Assembly (NCBI GenBank): GCA_009773165.1
Contig: WOUZ01000006.1
Coordinates: forward strand, 62,001 to 126,000
Length of the DNA: 64,000 nt
Direction of reading: 5' to 3'
From: Bacteroidota bacterium
GTDB lineage: Bacteria; Bacteroidota; Bacteroidia; Bacteroidales; F082
Both the position numbers and the translations under genes were made by a program. The notes under the pieces are model-generated. The model worked only from the letters and a program-made list of their open reading frames with translations. It was not told where the DNA came from and ran no database searches. Of this stretch, positions 1 to 64,000 are shown one piece after another (positions within the stretch are counted from its first letter, which is position 1; each line of letters starts with the position of its first letter).

Positions 1-766
1 TAGCAGCTTCATAATCAAAGCTTCCCATATTGGTATGTGAACAATGTACGTTGGCAATTATTTCGCTGCAATGCCAGGCGAACTCTGCGTAAGTAGTGCT
101 TTCGGTAATCAAGGCTTTCTTTGTTTCAATAGATTGCCAGAAATCCTCCTTTGAAATGAATTTGAGCGCATTCGGATGTACTTTTAACAAGGTGTTTCCC
201 AACTGATCCAGGTCGGCCCGGTATTCGTTTACATTATACGTTCTAAAAAACTTTTCAACTGGTTTTTCTGCTACTTTTTCAGGAAATTTCATGCGATCAA
301 TCTGGTCTTCTGCATTAAAATTCCCAGGATCAAGAGCCAGTGATTTTTCGTAGTTGATCAACGAAAGGTCTTTGTCATTATTTTGCAGGTATGCCTCAGC
401 CAGACTGTCGTAGGCATTGGATGAGTTTGGAAATTCTGCTACAATCAATTTAAATACCTCGATGGCTTCCAGCACTTTATTCTCCCAAAGATAAGAGTAG
501 CCATACATTGTAAGTTCATCTTCGTTCCCAAAACTATAAACATCAGCGCTGTCTTTTTTTAAGTTGTAATAAAGGTCGATCTGCTTTTCAATTGGCAGAC
601 GAGGGTTTTGTTTAAGCTTTTGTACAATGGAAATTCTATTTACATTTTCAGAAGGTATTTTGGATTCTTCCACCTTGGATAGCGGCTGATTACTGATGCC
701 GCAACCGCTAAGCCAACTGAAACTCAAAACGATCAAACAAAATATATTTGCACCAATCCTGACCAT
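1..766 (-). CDS. TPR lipoprotein with start of an S41-peptidase-like domain (partial, runs off left edge)
   Basis: I read this gene directly on the minus strand; its 3' end lies outside the window. It starts with a hydrophobic stretch ending in a lipobox (LSGC, Cys 22), so it should be a lipoprotein. Residues about 75-150 look like tetratricopeptide repeats (motifs SNAYDSLAEAYLQNN and YEKSLALDPGNFNAED). From about residue 175 it resembles the region that precedes the catalytic core of S41/C-terminal processing peptidases (a 'DLDQLGNTLLKVHPNA' helix followed by 'IIANVHCSHTNMG', similar to the family's gxxHt motif). The catalytic Ser/Lys would lie beyond the edge. An ATG three bases upstream is out of frame and stops after 12 codons, so 766 is the likely start. 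The TPR part is well supported; the peptidase assignment is an inference from a short stretch. Confidence 0.65.
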   Translation of the reverse strand, partial: MVRIGANIFCLIVLSFSWLSGCGISNQPLSKVEESKIPSENVNRISIVQKLKQNPRLPIEKQIDLYYNLKKDSADVYSFGNEDELTMYGYSYLWENKVLEAIEVFKLIVAEFPNSSNAYDSLAEAYLQNNDKDLSLINYEKSLALDPGNFNAEDQIDRMKFPEKVAEKPVEKFFRTYNVNEYRADLDQLGNTLLKVHPNALKFISKEDFWQSIETKKALITESTTYAEFAWHCSEIIANVHCSHTNMGSFDYEAA

Positions 767-957
767 ATCATTTTTTGGTCAAAGATAAACGGATGTGGTT
801 TGGTTGCATGTTAACAAAATCAAAATTTATCGGATACATGTTATGCTTAATTCCTATCCTTTCGGTTTTGAAAAGTTATCGGATGTTCGGGCTGGTTTTG
901 CCAATCAGCTTTCTTGTACTTAATGTAAAAACCTGTGGTAGAATGGTATTTCCGTAA

Positions 958-1536
958 TTACCTGAATTGTTTAGGTTTCTGTTTATGTTCGGCAAGCTCA
1001 GTTATTTCAGCAATTCGTTTTTGTCTGGTCTCAGGACGTTTGGCAAGGACAAGCCACTGTAAAATGTTCCGTTTGTCGGACCTGCTTAGTTCTGAGAAAT
1101 AGTTTTTAGCGTTTGGTTTTTTCCGAAACTCATCCTCCAGATCTTGGGGAATGAGGAGTGCTTCTGCTTCGTCCAAGATTGTCCATGACCCATTTTGCTT
1201 CGCCTTTTCTATTGTTTCAAAGCCAGCTTTTGTCATCAGGCCTTCGTTAATTAGTCGTTCAACCTTCTCCTTGTTGATTCTCGACCAAACACTTTTGACT
1301 TTTCGCTTGCTGAAAAACTGCATGAATTTTTCTTCGTCCAAAGGTTTAGCTTTGCTGTCGATCCAGCCAAAGCAAAGAGCTTCTTCTACTGCATCGTTAT
1401 AGAGCACAGTCGGTATGTTGGATTTCTTTTTGTAATAAATAATCCAGACTGATTGTTTCTTATCATGGTTTTCATGAAGCCAATCGCGCCATTCCTGACG
1501 GTTTTTAGGATAAACTAATTCTATCTCCTTTTCCAT
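958..1536 (-). CDS. YdeI/OmdA-like (OmpD-associated) family protein
   Basis: A 192-residue cytosolic protein with no signal peptide. Two family hallmarks are visible: the N-terminal block with WRDWLHENHDKKQSVWIIYYKK followed by ALCFGWIDSKAKPLDE (residues about 15-70) and a basic C-terminal helix with KRPETRQKRIAEI. This combination is typical of the YdeI/OmdA family of bacteriocin-protection or stress proteins, whose biochemical function is poorly defined. It stands alone, with the neighbouring lipoprotein gene transcribed in the same direction about 130 bases away. The family call is from remembered motifs; no catalytic role can be assigned. Confidence 0.75.
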   Translation of the reverse strand: MEKEIELVYPKNRQEWRDWLHENHDKKQSVWIIYYKKKSNIPTVLYNDAVEEALCFGWIDSKAKPLDEEKFMQFFSKRKVKSVWSRINKEKVERLINEGLMTKAGFETIEKAKQNGSWTILDEAEALLIPQDLEDEFRKKPNAKNYFSELSRSDKRNILQWLVLAKRPETRQKRIAEITELAEHKQKPKQFR

Positions 1537-1668
1537 TTTTTACTTTTTGCTTTTTCGATCCTGCAAAATTCGCGGGTTAAGTTGCAATCCAAGGCATTGG
1601 CAAAAATCGTATAAAAACCTATCCGAAGCAATTGTTATGGCAAATCAAGTCAGCATGCTGGGGGACTT

Positions 1669-2169
1669 TTACTTGTCCAAATAATTGCTTTGCGAGATCA
1701 CAAAAATGTAATCATGTGATTCTACCGGGTTAGCCTTAAACTGAGTGGGCAAATCAAACTCCCGGATTACATAAAGCCAGTTTGAATTCTCGTCAAACAT
1801 GTTCTCAGCATATCCTGTCACTGTATCCGCAGAAAACCTTAGTTCAATTTCATTTCCATTGGTAGTGTTGATTTGAATTCCCATAAAAACTTTCTCAACC
1901 AGGCTATTTGGCTGAACTTTCAAATCATGTGCGATATACAACTCTTCCTCATTGCCAGGTGCAATCTCAAAAATTGTATTTCGATAACCACCACCAATAT
2001 CCGAAAAATCATACAAATCACCGTTCAGATATTCAGCTTTTGGCAATAATGTTAACCTTAAGGTTGATTCCGTGTCATTTTTTAACAAAATTCTCTCCTG
2101 AAAATGTGTTTTCTCCTTACACGAATAAAAAAGCCCAATCAACAAAAAAACACCAATCAGCTGTCTCAT
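1669..2169 (-). CDS. hypothetical lipoprotein
   Basis: A 166-residue protein with a short signal sequence and lipobox (FYSC, Cys 17), so it should be lipid-anchored. The remainder has no motif that I recognise. It alternates short hydrophobic and polar stretches, as expected for a beta-rich fold, and lacks further cysteines. It is a stand-alone gene; the next gene upstream (VIT transporter) is on the same strand but more than 200 bases away. The signal and lipobox make it a credible gene, but no function can be assigned. Confidence 0.7.
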   Translation of the reverse strand: MRQLIGVFLLIGLFYSCKEKTHFQERILLKNDTESTLRLTLLPKAEYLNGDLYDFSDIGGGYRNTIFEIAPGNEEELYIAHDLKVQPNSLVEKVFMGIQINTTNGNEIELRFSADTVTGYAENMFDENSNWLYVIREFDLPTQFKANPVESHDYIFVISQSNYLDK

Positions 2170-2382
2170 AATTTCATAATTACAATTTATAGAATTTTGT
2201 CTTGTTAAACCATCTTCAATCTAAACTTCTGCAGATTATTAAAGTTTTCATCCATCGCAGACTTCGATCAACCTCTCTGAAAAAATTATCAAACTCCATC
2301 AATTATCTGAAATACTAATTGTTACGCAAAGCAGTTCTTATTAAGGTAACTGCAGGAAGCTCATTTCAAATGAACTCTATAA

Positions 2383-3090
2383 TCATACGCTCACACCAAA
2401 AATATATCCAACCAAAGCCGATAAGCCCATTGCAATAGAACCCCATACCGTAATTCTAAATATTGCTTTTTTTACACTTGACCCACCTGTTTTTGCTGAG
2501 GCCGCTCCTAAAACGATAAGAAAAATAATAGTGAATGCATATAGCCAGTATTCCATCCCCTTCAGAGGTGTAAAGAGTATAACCAAAAGCGGCAATACAC
2601 CACCCACAGTGAATGAGGCTCCTGATGCTATCGCGGCTTGTATTGGGTGCGCCTGACTAAGCTCAGTGATACCTAACTCTTCCCTGATGTGAGCCCCCAA
2701 AGCATCCTTCTCCGTCAGCTCCATGGCGACTTGCTGTGCTGTTTCTTTTTTTAGCCCCCTTTTTTCAAAGATTTGGGCTAAAATATTCAACTCAGTTTCG
2801 GGCATCTCTTTGAGTTCCTGTTTCTCCCGCTCGATGTCAGCCTTTTCTGTGTCAGTTTGCGAACTCACAGAAACATATTCACCGGCAGCCATTGATAATG
2901 CACCTGCAACAAGTCCTGCTACGGTAGCTAAAACTATTGGTTCACGTGTTGAGCTTGCAGCAGCAACACCTATCGCAAGACTTGAGACAGAAATTATTCC
3001 GTCGTTTGCCCCCAAAACAGCAGCTCGCAACCAATTGCTACGGTTAATGAAATGGTTATCAAGGTAATTGTCGATTGTAACATTTTTCAT
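2383..3090 (-). CDS. VIT1/CCC1-family iron/manganese transporter
   Basis: A 235-residue integral membrane protein of the VIT1/CCC1 family, which moves Fe2+ or Mn2+ out of the cytoplasm. The diagnostic first segment is clear: 'LRAAVLGANDGIISVSSLAIGV' at residues about 20-42, followed by a second helix ending in SMAAGEYVSVSSQTD. A charged cytoplasmic section (residues about 85-150, rich in Glu/Lys, the metal-binding region in this family) separates it from three C-terminal helices that end in GYIFGVSV. Length and layout fit the bacterial family. It is monocistronic. Confidence 0.9.
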   Translation of the reverse strand: MKNVTIDNYLDNHFINRSNWLRAAVLGANDGIISVSSLAIGVAAASSTREPIVLATVAGLVAGALSMAAGEYVSVSSQTDTEKADIEREKQELKEMPETELNILAQIFEKRGLKKETAQQVAMELTEKDALGAHIREELGITELSQAHPIQAAIASGASFTVGGVLPLLVILFTPLKGMEYWLYAFTIIFLIVLGAASAKTGGSSVKKAIFRITVWGSIAMGLSALVGYIFGVSV

Positions 3091-3520
3091 TTTTCTTCTG
3101 TGTGTTCGTTAACTTTTGCCGCAGCATAATAAAATCCAACCATTGATACATATTCTAATGAATTCGTTGGTTAATACCTTGGTTTTAATTTAAAATTACC
3201 TGCCAAAAGTAACCAATTGTTTAGGAATCAAGTCATTTAATTATCTCAAATTCTTTGACTAGTGAGTAAGTATAAACTTTGTTTATGATGCTATCAAAAT
3301 AAAGCCTAACAAATTTGTCCCTTAAGTTTTATACTTAAAGTCAAAATTAAGAATATAAATAACTGGATATAAATACTTTGCACTAAGTCGCGATTGAAAT
3401 CGTTACATAATTCCTGAACTGAATGAAGTGTTTTATAAAAAAAAAAGTGATTTCAATCTTCACTACACATAAAAACTGTCTTTTGCGAAATGAATCTCTG
3501 CCCTGACAAAAGGAAAAGCG
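3091..3520. other. intergenic region, nothing clearly recognised
   Basis: About 430 AT-rich bases between the divergent VIT transporter and S4-domain genes. It should carry the VIT promoter. I find no convincing open reading frame, tRNA or long repeat. Confidence 0.5.
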
Positions 3521-3528
3521 TAATTTTG
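3521..3528 (+). promoter_or_regulatory. -7 promoter element (TAATTTTG)
   Basis: A match to the Bacteroidota TAnnTTTG -7 box, 12 bases before the ATG at 3541. Its position rules out translation from the earlier in-frame ATG at 3490. No clear TTTG -33 box was seen. Confidence 0.5.
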
Positions 3529-3540
3529 CATAAAAATCCT

Positions 3541-3759
3541 ATGACAACATTCGAACTCAGTGGCCACGATTACATTCCGCTCAACCAGTTTTTGAAACTC
3601 CTGAATTTGGCCGAAAGTGGTGGCGACGCCAATCAAGTCATTGTTTCGGGACAGGTAATGGTGAATGGCAAAACAGAGTTTCAAAAGCGAAAAAAGCTTT
3701 TTGCCGGTGACAAGGTAATTTTCCGGGGACAGGAAATCAGCATTGTTGCTGAGGAGTGA
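3541..3759 (+). CDS. S4-domain RNA-binding protein (YbcJ/YaaA-like)
   Basis: A 72-residue protein that is essentially one S4 RNA-binding domain. The core reads IPLNQFLKLLNLAESGGDANQ and then VIVSGQVMVNGKTEFQKRKKLFAGDKV, the usual alpha-loop-beta S4 layout with the glycine and basic residues that contact RNA. Members of this short family are thought to bind rRNA or act in ribosome quality control. I chose the ATG at 3541 over one 51 bases upstream because the S4 domain starts immediately and a TAnnTTTG box lies between the two. Confidence 0.88.
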   Translation: MTTFELSGHDYIPLNQFLKLLNLAESGGDANQVIVSGQVMVNGKTEFQKRKKLFAGDKVIFRGQEISIVAEE

Positions 3760-3820
3760 AACCGATAGTCAGGTCTTAAATTTCAAATAAGGTTCATACA
3801 TTTGAAATGGGTATAACTTT

Positions 3821-4843
3821 TTACTTACTCAGAAAAATGTTCGCACGGTTTTGGGCATTTTCCCGAATATTGTAATAGTAAAAAGGGTAATCGAAGCTAT
3901 GATAAACTCCCATACCAAAAGGCATGGTGAATTTGTAGAGATCGTTTGAATCGGCTGAAGCACAAACCAGCACACCTTGGTTCAGGTCAACTCTTGCATC
4001 GGCATATTGGGGAACTGGCTGAAACTTCAATGTAACCGGGTCGGGCATTAAAGAACCCAAACCATCATCAGTTGACGCTTCATCTTCGGTTCTTCTCCAT
4101 GTTATTGGGTTGATAACAAGACCTTTATTGTATCCAACCACCGGATTATGTGGAGGAGTAACGCTGGGAGCCTGTGTATTAAATGAGATTATAACGCCCG
4201 TGTCATCAGGCCCCTCTGCAAATTTCAAATGTGGATTACTGTCAAGATACGTTGAAGTTACCGGATATCCGATGGCGTAGGCAGCTACCATTCGCTCATA
4301 AACATCCGGATTGTCTTTCATATATCCTGATAGTAAATGGATCATAACATTCGACCCCTGTGAATGTCCAGCTAAAATATAGGGACGACCATTATTGTAG
4401 TGTTGAATATAATAGTCGAAAGCAGAAATGGCGTCTGTAGCAGGGATACCACCTATAAACTTCTCCCGCTCTTCTTCAGGTAATTCCAATGCATAGCCAG
4501 CATCTGCCTGACGGTAATAAGGTGCATAAACATTTGCAAAAGTTTCGAATGCTGTTGCCTGACGTTCAAATGCAGGTAGCGCTCCTGCCAGCATGGAAGC
4601 ATTATCGATGTTACAAATATTTGGCTCAGTTGAGTCAATCTTTTGCCAGCAAGTTGGATAAATATAAAAAACATCAACAGGCATGACCGCTGCAGGTATT
4701 GATAACCAGTGTGAGACTAATGAATAATCTATTGCCGCGTAGTCTGTGTTGGGAGTGTCATCTTTTTTACAGCTAAAGCTGAGAGTCGAGATCAACACTA
4801 AAGTGACAAATGAAATCTCCCTGAATTTGTTTTTTGTTCTCAT
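3821..4843 (-). CDS. DUF3089 alpha/beta-hydrolase-like lipoprotein
   Basis: A 340-residue protein with a signal peptide and lipobox (LSFSC, Cys 25). The body matches DUF3089: 'PVDVFYIYPTCWQ' near the start of the domain, then a nucleophile elbow 'ILAGHSQGSNVMIHLL' at about residues 158-173 (GxSxG with Ser as candidate nucleophile), and a C-terminal DxN/H region. The fold is predicted to be an alpha/beta hydrolase, but the substrate is unknown. It is exposed outside the inner membrane by its lipid anchor. Stand-alone gene. Confidence 0.82.
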   Translation of the reverse strand: MRTKNKFREISFVTLVLISTLSFSCKKDDTPNTDYAAIDYSLVSHWLSIPAAVMPVDVFYIYPTCWQKIDSTEPNICNIDNASMLAGALPAFERQATAFETFANVYAPYYRQADAGYALELPEEEREKFIGGIPATDAISAFDYYIQHYNNGRPYILAGHSQGSNVMIHLLSGYMKDNPDVYERMVAAYAIGYPVTSTYLDSNPHLKFAEGPDDTGVIISFNTQAPSVTPPHNPVVGYNKGLVINPITWRRTEDEASTDDGLGSLMPDPVTLKFQPVPQYADARVDLNQGVLVCASADSNDLYKFTMPFGMGVYHSFDYPFYYYNIRENAQNRANIFLSK

Positions 4844-5370
4844 ATTTCTGACTTTATAGGAAAATACCTAAATTTCTATTTCCAGCGAATTGTCATTTTT
4901 TAGGTAACACCAGATAATCAACACCTTATGAACCTTACTCCAATTATACAAAAATTGAACTATTAATTTTTAGTAAACGAAAGAGTTTTGCCTGAAAAAC
5001 AACATACAAATGCATTGTATGACAGGGCAAATTGGCACATCAAATTTAAACGCTTTTTAAACGTACTCAACTGCGCAATTCAAATTTTTATCAGATCATT
5101 GAGGTTTGAAATCAATGAGAAATTATGAAGTAAGTAGAATGTGTATACATATCTGAGAATGTGATCTTTCGTTTAGTAGCAATTTTTACTGAAACCAAAA
5201 TCCAACTAAGAATATATGCATCAAAAAGAAATTTCACTGGTGATGATTCACAGAAGACGGCTAAGAAAGTTTGAGAATAGGTTTACATCAAAAACTTCAG
5301 ATGTACAAATTATGCAGGCTCCGGAAGAATCAATCTTTCATCAAAAGGGAGACAGGGATCAATAAATCGT
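4844..5370. other. intergenic region, no convincing gene
   Basis: About 527 bases between the 5' end of the DUF3089 gene and the 3' end of the zf-TFIIB gene. A 49-codon frame (5216-5365, plus) exists, but it has no recognisable composition, promoter box or homologue, and I do not call it. No RNA gene was recognised. Confidence 0.45.
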
Positions 5371-5619
5371 TTAAAAATCAAACAATTCACCTAAAAGGCC
5401 TTTTTTCTTTTTATAATGATATTCCCGATCCGAAGGATAGTCGCGTTTTTCGATATAACGATCTGTTTGATTGACTCTTGGAGCAGGAGCAGAACGCTCA
5501 ATAATTTTATCGAGTTCACCGCGGTCAAGCCAAACTCCACGACAGTCAGGACAGTAGTCAATTTCGATGCCGCTACGGTCGGTCATAACCAGATTTACAT
5601 TACAATTTGGACATTTCAT
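5371..5619 (-). CDS. zf-TFIIB-domain zinc-ribbon protein
   Basis: An 82-residue protein with a four-cysteine zinc ribbon at its N-terminus (Cys 3, 6, 23 and 26 in CPNC...YCPDCRGVWLDRGEL), the signature of the zf-TFIIB family (PF13453). The C-terminal half is basic and low in complexity (YHYKKKKGLLGELFDF) and probably flexible. Function is unknown; such proteins are common single-domain genes in Bacteroidota. It follows the small coiled-coil lipoprotein gene on the same strand with an 18-base gap, so the two may be co-transcribed. Confidence 0.88.
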   Translation of the reverse strand: MKCPNCNVNLVMTDRSGIEIDYCPDCRGVWLDRGELDKIIERSAPAPRVNQTDRYIEKRDYPSDREYHYKKKKGLLGELFDF

Positions 5620-5637
5620 AATTTACTCCTTTGCTAG

Positions 5638-5931
5638 TTAATTTAACAATTTTTCCAGAGATTTTATCTTCTCATTCGAAATGGAATCAAGTTTCGAAGA
5701 GGACTTGTTGATTAACGAATCCAATTTCTTTACTTTATCACTTTCCAGGTTAATGAGCGAATCAAGTGCAAGCACCTTATTTACTTCTTTATTAACGAGC
5801 GAATCCAGTGACTCAGTTCTTTTCTTCAGTTCATTGAGATTATCTTCAACTTCCCGTTTTAAATCACCACATGAAGCTAACGAAATAAAAATAAGAAGTA
5901 AGAGCACAAAATTTCTAACCGACTTTTTCAT
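5638..5931 (-). CDS. small coiled-coil lipoprotein with 14-residue repeats
   Basis: A 97-residue protein with a signal peptide and lipobox (LASC, Cys 21). The mature part is nearly all alpha-helical coiled coil. A unit beginning LDSL(V/I)N recurs at a spacing of 14 residues (LDSLVNKEVNKVLA, LDSLINLESDKVKK, LDSLINKSSSK, LDSISNEK), i.e. two heptads per repeat. There are no aromatic residues in the mature helix. The layout recalls Lpp-like or other helical envelope lipoproteins, but there is no C-terminal Lys-Arg pair for peptidoglycan attachment. Function unknown. It probably shares a transcript with the zf-TFIIB gene downstream. Confidence 0.78.
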   Translation of the reverse strand: MKKSVRNFVLLLLIFISLASCGDLKREVEDNLNELKKRTESLDSLVNKEVNKVLALDSLINLESDKVKKLDSLINKSSSKLDSISNEKIKSLEKLLN

Positions 5932-6210
5932 CTTTTTCTTTTAATAACACTCATTGTTTAAGTTTGTTTTATGAGCTTGAAAAAAATCTTCAGTAAAGAT
6001 GATTGAGTTTAATCGCTTACTTTGCCCAAGTTGGATTTTCCTTTTTTATAGTTGTTTAGGTGTTGATTAGATTAGTCTTCTAAAAGAAAATAATTCAGCC
6101 AAAAGGAGGGAAAGCGTTGGGAGCATTTTACATTTTTTCAACAATGCCAGTAAAAAAAGCTCTATTGTTATAACATACAAATTTCCATTCTTTCTTCACA
6201 CACTTTAACC

Positions 6211-6240
6211 TTTGGTCTCTGTCCTTTCTTCTTATTTTTG
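6211..6240 (+). promoter_or_regulatory. Bacteroidota-type promoter of the mutS-like gene
   Basis: TTTG at 6211-6214 and TATTTTTG at 6233-6240 are separated by 18 bases, a near-perfect -33/-7 pair. The predicted transcription start (about 6247) lies just upstream of the ATG at 6254 and excludes the earlier ATG at 6212. Confidence 0.75.
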
Positions 6241-6253
6241 TAAAAAAATTCGT

Positions 6254-8047
6254 ATGTCAAGCTTTCGCACCGAAGCCGAACTTTTATCCTGGTATCAGGA
6301 GCAAATCGTGAAACAAACAGCAACACTGCATCACCTTAACCATAGAATCAGCCTGTTTTCATGGCTTCGGCTGACGAGTTTTATCCTGCTGCTTGGTTTC
6401 ATTACACTATTTGCTTTACGCGAATATCTTCTCTTCCTTTTTCTGTCGGTTGGTGCATTTGTTGCCCTTATTTTTTTGATAGTCGTCCACCAACGATTGT
6501 ATCGCCGGCGCGACTCAAACACTACTCTTATGAGTATTCTGCAAAACGAGCTCGATTGTATTCATGGTATCGGCAATTTCTATTCTGATGGTCAAGTCTT
6601 TGCACAACGACTTCCCTTTGCCGACGACCTTGATCTTTTTGGTAAGCACTCCCTTTTTCACCACCTCAACCGATGTACAACAAGTTTTGGCCAGGATTTA
6701 CTGGCGGAAGCCTTAATAACCGGTGCAAGGGAAAAACAGCGCATACTTATGCTTCAGGAAGCTGTCGCTGAACTATCGGTTGACATGCCGTTTAATCAGG
6801 AGATACAGCGCCTTTTCGTGCAGGCTTATGCTGAGCGTGACCATCAGGAACCCCGAAGTTCCAAAGAGTTCTTGCTCCTTTTTGCCAACAAGGCATACAA
6901 AATAGCCGCATGGCTTTTGCCCGCAACCACATTGCTAGCCTTACTTGTGGTTATTTTTACTGGTGTCTCATCCTTGTTTGTAATTTTCAGCACCTTTTCG
7001 CTGCTGGCTGCATTTGCACAAAACAGAAAAATGATGCTGCTGGCGGAAGAAACTTCAGGAATCGGACATTCCATCAAAGCATACAGCGAAGCCCTCAGGC
7101 TGCTGCGAAAAAGAAACAACCATTCTTCAATTTTACAGCAAATGGAAGGTCAGGCCAACGAAGCCATAGAAGCATTAAAGGAGCTGGGAAAAATAGCAGA
7201 ATGGTTCGACCGCCGCGCCAATATTTTGCTCTATGTTGCTGGAAATGCACTATTTGCTTACGACCTGCAGCTGGCGCTACGCTACGAAAACTGGAAGAGC
7301 CGCTATTTCACTCAGATGGAGGAATGGCTTATGACGACCGGCCGCCTCGAAATGCTGATTAGTCTTGCTGTGTTCCGGCACAATCACCCTGACTTCTGTA
7401 CGCCCGAAATTTCAGAGGAGGTCAAAATTCAAGCCAACAGTCTTGGCCATCCTTTGATACAACATAAAAAACGTATCAATAACGACATTAACCTTCAGAT
7501 CGATCCCCGGATTGTGCTTGTAACGGGCAGCAATATGTCGGGAAAGAGCACCTGGCTGCGTACCCTCGGCCTGAATGTAATCCTCGCTCAGACAGGGGCA
7601 GTAGTTTGTGCTAACTCATTCATATGGAAACCAATGCCAGTACTTAGTTCGCTTCGGCAGACCGATTCGTTGCATGAAAACACCTCGCTTTTTATGAATG
7701 AATTATTGCAGTTGAAGTTCATTCTGGACGCGGCTTCTAAACCGTTACCCTGCCTCATATTACTTGATGAGGTGCTCAGAGGCACAAATTCGGATGATAA
7801 ATACAGCGGATCGGAAGCCCTGATCAGAAGACTTTCTAAAAGTAACAGCCTTGTGGTGATGGCTACCCATGACCTTAAACTGAGTAAACTGGAACACGAA
7901 TTGAACAACCGGGTTACAAATCATTGTTTTGAAAGTCATATTATTGATGGACAGTTAATCTTCGATTACAAAATCCGTCCCGGCGTTGCTGTCAATCGCA
8001 ATGCTACATGGCTGATGCAGGACATGGGAATCATCGAAATGGAGTGA
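6254..8047 (+). CDS. membrane-anchored MutS-family ATPase
   Basis: A 597-residue protein with the C-terminal ATPase domain of the MutS family: Walker A GSNMSGKST at about residue 424, Walker B LILLDEVLRGTNSDD at about 500, and the following 'MATHDLKLS' switch. The middle part corresponds to the MutS core/clamp helices. The mismatch-recognition domain I is missing. Instead the N-terminal part has two hydrophobic segments (residues about 35-80) with a charged RRRD loop, and two more at about 215-265, so it should sit in the inner membrane. This is a known but uncharacterised Bacteroidota MutS homologue, not canonical mismatch repair. Start chosen from the promoter at 6211-6240. Confidence 0.85.
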   Translation: MSSFRTEAELLSWYQEQIVKQTATLHHLNHRISLFSWLRLTSFILLLGFITLFALREYLLFLFLSVGAFVALIFLIVVHQRLYRRRDSNTTLMSILQNELDCIHGIGNFYSDGQVFAQRLPFADDLDLFGKHSLFHHLNRCTTSFGQDLLAEALITGAREKQRILMLQEAVAELSVDMPFNQEIQRLFVQAYAERDHQEPRSSKEFLLLFANKAYKIAAWLLPATTLLALLVVIFTGVSSLFVIFSTFSLLAAFAQNRKMMLLAEETSGIGHSIKAYSEALRLLRKRNNHSSILQQMEGQANEAIEALKELGKIAEWFDRRANILLYVAGNALFAYDLQLALRYENWKSRYFTQMEEWLMTTGRLEMLISLAVFRHNHPDFCTPEISEEVKIQANSLGHPLIQHKKRINNDINLQIDPRIVLVTGSNMSGKSTWLRTLGLNVILAQTGAVVCANSFIWKPMPVLSSLRQTDSLHENTSLFMNELLQLKFILDAASKPLPCLILLDEVLRGTNSDDKYSGSEALIRRLSKSNSLVVMATHDLKLSKLEHELNNRVTNHCFESHIIDGQLIFDYKIRPGVAVNRNATWLMQDMGIIEME

Positions 8048-8134
8048 TGATTTTCAAATCAGGCATCACGTATAATAAAAACTCCTACGTTCAAAAGAGT
8101 GAATTAAAATTTAGGAAAGAAAAACAGCTGTCCT

Positions 8135-8317
8135 TTATCCTGCTAAGGATTTAAAGAGTTCAAAGACAAGAAATGCCGGCCAAACCAGCGCTTTAAGAAA
8201 TCCAACAACACCGCCCCAAAAACCTGTTGCAGTAGAAATAAAATATACCGCTGCTCCAATAAGTCCAAGGCCATAAACTGCACTTTGATGTGCCCCTTTG
8301 TGTAAATCATCTTTCAT
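8135..8317 (-). CDS. small membrane protein, hypothetical
   Basis: A 60-residue protein with a short charged N-terminus (MKDDLHKGAHQ) and two hydrophobic helices, the second ending in LKALVWPAFLVFELFKSLAG. Similar small proteins with the motif 'ISTATGFWGGVVGFLKA' occur widely in bacteria, as I recall, without a known function. It is transcribed in the same direction as the Crp/Fnr regulator upstream and could be read through from it (gap about 60 bases). Confidence 0.65.
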   Translation of the reverse strand: MKDDLHKGAHQSAVYGLGLIGAAVYFISTATGFWGGVVGFLKALVWPAFLVFELFKSLAG

Positions 8318-8380
8318 AGGTTATGAAGAATTATTAGGTGAATAATAAACATAAGTTGTAATCTATTGTTATTCAATAAT

Positions 8381-9070
8381 TTAACCGCTTTTACTTATTC
8401 TCTCCAGCATCACTTTGTTTAAAAGGAAGTAAGTTTTCCCTTTAACAGAAATTAGTCCGTCATTTTTAAACTTCGCGAGTGAGCGTGCCACACTTTCACG
8501 CCTTGCATGTACAAAATCACCAAAGTCATTTCCACTCAAAGGCATCTGAAAGCTATCACTTCCGTATAATTCATTTGAAAGAAACAGCAAAGCATCAGCA
8601 ACTCTGCCATGAATCTGCTTTTGTGACTGATTGATTGTCCGGTCAAAAAAGGAGAGTTCGTCCTGGCAAAGGTTATTGATGATTTCATTTGCAAATTTTC
8701 CATTTAAAAGTATCAATTTTCGAAAGATATCTGTTGCAATAAAACAAATGTGGGAGGTTTCAAGAGCTGTTGCCGTATATTGGTTGACTTTGTTCCCCAA
8801 AACCGTTGGAATACCAATATATTGGGGCGGCTTGATGATTTTCAGAATTTGATCCTTTGAAGGTCCGTTCTTGTGAATTTTTATAAGCCCCGACTTTACA
8901 TAGGAAACGCTGGCATGTGGAGTCCCTTCGCAAAATATGGCCTCATTGCGCTGAAAGACAGAGCCCGAACAATTTGTTTGAAGAATCATGAGTTCATCTC
9001 CATCAAGCACTTCAACAGCACATGATTTGAAACGACAGGTTTCACAATTTGTCTTTTCCAATTGCCTCAT
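8381..9070 (-). CDS. Crp/Fnr-family transcriptional regulator with N-terminal cysteine cluster
   Basis: A 229-residue regulator. Residues about 28-145 form the cyclic-nucleotide-binding-like sensor domain (FQRNEAIFCEGTPHASVSYVKSGLIKI) and residues about 155-225 the winged helix (FGDFVHARRESVARSLAKFKNDGLI, the recognition helix). The N-terminus has cysteines 9, 12, 17 and 34 (CETC....C), an arrangement reminiscent of Fnr iron-sulfur cluster ligands, although many Bacteroidota members carry such cysteines without proof of a cluster. It would regulate genes in response to oxygen, nitric oxide or redox state. Its own promoter contains two matching palindromes, suggesting autoregulation. Confidence 0.88.
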   Translation of the reverse strand: MRQLEKTNCETCRFKSCAVEVLDGDELMILQTNCSGSVFQRNEAIFCEGTPHASVSYVKSGLIKIHKNGPSKDQILKIIKPPQYIGIPTVLGNKVNQYTATALETSHICFIATDIFRKLILLNGKFANEIINNLCQDELSFFDRTINQSQKQIHGRVADALLFLSNELYGSDSFQMPLSGNDFGDFVHARRESVARSLAKFKNDGLISVKGKTYFLLNKVMLERISKSG

Positions 9071-9093
9071 TTCGATTATTATGACTGATGCAA

Positions 9094-9101
9094 CAAAGAT
9101 A
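9094..9101 (-). promoter_or_regulatory. -7 promoter element of the Crp/Fnr gene (TATCTTTG)
   Basis: Match to TAnnTTTG on the minus strand, 23 bases before the ATG at 9070. The -33 position would fall inside the palindrome at 9111-9124. Confidence 0.6.
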
Positions 9102-9110
9102 ATCAGTTTC

Positions 9111-9124
9111 GTGATTTAAATCAC
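9111..9124. promoter_or_regulatory. Crp/Fnr-type operator-like palindrome (proximal)
   Basis: GTGATTTAAATCAC is a perfect 14-base palindrome of the TGAT-N4-ATCA type bound by Crp/Fnr regulators. It lies where the -33 box of the Crp/Fnr gene should be, so binding there would be expected to repress the gene. Confidence 0.65.
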
Positions 9125-9133
9125 TTAAAAAGT

Positions 9134-9147
9134 GTGATTTAGATCAC
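9134..9147. promoter_or_regulatory. Crp/Fnr-type operator-like palindrome (distal)
   Basis: GTGATTTAGATCAC is the same motif with one mismatch in the centre. Its centre is 23 bases from the centre of the proximal copy, about two helical turns, so two dimers would lie on the same face of the DNA. It sits between the Crp/Fnr gene and the divergent small membrane protein gene. Confidence 0.65.
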
Positions 9148-9205
9148 ATTTTCATCGATTGATAAGCTCCCATTCGAACGTACATTTGTTTCAAATTATA
9201 ATGTC

Positions 9206-9430
9206 ATGTGCAAATTTGGAACATATTTCTCAAAAATCGGATTAGGATCATTTTTATTAAGCATCCTGACAATGGTTGCCGGCTGGTTGATATTAAATAT
9301 CAATGTGTGTATTGTAGCCATGTTTTTAATGAGTTTGGCGGCTCTCAGCTTTACCCTCTGTATGGTTTGTAATTGTGCATCTGAGAAACGCAAAAGCAAA
9401 CATGAGCATCTGAACGAAGTTCATAACTGA
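9206..9430 (+). CDS. small two-helix membrane protein, hypothetical
   Basis: A 74-residue protein with two transmembrane helices (residues about 10-32 and 36-56), a cysteine-rich second helix end (LCMVCNC) and a charged C-terminal tail (SEKRKSKHEHLNE). The overlapping opposite-strand frame lacks this organised pattern, so I prefer this strand. It is divergent from the Crp/Fnr gene and shares the upstream region with the two palindromes, which makes it a candidate target of that regulator. No homologue recognised. Confidence 0.5.
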   Translation: MCKFGTYFSKIGLGSFLLSILTMVAGWLILNINVCIVAMFLMSLAALSFTLCMVCNCASEKRKSKHEHLNEVHN

Positions 9431-9508
9431 TCAGCTTACCTGGTTGGCGTTGGTTTTCTGAAAATATCTTGCTCAGGAGCAGATATAAGTTTTTACTGAG
9501 TGAAAATA

Positions 9509-10660
9509 CTACTCTTCATCCGGCAATTTCTCTGGTCGTGCAAAAGCCGGATTAGTCAAAAAACCGGCATCGTGAAGTGTTTGAATAAAAGCCTTCAGGT
9601 CGGTTTTTTGTGAAGGCGTCAGCTGTACCCCACCACGTAATACGTGATGCATCAGCGGGTTGATTTCATTTGATTGAACAACGTAATGGGAGTAAAAATC
9701 AATTACTTCATCTAATGTTGCGAAACGTCCATCGTGCATAAAAGGGCCATTTAATGAAACATTTCGAAGGCTTGGAGCTTTATAAGCTCCTTTGTCCATG
9801 GCATTACCACTAACTACAAAACGATCCATCGCATCTGTAAAAACAGTATCTTTACCATTGTTATAAAACAAATGCGTTGTAAACAACGGGTTTCCGCCAC
9901 CTCCATGGCAATGAAAACAATCTGCACCTTCTTCTGTTGTAAACAACACATAACCATTCAGTTCTGAAGAAGTTAATTGTTGCTCACCTCTCAAAAAACG
10001 ATCAAAAGGAGCGTCTGCTGAAACAAGAGTCCGAACAAACTGCGCTATTGCCCTTTCAATATTTTTGAAGGTAACAACCTCACTACCAAATGCTTTATAA
10101 AACAATTCAGGATACCCTTTCAATCCCTGAAAAACTGTTTTTACCTGTGATGTGTCTCCGTTTATTTCGTCTTCAGCAAGTACTGCCAGGCGTACAAAAT
10201 CTTCAATGTTACGCATAGCTGGATTTTCATTTTCCGGATACAAAAATCCATTCCACCCATATCCGCTGTGATTCCATACCAAATTTACCAAAGGGAGCAT
10301 CACATGGTGCGTTTGCTGTCCATTCAGTCCGTGAACAAAGCCACCTTCAAACACAGGATGATCGATACCTGCTTCAAAATTATTGGCCTGTATATGACAG
10401 GTGGCACAACTCATCAGCGAATCTGAATGTTGACGACCACTTAATCGACCGTCATAAAAGAGGTAACGACCCAAAAGAATACCTTCTTCAGTGAGTGGAT
10501 TGTCAGCAGGAATATTCAGTTGGGTAGGAAAGCCAAAAGGAATAGGCAGATCATAAAGTGTTGGTTCATAAACTGGTGTTTCTGTTTTTGGTTGACATGA
10601 GAAAACCGAAAACATCAATACTACAACAAAAATCTTCAATAGAAAGACTGGTTTTATCAC
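9509..10660 (-). CDS. MbnH/MauG-like di-haem cytochrome c peroxidase
   Basis: A 383-residue lipoprotein (lipobox VFSC, Cys 22) of the di-haem cytochrome c peroxidase/MauG family. Two haem-binding CxxCH motifs are visible: CATCH at about residue 86 in the N-terminal domain and CFHCH at about residue 251 in the C-terminal one. Other family features are 'MRNIEDFVRLAVLAEDE', 'AFGSEVVTFKNIERAIAQFVRTL', and 'YKAPSLRNVSLNGPFMHDGRF'. It overlaps the upstream gene by four bases (ATGA), i.e. tight translational coupling. Because that neighbour is a MbnP-type protein, this enzyme is better read as MbnH-like, which modifies MbnP, than as an H2O2 scavenger. That functional choice is an inference from context. 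Confidence 0.85.
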   Translation of the reverse strand: MIKPVFLLKIFVVVLMFSVFSCQPKTETPVYEPTLYDLPIPFGFPTQLNIPADNPLTEEGILLGRYLFYDGRLSGRQHSDSLMSCATCHIQANNFEAGIDHPVFEGGFVHGLNGQQTHHVMLPLVNLVWNHSGYGWNGFLYPENENPAMRNIEDFVRLAVLAEDEINGDTSQVKTVFQGLKGYPELFYKAFGSEVVTFKNIERAIAQFVRTLVSADAPFDRFLRGEQQLTSSELNGYVLFTTEEGADCFHCHGGGGNPLFTTHLFYNNGKDTVFTDAMDRFVVSGNAMDKGAYKAPSLRNVSLNGPFMHDGRFATLDEVIDFYSHYVVQSNEINPLMHHVLRGGVQLTPSQKTDLKAFIQTLHDAGFLTNPAFARPEKLPDEE

Positions 10661-11526
10661 TGTCCCTGCTGTTTCAGTTCAAAAACATTCCTGCCGTTGT
10701 TGCATGCTTGTTGCATTGCGGGTTGCTGCTGCATGATACTTCCCCCCCATTTGTTGTGATCGTATATATGGGCTCCGTTAAACCATTTTTCAATCTTCAT
10801 CACCAGGGTCACCTCCGAAGTTTTTTCTTTGTAGATGGTAATGTCCTGATCGAATTTTACATCGAAATAGTTTTGGATAAAACCAATAACAGGCATGGTT
10901 TTTCTTGGTGGTTTATAACCCTCGCAATGACTTGAAGGACAACAAGCTTCCATATCAACATAACTGGCTTTTAAGGCCGTGCTGTCATAAATTTGTCCGA
11001 TGCCTATATGGAAATTGAACGGCTCAGCGACCTCCGAGGGGTTTATCCATTTGCCATTAAGTTTCATGTAATGATATCCACCACCGAGATAATCAGGCCA
11101 AAACATGAATGATTCGGGTGGATTGACAAAACGTAAAGATTTGTTTTTTGCTTCATTAATTCCAAAAGTAAATGATAATCCAGTGTAATTACCTTCAGGG
11201 ATTTTCGTTGCCGGATTAATTTTTAGGCTGAAAGGTATATCTGTATCGATATAATAAATGCCATCTTCAGGTTCTATTAGAAAGGTTGTTCCATCGCTTT
11301 TATGCAGTTGAATATCAGAAATGAACCACTGAATTTCAGAAATCATATAGTTGTTTCCAGCCTCATTTTTATACACAAACTGATCAGTCACAAGTATATT
11401 TCCAAACACAGTGTGATCAATGGCGATGGATAACTGGCCTTGGGCAGGCGTTTCCTTCTCTGTCTTTGTGTTGCAACCGACCAACGACAACAAAACGAAA
11501 GTAATAATAACGATATATGATCTCAT
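10657..11526 (-). CDS. MbnP-like copper-associated lipoprotein
   Basis: A 289-residue lipoprotein (lipobox LVGC, Cys 18). The body matches the MbnP family (partner proteins of MbnH): 'EIQWFISDIQLHKSDG', 'EGNYTGLSFTFGINEA', and 'PPESFMFWPDYLGGGYHYMKLNGKW', followed by 'FNFHIGIGQ'. In characterised systems MbnH converts a tryptophan of MbnP into kynurenine, which creates a copper site; tryptophans are present in the conserved positions here. There is a ...EACCPSSHCEGY insertion (about residues 193-204) that could bind metal or form disulfides. It is the first gene of a two-gene operon with the di-haem enzyme. Confidence 0.8.
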   Translation of the reverse strand: MRSYIVIITFVLLSLVGCNTKTEKETPAQGQLSIAIDHTVFGNILVTDQFVYKNEAGNNYMISEIQWFISDIQLHKSDGTTFLIEPEDGIYYIDTDIPFSLKINPATKIPEGNYTGLSFTFGINEAKNKSLRFVNPPESFMFWPDYLGGGYHYMKLNGKWINPSEVAEPFNFHIGIGQIYDSTALKASYVDMEACCPSSHCEGYKPPRKTMPVIGFIQNYFDVKFDQDITIYKEKTSEVTLVMKIEKWFNGAHIYDHNKWGGSIMQQQPAMQQACNNGRNVFELKQQGQ

Positions 11527-11554
11527 TTTCTGAAAGATTAAAGCAATAAAGCTG

Positions 11555-11562
11555 CAAAAATA
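11555..11562 (-). promoter_or_regulatory. -7 promoter element of the mbnP-mbnH operon (TATTTTTG)
   Basis: TAnnTTTG match on the minus strand, 28 bases before the ATG at 11526. The -33 region has only TTTA (complement of 11577-11580), a weak match. Confidence 0.45.
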
Positions 11563-11710
11563 AGGCCAAATGCAATTAAACTATTTAGAAACGTCTCTAA
11601 ATAATCCCTTTCATGCAATTAAAACTGAACTTGTTTACGAAAACTTAGTCCCTAATGATACTAAAAGTTGTCAAAATGATTGCAAAAGACTGACAGAATA
11701 GTATTCCCAA

Positions 11711-14920
<3,210 letters not shown>

Positions 14921-14942
14921 TCAAAGATTTTTATGTTTGAGG

Positions 14943-14950
14943 CAAACTTA
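14943..14950 (-). promoter_or_regulatory. -7 promoter element of the beta-galactosidase gene (TAAGTTTG)
   Basis: TAnnTTTG match on the minus strand, 25 bases before the ATG at 14917. The -33 box is weak. Confidence 0.45.
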
Positions 14951-15021
14951 CGAAAAGGAATTCACTAAACCGATTTAAGACATCAGTTTTTTCGAATGAA
15001 AGAAGCGCTTTGATTAAAATA

Positions 15022-15045
15022 CGTTATGCAAATATATGCATATCG
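15022..15045. promoter_or_regulatory. ModE-box-like operator
   Basis: CGTTATGCA, six bases, then TGCATATCG: an inverted repeat with nine-base arms that match at eight positions. The form CGnTAT...ATAnCG with a six-base spacer resembles the ModE recognition element as I remember it. It lies directly upstream of the -7 box of the ModE-type gene, so the product of that gene is the natural binding protein. Confidence 0.65.
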
Positions 15046-15055
15046 CAAGAATTAT

Positions 15056-15063
15056 TACTTTTG
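15056..15063 (+). promoter_or_regulatory. -7 promoter element of the modE-type operon (TACTTTTG)
   Basis: TAnnTTTG match, 14 bases before the ATG at 15078 and 10 bases after the ModE-box-like repeat. There is no TTTG -33 box; its place is taken by the operator. This supports 15078 as the start, not the ATG at 15036. Confidence 0.6.
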
Positions 15064-15077
15064 CCAAAAATAGCTTT

Positions 15078-15458
15078 ATGGATACTCCGCCGCGTCCGAC
15101 ACGCACCGACGTTTTTCTTAACTATAAAATATGGTTATCAGGTCTTACAGGCAATGGCCAGATTCAGCCTGAGGCTTTTAGTCTGCTTGAAAATATTCGT
15201 AATTCAGGCACATTGAAAGCTGCTGCTGACGCTGCTGACATGAGTTATCGGAAAGCATGGGGGATAATCACCGATGCGGAGGAAATTTTGGGATATTCCT
15301 TGCTCGAAAAACACCGGGGCGGGAAAGATGGCGGTAATTCAACTGTGACGCCAGCTGCCATAAAATTGCTGGAAGCATATCAGGCTCTGCAACAGCGCTT
15401 TGATGAAAGTGTTGAGAAAGCTTTCGAAGAATTTGTTCAACGGGTAAACAAACAATAA
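15078..15458 (+). CDS. ModE-type winged-helix regulator (DNA-binding domain only)
   Basis: A 126-residue protein corresponding to the N-terminal DNA-binding domain of ModE. The helix-turn-helix reads 'LLENIRNSGTLKAAADAADMSYRKAWGIITDAEEILGYSLLEKHRGGKDGGNSTVT', which is the classical ModE/LysR-like recognition segment. The molybdate-binding TOBE/Mop domains of full-length ModE (about 260 residues) are absent. It may therefore sense the metal through a partner or not at all. It is one base from the binding-protein gene and has a ModE-like operator just upstream, so it probably regulates this operon. Confidence 0.88.
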   Translation: MDTPPRPTRTDVFLNYKIWLSGLTGNGQIQPEAFSLLENIRNSGTLKAAADAADMSYRKAWGIITDAEEILGYSLLEKHRGGKDGGNSTVTPAAIKLLEAYQALQQRFDESVEKAFEEFVQRVNKQ

Positions 15459-15459
15459 A

Positions 15460-16413
15460 ATGGGCAGAAAAATCCTTGTTTTATTTCTTCTGGCTGGACT
15501 TTTTTCATGTCAGCCAAAAAAGCAAACAAGACAAGTTATTATATTTCATGCCGGTAGTCTGAGTTATCCTATAAAAGCTGCTATTCAAACCTTTAACCAA
15601 CAGTTTCCTGAGATAACCATCATAACAGAAGCTGCTGGTTCAGTTGCTTCTGCACGAAAAATTACAGAACTTAACAGAAAAGCTGATATAATGGCTTCAG
15701 CTGATTATCAAATTATTGATCAACTGCTAATACCACAACATGCCTCATTTAACATCCATTTTGTAACCAATAGCATCGGTCTTGCATACACCAAAAAATC
15801 ACATTTCGCTGATAGCATTCAATCGAATAACTGGAGGGAAATTCTTCGCAATGAGCATGTTAAGGTAGGTGCATCTGATCCCGATGCCGACCCTTGCGGC
15901 TACCGAACCCGCATGATTTGGCAATTAACTGCGCTAATGTACAATGACAGCAGCCTGAAAAATGATCTACTTGCAGAGAACAAATACTATCAGCGTCCTA
16001 AAGAAACCGACCTGATAGCTTTATTGGAAACCAACAGCGTCGATTACATCTTCATATACAAAAGTGTAGCCATTCAGCATCACCTCGACTTCATTGAATT
16101 AGGTGATTCATTAAATTTAGCTAATCCTGATTTAAATAATTGGTATTCAAATGTTTCAGAAAATATCAGAGGCACTGAACCCGGGACTTTTTCAACTCTT
16201 CAGGCAGAGGCAATAACCTATGGAATAACAATGTTAAATGATTCACCAAATCAAAAAGATGCCACCCTTTTTCTTAACTGGCTGCTTAGTGAAGATAATG
16301 GTCTTAAAGTTTTAGAGGAAAATGGTCTTATTCCATTAAAACCCTCACGAATTCGATTTGTCAAATCTTATCCTGAAAATCTCAAAATCAATAATCCAAT
16401 ACTACTTAATTAA
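15460..16413 (+). CDS. wtpA: tungstate/molybdate-binding lipoprotein (WtpA-type)
   Basis: A 317-residue solute-binding lipoprotein (lipobox LFSC, Cys 17). The mature N-terminus 'IIFHAGSLSYPIKAAIQTFNQQFP' and 'EAAGSVASARKITELNRKADIMASADY' are the WtpA/ModA-type oxyanion pocket (Ser and the AGS/GSV loops), followed by 'KVGASDPDADPCGYRTRMIWQL' and 'VDYIFIYKSVAIQHHLDFIELG'. WtpA-type proteins bind tungstate very tightly and also molybdate. The permease and ATPase genes normally found beside it are missing in this window. The gene is packed between the ModE-type regulator (one-base gap) and the aldehyde dehydrogenase (five-base gap). Confidence 0.87.
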   Translation: MGRKILVLFLLAGLFSCQPKKQTRQVIIFHAGSLSYPIKAAIQTFNQQFPEITIITEAAGSVASARKITELNRKADIMASADYQIIDQLLIPQHASFNIHFVTNSIGLAYTKKSHFADSIQSNNWREILRNEHVKVGASDPDADPCGYRTRMIWQLTALMYNDSSLKNDLLAENKYYQRPKETDLIALLETNSVDYIFIYKSVAIQHHLDFIELGDSLNLANPDLNNWYSNVSENIRGTEPGTFSTLQAEAITYGITMLNDSPNQKDATLFLNWLLSEDNGLKVLEENGLIPLKPSRIRFVKSYPENLKINNPILLN

Positions 16414-16418
16414 CTATC

Positions 16419-17975
16419 ATGAAAACAATTTGTCCAACATGCGATATCAAACCGGCTCTTGATCGTCTTGGTATCAAAGAAATCAATCACGGTGCAAGTA
16501 CCGGAAGTCAATGGATCGAAACCAACGGAGAATTACTGCATAGCATAGCATCGTGTGATGGCAATCTCATAGCAAGTGTACGTCAAGGCACTTGGGATGA
16601 TTATGAAACCATCATGGAAAATGCACAGGAAGCATTTAAAGTTTGGCGTATGATTCCAGCACCACAGCGTGGCGAGATCGTCCGTCAGATGGGAAATGAA
16701 TTCCGCCGTCATAAGGAAGATCTTGGGCGGCTTGTAAGCTACGAAATGGGTAAGATTTATCAGGAAGGTCTTGGCGAAGTGCAGGAAATGATTGATATTG
16801 CCGACTTTGCGCTTGGTATTTCACGACAGCTTTATGGCTCAACGATGCATAGCGAACGTGTAAAGCACAGGATGTATGACCAATATCACCCACTTGGAGT
16901 GATTGGAGTCATCACTGCCTTTAATTTTCCTGTAGCGGTTTGGGCATGGAATGCAATGTTAGCACTTGTTACAGGAAATGTGGTCATTTGGAAACCATCT
17001 TCAAAAGTGCCGCTTTGTGCTGTTGCCATTCACAACATCATTGCTGGTGTACTAAAGCAAAATAATGTACCTGAAGGAGTTACCAATTTGATTATTGGCA
17101 GTTCGAAACATATCGGTGATAATTTTCTTGCTGACAAACGTGTACCATTAATCTCATGTACAGGAAGTGTGGCCGTTGGACGCAGAGTTGGCCGGATTGT
17201 TGGTGAACGCCTTGGCCGCACTTTACTTGAATTAGGTGGCAATAACGCAATTGTCATTTCTGATAAAGCAAACCTTGATATGGCATTGATGGCAACCGTT
17301 TTTGGAGCAGTCGGCACTGCCGGACAACGCTGCACTACGACTCGCCGACTCATTATTCACGAATCAGTTTATGATGCTTTTAAAGAAAAATTGACAAATG
17401 CTTACAAGCAGATACGCATAGGTTGCCCGTTGGATCCCAACACCCTTGTCGGTCCACTCATTGATAAAGGATCGGTTGAAGCCTTCGTTTATGCCCAGGA
17501 ACAACTCCTTAAAGAAGGTGGAAAAATCATCTATGGTGGGGAAGTCTTATCAGGAAAAGGATATGAATCAGGATGTTATGTTGTCCCGGTACTAGCCGAA
17601 GCCGAAAACCATTACCATATAGTCCAGGAGGAAACCTTTGCTCCAATTCTTTACCTCATGAAATACAGCACTATAGAAGAGGCTGTTGCACTGCATAATG
17701 GTGTACCTCAGGGTCTTTCATCTGCAATTTTCAGTACTGATCTATTGGAAGCAGAACGCTTCCTTTCACATGAAGGTTCGGATTGTGGCATTGCCAATGT
17801 AAACATCGGAACTTCAGGAGCTGAGATCGGCGGTGCTTTTGGCGGTGAAAAAGATACAGGTGGCGGACGTGAATCAGGTTCAGATGCATGGAAAGTATAT
17901 ATGCGCCGTCAAACCAACACCATTAACTACAGTACAGAACTACCATTCGCACAAGGCATTAAGTTCGTTCTTTAG
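16419..17975 (+). CDS. ALDH7-type aldehyde dehydrogenase
   Basis: A 518-residue NAD(P)-dependent aldehyde dehydrogenase most like the ALDH7 (antiquitin, alpha-aminoadipic semialdehyde dehydrogenase) group: conserved 'GVIGVITAFNFPVAVWAWNAMLAL', 'VIWKPSSKVPL', 'SCTGSVAVGRRV', general base Glu in 'LLELGGNNAIV' and catalytic Cys in 'GTAGQRCTTTRRLI'. No signal peptide; cytosolic. ALDH7 enzymes oxidise the lysine-catabolism semialdehyde and also a range of other aldehydes. It is the last gene of the modE-wtpA operon and is followed by a strong terminator, so it should be regulated with molybdate/tungstate genes, an unusual pairing. Confidence 0.92.
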   Translation: MKTICPTCDIKPALDRLGIKEINHGASTGSQWIETNGELLHSIASCDGNLIASVRQGTWDDYETIMENAQEAFKVWRMIPAPQRGEIVRQMGNEFRRHKEDLGRLVSYEMGKIYQEGLGEVQEMIDIADFALGISRQLYGSTMHSERVKHRMYDQYHPLGVIGVITAFNFPVAVWAWNAMLALVTGNVVIWKPSSKVPLCAVAIHNIIAGVLKQNNVPEGVTNLIIGSSKHIGDNFLADKRVPLISCTGSVAVGRRVGRIVGERLGRTLLELGGNNAIVISDKANLDMALMATVFGAVGTAGQRCTTTRRLIIHESVYDAFKEKLTNAYKQIRIGCPLDPNTLVGPLIDKGSVEAFVYAQEQLLKEGGKIIYGGEVLSGKGYESGCYVVPVLAEAENHYHIVQEETFAPILYLMKYSTIEEAVALHNGVPQGLSSAIFSTDLLEAERFLSHEGSDCGIANVNIGTSGAEIGGAFGGEKDTGGGRESGSDAWKVYMRRQTNTINYSTELPFAQGIKFVL

Positions 17976-17990
17976 TAAATTCTAACAATC

Positions 17991-18038
17991 AAAAACCGGT
18001 CATCAAAGGAAAGATTTCTTTTGATGACCGGTTTTTTT
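17991..18038. terminator. bidirectional intrinsic terminator
   Basis: A long perfect stem (AAAACCGGTCATCAAA / TTTGATGACCGGTTTT) with a short loop, flanked by A and T runs. It lies between two convergent genes (ALDH ending 17975, thiolase ending 18050) and can serve both strands. Confidence 0.9.
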
Positions 18039-18049
18039 ATTAATAATTA

Positions 18050-19285
18050 CTATGCCTTTTTGTACACGATAGCAACCACTGTCACATCGTCGCCTCCCAT
18101 GTTAATACTCAAGCCATAAGGACGATCAGGGTTCAGGTTGATCTGAGTTTTTCCGGCTTTTCCAGTAAGCTGCTGCCAGATTGTAACAGCTTGATGCACA
18201 CCGGTTCCACCAGTAGGATGACCCCAGCCGATAAGACCGCCGGTGGTATTCATAGGGATGATTCCATCACGTGAAGTATTACCCTCTGCAACAAAAGCTG
18301 CGCCTTTACCAGGCTCTGCAAGGCCAAGTGCTTCAACAGCGAGAATTCCTGCAATACTGAAACAATCATGTACCTCAGCAGTTCCAACCTGGTCAATGGA
18401 AATACCAGCTAATTCAAGCGCTTTGGCTGCTGTCTTCTTTATAGTGGTCATCTCCAAAGGGTTGGGAGGATCATTAGTGATATTTCGGGTGAGCTGAGCA
18501 TAGCTGACAATCTCAACAGCATCCTCCATGCCGATGCCCAATTTGTCAAGTCCTTCTTCAGAAGCAATAATAATAGCCGATGCTCCGTCTGATACTTTAG
18601 AACAGTCATAAAGATTCAAGTGGTCAACAAAGTACTTACCATTGGGAAGCGCGTTATTATATAGTCCATCAAGGTCGGCTACCTGATTATGAAATTCCTG
18701 GGCAGTCGGATCGAGACGGGCATTTTCAATAGCATTACGAAACCAGCGACCAAGACCTTTACGGGCATAATCGAAACCATATTTCTCGTAATATACTCCA
18801 GCACGATCAGAAAACTGGCCTGGAAAAAAATAGGCGTGACCTTGTTTCCGCTTCTTAAACCAGCCTGCACTTGCCAGCACATCAGCGCCGTAAATAGCCT
18901 TCATAGTGTTTTGAACCTCGACACCCAATGCCAAAGTAACATCTGCACTTTCGGCAAGTACCGAACGTATTGCAGAAACGAGCGACAACCCACCTGATCC
19001 ACAAGCACCTTCTACGCTAAGTGATGGTTTAAATTCAAGCTTAGGGTCAATAGTTGCTGCAAAACCACCCAAATGCCCTTGCTTGTTGTAACGACCTGCC
19101 ATGAAATTTCCAATAAAGATTTCATCAATATTTTCAGCATCATTGATTTGTCCTACAACAGCCTGACCAGCTTCTTTTATATATTCCTCTAAACCAGCAC
19201 GTTCTTTTCTTGGATTAAACTCTTTCCGACCTGTTCCCATGGAAATGGTGTTGGCCCCTGCAGTCATAAATATTCTTTTTCTCAT
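18050..19285 (-). CDS. thiolase-family acyl-CoA acetyltransferase
   Basis: A 411-residue thiolase-superfamily enzyme. The nucleophilic cysteine lies in 'SVEGACGSGGLS' (about residue 94), and the active-site histidine motif is GGLIGWGHPTGGTG near the C-terminus, with 'AEVHDCFSIAGILAVEALGL' resembling the second conserved block of SCP-X-type thiolases. It would cleave 3-ketoacyl-CoA with CoA in the last step of beta-oxidation. It is the third gene of the hydratase-dehydrogenase-thiolase operon, 20 bases after the dehydrogenase. Chain-length specificity cannot be seen. Confidence 0.87.
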   Translation of the reverse strand: MRKRIFMTAGANTISMGTGRKEFNPRKERAGLEEYIKEAGQAVVGQINDAENIDEIFIGNFMAGRYNKQGHLGGFAATIDPKLEFKPSLSVEGACGSGGLSLVSAIRSVLAESADVTLALGVEVQNTMKAIYGADVLASAGWFKKRKQGHAYFFPGQFSDRAGVYYEKYGFDYARKGLGRWFRNAIENARLDPTAQEFHNQVADLDGLYNNALPNGKYFVDHLNLYDCSKVSDGASAIIIASEEGLDKLGIGMEDAVEIVSYAQLTRNITNDPPNPLEMTTIKKTAAKALELAGISIDQVGTAEVHDCFSIAGILAVEALGLAEPGKGAAFVAEGNTSRDGIIPMNTTGGLIGWGHPTGGTGVHQAVTIWQQLTGKAGKTQINLNPDRPYGLSINMGGDDVTVVAIVYKKA

Positions 19286-19305
19286 TGCAAAAGATTGTTA
19301 TTCTG

Positions 19306-20643
19306 TTAATTAAAATAAGAATTGATTGGACCATAAGCGTGGAAAAATCCTGTCAGCATAACTGTATTTACATCTGCTTCACTGTTTGCAACTCCATCAG
19401 CAACCAATTTCCGGCCAATGGCATCTGAATTTTTTCCGTAATCCATTGCCAACTTTGAGCCAGCAGTATTCATGTTTTCTACCGCTACAAAATATGCTGT
19501 AAAATGGTTTTCTTTGTCGCTAAGTCTAACAGCAGATTTCCAGGGTTTAAACTCCTGAGGCATTGCACCCAAAAACGCATCACATTTGCTTGAAAATGAA
19601 GCCGTGTCCACGTAATCACCTTTTGACGGATCATAAACGGCAACAACAGCACCTTTTTCGTATTTCAGAAAACCATTCTTTTGCGCCCCGCTGGGAAATT
19701 GTCCTCCTTTAACACCCAAAGTCATCATCTGATCCAACAAATCACTATGCAGATCCTCATCTTTTAAGAAAGGATTCATCACGTTCATTATAAACTGAAC
19801 TACATCAACACCAACATAATCAATAAGTTGAAAAATTCCCATGGGTCGAACGAGGTAATCCTGGCTCACTTTATTGACAATATAAACCGCCTCGGCAAAA
19901 GTCGTTTCCTTTGAAAGCTCCAGTGCCTTGTTAATGCCATAAAGAGCATCACGCATGAAATGTCCGTTGCCTATAAAACCGGCGAAGTCATTGCTTGGGA
20001 CAACAACTTTCTTTAAAGCTTTGGCATAATCGAGCGCAAATTGCTTTGTTTCAGGAAGTGTCTCTTTCGTTACAATTAGTTCAACCAAACGCTGTATTGC
20101 TGGAGGATTATAAAAGTGAAATCCAAGGACTCTTCCTTGTAATCCGGCTTCAGATTCAATAAGGTTAATTGGCACTGAAGAAGTATTGGTAAAAAACCAG
20201 GGCTTATTTGGGTTATTTGAATCTATTTGTTGCAAAAGCTTCACTTTGAGAGCTTTATTTTCCGACACAGCCTCAAAAACAAGATGTGATCTGTAGGAAG
20301 TCTCCATCGCCGTGGTTGGTCTTACAATTCTCATTGCATCTTCGACATACTGATCTATAATGTCGCTATTATCAATCAAATCAGCTCTATCGGCATACAT
20401 CTGACGCAACCAAATAGTTTTTTTCTCAGCAATTTTGAGAATTTGAATATGTAAATAGTCAACCAAACCAGCCAGACCTTCATCAGAAAGGTCGATGGCA
20501 TTGAGCACAAATGTTTTTCCCTTATTCTCAGGTTTGAGGCTTAAATCAGTCATTTCGACTGCGGTGAGTAATAATATTCCACTACCCATTTTGCCAGCAG
20601 CACCAAGCACTGCTACCTGCTGAAGTCTTTCATCGTAATTCAT
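19306..20643 (-). CDS. 3-hydroxyacyl-CoA dehydrogenase family protein
   Basis: A 445-residue NAD-dependent 3-hydroxyacyl-CoA dehydrogenase. The N-terminus has the Rossmann dinucleotide loop 'VAVLGAAGKMGSGILLL', followed by 'HLVFEAVSENKALKVKLLQQID', 'FFTNTSSVPI' and 'GRVLGFHFYNPPAIQRLVELI' (family signature). The C-terminal half carries the dimerisation domain with 'DFAGFIGNGHFMRDALYGINKALEL'. I chose the ATG at 20643 because a start at 20679 would overlap the upstream gene by ten bases and add 12 residues that do not fit. It forms an operon with the enoyl-CoA hydratase upstream and the thiolase downstream. Confidence 0.9.
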   Translation of the reverse strand: MNYDERLQQVAVLGAAGKMGSGILLLTAVEMTDLSLKPENKGKTFVLNAIDLSDEGLAGLVDYLHIQILKIAEKKTIWLRQMYADRADLIDNSDIIDQYVEDAMRIVRPTTAMETSYRSHLVFEAVSENKALKVKLLQQIDSNNPNKPWFFTNTSSVPINLIESEAGLQGRVLGFHFYNPPAIQRLVELIVTKETLPETKQFALDYAKALKKVVVPSNDFAGFIGNGHFMRDALYGINKALELSKETTFAEAVYIVNKVSQDYLVRPMGIFQLIDYVGVDVVQFIMNVMNPFLKDEDLHSDLLDQMMTLGVKGGQFPSGAQKNGFLKYEKGAVVAVYDPSKGDYVDTASFSSKCDAFLGAMPQEFKPWKSAVRLSDKENHFTAYFVAVENMNTAGSKLAMDYGKNSDAIGRKLVADGVANSEADVNTVMLTGFFHAYGPINSYFN

Positions 20644-20669
20644 ATCTATTTTATTATGATTTTTAAAAG

Positions 20670-21446
20670 TTAATTCCATTGTGGAGTTCGTTTCTCAAGA
20701 AACGCCTTCATTCCTTCCTCACCTTCAGAGCCGGGACCGAATAGCGAGCCGAAATGCACCGCTTCAAGCTCGCTACCTTCACCAAAACTGCTGTTAAGTC
20801 CCTGACGGGTGACCATTTTGATTTTTCTTACTGCCTGCGGACCTTTTGCAGTAATCTGACGAGCCAGACGCAGCGTTTCTTCCATTAGCATTTCAGGTTC
20901 GCACACCTTTTGCACCAAACCAATCCTTAAAGCGTCATCAGCCCCAATGATTTCAGCTGTTGTAAGCAGATAAAGAGCATCGGCAAGTCCAACCAATCGT
21001 GGTAATCGTTGTGAACCCGCATAACCTGTTATCAATCCAAGGTTAACCTCTGGCTGCCCGAACTTTGCTTTTGAGGATGCGATCCGAAAATCGCAGGCCA
21101 TTGCCAGTTCTAAACCACCCCCAAGGGCAAAACCATTAATAGCGGCAATGACCGGAAAAGGAAGATTTCCAAGAGCGTCGAAAGTGCGCTGTCCAAGCCG
21201 ACCAAAATCACTGCCTTCTTCTGCAGATTTATGAACCATTTCGGCAATATCAGCACCTGCAACAAAGGCCTTTCCTGCCCCTGTAAGGATCATTGCCCTT
21301 ATGGAATTATCAGCTGCCAAAGAAGCAATCAAATGATTCATCTCCTCAAAAAAAGCTGTATTCAGGGCATTTAATGCCTGTGGTCGGGAAATAGTAACAA
21401 TAGCGATACCGTTCTCGGTAACGGGTTGAAGAATGTTGTACGTCAT
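20670..21446 (-). CDS. enoyl-CoA hydratase/isomerase family protein
   Basis: A 258-residue crotonase-superfamily enzyme: 'ITISRPQALNALNTAFFEEMNHLI' (actual residues begin VTISRPQALNALN), oxyanion loops 'AGKAFVAGADIAEM' and 'GFALGGGLELAMACDFRIAS', and 'GQPEVNLGLITGYAGSQRLPRLVG' with the usual catalytic Glu. It hydrates trans-2-enoyl-CoA. The start at 21446 is chosen because the predicted transcription start of the promoter at 21465-21493 lies at about 21458, downstream of the alternative start at 21467. First gene of the beta-oxidation operon. Confidence 0.9.
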   Translation of the reverse strand: MTYNILQPVTENGIAIVTISRPQALNALNTAFFEEMNHLIASLAADNSIRAMILTGAGKAFVAGADIAEMVHKSAEEGSDFGRLGQRTFDALGNLPFPVIAAINGFALGGGLELAMACDFRIASSKAKFGQPEVNLGLITGYAGSQRLPRLVGLADALYLLTTAEIIGADDALRIGLVQKVCEPEMLMEETLRLARQITAKGPQAVRKIKMVTRQGLNSSFGEGSELEAVHFGSLFGPGSEGEEGMKAFLEKRTPQWN

Positions 21447-21464
21447 AGTGAATAATTTTATGCC

Positions 21465-21493
21465 CAAATGTAGTCATTTTTCTTTTTTGCAAA
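21465..21493 (-). promoter_or_regulatory. Bacteroidota-type promoter of the beta-oxidation operon
   Basis: On the minus strand TTTG (complement of 21490-21493), a 17-base spacer, then TACATTTG (complement of 21465-21472). An almost ideal -33/-7 pair located 18 bases before the start codon. Confidence 0.8.
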
Positions 21494-21921
21494 CGTTTGA
21501 AATGATTTTTGATTGCAACATTTTTTGATGTTTTAACCATTTTGAACAAAACCGTAAATGAGACTCATGTAAGGCGTTTTAGCGACTTATGATACAAAAA
21601 ACGGTCATAAAAAATCCAACTTGATAAGATTTTTAAAGTTAAAACAAGCTGATATACAACTCAAATTATCAATCCTAAGTAGTTGATAATAAATCAATAA
21701 AATAAATAAGAAATAAACTTTTTGATGTCCATGGAAACTGATATGTCATTCTGAAACGTAATACCTAAAACGAATTAAATTTCAATATTAAAGATAGAAC
21801 AGAAAATGAAAATCCAATGCAAGAAAAATGCGGTTCATTCTTATGTTCACATGACAAATCAAAGTTGGAGAACAATAGCTTTTCAAATCATTTATTTATG
21901 TTCTCAAGCACGTGCCTAATA
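21494..21921. other. intergenic region, nothing else recognised
   Basis: About 428 AT-rich bases between the promoter of the beta-oxidation operon and the 3' end of the pyruvate kinase gene. No open frame, RNA gene or clear terminator was found. Confidence 0.45.
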
Positions 21922-23355
21922 CTATCTTAGTTCACCTACTCTACCCAATCTGACGGTGTTGGAGGTGCCTTTTTTCCAGGCAGGAGTACTTAAAATATTT
22001 ATAATAAACTGACCTTCAAAGATGAAATTATTATTCAGTAAATGCGTATTTACGCGTCGCATCAAATTTTCAGCATCGTCAATTGCGGCATCATAAAACC
22101 CATGAATACCCCAAACCAACTTAAATTTATGGAGCAGATGATTATTGTTCGAAAAAACATAAACACCTGCTTTGGGCCGATGACTTGCCAATCGGAAGGC
22201 AGAGTAACCCGTGTGCGTCACAACAACAATTGCCTCCGCACTTGCAGTACTTGCCAATTCAATTGCATTGTATAAAACAGCATCAGTAGCAAAGCGCTTA
22301 CCTTGCACTAAGGTATGACCGCGCTGGGTGTAATAAATGCTGTCGTCGGCTTCTATTTGACTTATAATGCGTTGCATTATGGCAATTGTTTCAACAGGAT
22401 ACTTTCCAACAGATGTTTCACCACTCAGCATCAAAGCATCGGCACCATCAAGCACTGAGTTGGCTACATCACTTACCTCTGCGCGGGTGGGTCTAATATT
22501 ATCAATCATGGCTTCCATCATTTGAGTAGCCACAATCACAGGTTTGCCGGCTTGCTGGCATTTCCGTATGATCTTCTTTTGAATCATCGGGACCATTTGC
22601 ATTGGCATTTCAACACCCAGATCGCCACGTGCAATCATAATAGCGTCGGTGGCTTCAATGATAGCATCTATATCTTTTACTGCCTGAGGTTTCTCGATCT
22701 TTGCAACAATCAAAGGTTTATTTTCACAAGGATGACTGTTTATCATCTCCCTAAGTTGAATAATATCTTTGGCTGAGCGAACAAATGACAATGCTATCCA
22801 ATGCACATCCTGGTCGAGAATGAAACTTAAATCAGCAAGATCTTTTTCGGTAAGCGAAGGTAAAGAAATCAAGGTGTCGGGCAGGTTAACACCTTTGCGC
22901 GGCATGAGCACACCGCCATTCACTGCTTCCAGAATTGCCTCATCTACTCCATTTGCTTTCAACACTTTAAAAGCCATTTTCCCATCATCAACCAAAATGG
23001 TCTCGCCAGGTTTTACATCGTTCGCGAAAGAAGTATAGCTGATATAAACCCGCTCTTTTGTACCTTTACATATGTGTGTTGTAAACGTAATGATATCTCC
23101 AGGAAGTAAGTTGATACTTGGTTCTTCAAAATCACCCAAACGAATTTTAGGTCCCTGAAGATCAGCAAGAATGGCAACAGAAGATCCTGTGTTTGACTCA
23201 CATTTTTTTATGGTTTCGATTACCTTTTTGTGGTAATCGTGTGAGCCGTGCGAAAAGTTAAGCCGACAAACATCCACCCCAGCTTGAATCATTTCAGATA
23301 AAACTTCAGGGTCATCGGAAGCCGGACCAAGTGTTGCAACAATTTTGGTTTTCAT
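21922..23355 (-). CDS. pyk: pyruvate kinase
   Basis: A 477-residue pyruvate kinase converting phosphoenolpyruvate and ADP to pyruvate and ATP. Visible signatures: N-terminal 'MKTKIVATLGPASDDPE' and 'CRLNFSHGSHDYH', K+/Mg2+-binding 'IVAKIEKPQAVKDIDAII' and 'IARGDLGVEMP', then 'GKPVIVATQMMEAMI' and 'MLSGETSVGKYPVE'. The C-terminal domain is present (TAEAIVVVTHTGYSAFRLA-like, residues about 375-477). Normal length. Monocistronic, with over 400 bases of non-coding DNA on each side. Confidence 0.96.
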   Translation of the reverse strand: MKTKIVATLGPASDDPEVLSEMIQAGVDVCRLNFSHGSHDYHKKVIETIKKCESNTGSSVAILADLQGPKIRLGDFEEPSINLLPGDIITFTTHICKGTKERVYISYTSFANDVKPGETILVDDGKMAFKVLKANGVDEAILEAVNGGVLMPRKGVNLPDTLISLPSLTEKDLADLSFILDQDVHWIALSFVRSAKDIIQLREMINSHPCENKPLIVAKIEKPQAVKDIDAIIEATDAIMIARGDLGVEMPMQMVPMIQKKIIRKCQQAGKPVIVATQMMEAMIDNIRPTRAEVSDVANSVLDGADALMLSGETSVGKYPVETIAIMQRIISQIEADDSIYYTQRGHTLVQGKRFATDAVLYNAIELASTASAEAIVVVTHTGYSAFRLASHRPKAGVYVFSNNNHLLHKFKLVWGIHGFYDAAIDDAENLMRRVNTHLLNNNFIFEGQFIINILSTPAWKKGTSNTVRLGRVGELR

Positions 23356-23859
23356 GGAATCATCTATTATCCGATAAAAGTAAAAAAATCCTCGTTACGC
23401 CAGTATCTGTTGGGTTCAGGTAGTGAGAAGATTTTTAATAACAATTAACAATGAGGCATCCTGCAATATGTAAATGTTTTATTTAGAACAATTTACCATA
23501 GATTAAGCAACTTCAGAAATTGTTTAAAAAGTGCAAGACCTGCGTAGCTCATAAAAATCTTGATTTTGCATGGAAAAGGCTTTTTAGGATAAAACTGGAA
23601 ACGATCCTCTTTTGAAACATAAGTTTAAAGCATCCGTATTTTATAAAAGTCGCATTAGCATTGGATCTTTCATTGGATTTCTGGTTTCTAAAAACAACCA
23701 AAAACCAAAAACAGCCTTTGATTGATATGCATTCTATTACAAAATTAATTGCTTATCTATGCGGGGTGATTCGTTCATAAGCTGTAAAATATCAAGCCAA
23801 GGAAAATCATAATTTTTTATGAGTTAAAACTTTCTCTTAATTTTTTCGTTAAGTATGTC
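23356..23859. other. intergenic region, no gene recognised
   Basis: About 504 bases between the divergent pyruvate kinase and transglutaminase-like genes. It should hold promoters for both, but I find no full TTTG/TAnnTTTG pair, no RNA gene and no repeat. Confidence 0.45.
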
Positions 23860-24939
23860 ATGAAAATGCATCATTTTAAAGCTTACATCTTTATTCTTCT
23901 CCTTTTTTTAATTGATAAAGGTGCTATTAGTCAGAGCAACACGAAAAGTCCTGACGTGATTACCCGATTCAAACCAGGTTCAATTCAGGAACTCGCCAAC
24001 GAAATCAAAAAAAAATATACGAAAGATGACCAACGTATAACTGCTGTTTATCAATGGATTACTCATAATATTCGCTATGATTTAAAACAGGCGAATACGA
24101 CAGAGCTTTCGATGTCGCAACAAACAATTACAGAAAAAACCTTTCGGCTTCAAAAGGCTGTTTGTGAAGGTTATGCAGGACTCATGGACAGTATTTCGGA
24201 GCTTCTGAACATCCCTTCACAACTTGTTAGCGGGTATACACGTATTTTAGGTGAAATCGATCCAACACCTCATGTTTGGATTGCTTCTTATGTAAATGGA
24301 AATTGGTTATTATCCGATCCAACTTTTGGTGCAGGAGCTATGATAAATAATCGTTTTGTTCAGGAATATAATCCTGAATTCCTGTTAGTTAATCCGGGGA
24401 AAATGATTCAAACTCATATGCCTTATGATCCTTTGTGGCAATTTCTACCATCGCCTTATACCCATGAAGCTTTCGTTTCAAAAAAGATGAACATAACTTT
24501 AAAGCACTATTTCAAACATCATGCTGACAGTTTGAAATCATTTTTAGAGGCTGATCCTGCCAAACAAAACCAGCTTGAACTTGACAGACTTCAAGCTCAA
24601 AAATATGATTACACAGCTGTGGTGCAACGGATGAATTTTTTGCAGCAGTCACTGAATATTTCGCAATACAATGATGCAGTTCGATTACTGAACTTTATTT
24701 CAGATAAATTTAATAATGCTGTTGGCGCTTACAACAGCTATGCAGAATCATTCAATAAGAATCAGCGATCTGCATCTAACCCAATCAATTTGAGTGATTT
24801 ATCAAAAGCAGAAAAACTTTTAGAGGAATGCAGCGAGCTGCTATATACCGGCAAATATCCTCCACAGCTGATGGAACAAGCAAAAAGTATACAGGAATCA
24901 TTGACCGAATTTCAGCTGAAAGTGAAAAGTGCGCGATAG
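23860..24939 (+). CDS. transglutaminase-like (cysteine protease fold) exported protein
   Basis: A 359-residue protein with a signal peptide (about residues 1-25). It has a transglutaminase-like domain: catalytic Cys in 'KAVCEGYAGLMDSISELL', His in 'PTPHVWIASYVNGNWLLSDPTFGAG' and Asp in the DPTF motif. The preceding 'RITAVYQWITHNIRYD' is typical of the family. The C-terminal 130 residues are helical and lack recognisable motifs. It may act as a cysteine protease or peptide cross-linking enzyme in the periplasm, but the substrate is unknown. Stand-alone gene. Confidence 0.88.
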   Translation: MKMHHFKAYIFILLLFLIDKGAISQSNTKSPDVITRFKPGSIQELANEIKKKYTKDDQRITAVYQWITHNIRYDLKQANTTELSMSQQTITEKTFRLQKAVCEGYAGLMDSISELLNIPSQLVSGYTRILGEIDPTPHVWIASYVNGNWLLSDPTFGAGAMINNRFVQEYNPEFLLVNPGKMIQTHMPYDPLWQFLPSPYTHEAFVSKKMNITLKHYFKHHADSLKSFLEADPAKQNQLELDRLQAQKYDYTAVVQRMNFLQQSLNISQYNDAVRLLNFISDKFNNAVGAYNSYAESFNKNQRSASNPINLSDLSKAEKLLEECSELLYTGKYPPQLMEQAKSIQESLTEFQLKVKSAR

Positions 24940-25065
24940 TATACTGATTTCGATAAACCATGTTTTTAATTATTATTGATGTTATCAACTTATTTCAACA
25001 GCAGATTCCAAAATCTTTGATTTAGCTATATTTTCTTTCTGACATCTACCATTTGTTAATAACAA

Positions 25066-25889
25066 TTATTTCAATTTCTTTTTTTCTTCTTCAGGTGGCA
25101 GAAAATTATCGCCTGTGATTACTGATTTGCTGGTTTTTGCTTCCAATTCTTTACGTGCATTTTTGGCTACCGCACCACCTTTTTTACTTGCCTTGGTATT
25201 TTGTGATAATCCTTTTGCTTTATCACTATCGGCAATCTGCCGAGTTGAAAGTTCCGCCAAAGCAGTAAAGATCAATTCAGCTTCACTCATATGGTCTCTC
25301 AGATTCTGGCTTTTCAAACCCTTTAATTCCTTAGGTTGCTTTTCTGTCAAATCAGTCCATTCTTTATGAATAATTTTGGTTAGCATTGCAAATTCGTCTT
25401 GTTCTTTAATGCCTGCATCTTTCCAACAATCGGTGAGTTTATTTCGGGTTTCCTGTCCGGTCATTCGTTGTTGAATCCACTTATCGCTACGTCCCAATTT
25501 TTGCCAGTTTTCACGTGCCCGATCCAAACCTTGGGCCGGGTCTGAAATTTCTTTCATACGTTCATACCCAACTTTTGCCAACCACTGTTTAAATGGTTCT
25601 GCTTTTGATGATGGAATTGACTGAATAACTCGAAGAAGTGTTTCTGTATCTGCCACATCCGTCTCCCTTAATTTCCCATCTTCAGCCTGCATCTTCAACT
25701 GTCCCAATCTTTGGGACGTTTCAATTCCCTCGGTTTTAAGTTTAGTTTTTAGGGCATTCCAGCATTCTCTCGGTCGGGGGCTATCTGTAAGTATTTCAAC
25801 CACATCAATAAAAGAAAACTACCAAATCTCATTTTCAGTATCATAATGACTTCTAATCTTTTTTTCTCGAATATTTTTATGCTACTCAT
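25066..25889 (-). pseudogene. broken BRO-N/DinD-like gene (frameshift plus nonsense codon)
   Basis: The long open part (from the GTG at 25803) encodes 'VVEILTDSPRPRECW', 'ADTETLLRVIQSIPSSKAEPFKQWL', 'ETRNKLTDCWKDAGIKEQDEFA' and 'GLKSQNLRDHMSEAELIFTALAE', which together are the BRO-N/DinD-like family. The missing first 29 residues can be read upstream with two lesions: a run of seven A's (complement of 25859-25865) that needs an eighth A to give 'FEKKKIRSHYDTENEIW', and a TAG at 25819-25821 where the family has an aromatic residue ('W-Y-F-S'). Restoring the run gives 275 codons from the ATG at 25889, the normal family length. A shorter product from GTG 25803 would lack the domain start. Confidence 0.8.
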
Positions 25890-26289
25890 GATAATAATTA
25901 TTACAAAATTCAAAATATCCTCAAGTAATCACTAACATTTCATTTTAAAAGTTATGCTGAGTTCAAACTTACACTTTACTTTCTATCTCGCTTCTTTTAT
26001 TTTCAAATGCAATGCTTTAAATCTCGAAACTACCAAAAAACGTTAGAAATAAAGTCAATGCTCCAAATTGGTTTAAAATTAGCATATAGGTAAAAGTCAA
26101 CCTATATTCTTTTTTTTAATGTAATAAGGTTGCTCAAAAGTAGCAACGAATTTCATCAATCCATCAATTCCAGTAAAATTTAAAGGCCTTTGTTCTGGAA
26201 GTGTAAATGAACCTCTGCTTAGGAATATTTCTCGACTTGGCCTCAGTAACAATTAGGCTTGCTATTAATTCATTTACCTTAACAAATGC
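25890..26289. other. intergenic region, nothing recognised
   Basis: About 400 AT-rich bases upstream of the broken BRO-like gene and downstream of the GDYXXLXY gene. No partner gene, repeat or RNA gene was identified. Confidence 0.45.
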
Positions 26290-26871
26290 TTATTTACCAA
26301 CTTCCTGATTAGTTTTAACAATTTCCCTTATGGAAATTCCATCAATCAGCACATCCTTTAAAACTGCATCACCATCTTTTATACGTACCAAAGCATATGT
26401 AATCTGATTCGTGTCTATCTGCGCATATATGTATGTTTGCTCAGCTTTTAATGCTTTCGACTCTTCCATATAATACCTGTTAAATGGGTAGAAAATAGTA
26501 AGTTTATTCGAACCATCATCTGTAACAAAATCTACTTTAGCTATTATATAGTCTTGATTATCTTTAGGTTTTTCTTTTGAAACAGAAGTTATCTGAGCAA
26601 AACCCTCATTGTCTGAGGTTAGGGAAACATAGATTCTTTCCCCAAACATCCAATCTTTTTCGTTCTGAATTTCGACTGTATTCCCTTCATAATTTAGGGT
26701 TATGTATTTACCTCTGAATGGATCAACAGGGTCGACAGGAGCAGTCTTAAACTTATACTCCGTACCGTTCGCTAATACATCTTCTTTGTCCAAAATCATT
26801 CTGATTGGAACATATATTTGTGCCAAAGCAACAAGTATAAAAGCTATCAATAAACTATATTTGCTATTCAT
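26290..26871 (-). CDS. GDYXXLXY-domain protein
   Basis: A 193-residue protein with one N-terminal transmembrane helix (residues about 6-24) and a beta-rich periplasmic part: 'PVDPFRGKYITLNYEGN', the GDYxxLxY-type motif with RGKY in place of GDY, and a second block 'ALVRIKDGDAVLKDVLIDG'. It overlaps the DUF2157 gene by eight bases, the standard arrangement of these partners. Molecular role unknown; probably works with DUF2157 in the membrane. Confidence 0.85.
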   Translation of the reverse strand: MNSKYSLLIAFILVALAQIYVPIRMILDKEDVLANGTEYKFKTAPVDPVDPFRGKYITLNYEGNTVEIQNEKDWMFGERIYVSLTSDNEGFAQITSVSKEKPKDNQDYIIAKVDFVTDDGSNKLTIFYPFNRYYMEESKALKAEQTYIYAQIDTNQITYALVRIKDGDAVLKDVLIDGISIREIVKTNQEVGK

Positions 26872-28147
26872 TTCTCTTTCTTTTTTTGAGTATCAAATAG
26901 TTGGCTGCAAAAAAGCCGATTCCAACACTTACAAATAACAGCCCTCTTATCACGAAGCTTATGTTGCTATCAAAGAATCTACAGGCAACAAGGGCAACTA
27001 TCACCAGCAATCCCGCATTCAACAAACCTAAATTGTCTTGTTTAACACCGTCATTAATTATAAGAATACCTATCGAAAAAACAAGAATATTGATGAGGAC
27101 AACAGCTATAGGTGAAAATAGCCCGGCAAAGAAAATAATTATGAACAGAATAAACACATAGCTGAATGGGTTAAAGGCGCTGAGAGCCTTGCCTTTATGT
27201 TGCAGAAAAAGCATTATTCCTGCTGCTATGGAGATGATTGATGATACATAAAATTCAGGTGCTGCAAATAGTCCATAAAATGCTAAATCTTTACTTATTA
27301 AATCATCCCAAAACCAATTAAAGCTTAAGGCAAGTAGCAACGAGATTGTGCCCAAAGTCCCTAAAATTTTATATCCATTGGTTATTAATTTTTGTTGTTT
27401 GAAAAAATACAAGTCTCCAATTAAATAAAACAATCCAAAAAGGCTCAAATATGATATAAACATCAGTTCTCCAGTTCTTTCAGTCACAGTCCCAAGTGAA
27501 ATAATTACAGAAAGAGGAACAAGCCAATGATGGAAATTCAAAAAATTACTATCAGGTTTTTTCTTGTAAAGATTGTAATAGTGCGGCAAGACAGCGAATA
27601 ATAAAAGCCAAAAAAGATTAGATCCTTCAGTTGGATGTGACCAATATCCTACATTTACAGCATAATAAGTGATTCCAGCAATGTAAAGGAGTGAAGTGAT
27701 GGAGGATTTCATCAGATATACTAACGGAATACATAACAACATCCATGTAAGCATGAATGAACCAGCATTACCGGGTATGTTGTATATCTGACTTACAAGT
27801 GCTATGCTTGCTCCAACAGCAAAAAACAAAAAAGCAGAGCTGCTTTCTCTCCAGGCTGTGCTGCTCTGTCTTTTCAACAAAGTAAAACCACTAAGTACTT
27901 GACCTGCAAGCAATGGCAAAAAGGCAAAAAATACTTTAGTACCTCTCGAAAGCTCATCCCAGTTGTGTGCCAGTATCAATATTATTCCCAACCCTACTAA
28001 TATTGCTCCAAATATTCCAAAAACAATAAAAAGACGGTTCGGGGATGTACTGCCTTTCTTTTTATAATAGTTAAGTATTTTTTCAGCAGTTTCCTGAGCG
28101 ATTATCTCAGCTTTCAGGAGTTCTGCTATGTCTTTTTGAACGCTCAT
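26864..28147 (-). CDS. DUF2157 integral membrane protein
   Basis: A 427-residue protein with a short cytoplasmic helix (residues 1-35, QKDIAELLKAEIIAQETAEKIL) followed by about 12 transmembrane helices. The N-terminal 'GIFGAILVGLGIILILAHNWDELSRGTKVFFAFLPLL' is the DUF2157 signature. It is usually encoded with GDYXXLXY-type partners, as here. Transport or membrane-organising function is possible but unproven. Confidence 0.88.
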   Translation of the reverse strand: MSVQKDIAELLKAEIIAQETAEKILNYYKKKGSTSPNRLFIVFGIFGAILVGLGIILILAHNWDELSRGTKVFFAFLPLLAGQVLSGFTLLKRQSSTAWRESSSAFLFFAVGASIALVSQIYNIPGNAGSFMLTWMLLCIPLVYLMKSSITSLLYIAGITYYAVNVGYWSHPTEGSNLFWLLLFAVLPHYYNLYKKKPDSNFLNFHHWLVPLSVIISLGTVTERTGELMFISYLSLFGLFYLIGDLYFFKQQKLITNGYKILGTLGTISLLLALSFNWFWDDLISKDLAFYGLFAAPEFYVSSIISIAAGIMLFLQHKGKALSAFNPFSYVFILFIIIFFAGLFSPIAVVLINILVFSIGILIINDGVKQDNLGLLNAGLLVIVALVACRFFDSNISFVIRGLLFVSVGIGFFAANYLILKKRKRNE

Positions 28148-28617
28148 TCTATTATATAAATTTTTGAAATTAACTTACAAACTATTGAATTACAATTATA
28201 TAAAAATATCAACATTACTTCGATTCATCTTTTCAACTTTAACCTGTCAATGTTTACTAACTAATGATTATTCTAAAGCATAAATGGTTACTGCCAAAAT
28301 GGAAATGGAATAAATCTCTCACTTAGCATCATCCAACTTCTTCATATCAACAATGAACGATCGCTAACTTATACTCCTTCAACAATAATTGATTTGATTA
28401 CCTGATTTTTCTATTTTTTAAGTTGAACAAATGTAGATCAGTTCGCATCAAAATCCAAATCATCTGGAAAGTTTCTGTACTTCCAATTCCTATTAAACTT
28501 AGGGTTGATCGCATAATTTACTTTACTCCTTTTTATCCATTATTTCAATCGAATCTAAAAATTACCCATTATCTTGCCATATAAAATCATAACTTAGCTC
28601 CCTCGAATTTTTATAGG
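28148..28617. other. intergenic region, nothing recognised
   Basis: About 470 AT-rich bases between the divergent DUF2157 gene and the beta-helix T9SS gene. It must contain both promoters. No RNA gene or repeat stood out. Confidence 0.45.
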
Positions 28618-30195
28618 ATGAAACAGTTTTTTACAGCTTTTATCATGCTTGCTATCTTCACAGCAGCTCAAAGTCAAAATTTTATCGCATGTGGCGACCA
28701 GTCGGGTGAATGGAATTATGACACTGTCTTTGTCCAGTGCGACATACAGATTCCTGATGGACAAACACTTATTATCAATCCAGGGACAAAAGTGATTTTT
28801 ACAGGCTATTATTCTCTAACCGTTCAGGGAACTCTTAAGGCACTTGGACTGCCATCCGATAGCATTTTATTCACTGTTGCCGACACTACAGGTTTTGGCG
28901 ATATTAACAGCAATGCTGGTGGTTGGAACGGCATTCGCATAGAGGATACCCCTGTTTCTAACGATTCAACACAATTCGAATATTGCCAACTCAGCTATGG
29001 CAAAGCAGTTGGCGATTCGCTTAATTGCTTTGGAGGAGCTATCCGGATAAAACGTTTCAACAAAGTGAGTATGCGACACATTCGCTTACAACATAATTAT
29101 TCCTACTATTGGGGAGGTGCGCTTTATGCTTTTAAAAGCAATCTCATCATCGAAAACTCTGTCATATCAGATAATTACGCTGGAAATGACGGAATGATCT
29201 ACGGCTATGGTGGCGGACTTTGTTTTGTTTCGTCGGACCCCATCGTGCAAAAAAATACTTTTTACAGGAACAGCTCTACAGGTGTTGGTGGGGCAGCTTC
29301 ATTTGAGTATTCCAAACCCATCGTCCTCGATTGCATTATTCGGGATAATTACAGCGCTTTGGGAGGTGGCCTTTGCTTTATCCGGTCGCAACCCGACCGA
29401 CCGATAGCCAACCTGCTCATCATCAATAATGAAGCGAAATTCTTCGGTGGAGGTATCGCCAACTTAACTGCCACCACTGTGATGACCAATGCAACGATAA
29501 CCAATAATCTGGCGCCTATGGGAGGTGGATATTATTGCAATGAATATGCTCATGCTAAACTTTTCAACAGTATCCTATGGGGAAACATTGCCTACGACAC
29601 GCTTGGATCTCAGGTGTGGATATGGGATGTGAATTCTGTGCCAGGGTTCTATAACAGTATCGTGCAAGGTGGCGTTCCATGGTTTGGAGGAAGCACTTTT
29701 CAGGGAGAATTTGTTAATTGTCCCGACCTTGATCCTATGTTCAGCAATACTACTTTGTCGGATTATAGTTTGTTGCCCGGTAGTCCGGCAATAAATACAG
29801 CTCTAAACGATATTGGCTTTTTTGAGCTTCCCATCAACGACCTTTCAGGTCACAACCGCATTATGTATGGAACCACAGATATGGGAGCATATGAATATCA
29901 GGGGTTTGTGGAGCAACAAGAAAAAGAACCTATTCAGCTGATAGTGAATCTATGGCCTGTTCCTGTAAATGAAAACGCTGTTATTACTGTTGAAAGTGAA
30001 TGGGAAGAACCATGCGTACTGCGAGTTTGTGATGCTATGGGTAAAACAGTTTCTCAAATGAAAATGCAATTAGTAAAAGGACAAAATAAATTCCTTTTAA
30101 ACCAGATTACTCAGGTTAATCAACTTTCTAAAGGAGTCTACATGTTGGAAATCAGCACTAAGACTTATAAACATAGCCTGAACTTTATCAACTAG
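28618..30195 (+). CDS. T9SS-sorted right-handed beta-helix protein
   Basis: A 525-residue secreted protein with a signal peptide ending near AQSQN. Residues about 45-430 contain repeated 'NN...' / 'GGG' rungs (SNAGGWNGIRIED, YGGGLCFVSSDPIVQKNTFYRN, FFGGGIANLTATTVMTNATITNN, GTTDMGAYEYQG), as in right-handed beta-helix or choice-of-anchor proteins. The last 80 residues (LIVNLWPVPVNENAVITVE...GKTVSQ...SKGVYMLEIS) are a type IX secretion C-terminal sorting domain. The gene ends tail to tail with the AlgJ-like gene (overlap of eight bases). Substrate unknown. Confidence 0.85.
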   Translation: MKQFFTAFIMLAIFTAAQSQNFIACGDQSGEWNYDTVFVQCDIQIPDGQTLIINPGTKVIFTGYYSLTVQGTLKALGLPSDSILFTVADTTGFGDINSNAGGWNGIRIEDTPVSNDSTQFEYCQLSYGKAVGDSLNCFGGAIRIKRFNKVSMRHIRLQHNYSYYWGGALYAFKSNLIIENSVISDNYAGNDGMIYGYGGGLCFVSSDPIVQKNTFYRNSSTGVGGAASFEYSKPIVLDCIIRDNYSALGGGLCFIRSQPDRPIANLLIINNEAKFFGGGIANLTATTVMTNATITNNLAPMGGGYYCNEYAHAKLFNSILWGNIAYDTLGSQVWIWDVNSVPGFYNSIVQGGVPWFGGSTFQGEFVNCPDLDPMFSNTTLSDYSLLPGSPAINTALNDIGFFELPINDLSGHNRIMYGTTDMGAYEYQGFVEQQEKEPIQLIVNLWPVPVNENAVITVESEWEEPCVLRVCDAMGKTVSQMKMQLVKGQNKFLLNQITQVNQLSKGVYMLEISTKTYKHSLNFIN

Positions 30196-31663
30196 GTTTT
30201 TTGTTTTGCTGCTTTTGCTCATACACCCATTCAGCATCAATCCTGAGCATTTCATCATCGCTGATCTTTCTGTCTTTGGCTTTTTTCTGTATTCCTGCAT
30301 ACCAATCAGGAGAGCCTTTTATTGCCATCATAAGCATCTCAATCACAAGATTTTTATCGGTGTACAGCTCCGGATGCTTTTGCCAGTCGTCAAACATCCT
30401 GAACTTTGCTTCAAGTGCCAACCGTTCCTGTAAAGGCATTCTGGCAGTTTTTGCATCATTGTAAATTCTTATGAATTCCAGATTTCCTATTCTCACTTGA
30501 TTGAGAAAATAATCCTTACGTTGAATGCGCCCAGGATAAAAAAGCTCATAAAGCTCAGTATCAAATCCCCAGGCAAAATTTTGATGAAATCGTTCCGTGA
30601 TCATGATCAAAATAAGATCAGATTTATCAATCTCAGACCTCAGATCACGTTCTTTTGCTAAACCTACCTGCGCACCAACATGATTGTGCACCAACTTATT
30701 ATAATACCAAAATTGGCTGTCGCTAAAAGTATTCAGTAAAATTTTCTCATTCTGCCAGTTAAAATAGAAACTATCTCCAATAACAAGTAAATTCAACCCA
30801 TTCTCAGGAACGGGCTCAAATAATAATTCCGGATAAGCTATATTTTCAACTGGAGCTTCCTTTAACAGGTTCATCGTAAGCCAGATATCATCATCAGGAT
30901 GCTTAAGCTTTCCAGCTTCATGAAGTTTTGAGATAGAAAATGAATGAATCCTGTCCGGGTACTCCGCTTCAAGTATACGAACCAATGTGTCGGCAGCCAG
31001 AATTGCCCCATAATACGACCAATGCGTCCCTGTTCGTGGAAAAAGTCGGTATGTTGAAGTATCGCGCCATTGACTGAAGCACTCATTGTAATCCAATAAG
31101 TTAATCCCATTCTGTTCAAAACTCATCTTCAACGACTTATAATTGCTTTGATTTGCAGAACCTGTTTGGTACTTACTCGGAAAGCGATCGCTATAAACCG
31201 ACCCCTTCCCTGGTTCAATTATCACCATGATGTTCTTACCCAGACTCTTGAGCGTATCCTGAATAGCTCTTAGCTGTTCCGCCTTTAGCTGCCAGACCTC
31301 CTCTCCAATAAAAAACTCCCCGGTTGCTGCTCTAAGATAATCCTCCTCAAAAAGCTCCGACTGTTGTCCAACAATGACACCTTCAGCATTGGCTTTTGAA
31401 AACAAACTGAATTGCCATTGATTATAAAGGCGTACAAGTGTATTATGAAACCCAATTCCAGCTTCAGTTTGCTGGTTGACAGCAGTTTGAAAACTACCAT
31501 CAAGCCAATTGGAAAGTTGAAGTGAATCAAGCGTCACTTTATTCAGCTTTTCAAAAGAACCGAAAAGAGGTGGTTCTTTTACGATCTTAAAAAATTGTTG
31601 AAATCCTGGTAAAAGCAGAAGCACCAGGATCGAACCAAACAATACATTTTTTACCGTCTTCAT
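30188..31663 (-). CDS. AlgJ/AlgX-like SGNH-fold protein
   Basis: A 491-residue protein with one N-terminal transmembrane helix (residues about 6-22). It resembles the AlgJ/AlgX acetyltransferase-like SGNH family: N-terminal 'GFHNTLVRLYNQWQFSLF', 'VIVGQQSELFEEDYLRA', 'IMVIIEPGKGSVYSDRFP', 'FPRTGTHWSYYGAILAADTLVRIL' and the catalytic-type 'LLVIGDSFYFNW' block. Such proteins transfer or remove O-acetyl groups on exported polysaccharides, normally with an MBOAT partner. No MBOAT gene is in the window. Conserved motif positions are seen directly; the acetyltransferase role is inferred. Confidence 0.8.
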   Translation of the reverse strand: MKTVKNVLFGSILVLLLLPGFQQFFKIVKEPPLFGSFEKLNKVTLDSLQLSNWLDGSFQTAVNQQTEAGIGFHNTLVRLYNQWQFSLFSKANAEGVIVGQQSELFEEDYLRAATGEFFIGEEVWQLKAEQLRAIQDTLKSLGKNIMVIIEPGKGSVYSDRFPSKYQTGSANQSNYKSLKMSFEQNGINLLDYNECFSQWRDTSTYRLFPRTGTHWSYYGAILAADTLVRILEAEYPDRIHSFSISKLHEAGKLKHPDDDIWLTMNLLKEAPVENIAYPELLFEPVPENGLNLLVIGDSFYFNWQNEKILLNTFSDSQFWYYNKLVHNHVGAQVGLAKERDLRSEIDKSDLILIMITERFHQNFAWGFDTELYELFYPGRIQRKDYFLNQVRIGNLEFIRIYNDAKTARMPLQERLALEAKFRMFDDWQKHPELYTDKNLVIEMLMMAIKGSPDWYAGIQKKAKDRKISDDEMLRIDAEWVYEQKQQNKKPS

Positions 31664-31692
31664 CAGAAGTTGCAGAAAGTGAAATGGCCTTA

Positions 31693-34600
31693 TTACCTTG
31701 AAGCGCGAATTACCGGCTTAACAATTCGTTGATTACCATATTGTAAGACAATATAGATCAATCCGTTACTTCCCAACTCATGTGAAGGGTTTACCTGATA
31801 TACCTGACCATCAGTTGCATTAACTGTTGTCCCATAGAGTTGACTACCTTTGGCATCAGTAACGACCAGACTAAAGGGTTCACTAGAATGAGCTTTGACA
31901 GAAATTAACAATTGATCCTTGAAAGGATTAGGGCCAACCAACAATTCAAAAGATTTGGCTTCAGATTGCTCTTCAACGCTTGTATAAATTTTTACAGCAG
32001 GCAGAACCACGTAATCTATCCAAACACAGTCGCTCCCACTTGAAACACTGTAGTCTTTTTCATACCTCCAACGGAACGTTTGCTCTCCTGCATCAACTAC
32101 ATACACAGCCCGTGACCATGGCACTTCGCCAGACCATTCGTCCAGTTGCTCGCCATTAACTGAAAACTTAAGGTAGTCATAATTCGACTCGGTTGATACT
32201 TTGTAATAATAAGAAATAGTATCAGCAAAAGCCACTTCATAGGACAAAACCAGATTTGAAGTCATATCATCACCAATCACACCTGAACGAGCTGCGTAAG
32301 TTCCTTCATAAGGGGTAACTGTTGTGATAGTCCAGGGCGCATCGCCAGACATTTGCCAATCAAACATCTCAAAGGCTCCGGATTCAAAATTTTCGACGAT
32401 GAGCGATGTCATCAATGGCAGACCTTTTTGATAGGTGTAACCGTTAGCTGCCACCACATTTAGCAAAAGCTCAACCACTTGCATTGGAGTTGCATCGGCT
32501 GACAGTTCCACCTGAAAAACTGCCTCCCAAATTTGCATCGGAAGAAGCTGACTTATCGAAGCTGTTCCACTTAATATGGTTAAATCCTGATCGTTTGTAC
32601 TCAGGTCAGCATCAACATCCTGAAGTTTTCCACCACCGTTATTTCGCATCCGAATGACTAAATTTGCAGTTTCACCAGGTTCAAGTATGCCATTGTCACC
32701 ATCATTTACACTAACTGTAAGTACATGTAAATTTGGCGCATAGGCTGTTATTGAAACATTTCTGCTCCAACTTCCCTCTGCTGTTGTATAGTTTAGCGTA
32801 AAATCAGCTTTATGCAAATCAGGAACATCAGCACTAACTTCCAAAAGGAAAATTTCGCTTAATTCAACTGACGCATCAACAGCAAGCGAAGGAAGATCAA
32901 CTTGTCCTTCAACAATTGAAATATAAGCATCCTCACCAGTAAGCTGAAGGGTACCTGTTCCAAGATTTACCGGGTTCTTATTTTCAAAATGAAAGTTAAA
33001 TCGTACATCTTCACCATACTCGACAACTTCATCGCCACCGGCATTTACTGTATAATCCATAACAACGCCTTGAACTTCAATAGGCAAAGCAGCTGTTTTT
33101 CTGATATTGTTCTGATCGCTTACCAATACAGTGATTGTGCGACCCGGAGTATAACTATCTATTGTAGCTGAGAGTAAGCCTTTTTTTGTAAGTTCCAGAT
33201 TGTTAAAGCGTTCATGTGGCATGAAGGTGGTATGCTGCTGTGCATAGGGCACAAAATATCCGGTTTTATTGAGGAGAAGCATATTCTCTCCATCGCCATT
33301 TGAGATTCCGGCGAACCTTGCAATATAAGATGCTGCCAAATGTGTTCCATAAAACAATTCGATACGTCCGTCTTTATGAAGTCGTGCAGCCATACTAACC
33401 TCACTATTCCCACTTTGTCCGTAAACCGAAAGTTTCCAGCGAATGGTAGCAGCATCAGGTCCAAGTTCTGCCCATATGCCATCACCGGCAGAGCCATTTA
33501 CATAAAATGGTTTTGATAGAGCAGGTGCAATTATCTTATTTTGAATAACATATGTTTTTCCGGCTATATAATATGGCCATGTTACCAAAGAAGGCTCGAA
33601 CATAATAAAACCATCAACAGCAACATATATCTTATCGTATTCCTTACCATAAAAGGGAAATGAAAAAGGTAATTCAACTGCTCCTGTTCCTTCATCACTT
33701 CCAGAGACACTGACGGGATTTCCATTTATTACAGGAAATGTCGAGGTTGAATTAATTGTATCAAAAGCATCGAGCAGATACCAGCTGTATGGATCTTGTC
33801 CTCCTTCTGCCAACAACTGAACTTCACTATTTTGATATAATTCGAATGGAGGAACATCATCAGTTACAACTTCAACCTGCTCAAAGTTAACAGGGGTCGA
33901 AATACCTATTGTGGTGACCGTATTGTTTTGAATTGCAACATTTGACAAAGTTGCAGGTATTTCCTGAGGGATGCCATTGGTGTAGTCAATGAGCGAGAAA
34001 CTATTTATCGTTCCCTGTGAAGCGCCTCCTTCATCATTTTCAACAACCATAAAGAAAAACCTAACATTCTGACCTGGTTCAACATGCGAAAGGAGATAAT
34101 TCAAATCAAGACCAACCTCAATGGTTGCCCCTCCTGAGTTACCTTGCATTGGCTGACAACCTCCTTGAAAATCAAACATCGGATACTGTTGAACAAACTC
34201 AGGTTCAGATGCCATAGGATCATTCGAGACACCTGCCATTAACTTTAGCTTATTGCGGCAAGGATAGGTCAGACTCACTTTTGCCGTTAGCTGAGGTGTA
34301 TAATTTTCTTTCACATCAATTACGATCACCTGATTGTTCCAAATACCACCTTGTGTTGAAATATCAGCGACTGTTTTGTACATCATATATGAAAAACCAG
34401 CATCACCCCATCCACTAATACTTCCATAGGTATTTGCCATTTTAAAGCCACCTATTTCCCAATCTCGTACATCAACAAGACCGTCTCCATTGATATCCAG
34501 GTGATTGGTATACTGTCCGTCGTCGTTATAGTCCCAGCGAATGGAATCATGATACCCAACAATCGCCATGGCATGATTGGGAGAGCTGCCCCATGAATAA

Positions 34601-35295
34601 ATGACATGCCTTCCAGCTTCGGGTGTTCCGGGGGGCAAAAGTTCGGGTGGACTTGTAAACTGAGAGTAAAAAGAGGCCATACCACCATTTTCGGAGCCAT
34701 TGCCATGGTCATAAATCCAGTTTTTCAAGGTTTGAAGTCCTTCTAATGTATTGGTTCTTATAGAATAAATGCCATCTACCCTGTTTTGCATTGCATTATA
34801 ATACTTGTCGTAGCCACTCATCCAGCGCGAAGCACCTCCGGAAGCCATTCCACCGTAATCCACTACATTAGGATTACCAGCAAATTTTACAATTTGCATG
34901 CTTTCAAAGTAGTTAATTCCAGCATCACTGCCACCATTAAGGAAATTATAAGTGAAATGGGTGGCATACTGATTTTGTGGTAAAGAGCCCAATACACGCC
35001 TCGCTGCATTGATTTCATATGTATACATCACTCCGATACTTGATGCTTGTCCGCACTCCAATCCCACTTGTCCAATTAAAGGACGCATATAGGGCAATAA
35101 CGAATTGTCAACAACAGGAGGAAGTAACCTGCGCATCGAAATATCTGACAGTTTTAACTCTGGTATCTTTGATAATGTGATAGAGTCAGCTTTTGAGAGT
35201 GGTTGCAATGAAAGCTGTCCGTCCGACTGAGCGTTAACAACAAAAGGGAGCAGCAGAAATAAAAAGAAAAACCGAAAGTATGTCATGTGGGTCAT
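31693..35295 (-). CDS. papain-like (C1) protease with T9SS sorting domain
   Basis: A 1200-residue secreted protein with a signal peptide ending near residue 22 (NAQ). Residues about 55-300 are a papain-like C1 domain: active-site region 'GQVGLECGQASS' with Cys 81, 'SSPNHAMAIVGYHD' with His 241 and 'MANTYGSISGWG' with Asn 288. A calcium-loop-like DINGDGLVDVRDWE (residues 267-280) sits between His and Asn. The centre (about 310-1070) contains Ig-like, CARDB-like ('ILEPGETANLVIRMRNNGGGKL') and jelly-roll regions; the C-terminus is a T9SS sorting domain ('LLVGPNPFKDQLLISV' to 'IVKPVIRA'). It is probably a surface or secreted protease. ATG 35286 is an alternative start. Confidence 0.85.
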   Translation of the reverse strand: MTHMTYFRFFFLFLLLPFVVNAQSDGQLSLQPLSKADSITLSKIPELKLSDISMRRLLPPVVDNSLLPYMRPLIGQVGLECGQASSIGVMYTYEINAARRVLGSLPQNQYATHFTYNFLNGGSDAGINYFESMQIVKFAGNPNVVDYGGMASGGASRWMSGYDKYYNAMQNRVDGIYSIRTNTLEGLQTLKNWIYDHGNGSENGGMASFYSQFTSPPELLPPGTPEAGRHVIYSWGSSPNHAMAIVGYHDSIRWDYNDDGQYTNHLDINGDGLVDVRDWEIGGFKMANTYGSISGWGDAGFSYMMYKTVADISTQGGIWNNQVIVIDVKENYTPQLTAKVSLTYPCRNKLKLMAGVSNDPMASEPEFVQQYPMFDFQGGCQPMQGNSGGATIEVGLDLNYLLSHVEPGQNVRFFFMVVENDEGGASQGTINSFSLIDYTNGIPQEIPATLSNVAIQNNTVTTIGISTPVNFEQVEVVTDDVPPFELYQNSEVQLLAEGGQDPYSWYLLDAFDTINSTSTFPVINGNPVSVSGSDEGTGAVELPFSFPFYGKEYDKIYVAVDGFIMFEPSLVTWPYYIAGKTYVIQNKIIAPALSKPFYVNGSAGDGIWAELGPDAATIRWKLSVYGQSGNSEVSMAARLHKDGRIELFYGTHLAASYIARFAGISNGDGENMLLLNKTGYFVPYAQQHTTFMPHERFNNLELTKKGLLSATIDSYTPGRTITVLVSDQNNIRKTAALPIEVQGVVMDYTVNAGGDEVVEYGEDVRFNFHFENKNPVNLGTGTLQLTGEDAYISIVEGQVDLPSLAVDASVELSEIFLLEVSADVPDLHKADFTLNYTTAEGSWSRNVSITAYAPNLHVLTVSVNDGDNGILEPGETANLVIRMRNNGGGKLQDVDADLSTNDQDLTILSGTASISQLLPMQIWEAVFQVELSADATPMQVVELLLNVVAANGYTYQKGLPLMTSLIVENFESGAFEMFDWQMSGDAPWTITTVTPYEGTYAARSGVIGDDMTSNLVLSYEVAFADTISYYYKVSTESNYDYLKFSVNGEQLDEWSGEVPWSRAVYVVDAGEQTFRWRYEKDYSVSSGSDCVWIDYVVLPAVKIYTSVEEQSEAKSFELLVGPNPFKDQLLISVKAHSSEPFSLVVTDAKGSQLYGTTVNATDGQVYQVNPSHELGSNGLIYIVLQYGNQRIVKPVIRASR

Positions 35296-35492
35296 TTGTT
35301 AAATTTTCTGACGCCAAAGATAGGTTTTTGGTTTTATTTCCCTTGATTTTCAACTTACTTTTTAAGGAATTAGCCACTTTTTATTTGTAGTAAACATCAA
35401 AACCAATATGACCTGATGAAGAAAATAACACGAGGTTAGGACAATTCAATTTGAGAAAGCAAAAGTGATTGCTAAATGAAGACAACTAAAAA

Positions 35493-36149
35493 CTACTGAT
35501 TAAAAACAAATTGGATGAGATTTGCACCCATACGTAATGCTTTTGTTCGCGTTTCGGGTGAGTCATTGTGAACACGTGGATCTTCCCAGCCATCTCCAAG
35601 GTCACACTCATAGGTATAGAAACAAACCAACCTGCCTTCGTAAAATAGCCCAAAACCCTTTGCAGGTTTATTGTCATGGTTATGAATCTTTGGCAAGCCT
35701 TCAGGAAAATTAAAAGCTTGATTATAAACAGGATGTTTGACAGGTAGTTCCACAAAGTCAAGCTCAGGGAACACTTTTTTCATTTGTTGTCTAACAAAAA
35801 CATCCATTCCATAATTATCGTCGATGTGCAAAAAGCCACCAGCAATAAGATATCTTCTTAAATTTTCAGCTTCCGTTGCATTAAAAATGACATTACCATG
35901 ACCAGTCATATGAATGAAAGGATAACTAAACAGTTCAGGACTATCGGGTTCAACAGTTCCGATTTCTTCGCGCAGGTGAGTGCTTATTTCCTGATTGCAA
36001 AATTTAACCAGATTTGGCAGTGACGTAGGATTGGCATACCAGTCGCCACCACCACGGTATTTCATCAATGCTATGCTAACATCACTTTGAGAGGTCACCT
36101 GCAATGTAATCAGCACAAAACCAAATAAATAAATAAGTCTTTTTATCAT
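35493..36149 (-). CDS. DUF4159-domain exported protein
   Basis: A 218-residue protein with a signal peptide (about residues 1-20) and a DUF4159 domain: 'SIALMKYRGGGDWYANPTSLPNLVKFCN', 'IHMTGHGNVIFNATEAENLRRYLIAGGFLHIDDNYG' and a C-terminal 'YEGRLVCFYTYECDLGDGWEDP'. The glutamine-amidotransferase-like fold is typical of this domain, which occurs next to von Willebrand factor A and MoxR-type genes in other genomes; none are nearby here. It overlaps rsmE by four bases (ATGA), so the two are translationally coupled. Confidence 0.85.
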   Translation of the reverse strand: MIKRLIYLFGFVLITLQVTSQSDVSIALMKYRGGGDWYANPTSLPNLVKFCNQEISTHLREEIGTVEPDSPELFSYPFIHMTGHGNVIFNATEAENLRRYLIAGGFLHIDDNYGMDVFVRQQMKKVFPELDFVELPVKHPVYNQAFNFPEGLPKIHNHDNKPAKGFGLFYEGRLVCFYTYECDLGDGWEDPRVHNDSPETRTKALRMGANLIQFVFNQ

Positions 36150-36856
36150 ATAATATGCTGATTAATGAGTTGAATTGTATGCACCGATACCAGGGCTGCT
36201 GTTTCGGTACGAAGTCGGGCTTTCCCCAAACTTACGGGTTTAAAACCTGCTTCTATTGCTTTATCCACTTCCTGAGAACTGAAGTCGCCTTCAGGACCGA
36301 TGAGAATGGTACAATCGGAATTTTGCTGATAACTGGATTGAAGCGTCGCCGTTGTTGATGGATCAATCCAGGCAACGAATTTCTGACCATCGAAAGGACG
36401 GGCTAAAAGTGTTTCAAAAGAACACAATTCATTCAACTTTGGCAAACGTGATTTCTGTGATTGTTTAAGGGCAGCCACACATATTTTCTCAATTCGCTCC
36501 AAATTAATACTTCTGCGTTCCGAATGAAAAGAACTGAAGAAACTAATCTCATCCACACCAATTTCTGTTGCTTTTTCTACAAACCATTCAATTCTATCAC
36601 TGTTTTTTGTTGGTGCTAAGGCAAGGTGCAAATGAAAAGGCCAATGATCATATCCTTTTGTTGGGTTTGACAGTCTAAGGATGGCTCTTTTAGGATGTGC
36701 ATCAAGCATCGTTGCAAGAAAAAAATTCCCTTTACCATCAGTTACTTTAGCAGTATCATCATTTTGCATACGTAACACCCTGATAGCATGCTTTGACTCT
36801 TCTTCTGAAAGAATCACAGGACCTTCGTTTGCTGCAGGCAGAAAAAAGATATGCAT
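36146..36856 (-). CDS. rsmE: 16S rRNA m3U1498 methyltransferase
   Basis: A 236-residue SPOUT-family methyltransferase that methylates U1498 of 16S rRNA. It shows the N-terminal PUA-like domain (LSEEESKHAIRVLRMQNDD), 'LALAPTKNSDRIEWFVEKATEIGVDEI', and the C-terminal knot with 'ILIGPEGDFSSQEVDKAIEAG' and 'LGKARLRTETAAL' (SAM binding). Normal length. The stop codon overlaps the DUF4159 gene start. Confidence 0.95.
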   Translation of the reverse strand: MHIFFLPAANEGPVILSEEESKHAIRVLRMQNDDTAKVTDGKGNFFLATMLDAHPKRAILRLSNPTKGYDHWPFHLHLALAPTKNSDRIEWFVEKATEIGVDEISFFSSFHSERRSINLERIEKICVAALKQSQKSRLPKLNELCSFETLLARPFDGQKFVAWIDPSTTATLQSSYQQNSDCTILIGPEGDFSSQEVDKAIEAGFKPVSLGKARLRTETAALVSVHTIQLINQHII

Positions 36857-36927
36857 CTGATGTGAGTGTGGTTATTTAGGAATACTGTTTAATGATCCTT
36901 GGTAATAGCAATTTAAGAGGAATTTAA

Positions 36928-37758
36928 TCACTTGGCTTTCAATCGCTTGTTATACCCGGTATACCAAATATAAAATCCTGCAAGTACAAAAGGTATGCTA
37001 AGCCATTGTCCCATGTTCAATGCCATTGAGGATTCAAAACCTACTTGTGGTTCTTTAAGAAACTCCACAAAAAAGCGTGATCCAAAGATGAGCATCAGAA
37101 ACCAGCCAAACAGAAATCCAGGCTGTTTTTCACCCATTCCACCTTTGAAATAGCTTCGTAATAGGAAAAAGAAAGTAGCAAGATAGACAATTCCTTCATA
37201 AATCTGTGTGGGATGTCGGGGATTAGCATGCATGGTAACATCGTGGTATTTAATAAAATAGAATCCCCAAGGTAATGTGGTAGCGTGACCAAATATTTCG
37301 GAATTCATCAAATTCCCCATCCTGATTAAAAATCCAGCAAGAGCTACTACAATTACAATTCTGTCGATTGTCCAATAGAATGTTTTTTGATGTTTCTTCG
37401 AAAAGATGATCAAAGCAATGATGATACCTACAGCAGCGCCATGACTAGCTAATCCTCCTTCCCAAACTTTGAGAATTTCTATCGGATTGGCAAGGTAATA
37501 GGCCGGTTCATAAAACAAACAATGCCCAAGTCGGGCACCTACTACGGTGGCAATCAGCATATAAGTTGAAAGTTGATCAAGAACTTCGATCGGCATTTTT
37601 TCGCGTTTGAATACGCGTTGCATGATCATATATCCAAAAATGAAAGAAGCTGCAAAAAGCAACCCATACCACCTGACTTCGCGGTCGCCAAGCAGTGGTA
37701 ACCAATCGGGAAAAGTAAACATCACCGGAGAAACGTCCCAAACAACAGATAGAATCAT
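36928..37758 (-). CDS. lgt: prolipoprotein diacylglyceryl transferase
   Basis: A 276-residue inner-membrane enzyme that attaches diacylglycerol to lipobox cysteines, needed for the many lipoproteins in this window. Visible family motifs are 'WYGLLFAASFIFGYMIMQRVFKRE', 'GARLGHCLFYEPAYYLANPIEILKVWEGGLASHGAAVGI', the Lgt signature 'LIRMGNLMNSEIFG' and 'RHPTQIYEG'. Seven transmembrane helices can be counted. Separate from its neighbours. Confidence 0.95.
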   Translation of the reverse strand: MILSVVWDVSPVMFTFPDWLPLLGDREVRWYGLLFAASFIFGYMIMQRVFKREKMPIEVLDQLSTYMLIATVVGARLGHCLFYEPAYYLANPIEILKVWEGGLASHGAAVGIIIALIIFSKKHQKTFYWTIDRIVIVVALAGFLIRMGNLMNSEIFGHATTLPWGFYFIKYHDVTMHANPRHPTQIYEGIVYLATFFFLLRSYFKGGMGEKQPGFLFGWFLMLIFGSRFFVEFLKEPQVGFESSMALNMGQWLSIPFVLAGFYIWYTGYNKRLKAK

Positions 37759-37888
37759 TGTATTATTTTTTTTACAAAGATAAGTCGTTTCTGTAAATCA
37801 ATGCCTTGTTGCTTTTAAAAAGCCAATTTCAGATGTTAAGAAATTGTAATTAACACAAATTGTGTGAAGACAGCAACCTGCCTTTGAG

Positions 37889-38899
37889 TTATAACTTTTG
37901 AAATTCAATAGTAGGATAACCCTTTTCGCCTGAATAGTTATAAAAACCAATAAAACGCATTTTATAATAAAATCCCTGTTGATCACGTATCAGATAATTA
38001 TTCTCAGGCCGGATTTCATAATAAACATTGCCGGTGTTTACATCACCTAACACTTCTTTCCAATCGTATCCAATCAGATCAGGTTTGTTTGTATAAAATT
38101 GATCTTCAATATTTTGCATCGTGATTGAATCAAAAACCAAAGTTGTATCAAGATATGCCTCCGTTTCAAATCGGTTAAGCAAAACACCTGTAACAAGGTA
38201 AGGATAGGGATCACCTTCATTAGTATAGAGTAATGTGGTGTATTGTGTAAATAGCAAATCGTAATCTGTTTTTGGCGGCTCAGGGAAAATTTGCACATGT
38301 TGATCAAACGAATAATACGAAAAGTTGCTACTTCCGGTTTTCTTTACTACTCCGCTGAATACTTCTGTACTATTGAGCAATGAATAGCGAAAATAATAGG
38401 TATTATTAATAATGCTGTCAAATATTATCTTCCTGAATCCTAAAGTATTACCAAGGTCATCATAACCTCGGTCCATAACATAAACTTCTCTGCTGTAAAT
38501 GGTATCGCTGTTACTGATTTGAAACCAGGGGCCAATTGCTACTGAGTCAGGATTAGCCGAAGATGCATCGAAAGTTAATGGCAATCCGACAGCAGAGGTC
38601 ACCTCTTCGAAAGAAAATTTTCCTGACGGAGCTGCAGTACTGAAATTAGAAGTATTCAATAAAACCGAAGCTCCTTCTGCTGAATTATCAAACATCAGAT
38701 CAAAATCCATCTTAAGGTTGGAAGAGACAACTTGCGCCTTGGAAAAACTGTAATATACCTGATACTTATAGGTTTGTGTCATCTCGATAGTGGAAGAAAT
38801 TTTATCTCCCCTATCGAAAGGAATCATCTTTTCATCCTCTTTGAAACAAGATGTTAGCATAAAAAGTGGTATCAAGACCACCAACCATTTAATTTTCAT
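37889..38899 (-). CDS. hmuY: HmuY-family haem-binding lipoprotein
   Basis: A 336-residue lipoprotein (lipobox MLTSC, Cys 18) of the HmuY family: the domain includes 'DYDLLFTQYTTLLYT' (compare the family DIMFTRY), 'PYPYLVTGVLLN', 'IGYDWKEV' and C-terminal 'FYYKMRFIGFYNYSGEKGYPTIEFQKL'. HmuY binds haem on the outer surface and passes it to a TonB receptor. The gene overlaps the end of that receptor gene by 11 bases, so the two are translationally coupled. It lacks a T9SS domain, unlike the second HmuY-like protein upstream. Confidence 0.85.
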   Translation of the reverse strand: MKIKWLVVLIPLFMLTSCFKEDEKMIPFDRGDKISSTIEMTQTYKYQVYYSFSKAQVVSSNLKMDFDLMFDNSAEGASVLLNTSNFSTAAPSGKFSFEEVTSAVGLPLTFDASSANPDSVAIGPWFQISNSDTIYSREVYVMDRGYDDLGNTLGFRKIIFDSIINNTYYFRYSLLNSTEVFSGVVKKTGSSNFSYYSFDQHVQIFPEPPKTDYDLLFTQYTTLLYTNEGDPYPYLVTGVLLNRFETEAYLDTTLVFDSITMQNIEDQFYTNKPDLIGYDWKEVLGDVNTGNVYYEIRPENNYLIRDQQGFYYKMRFIGFYNYSGEKGYPTIEFQKL

Positions 38900-41138
38900 T
38901 ACTCCTGCTTATTTTTTGAAACTGAAAAGCAAGACGGACAAAAAACGTACGACCCCAACCTACAGGGGAAGTTCCGCCTCCACCTCCACTGTGAATTCCA
39001 CCTCCACTATCACCTTTAATAGCAATATTGGTGTTGTTGAACAAATTTTTAACTCCTATCTGTGCATTTAGGCGCTGCCCGAAAAAGGATTTTGAGGCAT
39101 TCAAGTCCATCGTATGGTAGCCTGCCATAATCGTTCGAAAGACAGTCCCATCCTGTGTTACATAAACTTCGGGATATGCGCCGTTATATTTATAATAAGC
39201 TCCAAAACGCACATCTGCCCGTCTCCATAAATAATTAATATTTCCAAGAATATCGGTACTGTAAATCATCCACACATCAATGTCCTCATCTTGCAATTGC
39301 TTTCGGCCTGTTTGACCAACTCCAGCTTTAATCTCCAGCCATGGATAAAGGCGGTTATTAAAGGTTAGCTGATACCCTTGTGTAACAAGTTTGTCGAGAT
39401 TGACATAGGTATAAAGTGCCTCTTCATTACTTAATGTTGCCAGAGTGATACTATTATGAATCTCATTATAAAACAGATTCAATTCAGCACCATAGTCATA
39501 AGAAGGCTTTTCCTTGTGGTATCGGAAAGCTAAGTTAACATTATGAGAATCTTCAGCCTCAAGATTTTCATTTCCTCTGATATTGTGATTTACATCAACA
39601 AACTCCAGATATAATTCCTTTAATGATGGCGCTCTAAAACCCTTTGCATAAGAAGCCCTTGCACTTAAATCTTCCATCAAATCCCATTTGACATTCAACG
39701 AATACACCAAGGGAGACTTGTATTTTGTATTATATCCATATCTTAAGCCAGGCTGAAGCATCAAACGTAGTCCTGGTTGAAGTTTGAGACTTAAAAATGC
39801 AGCATAATCACCAATTGTTTGGCTTTCATTTAATATGCGACGACCGAAGCCTGTTTCCTGATTAAGATCGAATCCCAATTGGTAATTGAACTTGCCGTTA
39901 ACGGTGCTTTTGCTAAATTCAGCCCGAAGAAGATACTGCCCAAATTTCGATGTATCCTGATCATAGTTATTGGCTGTCAATGTTTTATCGAGTGTCGTAA
40001 GATCAATAAAATAGGTATTCTTAATCCTGTTATAAAATGAATAAGAAGCTAAGACATTGAGATAACGATCTTTAAAAACGCGTGCCTGTGCGTCTGCTTT
40101 TGCAGTAAAGCGGTTTGTTTTGAAATCACTGTCGAAAGCAGTTTCATAATAGGGTTTTAACAAATCACCCTTATCTTTAAGCATTTCATTGAAATAGGCT
40201 CCAGAGAATCGGATTTTTATGTCTTTACCAGTGTAATTTAGAGCAGCATCGGCATTGTATTGCCTTTTTGGCTTCCATTTTTTAGATCTGGTATTATCCT
40301 CAACACTGAATCCATCGAAAAAATTTCTTGCCGCTGCTACAGAGCCCAACCATTTATTCTTTTTTACTGAAGCATCAGCAGTAAAATTATACACTCCAAC
40401 CGACTCAATATATGAAGATGCGTTGGTCGTATAATGTGTGTGTTTGCTTTCGCCGGTAATGATATTGATAACGCCTGCTAGAGCATTGCTGCCATAGATA
40501 ACTGACATTGGCCCTTCGATTACCTCAATCTGTTTTACATTGTAAAGGTTTAACTGACCCAAATCAATATTCCCATTCATGCGGCCAATGAGCGGTACTC
40601 CATCAATCAAAAACTTAATATGTTCGCCTCCAAGACCTTGCATGGTAATTTTTGATCCAAGAGCCCCGTCAAATGACGATCGGATGTTTAATTCACCTGC
40701 CATTAGGTCACCAAGGTTATTGGATGCCTTTTGTTCGATTTGTCGAGCTCCAATCACTTTAACCCGAAAAATTGATTTGTCAACAGCAACGGGAGTAAAT
40801 TGTCCGGTGACAACTACCTCGTCCATATTATAAACTGAAGGTTCTAAAAATACTTTTTTTCGTTCACCAGAAGCTACCGTATCAGTTAAAATCCTGTATC
40901 CCAATGAACTGACAGTAAAAACAAGTTTGCTTTTTGTCTCAAATTTCACCTTACCATCAAGGTCACTTACCAGAGTATGCTGTAGTTTTCCCTCCAGGTT
41001 ACTCAGTAACACATGCGCAAAAGGCACTGCTTCCTTCGTACGTGCATCCTGAATAACCAATGAAGTTTCCTGGCCATACCCTAAAAAAGTAAGGCCAAGA
41101 AACATCATTAATCCGATGAAATTTGAATACCTCATCAT
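38889..41138 (-). CDS. hmuR: TonB-dependent haem receptor (HmuR-type)
   Basis: A 749-residue outer-membrane receptor with a signal peptide and an N-terminal carboxypeptidase-regulatory-like domain (residues about 25-105). The plug region has 'YNMDEVVVTGQF', 'ITMQGLGGEHIKFLIDGVPL' and 'QIEVIEGPMSVIYGSNALAGVINIITG'; the barrel includes 'YAKGFRAPSLKELYLEF' and 'NENLEAEDSHNVNL', typical of haem/siderophore receptors. Near the C-terminus lies an odd glycine-rich 'SGGGIHSGGGGGTSP' loop. The neighbour HmuY lipoprotein supports a haem role. The protein brings ligand across the outer membrane using TonB-ExbBD energy. Confidence 0.87.
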   Translation of the reverse strand: MMRYSNFIGLMMFLGLTFLGYGQETSLVIQDARTKEAVPFAHVLLSNLEGKLQHTLVSDLDGKVKFETKSKLVFTVSSLGYRILTDTVASGERKKVFLEPSVYNMDEVVVTGQFTPVAVDKSIFRVKVIGARQIEQKASNNLGDLMAGELNIRSSFDGALGSKITMQGLGGEHIKFLIDGVPLIGRMNGNIDLGQLNLYNVKQIEVIEGPMSVIYGSNALAGVINIITGESKHTHYTTNASSYIESVGVYNFTADASVKKNKWLGSVAAARNFFDGFSVEDNTRSKKWKPKRQYNADAALNYTGKDIKIRFSGAYFNEMLKDKGDLLKPYYETAFDSDFKTNRFTAKADAQARVFKDRYLNVLASYSFYNRIKNTYFIDLTTLDKTLTANNYDQDTSKFGQYLLRAEFSKSTVNGKFNYQLGFDLNQETGFGRRILNESQTIGDYAAFLSLKLQPGLRLMLQPGLRYGYNTKYKSPLVYSLNVKWDLMEDLSARASYAKGFRAPSLKELYLEFVDVNHNIRGNENLEAEDSHNVNLAFRYHKEKPSYDYGAELNLFYNEIHNSITLATLSNEEALYTYVNLDKLVTQGYQLTFNNRLYPWLEIKAGVGQTGRKQLQDEDIDVWMIYSTDILGNINYLWRRADVRFGAYYKYNGAYPEVYVTQDGTVFRTIMAGYHTMDLNASKSFFGQRLNAQIGVKNLFNNTNIAIKGDSGGGIHSGGGGGTSPVGWGRTFFVRLAFQFQKISRSNEN

Positions 41139-41145
41139 TGTCTTA

Positions 41146-42414
41146 TTATCTGTTTATCAAAAACTTGCTTTTTAAACTGATGCCTTCAGAAACCGTTTCA
41201 ACAACATACATTCCATTGGAAACTTGATCAATATTGATGTGAATTCCTGAAATATTCTGAAGATGTGTTTGAGAGTAGATCAATTTTCCAGTCAGATCAA
41301 ACAAATGTACTTCAACAGTTTTTCCAACTTCCTGATTTAATTTTAATGAAATAGAATTTATTGCAGGGTTAGGAAATACTTCCAACGCCTGTGCTGAATT
41401 ATGAAGTTCACCAACTGAAACCAATGAAATAAGTTCCTTAACGAATCCTGTTTTTCCTGCCCCTGAGCCGCTGAAATAGTCAGGATAAAATTTATAAATA
41501 TCTCCCTGACGTGTTTCGACGAAATAAACCAGACTATCTTCTATCGTCCATTGGAACAATGACATATTGAATTCTTTCCATTCATGACCAATTGGAGTGC
41601 GATAGTATTCAAGTGGTTTTGAAGTCCAGCTGTTAAAATCTACTGTAACAGGATGATGTTTTGCCACACCAACTTCGTTATTAGAAGTAATTCCAACAAC
41701 AACATAATTTGACGGGGCTCCTGTATTATCAAACACGATTCCTGAATACCTGCTAAACATCAAATCCCAACTATTGATTTCTGGTTCTCTGTCAACAACC
41801 ATCTGAAGCATTAATGAGTAATATATAAACATACGTGTGTCCTGATAAGGTGTAACAACTAATGTTTCGTTTACTTCGTTCGCTCCATCAATATCAGCAT
41901 ATTTAAAGTAAAATGTATTGTTAACTGAGCTTTTGCGTTCGATGAAAAGCTTTTTCAGGTTTCCGTTTGCAAGTTTCACAATGTAAATGGAATCTCCGAC
42001 TACGTCATGATTTATTGTATTATACACACCCCATCCATAATCTGGATGACCCAGCGAATTGTGGTTAAAAGCGCCATCTTCCCAAACTGTGTCGGAATTC
42101 ACAAGATTAACCCAGTTATCGATATTGCTGACGTCAATAGAATTCCATGCACTTACATCACCAAGAGGATAAGTATAAAGCATCACACCATTGCCATCAT
42201 TAATGGTTATTCCGGCGCTCCAGCGGTTGGTGTAAAAGGCAATTTCCCAATTGGCCCTGGTCTCAGTTTTCACTACTCCATTTGCCATGCTGTAGAAAAC
42301 ATCATTTGCATAACCCGCTCCCATTGCCACAGTATCGTTTACAGGGTTTGCCTTTAATTGTGGTAATATCAAAAGATAAAGACCACCAATAATAAAAAGT
42401 ATAAACTTCTTCAT
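41146..42414 (-). CDS. HmuY-like domain protein with T9SS sorting domain
   Basis: A 422-residue secreted protein (signal peptide to about residue 22). Residues about 25-335 look HmuY-like: 'NWEIAFYTNRWSAGI', 'INSWDLMFSRYSGIVF', 'YVVVGITSNNEVGVAKH' and 'IGHEWKEFN', the same positions as in the downstream HmuY lipoprotein. The last 80 residues are a T9SS sorting domain ('LEVFPNPAINSISLKLNQEVG' to 'GISLKSKFLINR'), so it should be displayed or released rather than lipid-anchored. It is seven bases before the TonB receptor gene, i.e. the first gene of a three-gene haem operon. Confidence 0.8.
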   Translation of the reverse strand: MKKFILFIIGGLYLLILPQLKANPVNDTVAMGAGYANDVFYSMANGVVKTETRANWEIAFYTNRWSAGITINDGNGVMLYTYPLGDVSAWNSIDVSNIDNWVNLVNSDTVWEDGAFNHNSLGHPDYGWGVYNTINHDVVGDSIYIVKLANGNLKKLFIERKSSVNNTFYFKYADIDGANEVNETLVVTPYQDTRMFIYYSLMLQMVVDREPEINSWDLMFSRYSGIVFDNTGAPSNYVVVGITSNNEVGVAKHHPVTVDFNSWTSKPLEYYRTPIGHEWKEFNMSLFQWTIEDSLVYFVETRQGDIYKFYPDYFSGSGAGKTGFVKELISLVSVGELHNSAQALEVFPNPAINSISLKLNQEVGKTVEVHLFDLTGKLIYSQTHLQNISGIHINIDQVSNGMYVVETVSEGISLKSKFLINR

Positions 42415-42587
42415 TTAAGTAAATTATTGAATATTAAATAATAATAGTTAATTGCTTGAATGGCATCTGATTAATTGCGTCTGGCGAATAATACCAGAGG
42501 ATTTAGGGTTCTTCCAAAACAAACTTAATTAAGAATCAAACCTTTGGAATTGTTTCAAAAAACCTGTTACAGATGATTTAAGTTAGA

Positions 42588-42953
42588 TTAAAGACTTGAA
42601 GGAGGCCCTCTTAAGGATATTATGCTGTCCAAACATTGGTGTTTTAACAGCAGATAAGGCTTAGGTTGAAGAAAACGTCCTATTTGGGAAAATATAGACA
42701 GGGATTCAAGTTTTTCACTAAAAAATAAAAGAATGGTATGGTATGACTGCTTATCAAAATCCTTTCCAACTTTCAAATGGCCTGTTTTTCCATCATCCTT
42801 ACTACCAGGTTTCGTAAAGGGGGTATGATGTTCGTAATAATTAGTGCCGAAAATCTTTTCCTGATGATAAGTGATCAAATCGCCAATAACCATCCAGAAA
42901 ATGGCAAATGCCATGATCAATTGTATAGTTCTGGATGTAGATTCTCTTCTCAT
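42588..42953 (-). CDS. small membrane protein upstream of the haem operon
   Basis: A 121-residue protein (starting at ATG 42953; an earlier in-frame start at 42983 adds ten unlikely residues). It has one N-terminal transmembrane helix (LIMAFAIFWMVIGDLI) and a histidine-rich extracytoplasmic part (YEHHTPFTKPG), ending in 'HQCLDSIISLRGPPSSL'. I do not recognise a family, but a similar architecture with a terminal PP motif appears upstream of the second TonB receptor (54303-54866). It is transcribed in the same direction as the haem genes with a 173-base gap, so it may be co-expressed. Confidence 0.55.
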   Translation of the reverse strand: MRRESTSRTIQLIMAFAIFWMVIGDLITYHQEKIFGTNYYEHHTPFTKPGSKDDGKTGHLKVGKDFDKQSYHTILLFFSEKLESLSIFSQIGRFLQPKPYLLLKHQCLDSIISLRGPPSSL

Positions 42954-43087
42954 AAATGAAATAACCGTGCAAAAATAACTCAATCTTTAAGATGACACAG
43001 ATTCTTTGCATTTTTTATATAATTATACCCAAATTTAGGTATGAACTGAATCCATTTGATGGTGATTATGCATATCCCTAAACAAAA

Positions 43088-43113
43088 AAAACACCCTGAA
43101 ATCAGGATGTTTT
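43088..43113 (-). terminator. intrinsic terminator of the flavodoxin gene
   Basis: On the minus strand the hairpin AACATCCTGA / TCAGGGTGTT (one G-U pair) is followed by a run of T. It lies about 45 bases after the flavodoxin stop codon. Confidence 0.8.
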
Positions 43114-43157
43114 GTCTTATCTGTTGAAGTAGTTCGTTTTAAAACGAAAATCACTTT

Positions 43158-43658
43158 TTATAAAAACTCTGTTCTCAATTGATCTACCCAGGCCTTAACG
43201 CGGGCATCTGTTTTTTCAGGTTGTTGATGATCATCCAAAGGAAGTCCAACGAATTTTCCATCTTTTTCAGCTAGGCTAAAATAAAATTTATAACCCTCAG
43301 TAGGCCAAAAACCAACAACACCGCCCTTTTCAGGTAAGCGGCAATACATTGTACCAAGCCCATCAACAAAACTCTCGGGGTATTCTTCCTGATCACCAAG
43401 TCCGAAAAGGGCAATCTTTTTTCCAATGAAATCAACTTCAGAAAGGTCGTCAATAAAATCTTCCCAGTCATCCTGCATATCACCTATTCCCCAAGCACTT
43501 GTTCCGAACACCAAATTTGTGTATTTGGCTATCATTGAAGGTGTTGCCTCTTTTATATTATGAACTTCTGCATCTTTTCCAAATGCTTTCGCAATTTTCT
43601 CAGCTGCAGCTTTAGTTGTCCCGGAAGTTGAACCGTAGAAAATACCAACTGTTTTCAT
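43158..43658 (-). CDS. fldA: flavodoxin
   Basis: A 166-residue long-chain flavodoxin binding FMN. The phosphate loop is 'IFYGSTSGTTKAAAEKIA' (residues 6-23), the 50s/60s loops are 'LVFGTSAWGIGDMQDDWEDF' and the 90s loop is 'KKIALFGLGDQEEYPESFVDGLG'. Flavodoxin replaces ferredoxin in electron transfer when iron is short. Its position next to the haem operon suits such a role. A -7 box lies upstream (43695-43702) and a terminator downstream. Confidence 0.95.
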   Translation of the reverse strand: MKTVGIFYGSTSGTTKAAAEKIAKAFGKDAEVHNIKEATPSMIAKYTNLVFGTSAWGIGDMQDDWEDFIDDLSEVDFIGKKIALFGLGDQEEYPESFVDGLGTMYCRLPEKGGVVGFWPTEGYKFYFSLAEKDGKFVGLPLDDHQQPEKTDARVKAWVDQLRTEFL

Positions 43659-43694
43659 ATGTTTTCTTATTTAAACCTTTTCTAAATTAGGGCG

Positions 43695-43702
43695 CAAAAA
43701 TA
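43695..43702 (-). promoter_or_regulatory. -7 promoter element of the flavodoxin gene (TATTTTTG)
   Basis: TAnnTTTG match on the minus strand, 36 bases before the start codon. No strong -33 box and no convincing Fur-type palindrome were seen. Confidence 0.45.
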
Positions 43703-43821
43703 GACATTTTAACATAAAAGCCATGCTATCGGTTTCAAAAAAAGAGTTAATTAAGACTACTCCCTTTGAAATAAATCCTATTTAGTTTATAATCAATACA
43801 CTACAGCTATTGTTTAAAAAA

Positions 43822-44433
43822 CTATTCCTTACGACCGCCCTTCAATTCCCCTGATTCCACCAGTTTATTGAGGATGGCATAAACTGTCAAACCAGAAACC
43901 GTTTTAATTCCAAGTTTTCGGGTAATGTTCTTTCGATGGGTCATAACGGTATGAACACTAATAAACAGACGTTCAGCTATTTCGTTATTTGTCAAACCTA
44001 ATGCGACAAGTCGAAGTACATCTGCTTCACGTTCACTGATCGTTTCTGAATCATTCTCTTCAGATACCAAACCAATTTTGACAAAAATATCCTGAAAATC
44101 ATTTGTCAGCGCTGATTTTGAATTCATCACATTGAGGGTAAAATCAAAATGACTCGTCTGATTCTCATCCGGAATTGAGTGCACAATTCCGATGATTATA
44201 AGTCCAGTAAAAGCAGTAGAATTTCGGTTTCCATGCCATTTTTCCGAAAGCTGCAACTGATTGGCTATGACAACCTGTGGCTCATACTTTTCCAACAGCT
44301 TTTGAAAACTATCCTTTATGCAATCGGCTTCATCCATTCGAAAAGCCAGTCCCATCTGACTAAGAAGTGCCTTTAAACCCTCTCTGATAATATACGACTT
44401 CTCAATGACCAAAATTTTAACAACTTCGTTCAT
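43822..44433 (-). CDS. LuxR-type response regulator with degenerate receiver
   Basis: A 203-residue protein. The first 120 residues have the length and secondary-structure pattern of a receiver domain, but the acidic pocket is lost ('VIEKSY' at residues 9-14) and the phospho-acceptor position is Asn 58 ('PQVVIANQ') instead of Asp. The C-terminal 65 residues are a LuxR/GerE helix-turn-helix ('ISEREADVLRLVALGLTNNEIAERLFISVHTVMTHRKNITRKLGI'). It therefore probably works without phosphorylation. It overlaps the hemerythrin-like gene by four bases (ATGA). Confidence 0.85.
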   Translation of the reverse strand: MNEVVKILVIEKSYIIREGLKALLSQMGLAFRMDEADCIKDSFQKLLEKYEPQVVIANQLQLSEKWHGNRNSTAFTGLIIIGIVHSIPDENQTSHFDFTLNVMNSKSALTNDFQDIFVKIGLVSEENDSETISEREADVLRLVALGLTNNEIAERLFISVHTVMTHRKNITRKLGIKTVSGLTVYAILNKLVESGELKGGRKE

Positions 44434-45176
44434 AACGTTTTATCCTGATTTGAAATAGTGAGAAAGTCCTGTTCCATTTTTTCTACAATAGGAACCAAAA
44501 TCAAATCTTCAATATGTGCATGATTGTTTAGGTCTTTTTCAAGTTCAAAAATCTCATGAAGAATTAGATTCAATATCCTGCTATCCTTTGGCTGAGGAAT
44601 GTATTTTATTAGAATATTTTTGAGATCAAACAACTTTGATTCCACATCATCATGATCTTCTTCATACTCATGTATAGAGTATGCTTTAAGCTGTTCAACA
44701 AGTTCTTTTTCGAGTTTATTATCTTGCAGATAATGCTCTAAAGCAAGCACATACGGATAAACACGCTGCTCCTCCTTATTGATATGTATGGTGAGTTCAT
44801 GGGTGTATTGCCTAAAAAAATCGAGTAGCAACACTTTAATTTCTTCATCAAAACTATTATCGTTTGTAAGACGGCGAATATAATTCTCGATCTCAGGTAT
44901 CCTAAAATCGAGGTAATATTGATGTGTTTGATGCAGGTATTCAATAAGTTCGCTTGCTTTAAACTGCAACATACTTTCTACCGGAAAATAAGTTGAATCG
45001 TGAAAAGTATTCACAATTTCAAGAAAAAATGGTAATGGAACCTGATGCAGTTCACACACTTGCTTTACAGACTTTTCGCCAAAACCAAGTTGAATTCCAA
45101 AACGATTAATAACATGTAGCAGATGATGATTCAAATGAATAACATCAGCCATTTTCATATCTTTATGAATAAGCAT
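44430..45176 (-). CDS. hemerythrin-like (RIC/ScdA/YtfE-type) protein
   Basis: A 248-residue protein whose N-terminal part (DMKMADVIHLNHHLLHVINRFGIQLGFGEKSVKQVCE) resembles the ScdA N-terminal domain, followed by a hemerythrin four-helix bundle with 'HELTIHINKEEQRVYPYVL', 'HEYEEDHDDVESKL' and 'NNHAHIEDLILVPIVE' providing His/Glu di-iron ligands. Proteins of this kind repair iron-sulfur clusters damaged by nitric oxide or oxygen. Paired with the atypical LuxR regulator downstream, the two probably form a small stress operon. Confidence 0.82.
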   Translation of the reverse strand: MLIHKDMKMADVIHLNHHLLHVINRFGIQLGFGEKSVKQVCELHQVPLPFFLEIVNTFHDSTYFPVESMLQFKASELIEYLHQTHQYYLDFRIPEIENYIRRLTNDNSFDEEIKVLLLDFFRQYTHELTIHINKEEQRVYPYVLALEHYLQDNKLEKELVEQLKAYSIHEYEEDHDDVESKLFDLKNILIKYIPQPKDSRILNLILHEIFELEKDLNNHAHIEDLILVPIVEKMEQDFLTISNQDKTL

Positions 45177-45212
45177 AATTCTCAGGATTTTTGCGCTACA
45201 AAGGTAAGCAAA

Positions 45213-46301
45213 CTAAAGGCTGCTGATCCAGCCGGCCAAATGTTCAGATAACCGGCTTTCTTGAAAAGTGTAATTTTTAGTGCCCGCATCCTCATTAAAT
45301 GACGCATCAAAAAAGGAGTCATCAGATTGCAACTTTCGTTGGAATAAACCATTATTCTCATGATATTCAGCGAGATACTCTTGTTCTGTCTGGCCAGGAG
45401 TAGGTATTAAAAGAGCAGGTTTGCGCAAAGCAACCAAATCCATAATTGTTGAATATCCTGCCCTGGCAACAACAGTTCGCGCATTAGAAATTAGCTCATA
45501 CAGTTGATCGTCAACTGCATGATTTAACAATTTTATGTTTGGAGAAATAGTTGGGATATCCTTGGCTAGAGGCAACCCGCGAAGAATAACAACCGATTCA
45601 TCTCGTCCTTTAAGCTGATCTAACACCTTGTTTTCCAATAAAGTACGTTGTGGTTCAGGGCCTGAAAGCATAATCAGAAAATCAATATCTTTTTGCTTTG
45701 ACTCGATAGTTGAATTAAGTGCTTCAAACCTGCTCAAAGGACCGATATATTTAGTTGAGATATGTTTAAAAGGAGGATTTGAAAGCTGTCCTGCCAAAGC
45801 TCGTTTACCCTCAAAATCGGGAACCCAGCATGAGGAGTAATTTCTGATAATCATCTTATTGACAAACTCAATCATTAGGGCAGAAAAAGCAAGCAAATCA
45901 GGCGGCTTGATATGAAGCTGATGTGTTATAAAAACTGATTTAACTTCAGTGCTGTATGCTCCAAAGCGGTTATCAGAAATAATGCCATCAATTTTATTAT
46001 TTCTTACAAAATTTTCTACCCATCTATGGTCTTTTACCATCTGCCGCAATAGGATTGGAATTTGTTTCAAAATTGACCAAAATAAAGAGCTTCCTTTGCT
46101 ATAGTGAGGTGTAAACGAAGGAAATACTTCAAATCGTAATTCAGGAAAGGCTTTGCGAAGCAATTCATAGGGAGCGCCATCAGCTGCCACTATCACTTCC
46201 TGATTCAGTCTCAGCAACTCCTTTATTATAGGAATACAGCGGCTGGCATGACCAATACCCCAGTCAAGAGGGGCAACAAGTATTGTTTTATTGGGTAACA
46301 A
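45213..46301 (-). CDS. MurG/MGT-like glycosyltransferase
   Basis: A 362-residue GT-B-fold glycosyltransferase. The N-terminal 'APLDWGIGHASRCIPIIKELLRLNQEV' is the glycine-rich acceptor-side loop, and the C-terminal half shows 'LNHAVDDQLYELISNARTVVARAGYSTIMDLVALRKPALLIPTPGQTEQEYLAEYHEN', the sugar-nucleotide-binding signature of the GT28-type family (related to MurG). Product and acceptor unknown. It is divergent from dprA with about 50 bases between. Confidence 0.83.
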   Translation of the reverse strand: MLPNKTILVAPLDWGIGHASRCIPIIKELLRLNQEVIVAADGAPYELLRKAFPELRFEVFPSFTPHYSKGSSLFWSILKQIPILLRQMVKDHRWVENFVRNNKIDGIISDNRFGAYSTEVKSVFITHQLHIKPPDLLAFSALMIEFVNKMIIRNYSSCWVPDFEGKRALAGQLSNPPFKHISTKYIGPLSRFEALNSTIESKQKDIDFLIMLSGPEPQRTLLENKVLDQLKGRDESVVILRGLPLAKDIPTISPNIKLLNHAVDDQLYELISNARTVVARAGYSTIMDLVALRKPALLIPTPGQTEQEYLAEYHENNGLFQRKLQSDDSFFDASFNEDAGTKNYTFQESRLSEHLAGWISSL

Positions 46302-46338
46302 TTTGAAAGTATTTGAACAAAAGTACCATTTTTTCTTT

Positions 46339-46346
46339 TAATTTTG
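46339..46346 (+). promoter_or_regulatory. -7 promoter element of dprA (TAATTTTG)
   Basis: TAnnTTTG match only six bases before the ATG at 46353, so transcription should start at or next to the start codon. A TTTG at 46312-46315 is 23 bases upstream, a long spacer. Confidence 0.55.
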
Positions 46347-46352
46347 GCCGCC

Positions 46353-47447
46353 ATGTCCGAACAGCTTTTGTATAAAATTGGCCTTACCCTCATTCAGGGA
46401 GTAGGCGATGTCGTAGGTAAAAAACTTGTCGCCTATTGTGGTGGCCCCGAAGCCGTTTTTAAGGAGAAAAAAAAACATCTCGAAAAAATTCCTGGTATTG
46501 GGGCTCATACAATTTCCGGCATCATTAACCAGCAGGTCCTTTCCCGTGCTGAGCAGGAACTTATTTATATCGAAAAAAAAGAAATAAACGCACTTTTTTA
46601 CCTCGACAAGGCTTACCCCAAACGCTTGCAGCACTGTGCTGATAGTCCCATGTTACTCTACTATAAAGGCACTACCGACCTGAACCTCCAACGTGTGATT
46701 GGCATTGTTGGAACCCGCAATGCAAGTGAGTATGGCAGACATGTTTGTGAACAAATTGTTGATGACTTCAGAAACGACAACGTGCTTATAGTAAGTGGGT
46801 TAGCCTATGGAATTGACAGCTACGCACACAGAGCTTCGGTAAAAAACAACATCCCAACTATTGGCGTTTTGGCTCATGGACTCGACCGTATTTATCCGGC
46901 TCAAAACAAAAGTCTTTCAGAAAAGATGCTTGCCAACGGCGGATTGCTTACCGAGTTTATGGCAGGAACTATTCCCGACAGAGAAAATTTTCCGCGAAGA
47001 AACCGCATCGTTGCCGGCATGATTGATGCCCTTATTGTAGTTGAATCTGCAAAAAGAGGCGGCGCTCTGATTACAGCTGATATTGCCAATTCGTACAACC
47101 GCGATGTTTTTGCTGTACCAGGAAGAGTGGGTGACACTTTTAGCGAAGGCTGCAACTATCTGATTCGAACAAACAGGGCAGCCTTGCTCGAAAACGCTTC
47201 AAATCTGCGATATTTGCTTGGATGGGGAGAGCAGCAAACAACAGGTGGACAAACAAAACTTTTCAGGGATTTTAGCGAGGATGAGCAAAAAGTTATGGAT
47301 GTTTTTGGTCAGGAAAAAGAATGTGGAATCGACGACATTATGCTCAGAAGTGCCTTCCCTGCATCAAAGCTTGCTGGAATCCTCTTAACCCTTGAATTTG
47401 ATGGCGTTATTGTAGCACTTCCGGGAAAAAAATACAAAATCGTCTGA
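46353..47447 (+). CDS. dprA: DNA-processing protein DprA
   Basis: A 364-residue DprA/Smf protein, which loads RecA on incoming single-stranded DNA in natural transformation. The N-terminal SAM-like region is followed by the Rossmann core with 'IGIVGTRNASEYGRHV', 'VSGLAYGIDSYAHRASV', 'FPRRNRIVAGMIDALIVVESAKRGGALITADIA' and 'RDVFAVPGRVGD', and a C-terminal winged-helix DML1-like domain. I use the ATG at 46353; the frame can be extended by a TTG at 46344, but the promoter box covers that position. Confidence 0.93.
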   Translation: MSEQLLYKIGLTLIQGVGDVVGKKLVAYCGGPEAVFKEKKKHLEKIPGIGAHTISGIINQQVLSRAEQELIYIEKKEINALFYLDKAYPKRLQHCADSPMLLYYKGTTDLNLQRVIGIVGTRNASEYGRHVCEQIVDDFRNDNVLIVSGLAYGIDSYAHRASVKNNIPTIGVLAHGLDRIYPAQNKSLSEKMLANGGLLTEFMAGTIPDRENFPRRNRIVAGMIDALIVVESAKRGGALITADIANSYNRDVFAVPGRVGDTFSEGCNYLIRTNRAALLENASNLRYLLGWGEQQTTGGQTKLFRDFSEDEQKVMDVFGQEKECGIDDIMLRSAFPASKLAGILLTLEFDGVIVALPGKKYKIV

Positions 47448-47599
47448 AACATTTCTCCTTTATTGAATTAGATCTTCATAAAATTCCACTTATTTCCGGA
47501 TTCATTTTAATTCTTAAAGATTGGAAATTCATTCAAAATAAATGAATGCCAATACGTTACCCTTAAGAAGTGTGCTTCCGATTGAATCGCTGCTTTTCT

Positions 47600-47607
47600 T
47601 ACCTTTG
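47600..47607 (+). promoter_or_regulatory. -7 promoter element of the CCA-enzyme gene (TACCTTTG)
   Basis: TAnnTTTG match seven bases before the ATG at 47615. No clear TTTG -33 box. Confidence 0.5.
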
Positions 47608-47614
47608 CCGCCCT

Positions 47615-49078
47615 ATGAAAGATATGCGCGCGTTTATTTCTGGCAGGCTTTTTTCGGTTATTGCTGCAGTTTCAAAAAGCAGACAAGAACCTGCTTATGT
47701 AATTGGAGGTTATGTTCGCGACCTTTTACTCAAAAGAAACTCCAAAGATATTGATATCGTTGTAGTTGGCAATGGAATTGACTTCGCACAAATGGTTGCA
47801 ATGCAACTTGGAAGTAGTAAAGATGCTAAATACTATGGACAATTTGGAACTGCAATGATTCGTTACAAAGATATGGTAGTCGAGTTTGTTGGAGCCCGAA
47901 AAGAATCCTATCAGTTGTTAAGCCGAAAACCTGAAGTGAGCTCCGGAACTCTTGCTGATGATCAAAGAAGGCGCGATTTCACGATTAATGCATTAGCCAT
48001 CAGCCTTAATGAAGCAGACTATGGATATCTCATTGATCCATTCAATGGTGTTGAAGATCTCCAAAAGAAACTAATAAGAACACCGCTTGACCCCGATATT
48101 ACCTATTCAGATGATCCGCTTAGGATGATGCGGGCAATACGATTTGCAACACAACTTGGCTTCAGCATCCATACTGATTCGTACCAGGCTATTGCTCGTA
48201 ACAAGAACAGAATCAAGATCATATCCATTGAACGTGTTACCGACGAACTGAATAAAATAATCTTATCACCAAAACCATCTATCGGTTTTAAGCTGTTGTT
48301 CGACACAGGTTTGCTTCAGCTTTTCTTTCCACAGATGGCAGCTTTGCAAGGTGTTGAAACAGTAAATGGAAAGAGCCACAAGGATAATTTCTACCATACG
48401 CTTGAAGTTCTTGACAATTTATGCAATACAACAGACGATTTATGGTTACGCTGGGCTGCCATACTTCACGATATTGCAAAGCCACCAACAAAAAAGTTTG
48501 AACCACTTCAGGGCTGGACATTTCATGGTCATGAATTCAGAGGTGCTAAAATGGTTCCTGGTATTTTTAAAATGTTGAAATTGCCTTTAAGCGAGCCTAT
48601 GCGTTTTGTACAACAACTTGTTTTACTTCACCTTCGGCCAATTGTTCTAGCTCAGGAAATCGTTACTGATTCAGCTGTGCGTCGCTTGCTTTTCGATGCC
48701 GGTGATGCCATTGATTCGTTGATGCTATTGTGTGAGGCCGATATCACCTCAAAAAACGAGTATAAAGTAAAAAAATACCGTGATAACTTTGAATTGGTCC
48801 GACAGAAACTTAAGGAAATTGAAGCCAAAGACAAGATCAGGAACTGGCAACCTCCAGTGAGCGGGGAAGTTATCATGCAGGTGTTTGGCTTAAAACCGGG
48901 CAAAGAGGTCGGTCAGATCAAAAATGCCATTCGTGAAGCAATACTCGACGGCATTATTGGAAACAATTTTGATGAAGCTTATGTTTTTATGAAGGAAGAA
49001 GGCATACGGCTTAAACTTCATATCGTTTCCGAAACAGATGCCATTCCGGTGAAATCAAATGGTCCTGTTCCACTTTAA
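47615..49078 (+). CDS. cca: CCA tRNA nucleotidyltransferase / poly(A) polymerase family (class II) with HD domain
   Basis: A 487-residue protein. The nucleotidyltransferase head has 'AYVIGGYVRDLLLKRNSKDIDIVVVGNG' (GG and DxD motif), and 'DDQRRRDFTINALAISLNE', 'YSDDPLRMMRAIRFATQLGFSI' of class II enzymes. A downstream HD domain appears in 'RWAAILHDIAKPPTKKFE...FHGHEF'. It adds CCA to tRNA 3' ends (or is a related polymerase). Start at 47615 is chosen from the -7 box just upstream. It runs in series with miaA (nine-base gap), both tRNA-maturation genes. Confidence 0.9.
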   Translation: MKDMRAFISGRLFSVIAAVSKSRQEPAYVIGGYVRDLLLKRNSKDIDIVVVGNGIDFAQMVAMQLGSSKDAKYYGQFGTAMIRYKDMVVEFVGARKESYQLLSRKPEVSSGTLADDQRRRDFTINALAISLNEADYGYLIDPFNGVEDLQKKLIRTPLDPDITYSDDPLRMMRAIRFATQLGFSIHTDSYQAIARNKNRIKIISIERVTDELNKIILSPKPSIGFKLLFDTGLLQLFFPQMAALQGVETVNGKSHKDNFYHTLEVLDNLCNTTDDLWLRWAAILHDIAKPPTKKFEPLQGWTFHGHEFRGAKMVPGIFKMLKLPLSEPMRFVQQLVLLHLRPIVLAQEIVTDSAVRRLLFDAGDAIDSLMLLCEADITSKNEYKVKKYRDNFELVRQKLKEIEAKDKIRNWQPPVSGEVIMQVFGLKPGKEVGQIKNAIREAILDGIIGNNFDEAYVFMKEEGIRLKLHIVSETDAIPVKSNGPVPL

Positions 49079-49087
49079 CACAAAAAA

Positions 49088-50020
49088 ATGGATGGTTTCA
49101 AAAAACAACTTATTGTTGTAGCCGGCCCAACAGCTGTTGGCAAAACATCTGTCTCAGTTTCTCTGGCTGAATATTTGAAAACTGAAATCATCTCAGCCGA
49201 CAGCAGGCAGTTTTATAAAGAAATGTCGATTGGAACGGCAGTGCCTTCACCAGAAGAACTTCGTAAGGTAAAACATCATTTCATTCAGCATTTATCCATT
49301 CAGCAAGCCTATGATGTAGCATCATATGAAAAGGATACACTTTTGCTTCTTGACACACTTTTTAACCGCTATGATAATGTAATTTTAACTGGAGGATCAG
49401 GTTTGTATATTGATGCTGTATGTGATGGGATGGATTTATTGCCAAATATTTTGCCTGAAATACGCGAAAAAGTAAATCAAATATTTGTAAACGAGGGTCT
49501 TTCGAAACTACAGGAGTTAGCCATGGAAATTGATCCCTCTTATTTTCAAATCGTTGACACACAAAATCCGCGCAGGTTACAGCGTGTGCTGGAAGTGTTT
49601 TTTCAAACAGGAAACAACCTTAGTTATTACAGAAACAACCAAAAAACATCACGCAATTTTGGAATTATCCGAATCGGTTTGGAGCGCGAACGCCAAGAAC
49701 TAATCAATCGTATCGATGAACGAACAGACAAAATGCTCTCTGAGGGATTGCAGGAGGAAGTCGCAGGTTTAATTAACTACAAACATCTAAATGCTTTAAA
49801 TACGGTAGGTTATAAAGAATTTTTCGACTATTTTGATAACAAAATCAAATTGAAAGAGGTTCCTGAGCTTATAAAAATTGCCACACGACAATATGCTAAA
49901 CGTCAGATGACATGGTTCAAGAAAAACAAATCTTATCAATGGTTTCATCCAGAACATTTTGATGAAATTGTCCGATATATTTCTTTGAAGTTAACTGATC
50001 AAAAATCAGCGGATTTATAA
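49088..50020 (+). CDS. miaA: tRNA dimethylallyltransferase
   Basis: A 310-residue enzyme that adds dimethylallyl to A37 of tRNA. It has the P-loop 'VVAGPTAVGKTSVSVSLAEYL', 'IISADSRQFYKEMSIGTAVPS', 'VKHHFIQHLSIQQAYDVASYE', 'LTGGSGLYIDAVCDGMD' and 'NTVGYKEFFDYF'. Normal length. It probably shares the transcript with the CCA enzyme. Confidence 0.95.
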   Translation: MDGFKKQLIVVAGPTAVGKTSVSVSLAEYLKTEIISADSRQFYKEMSIGTAVPSPEELRKVKHHFIQHLSIQQAYDVASYEKDTLLLLDTLFNRYDNVILTGGSGLYIDAVCDGMDLLPNILPEIREKVNQIFVNEGLSKLQELAMEIDPSYFQIVDTQNPRRLQRVLEVFFQTGNNLSYYRNNQKTSRNFGIIRIGLERERQELINRIDERTDKMLSEGLQEEVAGLINYKHLNALNTVGYKEFFDYFDNKIKLKEVPELIKIATRQYAKRQMTWFKKNKSYQWFHPEHFDEIVRYISLKLTDQKSADL

Positions 50021-50024
50021 AAAT

Positions 50025-50052
50025 AAAAAAAGCCGGCTTCACCGGCTTTTCA
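50025..50052. terminator. bidirectional intrinsic terminator
   Basis: AAAAAAGCCGG-CTTCA-CCGGCTTTT: a six-pair GC-rich stem with A and T tracts on each side, between the convergent miaA (end 50020) and tpx (end 50068). Confidence 0.88.
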
Positions 50053-50067
50053 AACTTTATATTTTGA

Positions 50068-50565
50068 TTACAATGCAGCCAAAGCAGCAGCATAATCAGG
50101 TTCCTGAACAATCTCAGGCACTTGCTCTGAATATTTTACAAGGCCGTTTTCATCCAAAACTACCACAGCACGCGAGTGGAGTCCTGCCAAAGGGCCATTT
50201 TCAATTGTAACCCCGTAAGCAGCACCAAAGCTTCCTTCACGGAAATCGCTTGCAGTTACAACCTGTTCCAAGCCTTCTGTCGAACAAAATCGTTTGTGAG
50301 CAAAAGGTAGATCTTTCGAAACGCATACCACAACTGTATTCTCAAGTTTTGATGCTTCAGCATTAAACTTACGTACCGATGTAGCGCACACATCTGTATC
50401 CAGACTAGGGAAAATGTTCAGCACCACTTTTTTACCTTTGAGTGACTCCAAAGTAAAGATACTTAGATCACTTTTAACCAATTGAAATTCTGGCGCTGCA
50501 GAGCCATTACCAGGTAATTCTCCTGAGGTTTGAAAAGGATTTCCTTTTAATGTAATTTTTGCCAT
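50068..50565 (-). CDS. tpx: thiol peroxidase (Tpx-type peroxiredoxin)
   Basis: A 165-residue atypical 2-Cys peroxiredoxin that reduces H2O2 and alkyl peroxides via thioredoxin. The peroxidatic cysteine is in '[17 protein letters not shown]' (Cys 60) and the resolving one in '[13 protein letters not shown]' (Cys 94). The Tpx signature '[18 protein letters not shown]' is visible. Normal length. Independent gene. Confidence 0.95.
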
Positions 50566-50785
50566 AAGATTAAATTAAAGTTTATGTTATCTAAATTAGA
50601 AATTCTATGCAATATACTGATAATATGGTATATATAAAATATAATGTATGAAACTGTTTATACCAAATCAATTAGATTCTTGTTAACGAATCCTGTATCT
50701 TAAACAACAAAAAATACTGTTAGGTTCAACTATGAAAAACATTTTAATGTGTGATGAAAGTCAAAAAATGTTTTCAAACAACTAA

Positions 50786-51628
50786 TTATTCGAAAACATA
50801 TTCATAAACCCTTTCAGCGCTTATTGTTCCGTCAGCTTTTACAACTCTAAGATAGCTTACAAATCCTTTGTCGTTATAAGTGTATGTATCTGTTCTAATC
50901 ACTTTCTCTTCAGCGTCTACCTGGGTTATTGTTGCAAAATCACCATTCGGATTATAGGTAGAGAAAAATGAATAACTCAATTCATTATCAGGCCCATAAA
51001 TATGCTTTTTTGTTCTTAAACCATTTGTATCGAATTCATTCTCAACACGAATTTTTAACGAACCTTGTGCATCATTCTGGATGATTTCGATACAATCACC
51101 ATCCTCTATACTTCCGTCATATTGGTATGAAATGCTGTATTCCTGACCATTATCCTTATTGATTTTTGACACAAAAACCTCGCTGGTTTCTGGTCTCACC
51201 TCATAGGTTAATTTTCCACTGATCATCCAGGCACTGTCATAGCTGGTAATAGTCCAAATTAAGCCATCATCGTCGTAACCTAAAACATTCATTTCTTTGA
51301 GCAAGCCTTCGGGCGATCTGTCAGCATCCAAGACAAGATTTCCTGAAGCATCATAAACCTGAATGACATGCGCTTCAATTTTTCCTTCAGCATCAAAGAG
51401 GTACATACGTTCTTCCCGTCCCTGGCAGTCGTAAAAGTAGTGAACCACCGCGACTTCCTTTCCATCTGGTAGTTTGTTTTTTATAAAACATTCCCTCATT
51501 CCCGCAGAAGCTTTTTTAGCATATTCTACCTCCATCTTTAATTTTTCCTTTAAAGTTTTTGGCGGTTCAATGTGAGCATTTGCCATCATGTTGAATACCA
51601 GAAATATACTTATCAGATAGCTTTTCAT
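50786..51628 (-). CDS. exported protein with YD/RHS-like repeats, hypothetical
   Basis: A 280-residue protein with a signal peptide (residues 1-18). The middle contains short repeated units of the form 'YDASGNLVLDADR', 'YDDDGLIWTITSYD', 'YDGSIEDGDCIEI' and 'FDTNGLRTKKHIYG', resembling YD/RHS-type or WG-like repeats. Conserved positions give a beta-sheet pattern, but no catalytic residues are visible. No partner gene. Probably periplasmic or secreted. Confidence 0.68.
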   Translation of the reverse strand: MKSYLISIFLVFNMMANAHIEPPKTLKEKLKMEVEYAKKASAGMRECFIKNKLPDGKEVAVVHYFYDCQGREERMYLFDAEGKIEAHVIQVYDASGNLVLDADRSPEGLLKEMNVLGYDDDGLIWTITSYDSAWMISGKLTYEVRPETSEVFVSKINKDNGQEYSISYQYDGSIEDGDCIEIIQNDAQGSLKIRVENEFDTNGLRTKKHIYGPDNELSYSFFSTYNPNGDFATITQVDAEEKVIRTDTYTYNDKGFVSYLRVVKADGTISAERVYEYVFE

Positions 51629-51850
51629 AATAGAAAAATTTAAACCGTAAAATTAACCAATTCCAAAGAGATCGAGCCACGATTTAAAAAATGATTTATC
51701 AATTTCGAGCCTTGCTGAAAACAAATTCAACAAAAAAGCTACAGAAACAAGGCACAAACTCTAATTCGAAAAAAATCCCAAAATGAATTTAAGTCAAATA
51801 TTCAGATTTTCTACTTCGATTCTGTAGCCGACTATATGTAAATCAAATTG

Positions 51851-54250
51851 TTAAAAAACAAATTGAAGGGAAAACAGAAGGTTTCTTCCGGAAGCAACAA
51901 GACCAGAAGAATAAGGACGATAGCGTTTATCAAGGATATTTTCAACCCCACCACCTACATTCAAATGCTCATTAACTTTAACCATTGCTTTCAGGTTGAG
52001 GGTATACCATGCAGGTGAAAAAGGATTCCCGTTTTCATCAAGCGCATACATATAATCCTTACTCTTTTCTTCCTCCGGCATATTTTCAAAACTCACCTCA
52101 GAGGAGTAATGGGCATTCAGTTCAAGCATTCCTTTTCCGGTGGCATACCTTAACCGGGACATTCCGAAGAGCGGGGCTGCATGACGCAATGGACTTGTAC
52201 TTCCATCATCGAGCTCCTCCACCCCTTTTTGCCAGGTTAAGTTAGTTAGAAAGCTGAACCCTTTGGGAAGTTTTAACTCCAAAGCGCCCTGAAGACCGTA
52301 AACGCTGGCTCTCGCCGCATTTTGAATTGCCAGCACACGACTCATCTCACCATTGTAAATGATGCTGTCAGCTCCATTAAGTTGAAATTCACGGCGCACC
52401 AAAGCATCAGTTAGAATGGTGTAATACCCTGTTAAATCAATCTTTAACAAACCTCCGATTACTTTTGACAAGCCTAAATCAGCATTGTATGCATATTCAG
52501 GTTTAAGGTCAGGGTTAGGAACAAGAACAGCCCCAGGCTCGGAGTCAAATATTTTCCCCAGGTCATCCACATTTGGTGATCGAAAACCTGTCGCAAAATT
52601 CGCTGAAACCGAAAAGCTTTCAGATGCTTTGTGAACTAATCCCAAACTTCCTGTCAATGCACCTTTATTAAAGGAGGCATACTTAAATGGAAGTGGAAAC
52701 AAAGTTGTATCAAATTCAGCATCCAGAGCAAAAAGATTATATCTCAAACCGATCTGCGCCATCGTCTTTGGCCGTAAATGATATTGATAGGTAGCAAATA
52801 TTGCATATGACGACCAGGTAGAAGCGGGATAGCGTGCCGGTCCAGGAATGATGATCCCGGTTTGGATGTTTTCATCAGTTCCTTTGGACACAACGTCATT
52901 TAAAACTATTTCAGCTCCATAAAGTAAGCGGTCCTTTATTCCAAATTGCTTGTTGAAATCGAGATTGACTGAGAAAGCAGTAACCTCTTCAAAACGATTG
53001 TATTTTATAACTTTGTTTAAATCACGATCGTGACGGCTCTCGGCGAAATGCTGTAATGCAGCTGTAAATTGCATCTGATCATAAAGTTTCATCGGTTTCT
53101 GATGAACAAGTGTCAGCTTATTCATCAACCATTTCTGGGGACCGTAGTACCATTCAGCACTGCGGGGCAGTCCATTTCTCAAACGTAAAAGCCTGTCGTA
53201 ACGCGCATAATCAGAAGTAGTTGAATAATACAACCCATATTCCATCTGAAAGGCATCACTAGGTTTGTAAAAAACTTTTTGCATCAGATTCTGCTGCGAA
53301 AACCCCGACGGACTTTGAACCAGAGGATCTGTTGATTCAACTACCCTGTCAATGCTGTCCATTCTCACAACAGTGAACTTTTTAAGGTATTCGTCAGGGC
53401 CAACTGTTCCCATGCGCAGATCACCATAACGGTTAAAGCTGAAACTTGTAACAGAAGCCCATTTTTCGCCTGCAATAGTCACATCCAAATGTGACGAAAG
53501 CTCATTGTTAGCAGAAGAAAAACGTGTTGCAGCTTTACCTGAAACTTTGGTTCCATTTTCAGAAAACACTGGTTTTAAGGTATTAAAAAGCATTACGCCC
53601 CCAATTGCATCGCTCCCGTAGATTACAGAGCCCGGCCCGAATAAAACTTCAGCCGATTCAACACTGTAGGGATCAACGGATAAAATATTCTGAATGTTGC
53701 CACTGCGAAAAATAGCGTTATTCATGCGAACTCCATCTACTGCGATGAGCAGCCTGTTTGTAGCAAAGCCGCGAATCATAGGGCTTCCGCCGCCCTGCTG
53801 ACTTTTTTGAATAAAAACCTCACCACTTTGGCCTATCAAATCAGCTGCTGTTTGAGGGTTTTGCATCGCAATTTCTGTTGCCCGTATCGAACTCACCCGC
53901 TGAGAAACTTCACTGCGCGATTGCGCCCAGCGTGTTGCTGAAACCACCACTTCATCTAGTTTAAAATCAGCAGGTTTCATCAGTACGACAAAATTTTTGT
54001 ACTCAAGTTGCCGGAAACTAACCACCTTTGTTTCATATCCAAGAATACCGAAATAAATGCTATCGTTGCCTTTGAGACTTGTCACATCTGCTTTACCAAA
54101 TTCATTTGTAATGAATGAAACTTTTTTGGAGGTGATTGTTACAAATGGCAAAGGCGATCGTGTTAAAGCATCAACTATACTAACTTCTTGTGCTAATAGT
54201 GAAAGGTGAGAAAAGGCCATAACTATGGCGATTACCCAAATTTTCTTCAT
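51851..54250 (-). CDS. TonB-dependent receptor (haem/siderophore type)
   Basis: A 799-residue outer-membrane receptor with a signal peptide, N-terminal carboxypeptidase-regulatory-like domain (residues about 20-95, 'IVDALTRSPLPFVTITSK'), plug ('LDEVVVSATRWAQSRSEVSQRV', 'MIRGFATNRLLIAVDGVRMNNAIF', 'VEVLFGPGSVIYGSDAIGGVMLFNT'-type) and 22-strand barrel. 'GFRSPNVDDLGKIFDSEPGAVLVPNPDLKPEYAYN' is typical of the haem/transferrin/lactoferrin-type receptors. The ligand is not shown by context. Encoded after two small membrane-associated genes on the same strand. Confidence 0.88.
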   Translation of the reverse strand: MKKIWVIAIVMAFSHLSLLAQEVSIVDALTRSPLPFVTITSKKVSFITNEFGKADVTSLKGNDSIYFGILGYETKVVSFRQLEYKNFVVLMKPADFKLDEVVVSATRWAQSRSEVSQRVSSIRATEIAMQNPQTAADLIGQSGEVFIQKSQQGGGSPMIRGFATNRLLIAVDGVRMNNAIFRSGNIQNILSVDPYSVESAEVLFGPGSVIYGSDAIGGVMLFNTLKPVFSENGTKVSGKAATRFSSANNELSSHLDVTIAGEKWASVTSFSFNRYGDLRMGTVGPDEYLKKFTVVRMDSIDRVVESTDPLVQSPSGFSQQNLMQKVFYKPSDAFQMEYGLYYSTTSDYARYDRLLRLRNGLPRSAEWYYGPQKWLMNKLTLVHQKPMKLYDQMQFTAALQHFAESRHDRDLNKVIKYNRFEEVTAFSVNLDFNKQFGIKDRLLYGAEIVLNDVVSKGTDENIQTGIIIPGPARYPASTWSSYAIFATYQYHLRPKTMAQIGLRYNLFALDAEFDTTLFPLPFKYASFNKGALTGSLGLVHKASESFSVSANFATGFRSPNVDDLGKIFDSEPGAVLVPNPDLKPEYAYNADLGLSKVIGGLLKIDLTGYYTILTDALVRREFQLNGADSIIYNGEMSRVLAIQNAARASVYGLQGALELKLPKGFSFLTNLTWQKGVEELDDGSTSPLRHAAPLFGMSRLRYATGKGMLELNAHYSSEVSFENMPEEEKSKDYMYALDENGNPFSPAWYTLNLKAMVKVNEHLNVGGGVENILDKRYRPYSSGLVASGRNLLFSLQFVF

Positions 54251-54302
54251 AAAAAAAGATTTAATTAAAAAATGTTCTCAAATAAGAAAGTTATAAAAAA
54301 AT

Positions 54303-54866
54303 CTAACCCCAACAAGGTGGTTGAATATGAGGCTCTATGGAACATTCTATAATAACGAAACTATAAACTGCTTGATTTACAGCGAGATAATCATTTAAAA
54401 AGTTATTGGAGAATTCAGCAAGATCATTAAAAAACATCAAAATAGAAAGTGATTTCCATTTTTCTGCCGGAAGTTTCCCTTTCCGCTGATCGTAATCTGC
54501 CATCAGTTGGCGAAGCTTAGATTTAAGTTTAGTTTCTTTCCTGTCAGGATACACCAGATACCATGTTGAAGATCCAATCTGCTCCTCTTCAACGATATCG
54601 TACATTTGTCCGTTGTAAACAAACTCTTTGTCATGAATTCGCCTAAACTGCTGATTTGGAATCATTTCCAAGTGTAAAGGAATTTCCATAATTAGGAGTT
54701 CATGACCAATAAAACCTTCAAGATATTTCTGTTTTATCTCATTCCGTAGCATCTCCTTCTGGATCAACAAAAGGATAGTGTGCCCTGACTGCAAAACAAA
54801 CAGTAGCGACAACAGAACAAAACCGATGGAAGTAATCTTTTTCAAATCGGCTGTAAAAGTAATCAA
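54303..54866 (-). CDS. single-helix membrane protein upstream of TonB receptor, hypothetical
   Basis: A 187-residue protein with an N-terminal hydrophobic helix (residues about 12-33) and a mainly helical and charged periplasmic part. The C-terminus reads 'VIIECSIEPHIQPPCWG' with two cysteines around a PP pair. No known family recognised. It is 53 bases before the TonB receptor gene on the same strand, so it is likely co-expressed, and its layout parallels the small membrane protein upstream of the haem operon. Confidence 0.55.
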   Translation of the reverse strand: MITFTADLKKITSIGFVLLSLLFVLQSGHTILLLIQKEMLRNEIKQKYLEGFIGHELLIMEIPLHLEMIPNQQFRRIHDKEFVYNGQMYDIVEEEQIGSSTWYLVYPDRKETKLKSKLRQLMADYDQRKGKLPAEKWKSLSILMFFNDLAEFSNNFLNDYLAVNQAVYSFVIIECSIEPHIQPPCWG

Positions 54867-54886
54867 TATTAAAAAACCAAATCAAC

Positions 54887-55489
54887 TTACAGATTCGTAC
54901 GATTTTTACCAATCTTTAAATATTGAAAGCTATGTTTAATGACCTGAAATACAGGGATAAACATAATTATAAGTATAGAAAAAACAACCAACAACCATTT
55001 GGAAAAACTAAAAATTGATCCAATAAAACACAGTATATCAATTACTTTAGGAAATAAATAAAGCATTAATACAGTGTTTAGGTTCTCGAGGATATCGGCA
55101 GAAGCAGCCATCAAAGGGAAATAGACGAAAACACTATGTTGTTTAAAAAACAAGTAGCGATTTGACAACAGACGGATAATAAGGAAAAGCAAAAAACCAT
55201 AAACCAAGGGATAAATCATGTCAATCACCGCAACCTGATAGAAATAAATGGCCCTCCCTTGATTTCCAAGGCTCTGAAACAACTCAAAAACATCTTCTTC
55301 TGAATACCAAAGTCGAACATCGAGAATCTTCAGCTCTTTATTCTCAAAAGGAAATTCAACTGATGGAAAGACTTGAAGTGTGAAATAGAGCCAAACACCA
55401 AAAAGCAAAACAATGGAGAGCAGATACAAAAGAGGCTTGTTACTCAAAATTTGCATCAAAAAACCTTTCACTTTCCTTCCTGTTGTCAT
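54887..55489 (-). CDS. multi-helix membrane protein, hypothetical
   Basis: A 200-residue protein with four predicted transmembrane helices (residues about 13-33, 80-100, 120-145, 165-190 from ATG 55489). The loop after helix 1 includes 'FPSVEFPFENKELKILDVRLWYSEEDVFELFQSLGNQGRAIYFYQ', a recurring pattern in uncharacterised bacterial membrane proteins. An ATG at 55555 lies 66 bases further upstream, but the methionine at 55489 fits better with the first helix. Same strand as the following small protein and TonB genes. Confidence 0.6.
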   Translation of the reverse strand: MTTGRKVKGFLMQILSNKPLLYLLSIVLLFGVWLYFTLQVFPSVEFPFENKELKILDVRLWYSEEDVFELFQSLGNQGRAIYFYQVAVIDMIYPLVYGFLLFLIIRLLSNRYLFFKQHSVFVYFPLMAASADILENLNTVLMLYLFPKVIDILCFIGSIFSFSKWLLVVFSILIIMFIPVFQVIKHSFQYLKIGKNRTNL

Positions 55490-55561
55490 GATAAAAACAG
55501 TGTATATTTGCAAAATAAGTGTATTATTTTCAAATATTAAATAATTATTTTTCAAGGTATT

Positions 55562-56119
55562 ATGGCAACTACCCGCCGAAAATCTGCTCCAAGGGCATCA
55601 GGCAGAAAATCAAAAAGTCAAAAAAAGTCGTGGCTTCAATCTTTATTATATGTGTTAGTAATTTTTTTGGTTTTAGCTGCTATTGCAATGATAGCAGGAT
55701 ATGTTTATATGCGAAAAAATGCAACCCCTGAACCAACATCAGAAGTTCAAACAGAAATAGTAAGTAAAACTGAAGGTGTTGATCAATCTTCACCGGATAA
55801 TTCCAAACCGATTCAAAAGCAAGCAAGTGTGATCATCGAAGGCACATGGGTAAGCACTGATAATGGTGCAATGTTAACTATTAAAGGAACTAATTTCACG
55901 ATCGACTTCCCTTCTGTTGAAGCTGGAAAACCTCTTGAAGGCACCATCCAATTCATTGGGAATGAATACACTGTGATAAGTAAAACACTTCAGGGATGCG
56001 AACAAATTAACGGCATTTACAGTTTTGAGCATAAAGGTGAAGATTTAGTTGTTAAAGCCATAAATGACAGCTGCTCAAAACGAAAAAACTCCTTTGAATC
56101 TTCCTGGTTTAAAATGTAA
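55562..56119 (+). CDS. single-pass membrane protein with basic N-terminal tail
   Basis: A 185-residue protein. The first 25 residues are very basic (KSAPRASGRKSKSQKK), followed by one transmembrane helix (residues about 28-52), a Thr/Ser/Pro/Glu-rich linker and a beta-rich C-terminal domain (about 90-185) with two pairs of cysteine-containing segments (QGCEQING, NDSCSKRK). No family recognised; it may be an inner-membrane lipocalin-like or 'VVKAINDSC' type domain. Divergent from the membrane protein upstream with about 70 bases between. Confidence 0.6.
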   Translation: MATTRRKSAPRASGRKSKSQKKSWLQSLLYVLVIFLVLAAIAMIAGYVYMRKNATPEPTSEVQTEIVSKTEGVDQSSPDNSKPIQKQASVIIEGTWVSTDNGAMLTIKGTNFTIDFPSVEAGKPLEGTIQFIGNEYTVISKTLQGCEQINGIYSFEHKGEDLVVKAINDSCSKRKNSFESSWFKM

Positions 56120-56207
56120 TCCCGTTTTTGGGATTATATGTCAACTTCAAAAATGTAAAAAAGCAGCAGTCATTCCAAGCAAAAGCCGCTCCTTCCATCG
56201 CTTTTAT

Positions 56208-56215
56208 TATTTTTG
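56208..56215 (+). promoter_or_regulatory. -7 promoter element of the TlpA-like gene (TATTTTTG)
   Basis: TAnnTTTG match, 40 bases before the ATG at 56256, at the usual distance for a Bacteroidota leader. No clear -33 box. Confidence 0.5.
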
Positions 56216-56255
56216 TCTCTCGAAACTGACATAAAAGTCATTTTTAACAATTCAA

Positions 56256-57650
56256 ATGACGATACTAAATCAATCCCTATTTTTAAAGATTGGCGCTTTT
56301 TTGCTTGTGCTAATTAGCCTAAAACCTGTTAATGCACAACGTGTTATATCCGGAACAATTGATGACTACTCGAACAAAATGATCACGCTCTCCGTTGTGA
56401 GAGGCGACATGAAAGTACCCGTTGATTCGGTCCGTTCAAATCAGGATGGCCATTTTACCTTTATTACAAAAAAGTGGTACAGGCCCGGGATGTATATGAT
56501 TCAAACAGAAGATGGTAACATCATGAAGCTAATTTACAATCTTTCTGACATCCGGTTTGTGTCTCATAAATCCGATGAAAATTCACCTGTCGAATTCATT
56601 GATTCTGACGAAAATCAGCTTTGGTACGATTATTCAATACGTAAAAATGATGTTCGCGCACGTCAGGAACTTATTAAACCGGTTTTACAGCAGTACCCTC
56701 AAAACGAATTGTTTTATCAGCAGGCAATCGATGCTTATAACTCACTTCAATTCAGCCTGAAACGAAAAGTTGATTCCATATATAATAAGCGTTCTGAAAC
56801 ATTGGCAGCTCGTTTTATTCGTGCTGATGCGCCTCCAATTATCAACCTGTCCCAGGATTTTGAATCACAGCGACAGAGCCTGAAAGATCATTTTTTTGAC
56901 GAAACTGATTTTGCTGACACCATGTTGATCAGTTCAGACGTTTTAACTTCCAAAATGATTGATTTTCTTTCGCTTCATCAACGACCTTCGATGGATATGG
57001 TTGAACTTCAACTGAGTTTTATGCAAGCTTTGGATGTGATTTTAAAGAAAGCCTCCGTGGAAAAGAAAATGTACCTTTTCGTTCTCGATTATTTCCTCGA
57101 AGGCTTTGCAAGAATGGGCTTTAGTGGAGTAACCGACTATCTGAGCAATTTACCTCACTTAGATAATGAATGTATGGACATGGAGACCCTTTTTGAAATT
57201 GAACGCATCGCTGGTCCTCACAGGAAAATTATCATCGGCTCGGAAGCCCCCGACATTACTATGGACGACATCTATGGCAATGCATTTGAACTCAGTAAAA
57301 CAAAAGGTAAAGTGAAAATTGTGATCTTCTGGTCGGTGACCTGCCCGCACTGCATCAGTATTTTACCAGAGGTTAAGAAGTTATCAACCCGTTATTCAGA
57401 TATCCAGGTTGTTTCATTTATTATCAGTAAGGACCGAAACAGCATGTTGGAAATTATTGATAAAGAAAAACTTAACTGGACTCATTTATCAGACGGAGCA
57501 GGCTGGACCGGGCCAATTACTGAGTCATATATGGTTTATGGCACACCAACATTTTTTGTCCTCGACGAAAACAATCACATTTTGTCGAAGCCATCAGGTA
57601 TCGCTGAAATGGAGGCAGTTTTAACCAATCATTTCGATCTTAAGAAGTAA
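56256..57650 (+). CDS. TlpA-like thioredoxin-fold protein with DUF4369-like domain
   Basis: A 464-residue exported protein (signal peptide to about residue 27). The N-terminal domain (residues about 28-120) resembles DUF4369; the C-terminal 140 residues are a thioredoxin/TlpA domain with 'KIVIFWSVTCPHCISILPEVKKL' (Cys 363 and Cys 366, CPHC) and the later cis-proline motif 'YMVYGTPTFFVLDENN'. It should act as a periplasmic thiol-disulfide oxidoreductase. It lies 14 bases before the GH3/beta-lactamase gene, suggesting a shared transcript. Confidence 0.85.
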   Translation: MTILNQSLFLKIGAFLLVLISLKPVNAQRVISGTIDDYSNKMITLSVVRGDMKVPVDSVRSNQDGHFTFITKKWYRPGMYMIQTEDGNIMKLIYNLSDIRFVSHKSDENSPVEFIDSDENQLWYDYSIRKNDVRARQELIKPVLQQYPQNELFYQQAIDAYNSLQFSLKRKVDSIYNKRSETLAARFIRADAPPIINLSQDFESQRQSLKDHFFDETDFADTMLISSDVLTSKMIDFLSLHQRPSMDMVELQLSFMQALDVILKKASVEKKMYLFVLDYFLEGFARMGFSGVTDYLSNLPHLDNECMDMETLFEIERIAGPHRKIIIGSEAPDITMDDIYGNAFELSKTKGKVKIVIFWSVTCPHCISILPEVKKLSTRYSDIQVVSFIISKDRNSMLEIIDKEKLNWTHLSDGAGWTGPITESYMVYGTPTFFVLDENNHILSKPSGIAEMEAVLTNHFDLKK

Positions 57651-57664
57651 AAAAGAGTCACTCA

Positions 57665-60646
57665 ATGGAAGTAATCGAACGTAAGATGAATATTAACTAC
57701 AAAAAATTGAAAAGAGATTTATCTACACTTTTCATCCTCCTTGTTTGCTTCTCACCCATCACTGTACTTGCTCAGGAAAACACTGTTAATCAATGGGTTG
57801 ATTCTGTTTATCAGCAATTAAGTCTGGAAGAACGAATTGCTCAACTCATGATCGTAAGAGCTAATCAACCCGACAAACCTTACGAGGCTAAAATATCACA
57901 ACTCATTCAGGATTATGGTATTGGAGGCGTCACCTTTTTTAAAGGAAGTATTCAAAGTCAGGTTTTTCAAACCAATAAATGGCAACAAATATCAAAAACA
58001 CCTTTGCTGATTAGCATTGATGCTGAATGGGGCTTAGCCATGCGGCTTCCCGAAACGGTTTCCTATCCTTACCAAATGACTATTGGAGCTGTTCAAAACG
58101 ACAGTCTTATTGCAGAAATGGGCAAGCAGATTGCTGAACAATGCAAGCGAATGGGTATTCAAATGAATTTTGCCCCGGTAATTGACGTGAACAGCAACGC
58201 CGATAATCCTGTTATTGGCATGCGAAGTTTTGGTGAAAACCCTGATTTGGTGTCATCTAAAGGATGGATGTATGCCAACGCATTGCAAGAAAATGGGATT
58301 ATTGCTACCGCAAAGCATTTTCCGGGTCATGGTGATACCCGAAATGATTCACATTACACCCTTCCGGTGCTCAATCACTCAAGGGCGCATTTTGATTCGG
58401 TTGAGTTTAAACCTTTTCAATCACTTATTAATCAAGGTATTGAAGGAATTATGACAGCTCATTTACACATTCCTTCTCTTGACACTACACCCAATCTTCC
58501 TTCAAGTCTCTCGTATGCAATTGTGACTGGAATTCTAAAAAACGAGATGGGGTTCAAAGGATTAATAATAACGGATGGTTTGGATATGAAAGGTGTGACA
58601 TCGGTTCAACCTTCAGGCAAAATTGAATTAATGGCTTTGCAGGCAGGGAATGATTTATTGTTACTTCCAGAGAATGTTCCACTTGCAATTGAAACAATCA
58701 AAAAAGCCCTTTCAGCAGGCGAATTACCTATGAGCCGAATCGAGGAAAGTTGTAAAAAAGTTCTCTTTTTCAAATACAAAGCCGGGTTGAATACCTATCA
58801 TCCCTCTTTTACCGAAAACCTCAAAAGTGATTTGAATGTGCCTGCAGCGACTAAACTTAACAACCAACTTTTTGCTGAGGCGGTAACACTTTTACGTAAC
58901 TCCGACAACATACTGCCATTAAAAACTGATACGGCAACATGGGCAGTTATTACCATTGGAAAGCCAACTTCATCCGCATTAACTGACCAATTGAAGACTT
59001 CTTCGGTCAAATTTCAATCATTTGAGTTAAATAAAAATGCTGATAAAGAGGCAGTTGATGTACTTAAAGCCAAGCTAAAGAAGTTTAAAAAGATTATTAT
59101 TAACATCCAGAACACGAACCTTCTGGCAGCTAAAAAATTCGGAATTACTGATGGCGTAATAAAATTTGTTAACGATTGTTCTAAAGATAAGTCTATCATT
59201 TTGAATCTGTTCGCTTCACCATATGCACTCGATTTATTTAAGATAAATGAAAACTTCAAAGCTATTTTAATAGCTTATCAGGATCGAAGCGAAGCTGAAG
59301 ATGCAATCAGATCTGTCCTAAGCGGCAAGATTTCACCTAAAGGAAAATTGCCGGTTTCACTTAAAAGTGGCTTTGGGTCCGGGTTTGGTCTTTCTACCGA
59401 AATTACATCAACTGATGTCGGGATGTCATTCGAAACCAGTCAAAAAAAAAATCCCGATCCGATCGTTGAAGATCAAATCTTTCAACAAATAGACTCCATC
59501 GCGCTGGATGGGATTCGTAAAAAAGCCTATCCCGGTTGTCAGATTGTTGCCATAAAAGATGGACGCATCATTTATAAGAAAGCGTTCGGTTACCTTACTT
59601 ACGACTCGGTTGAGAAAGTCACTAATCAAACGATCTACGACCTCGCAAGTCTGACCAAAATACTGGCAACTACTTTAACAGTGATGAATCTATATGAAGA
59701 TACATTGCTGTTCATGAGTGAAACGCTTGGTGATTACCTGCCTTATTTAAAAAAAACCGATAAAGGTCAATTGCGCATCTATGATGTCCTTGCTCATCAG
59801 TCAGGCTTAGACGGCTGGGTACCTTTTTACTTAAAAACGATTGACAAAGTTGGACCGAATCCTTCGATTTATTCAAAAACTCTTGACACGGATCATCCAT
59901 ATCGTGTTGCAGAAGGCTTGTATATGCATCGTTATCAGCGTTATAAACTTTTCGAACAGGTTGCAACAAGCAAGCTTAAAAAAAAAGAATACCGATATAG
60001 CGATTTAGGTTTCATCCTTTTGCCCGTAATCTCTGAATTGATTACCAATGTCCCCTTCGATTCTTATGTCAATGAAACGTTTTACACCCCACTTCACCTT
60101 GATTCCATTACCTTTCAGCCACTAAAAAAGTTTCCTCAAAAAATTATTGCTCCAACCGAGAATGATCAGGAGTTCAGAAAGCAGTTGCTTCAGGGCGATG
60201 TTCACGATCCGGCAGCAGCAATGCTTGGTGGTATTTCGGGCCACGCAGGTCTTTTTGGAACTGCCACGGATGTAGCCATGATTATGCAGTTACTCGTAAA
60301 TAATGGGACATTGAAAGGTGTTAAAATATTTGAACCTCAAACAGTTGATTACTTCACACGAACACATTTCAAAGATAACCGGCGTGGGCTGGGTTTCGAC
60401 AAACCACCGCTTGACCCCAAAGATCCAAACCGTTCTATGGCTGATGCTGCTTCTGCAGAAAGTTTTGGGCATACGGGTTTTACAGGCACTTTCGCATGGG
60501 CTGACCCTAAAAATAAACTGGTGGTAGTTTTCTTGTCAAACAGGGTTTACCCTGACACAAAAGTGAATCTCTTAGCCAAAATGTGTATACGTCCTCAGAT
60601 TCATGAGTTATTCTATAAGTATGTAAATAAAAACATTAAAAAATAA
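57665..60646 (+). CDS. GH3 glycosidase (NagZ-like) fused to class C beta-lactamase-like domain
   Basis: A 993-residue exported protein. The N-terminal half is a GH3 enzyme of the NagZ (beta-N-acetylhexosaminidase) type: 'TAKHFPGHGDTRNDSHYTLP' with the catalytic His-Asp pair near residues 218-222, and nucleophile Asp 304 in 'LIITDGLDMKGV'. After a linker, residues about 620-985 form a serine beta-lactamase/esterase-like domain with 'LASLTKILATTL' (SxxK, Ser 662), 'YSDLGFILLP' (YxN-like) and 'GHTGFTG' near residue 936 replacing KTG. Such fusions probably act on cell-wall fragments in the periplasm. An alternative start is ATG 57686. Confidence 0.87.
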   Translation: MEVIERKMNINYKKLKRDLSTLFILLVCFSPITVLAQENTVNQWVDSVYQQLSLEERIAQLMIVRANQPDKPYEAKISQLIQDYGIGGVTFFKGSIQSQVFQTNKWQQISKTPLLISIDAEWGLAMRLPETVSYPYQMTIGAVQNDSLIAEMGKQIAEQCKRMGIQMNFAPVIDVNSNADNPVIGMRSFGENPDLVSSKGWMYANALQENGIIATAKHFPGHGDTRNDSHYTLPVLNHSRAHFDSVEFKPFQSLINQGIEGIMTAHLHIPSLDTTPNLPSSLSYAIVTGILKNEMGFKGLIITDGLDMKGVTSVQPSGKIELMALQAGNDLLLLPENVPLAIETIKKALSAGELPMSRIEESCKKVLFFKYKAGLNTYHPSFTENLKSDLNVPAATKLNNQLFAEAVTLLRNSDNILPLKTDTATWAVITIGKPTSSALTDQLKTSSVKFQSFELNKNADKEAVDVLKAKLKKFKKIIINIQNTNLLAAKKFGITDGVIKFVNDCSKDKSIILNLFASPYALDLFKINENFKAILIAYQDRSEAEDAIRSVLSGKISPKGKLPVSLKSGFGSGFGLSTEITSTDVGMSFETSQKKNPDPIVEDQIFQQIDSIALDGIRKKAYPGCQIVAIKDGRIIYKKAFGYLTYDSVEKVTNQTIYDLASLTKILATTLTVMNLYEDTLLFMSETLGDYLPYLKKTDKGQLRIYDVLAHQSGLDGWVPFYLKTIDKVGPNPSIYSKTLDTDHPYRVAEGLYMHRYQRYKLFEQVATSKLKKKEYRYSDLGFILLPVISELITNVPFDSYVNETFYTPLHLDSITFQPLKKFPQKIIAPTENDQEFRKQLLQGDVHDPAAAMLGGISGHAGLFGTATDVAMIMQLLVNNGTLKGVKIFEPQTVDYFTRTHFKDNRRGLGFDKPPLDPKDPNRSMADAASAESFGHTGFTGTFAWADPKNKLVVVFLSNRVYPDTKVNLLAKMCIRPQIHELFYKYVNKNIKK

Positions 60647-60647
60647 A

Positions 60648-61568
60648 ATGCATCAGAAAGCAGGGCATCTTTCCGAAAAAAAGGAAAGCAGAAACCTTTT
60701 TATCACCGTTTTTCTTAATCTGCTGATTTCTGCTGTCGAATTAGTCGGAGGTATCCTCTCCAATAGTTTGGCGCTCATCTCCGACGCTCTGCACAATTTC
60801 AGCGACGGAATTGCTATTTTAATCACTTACATTACCATTAAAATCAGTAAAAAGGCACCAAATAGTCAGCTAACCTTTGGATATAAACGCATTCAAATTA
60901 TGGCAGCGATGTTCAACGCATTGACATTGATTGCTATCTGTTTGTTTTTACTTGTTGAAGCCTACAAACGTCTTATGAAACCTGAAGAGATCGAAGGGTT
61001 TTCGATGCTTTATATTGCCGGTATTGGATTGATTGCGAATCTTGCCGGAGTATTTCTTCTCAAAGATTTCTCTTCCAAAAACCTCAATATCAAAGCTGCT
61101 TATCTGCATCTAATCGGAGATACACTTTCAAGTGTTGCTGTTATTATTGGCGGGCTTCTGATTATCTTCTTTAAAGTATATTGGGTCGATCCTGTCATAA
61201 CCTTGTTAATCAGTGTGTATATCATCAAAGAAACCTGGGAGGTAATTGCGGAAACATATAATATTCTGATGCAATCCGGACCCAAAAACCTTGAACTCGA
61301 ACCAATCGCAAGCAAAATAATGGCGATTAATGGCATTAAAAACATCCATCATATTCACGTTTGGCAGCTTACTGATAAAGAACTGCATTTTGAAGCTCAC
61401 ATCGAGATGGAAAACGACATGCTTTTAAGCGCGGCTCAGAAGAAAAGAGAAGAAGTTCATGAAATGTTAGTCCATGATTTCGGATTCACGCACATCACAT
61501 TACAAACAGAACTAGATGCTTGCCCACGCACAACGCTCATAGCATCAAATACTTACTGTTGTGATTGA
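60648..61568 (+). CDS. cation diffusion facilitator (Zn2+/Co2+/Cd2+ efflux)
   Basis: A 306-residue CDF-family transporter that exports divalent metals. Six transmembrane helices can be seen, with metal-site residues in 'LISDALHNFSDGIAIL' (HxxxD) and 'YLHLIGDTLSSVAVII' (HxxxD), and the C-terminal cytoplasmic metallochaperone-like domain ('IKNIHHIHVWQLTDKELHFEAHIEM'). It starts one base after the GH3 fusion, so it is likely co-transcribed. Confidence 0.92.
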   Translation: MHQKAGHLSEKKESRNLFITVFLNLLISAVELVGGILSNSLALISDALHNFSDGIAILITYITIKISKKAPNSQLTFGYKRIQIMAAMFNALTLIAICLFLLVEAYKRLMKPEEIEGFSMLYIAGIGLIANLAGVFLLKDFSSKNLNIKAAYLHLIGDTLSSVAVIIGGLLIIFFKVYWVDPVITLLISVYIIKETWEVIAETYNILMQSGPKNLELEPIASKIMAINGIKNIHHIHVWQLTDKELHFEAHIEMENDMLLSAAQKKREEVHEMLVHDFGFTHITLQTELDACPRTTLIASNTYCCD

Positions 61569-61619
61569 GTCTTTTCAACTCAAAATGCCTAAACCATCAT
61601 TTAGTAAAGTTACAATTCT

Positions 61620-61627
61620 TACTTTTG
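61620..61627 (+). promoter_or_regulatory. -7 promoter element (TACTTTTG)
   Basis: TAnnTTTG match; TTTA at 61600-61603 with a 16-base spacer may be the -33 box. The predicted transcription start (about 61634) is downstream of the ATG at 61632, so translation should start at ATG 61647. Confidence 0.55.
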
Positions 61628-61646
61628 CATTATGAAAATTTATCCT

Positions 61647-62477
61647 ATGAAACAAATACTTATTTCTTCTTCTCTTTGGATTTTATCCTTCCTTTTAATG
61701 GCTGCAACTGCCATTTACCAGCGTACAACCGGCCCAACTTATCCCGTTAGTGGAAAGCTAACAATCAAAGGCGAAACAGTAAAATACAAATTATTAAGGA
61801 GTCATGATACAGGTCTTGATGCACCGATTGAAATCAACGTACCTGATGGAGTAACAGCAGTATACAGGTATAAAAGATTTAAAAGTCATGACGAGTGGAG
61901 CACGCAAAATCTTCAGGCTGAAAATGGAAAAATCAAAGCATTTATCCCTCATCAACCTGCTGCAGGTAAAGTAGAATACCAATTAACCTTAATGGATGGC
62001 GAAAACTCCTATCCACTTACTGATGAGCCAGTTGTGATACGATTCAAAGGTTCTGTGCCACCATTCGTTTTGATACCACACATTTTCTTTATGTTTTTCG
62101 CCATGGTTTTTGGAATAAGAACCAGCATCGAAGCATTGCTTAAAAGAAATCGAACCTATCAATTAACTGCCTTAACAACCATACTTATGCTAATAGGTGG
62201 GTTGATTCTAGGTCCTATCGTTCAAAAATATGCGTTTGATGCTTACTGGACAGGATGGCCTTGGGGTCATGATCTTACTGACAATAAGACTATAGTTGGA
62301 TTCATTTTCTGGGTAATCGCCTTGTTGGTATTGCATAAAAATAGAGAAAACAGAGTTTGGCCTATCGTAGCCATGTTTGTTATGATGGCAGTATATCTGA
62401 TCCCTCATAGTGTTTTAGGTTCAGAAATAGATCACACCAAAACGAGCACGACTCCAAAAACAGAACACCCCAAATGA
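61647..62477 (+). CDS. membrane protein, hypothetical
   Basis: A 276-residue protein. One N-terminal hydrophobic helix (residues about 3-22, signal anchor) leads to a beta-rich periplasmic domain (about 25-130, 'TGPTYPVSGKLTIKGETVKYKLLRSHDTG'), then four transmembrane helices (about 133-255) with 'VLIPHIFFMFFAMVFGIRTSIEALLKR' and 'WTGWPWGHDLTDNKTIVGFIFWVIALLVL'. I do not recognise a family. The last bases overlap the rhomboid gene (ATGA), so the two are coupled. Start from the -7 box; the first in-frame ATG is at 61632. Confidence 0.7.
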   Translation: MKQILISSSLWILSFLLMAATAIYQRTTGPTYPVSGKLTIKGETVKYKLLRSHDTGLDAPIEINVPDGVTAVYRYKRFKSHDEWSTQNLQAENGKIKAFIPHQPAAGKVEYQLTLMDGENSYPLTDEPVVIRFKGSVPPFVLIPHIFFMFFAMVFGIRTSIEALLKRNRTYQLTALTTILMLIGGLILGPIVQKYAFDAYWTGWPWGHDLTDNKTIVGFIFWVIALLVLHKNRENRVWPIVAMFVMMAVYLIPHSVLGSEIDHTKTSTTPKTEHPK

Positions 62478-63085
62478 CCATCCTCATAATTGTCATAACG
62501 GTTTTAGTGTCACTTTTGGCGATGCAAAACCCTACCCTTTTCCATCGTTTAAGTTTTAGTCCCTGGCTGATACACGAGAAGAAACAAAGCTGGCGTTTTG
62601 TAAGTTATGGGCTGATCCATGCCGGATGGATGCACTTGGCTGTCAATATGTTTGTGCTGTACTCCTTTGGCAGAATAGTTGAAGAAAGTTTTCAAATAAT
62701 TTTTGGAACTCCCAAAGGGTTATTATTTTATGCCCTGCTGTACGTTGGAGGAATTTTGTTTTCAACTCTTTACGATTATGCAAAGCATAAGAGTGATATT
62801 TATTACAATGCAGTGGGTGCTTCAGGTGCTGTTGCTGCCGTGTTATTTTCCAGTATTATCATCAATCCGACAGCCTCACTTTTTGTTTTTCCAATTCCTT
62901 TCCCGATTCCAGCATTTGTGTTTGGGGTCCTTTATCTTTTGTACTCCATGTATATGGGCAAAAAAGGCCAGGATAATATCGGACATAATGCACATTTTTA
63001 TGGTGCAGTTTTCGGCGTTGTTTTCACGCTCATCGTTGAGCCTGATTTAGCAAATATGTTCTGGTTTCAATTGATGAATCAATAA
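62474..63085 (+). CDS. rhomboid-family intramembrane serine protease
   Basis: A 203-residue integral membrane protease with six helices. Catalytic features are visible: 'HAGWMHLAVNMFVLYSFG' (His/Asn stabilising residues), the serine in 'VGASGAVAAVLFSSI' (GASG, about residue 117) and the His in 'GHNAHFYGAVFGVVF' (about residue 176). Rhomboids cleave membrane proteins within the bilayer. Overlaps the upstream membrane gene by four bases. Confidence 0.93.
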   Translation: MTILIIVITVLVSLLAMQNPTLFHRLSFSPWLIHEKKQSWRFVSYGLIHAGWMHLAVNMFVLYSFGRIVEESFQIIFGTPKGLLFYALLYVGGILFSTLYDYAKHKSDIYYNAVGASGAVAAVLFSSIIINPTASLFVFPIPFPIPAFVFGVLYLLYSMYMGKKGQDNIGHNAHFYGAVFGVVFTLIVEPDLANMFWFQLMNQ

Positions 63086-63089
63086 TGGA

Positions 63090-63671
63090 CTAATTGAGAT
63101 CAGGATTTACAGGAAAACGTCTCCAAAGATCATAAGCTGGTCCCATTCGTTGCAGATAATTGTTCCACATCTTATCCGACTTAGTTTTAAATAAGGATCG
63201 AAGATTAGTTTCGGATACGACCCAGGCATTGTTCTTTAACTCTTCATCCAACTGGCTGGGTGACCATCCTGCATAACCCAGAAAAAAACGAATCTGATCT
63301 TTTCCAATCAGCCCTAGCTTCAAAAGTTCTTTCACTATTTCAAGATCACCTCCCCAATAAATCCCTGGCAAAATTTCGCTACTGTCAGGAACTTCATTTC
63401 CTAGGGTATGAATGAAATATAGATTATCGGTTTGAACCGGACCACCTATAAATACAGGTGCAGGAAAATCAGGAAAGTCTGGAAGAATTTCATTCAATGT
63501 TGTTCCGGTAGGCTTATTCATTACCAAACCAAAAGTTCCTTCGTCGTTATGATCAGCCAAAAGGATGACAGACCTGCCAAAATAGAATTCGTCCATCAAA
63601 GGTTCAGCAATTAATACCCTTCCGCGTCTGGGTTTCAAATCGTTACTTTTTATATGTATCAGCTTTTCCAT
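63090..63671 (-). CDS. YqgE/AlgH-family protein
   Basis: A 193-residue protein of the YqgE/AlgH (DUF179) family. Characteristic segments: 'GRVLIAEPLMDEFYFGRSVILLADHNDEGTFGLVMNKPTG', 'VFIGGPVQTDNLYFIHT', 'IYWGGDLEIVKELLK' and 'IRFFLGYAGWSPSQLDEELKNNAWVV'. Its exact function is unknown; it has been linked to regulation of envelope or alginate processes in other bacteria. Convergent with the rhomboid gene. Confidence 0.92.
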   Translation of the reverse strand: MEKLIHIKSNDLKPRRGRVLIAEPLMDEFYFGRSVILLADHNDEGTFGLVMNKPTGTTLNEILPDFPDFPAPVFIGGPVQTDNLYFIHTLGNEVPDSSEILPGIYWGGDLEIVKELLKLGLIGKDQIRFFLGYAGWSPSQLDEELKNNAWVVSETNLRSLFKTKSDKMWNNYLQRMGPAYDLWRRFPVNPDLN

Positions 63672-63748
63672 GCTATCTTTTCTCTAAGGTGTGCACTTGT
63701 ATTATACAAAACACTAATTTTACTGCTCAATCAAAAAATGTACCACGC

Positions 63749-64000
63749 TTGAAAACAGTTCATAATCAGTCTCACTTTGAACAACTAAGATCAGATTACC
63801 CGTTTTTTGAATACCAAAATTACCGGTTTTTGGAGGAAGAAAATGCATACCGACTACAATTTAACTTTAATTTAGGAAATAAATATACCTTTCAACCTGA
63901 GACGGTCATCCCTAAAAAAAGTTTCTTTAAAACGTCAGTAAATCAAGATTTGTTGCATTGGATGGCATTTCATATTGGCATGGTTGAACTTATAAGCTAT
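63749..64000 (+). CDS. partial gene of unknown function (runs off right edge)
   Basis: The frame carrying 'DYPFFEYQNYRFLEEENAYRLQFNFNLGNKYTF' and 'KSFFKTSVNQDLLHWMAFHIGMVELISY' is clearly coding by composition and continues past the window. No in-frame ATG exists before the block; TTG 63749 or GTG 63689 are possible starts. The pattern (short beta-rich N-terminal part with 'FHIGMVELISYWK'-like continuation) recalls an uncharacterised Bacteroidota family, possibly related to MurL-type epimerases; that link is weak. Divergent from yqgE. Confidence 0.5.
   Translation, partial: MKTVHNQSHFEQLRSDYPFFEYQNYRFLEEENAYRLQFNFNLGNKYTFQPETVIPKKSFFKTSVNQDLLHWMAFHIGMVELISY

Follow-up and report, generated by a model that had tools for sequence, protein, structure and literature searches.

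A candidate tungsten-responsive swap between an aldehyde oxidoreductase and a metal-free aldehyde dehydrogenase under a single-domain ModE-like regulator in Bacteroidales

Why should an aldehyde dehydrogenase (ALDH) that needs no metal share an operon with a ModE-type regulator and a tungstate-binding protein? In the window (the whole stretch of DNA analysed here, 64,000 nucleotides of a Bacteroidota genome), the genes modE, wtpA and ALDH follow one another on the forward strand, separated by 1 and 5 bases (Table 1), confirming the three-gene operon recognised in a preliminary description of the locus. The order is also conserved, being present in 13 of 100 genomes searched and in four genera, which exceeds chance; across these 13 genomes the ALDH gene either overlaps wtpA or starts no more than about 25 bases after it. 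One of the 13 (G016) has a stop in modE, and the order in G011, G026 and G038 is AOR-modE-wtpA-ALDH, where AOR is an aldehyde oxidoreductase gene, followed in G026 by two small genes. We consider it reasonably probable that ModE controls a switch between AOR and ALDH, with modE-wtpA-ALDH as its low-metal half. The fuller proposal, a tungsten-responsive swap in which a one-domain ModE would repress its own wtpA/ALDH operon and activate a distant AOR, with species that drop the tungsten genes keeping the ALDH in place, appears to us evenly poised.

The start of modE was placed by the starts of its homologues, the mechanical open reading frame beginning at 15036. Against the TIGR00637 ModE domain its product scores 75.7 bits (E 2e-21), which does not reach the cut-off of 98.5, and it matches the solved structures 2ijl (E 1.5e-11) and 1b9m, which is E. 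coli ModE (E 8e-9). A domain search gave no match to a MOP/TOBE domain, and the protein stops after its helix-turn-helix; it is therefore treated as a ModE-like single-domain regulator and not as a full ModE. That the regulator has no MOP domain for metal sensing counts against a ModE switch. The wtpA product scores 285.6 bits against TIGR03730 (cut-off 242.75), matches the archaeal structures 2onk, 3cfz and 3cg3 (E 9e-62 to 2e-60) and, judged by eye, has a lipoprotein-like N-terminus. In the alignment its Asp144 and Glu182 pair with residues of the same kind in 2onk, whose numbers, given a presumed offset of 28, fit Asp153 and Glu218, the two carboxylate ligands of octahedral oxyanion binding in ModA/WtpA of A. 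fulgidus. The ALDH scores 787.5 bits against NF050084, L-piperidine-6-carboxylate dehydrogenase (cut-off 730), and matches the antiquitin-type (ALDH7) structures 2jg7, 4x0t and 2j6l at E < 1e-150. Its GQRCT and ELGGNN, presumably the catalytic Cys and Glu motifs, align with those of solved relatives. It scores as an enzyme with predicted P6C/alpha-aminoadipic semialdehyde activity, and because this places it above a curated cut-off for a substrate-specific enzyme, an overlap of substrate with AOR is doubtful. The operon ends at an intrinsic terminator between ALDH and a convergent thiolase gene.

Table 1. Features of the modE-wtpA-ALDH operon and its promoter region (positions in the window)
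Feature	Position	Strand	Description
palindrome CGTTATGCAAATATATGCATATCG	15022-15045	.	predicted ModE operator, 24 bp, 32 bp before modE
TACTTTTG	15056-15063	+	predicted -7 promoter element (Bacteroidetes TAnnTTTG), 10 bp after palindrome
modE	15078-15458	+	single-domain ModE-type regulator, 126 aa, HTH only; TIGR00637, 2ijl/1b9m matches
wtpA	15460-16413	+	tungstate/molybdate-binding protein, 317 aa; TIGR03730 over cut-off
ALDH7-type dehydrogenase (L-piperidine-6-carboxylate / alpha-aminoadipic semialdehyde dehydrogenase family)	16419-17975	+	518 aa; NF050084 over cut-off
intrinsic terminator	17991-18036	.	hairpin then T's; 21-bp stem, -29.9 kcal/mol, z -8.1

The preliminary description had also stressed that the operon has no transporter. 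This is true of the neighbourhood, but the genome encodes a ModB-type permease (L042, 8882-9685) followed by an ATPase (9672-10727) on contig C29. The permease, the single one of ModB type found in the genome, matches WtpB best (233 of 340 bits), and the ATPase, in which a TOBE domain is present, matches WtpC best (343 of 440 bits), both under the curated cut-offs. No WtpA other than the wtpA product was found in the genome, and a plasmid search for WtpA (26 records) gave distant matches only, all below 60% identity. Of the 34 genomes having WtpA or WtpB, 32 have both; among 24 loci, 7 have the two genes side by side and a further 3 have them separated by a single gene. Five relatives carry wtpBC past the ALDH gene, at a distance of 2.4-4.9 kb and after other genes, so the orphan wtpA is regarded as part of a split transporter. 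The earlier suggestion of a partnership between the binding protein and a distant permease is well supported.

An aldehyde oxidoreductase, which the preliminary description had supposed the cell might use, is encoded twice elsewhere in the genome, with AFOR_N and AFOR_C over their cut-offs in both cases. By family assignment, both would be tungsten-containing, aldehyde-oxidising enzymes. The larger lies on contig C2 and has 1aor as its best solved relative (E 1e-53), and the second has 600 aa. The genome holds two more molybdopterin-family frames (760 and 1239 aa), which make molybdenum also possible as a signal. The pattern CGNTATGCA-N6-TGCATANCG, derived from the modE site itself, has its only 0-mismatch place in the 4.38-Mb genome at that site and its only 1-mismatch place upstream of the larger AOR. 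With up to three mismatches there are 15 places, compared with 4 for the reversed control; 13 of the 15 have two or three mismatches, and the five of these inspected were not taken as operators because all five fall within reading frames. A degenerate pattern, designed after the sites had been viewed, has three places in the genome (at modE, the larger AOR and a second ModE-like gene on contig C16) and none in the control. The second AOR is not among the genome matches of this degenerate form, a point against the switch.

The same box recurs across relatives. Of 38 AORs and 29 modE genes, 33 and 23, respectively, have a box score of at least 14 (of 18) in their upstream region, compared with 1.2% and 0.9% of first-order-shuffled upstream regions; positions 7 and 18 are G and C, respectively, in all 55 sites. 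The AOR regions represent 38 of 42 genomes (G003, G015 and G039, with partial genes, and G013, at a contig end, were left out); for modE, G005, whose gene the open-reading-frame calling had missed, was added to the 29 genes for geometry and G075, G083, G085 and G092 were left out, and the duplicate loci L065, L066 and L122-L126 were excluded from the box counts. The box is present in all 12 operons whose modE is intact. The six modE genes without a good box are four stand-alone genes of genus g6, the broken G016 gene and that of G064. Additionally, four genomes (G004, G042, G071 and G081) have a box-bearing AOR where ModE was not found, and G075 has ModE and no good box at AOR. Upstream of WtpB, a score of at least 14 occurs in 2 of 21 cases, and both these exceptions and the scarcity at WtpB/C promoters count against the switch.

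The distance from the box to the TAnnTTTG motif, the Bacteroidetes -7 consensus according to PMC7366714, differs by gene. Among genes with a box score of at least 14, the motif starts 10-12 bp after the box end in 11 of 12 modE-wtpA-ALDH operons; at AOR promoters it follows the box at a distance of 40-44 bp (31 of 33), and in modE genes linked to AOR in other genera it starts 12 bp before the box (12 of 12). The sign of regulation at each promoter is inferred from the position of the box: at modE-wtpA-ALDH it abuts the -7 element in what looks like a repressor position, and at AOR it stands upstream in what looks like an activator position. ModE presumably binds the palindrome at both, and as far as sequence can indicate, the promoter geometry fits opposite control of a metal-free isozyme and a metalloenzyme.

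The distribution of these genes also links ModE to AOR. A ModE-like match (E 1e-10) is present in 37 of the 100 genomes, and 35 of these 37 have the larger-type AOR as compared with 7 of the 63 others (Fisher 1e-17, kinship not corrected); presence sets and coordinates for the co-occurrence and distance counts were compiled by hand. The two exceptions are G016, with its modE stop and an AOR remnant, and G090, where the match is weak (38% identity over 98 residues, E 2e-13); G086 and G098, which are counted among the 37, also have weak matches, and both have AOR. The two genes lie within 3.3 kb of each other in 16 genomes and within 0.8 kb in 13. Three relatives (G001, G002 and G016) have lost the larger-type AOR yet retain ALDH. 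G001 and G002, which belong to one genus and have lacZ flanking ALDH on one side as in the window, gave no match for ModE or WtpA at E 1e-10 or for WtpB or AOR at 1e-30, the genomes being 96% and 84% complete. G016 has an intact ALDH and keeps WtpA, WtpB and the 600-aa-type AOR. A tree of 18 ALDHs, in which 10 of 15 inner branches are open, cannot decide between one and two losses of the tungsten genes in G001 and G002. The ALDH clade of the operon is associated with AOR (13 of 16 versus 29 of 84 genomes, p 7e-4), and by a hand tally of small numbers none of the 17 genomes of the four operon-bearing genera is without both this AOR and ALDH.

Under the proposed switch, ModE would respond to tungsten or molybdenum, the metal itself probably being the signal. 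When the metal is supplied, ModE on the palindrome over its own promoter would silence modE, wtpA and the metal-free ALDH, and the same signal, through ModE at the palindrome upstream of the larger AOR, would turn on the tungsten-type enzyme. When the metal is scarce, repression would lift, yielding more WtpA for the WtpB/WtpC permease, whose genes lie elsewhere; ALDH, of NAD(P) type, would be produced and AOR production would stop, with ALDH perhaps doing the work otherwise done by AOR. Of the metal-sparing swap under ModE that the preliminary description had put forward, the regulatory part agrees with the palindrome layout, both for repression of modE-wtpA-ALDH and for activation of the larger AOR. 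An aldehyde shared by the two enzymes does not follow, in view of the substrate-specific score of the ALDH and the finding that ALDH7 in general is not AOR-associated.

It is possible, although we think it rather doubtful, that the ModE regulon is real (autorepression, WtpA, AOR activation) and the ALDH merely a passenger, inserted between wtpA and wtpBC under the same promoter for unrelated work such as amino-acid catabolism. Across the 100 genomes AOR is present in 23 of 54 with ALDH7 and 19 of 46 without (p = 1), the spacing of wtpBC beyond ALDH in five genomes, with other genes between, looks as it would after an insertion, and ALDH is kept in G001 and G002 where the metal system is gone. 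Retention of the order in 13 genomes of four genera, with ALDH tight against or overlapping wtpA, argues against an insertion of this kind, as do the box in every operon with an intact modE and, in small numbers, the lack of any genome without both enzymes among the 17.

A role in lysine breakdown, in which the ALDH would make alpha-aminoadipate from piperideine-6-carboxylate, the neighbouring enoyl-CoA hydratase, hydroxyacyl-CoA dehydrogenase and thiolase would complete the chain and metal control would be secondary, seems distinctly unlikely. The NF050084 score agrees with it, as do the convergent thiolase and 3HCDH genes that follow the operon in the window, G001, G007 and G008; but in other genera beta-oxidation genes are not beside the operon, and lysine 6-aminotransferase over the TIGR03251 cut-off was found in none of 13 genomes searched, a test without a positive control, as the 14 control genomes had none either. 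The least likely reading by far is that the orphan WtpA, instead of being part of a transporter, senses tungstate on behalf of ModE or some other partner, as the preliminary description had also considered. The separation of wtpA from wtpBC and a ModE without its own metal domain would suit a sensor, but the window protein is the only WtpA found, the one ModB-type permease found and its ATPase match WtpB and WtpC best, WtpA and WtpB co-occur and in part adjoin, and WtpA looks by eye like an exported lipoprotein, away from a cytoplasmic regulator. The sensor idea found no support, and a stand-alone sensor was set aside after the WtpB/C-type genes had been found.

The switch would resemble the E. 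coli-type ModE regulon, in which ModE acts by a dual repressor/activator logic. The likenesses are a ModE-type helix-turn-helix, a dyad of equal spacing with CGNTAT and ATANCG ends, and sites before regulator, binding-protein and Mo/W-type enzyme genes. Set against the ModE site CGNTATATA-N6-TATATANCG, the palindrome is, by its letters, a related dyad that agrees in ends and spacing and differs in its inner half-site, TGCA-like where that of E. coli is TATA-like; in addition, the regulator here lacks MOP domains and would act on a tungsten-type AOR and an ALDH. According to PMC545781, the E. coli-type box is ATCGNTATATA-N6-TATATANCGAT, and Desulfovibrio has a single-domain ModE that, as here, consists of the DNA-binding domain only, its sensing mechanism being called unclear; unlike here, its predicted site is CGGTCACG-N14-CGTGACCG and its targets are mod operons. 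The same paper describes cofactor-responsive isozyme swaps (a Ni-repressed Fe hydrogenase, a B12-independent ribonucleotide reductase) in which, as proposed here, the cofactor-independent enzyme is repressed while the cofactor is available. The present case differs in its metal (tungsten or molybdenum), in its AOR and ALDH pair and in encoding the replacement with a metal-binding protein and regulator. In Aromatoleum aromaticum, a tungsten AOR and a phenylacetaldehyde dehydrogenase serve the same step, and deletion of the dehydrogenase raises AOR activity five-fold; unlike here, the available part of that account describes neither a ModE link nor an operon with a tungstate-binding protein (PMC6365974). 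Compared with WtpABC, WtpA here is over its curated cut-off, WtpB and WtpC are best matches under theirs, and wtpA is split from wtpBC.

Regulation of tungsten-enzyme use in anaerobes seems, in our judgement, little described. No ModE-controlled AOR/ALDH switch was found in the literature searched by title and opening abstract, and the available text of a 2026 classification paper (PMC13328260) has no word starting with 'regulat', one enzyme being called upregulated. Given an operator that is conserved and contrasts in position between the two promoters, ALDH and AOR would be predicted to respond in opposite directions to tungstate, and related species without tungsten genes may serve as natural controls. 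The locus may also offer a clean system for metal sensing by a ModE without metal-binding domains, the question raised for Desulfovibrio in PMC545781.

The modE, wtpA and ALDH genes are separated by 1 base (modE/wtpA) and 5 bases (wtpA/ALDH), and a strong terminator closes the unit. Family and structure searches identified a DNA-binding domain as the sole domain of the ModE-like protein; single-domain ModE proteins have been noted before (PMC545781). Convergent with ALDH, genes for thiolase, a 457-aa 3-hydroxyacyl-CoA dehydrogenase and enoyl-CoA hydratase lie in series at 18050-21467, and the first two retain their position beside ALDH in the related genomes G001, G007 and G008. At 9509-11526, a MauG-type di-haem cytochrome c peroxidase gene adjoins the gene of an MbnP-domain lipoprotein-like product, a pairing connected with copper handling.

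Features of the three-gene operon and its predicted operator (window positions)
Feature	Position	Strand	Description
Dyad, predicted operator (box)	15022-15045		32 bases 5' of the modE start codon; read from upstream sequence
modE	15078-15458	+	126 aa, ModE-like
wtpA	15460-16413	+	WtpA, above the curated WtpA cut-off
ALDH	16419-17975	+	Above the curated cut-off, L-piperidine-6-carboxylate dehydrogenase

The preliminary description proposed that ModE may switch the cell between a tungsten- or molybdenum-dependent aldehyde oxidoreductase (AOR) and this metal-free ALDH7-type dehydrogenase, and the AOR it anticipated elsewhere in the genome is present as two tungsten-type family members, of 718 aa (as searched) and 600 aa. 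The larger type (at least 69% identity) was found in 42 of 100 genomes and a ModE-like match (E 1e-10) in 37; with kinship ignored, 35 of these 37 carried the larger AOR, versus 7 of the 63 without a ModE match. The exceptions were G016, with a stop in modE and an AOR remnant, and G090, whose ModE match is weak. In 16 genomes modE and the larger AOR lie at most 3.3 kb apart, and the order AOR-modE-wtpA-ALDH occurs in G011, G026 (with two small genes 3' of AOR) and G038. Divergent from the larger AOR gene, and likewise in G011, G016 and G033, is a ThiF-type adenylyltransferase gene (locus L043, 10480-11082) with a possible role in cofactor or sulfur-carrier chemistry; the two could have this AOR's predicted operator in common. 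The 600-aa protein is encoded on contig C2 (locus L044, 9129-11598) adjoining a 4Fe-4S protein gene, and frames of ~600-640 aa resembling it occur in several related genomes.

Allowing up to 3 mismatches, the dyad pattern occurs at 15 places in the genome versus 4 for a reversed control, and its sole 1-mismatch place is upstream of the larger AOR. The degenerate pattern CGWTATGNA-N5-7-TNCATAWYG, composed after the sites had been seen, gave 3 genome matches versus 0 for the control: at modE, at the larger AOR and in the surroundings of a second ModE-like gene on contig C16; the 600-aa AOR was absent from these matches. Across genomes, box scores of at least 14/18 were obtained upstream of modE in 23/29 cases, AOR in 33/38 and WtpB in 2/21, with shuffled regions at ~1%, and all 55 six-spaced sites have G at position 7 and C at position 18. 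The modE genes without a good box are four stand-alone genes (genus g6), the broken G016 gene and that of G064; the AORs are those of G075, G086, G091, G097 and G098. All of these AORs except G075 (4/5) lack ModE at the cut used, while boxed AORs without detected ModE occur in G004, G042, G071 and G081 (Fisher 0.004; G086 and G098, counted as lacking ModE, do have a weak match). The second ModE-like gene (locus L129, G000:C16:24500-28500; 29% identity to the window ModE) adjoins a TonB-dependent receptor gene and diverges from the gene of a ~358-aa protein (start assumed) with no Pfam match, which starts immediately after a ModE-like palindrome of spacing 5 (L129 1402-1424); this is possibly a second Mo/W uptake locus.

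Box placement relative to the Bacteroidetes -7 element, TAnnTTTG (PMC7366714), differs between promoters. In 11 of 12 boxed modE-wtpA-ALDH operons the element begins 10-12 bp past the box, which therefore covers the -33 region; in the exception, G011, the element's last letter deviates. At AOR-linked modE genes of other genera it begins 12 bp ahead of the box (12/12), so that the start region lies under the box. Both placements suit repression. At AOR promoters TAnnTTTG begins 40-44 bp past the box (31/33), and a box upstream of the core promoter suits activation. Judging from box position, one regulator, ModE, would thus repress modE-wtpA-ALDH and activate AOR.

The tungstate transporter is split across the genome, not missing: the statement that no transporter is nearby stands for the operon's surroundings and fails for the genome, where WtpB/WtpC-type genes were located on contig C29. 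The gene of the single ModB-type permease match overlaps the following one, which encodes a TOBE-domain ATPase, and their best matches are WtpB and WtpC, both below curated cut-offs. Searching the genome with the window WtpA recovered that protein alone. Of 100 genomes, 33 have WtpA, 33 have WtpB and 32 have both; the genes are immediate neighbours in 7 of 24 loci and one gene apart in 3 more. In G011, G016, G029, G041 and G051, wtpB lies 2.4-4.9 kb beyond ALDH (4.0-6.4 kb from wtpA), with transporter-like and peptidase-like genes (judged by eye) between; in G005 and G038 it sits on the same contig, 18 kb and 65 kb beyond ALDH respectively. A small membrane-like protein of ~145 aa follows wtpBC (locus L042, 10790-11227; no Pfam match for the window genome's copy), with open frames of 144-166 aa in the same place in L115-L121 and L123-L126 of split-transporter genomes. 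In two more distant Bacteroidales, ALDH7 genes of another clade (66-67% identity) lie near wtpA, immediately 3' in L011 (1625-4307) and two genes off on the opposite strand in L012 (4493-8876).

Natural losses of tungsten genes were also seen. Two members of the window's genus, G001 and G002 (completeness 96% and 84%), have no match for ModE, WtpA, WtpB or any AOR and retain ALDH of the window clade (81% and 90% identity). As in the window, lacZ flanks this ALDH, directly in G002 and separated from it by a few small genes in G001; the other flank is thiolase and 3-hydroxyacyl-CoA dehydrogenase in G001, again as in the window, and a contig end in G002. Visual inspection of the 300 bases preceding each of these two ALDH genes showed no box. 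G016 has an intact ALDH and is a partial loss, since WtpA, WtpB and the 600-aa-type AOR are retained. A hand tally of the four operon-bearing genera (17 genomes, small numbers) gave larger AOR plus ALDH in 13, ALDH alone in 3, AOR alone in 1 (G004) and neither in 0.

Counting against the swap, ALDH7 overall and AOR showed no association across the 100 genomes, and the ALDH family is named after one specific substrate, L-piperidine-6-carboxylate. No lysine 6-aminotransferase passed the cut-off in 13 of 13 genomes, and none did in 14 control genomes either. The metal signal could also be molybdenum rather than tungsten, because two other molybdopterin-family frames exist in the window genome besides the AORs. 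A molybdopterin-oxidoreductase-family match lies inside a 760-aa frame at G000:C1:390604-391857, so this genome may have Mo/W-type enzymes other than AORs.

Isozyme swaps driven by a cofactor are already known, as are ModE regulons (PMC545781), and in Aromatoleum a tungsten AOR and phenylacetaldehyde dehydrogenase perform one common step (PMC6365974). The titles and opening abstracts among the matches listed describe no ModE-type AOR/ALDH combination. What looks new is this combination: a predicted ModE-type operator common to both enzymes, contrasting promoter positions, and a metal-free enzyme inside a regulator/tungstate-binding operon.
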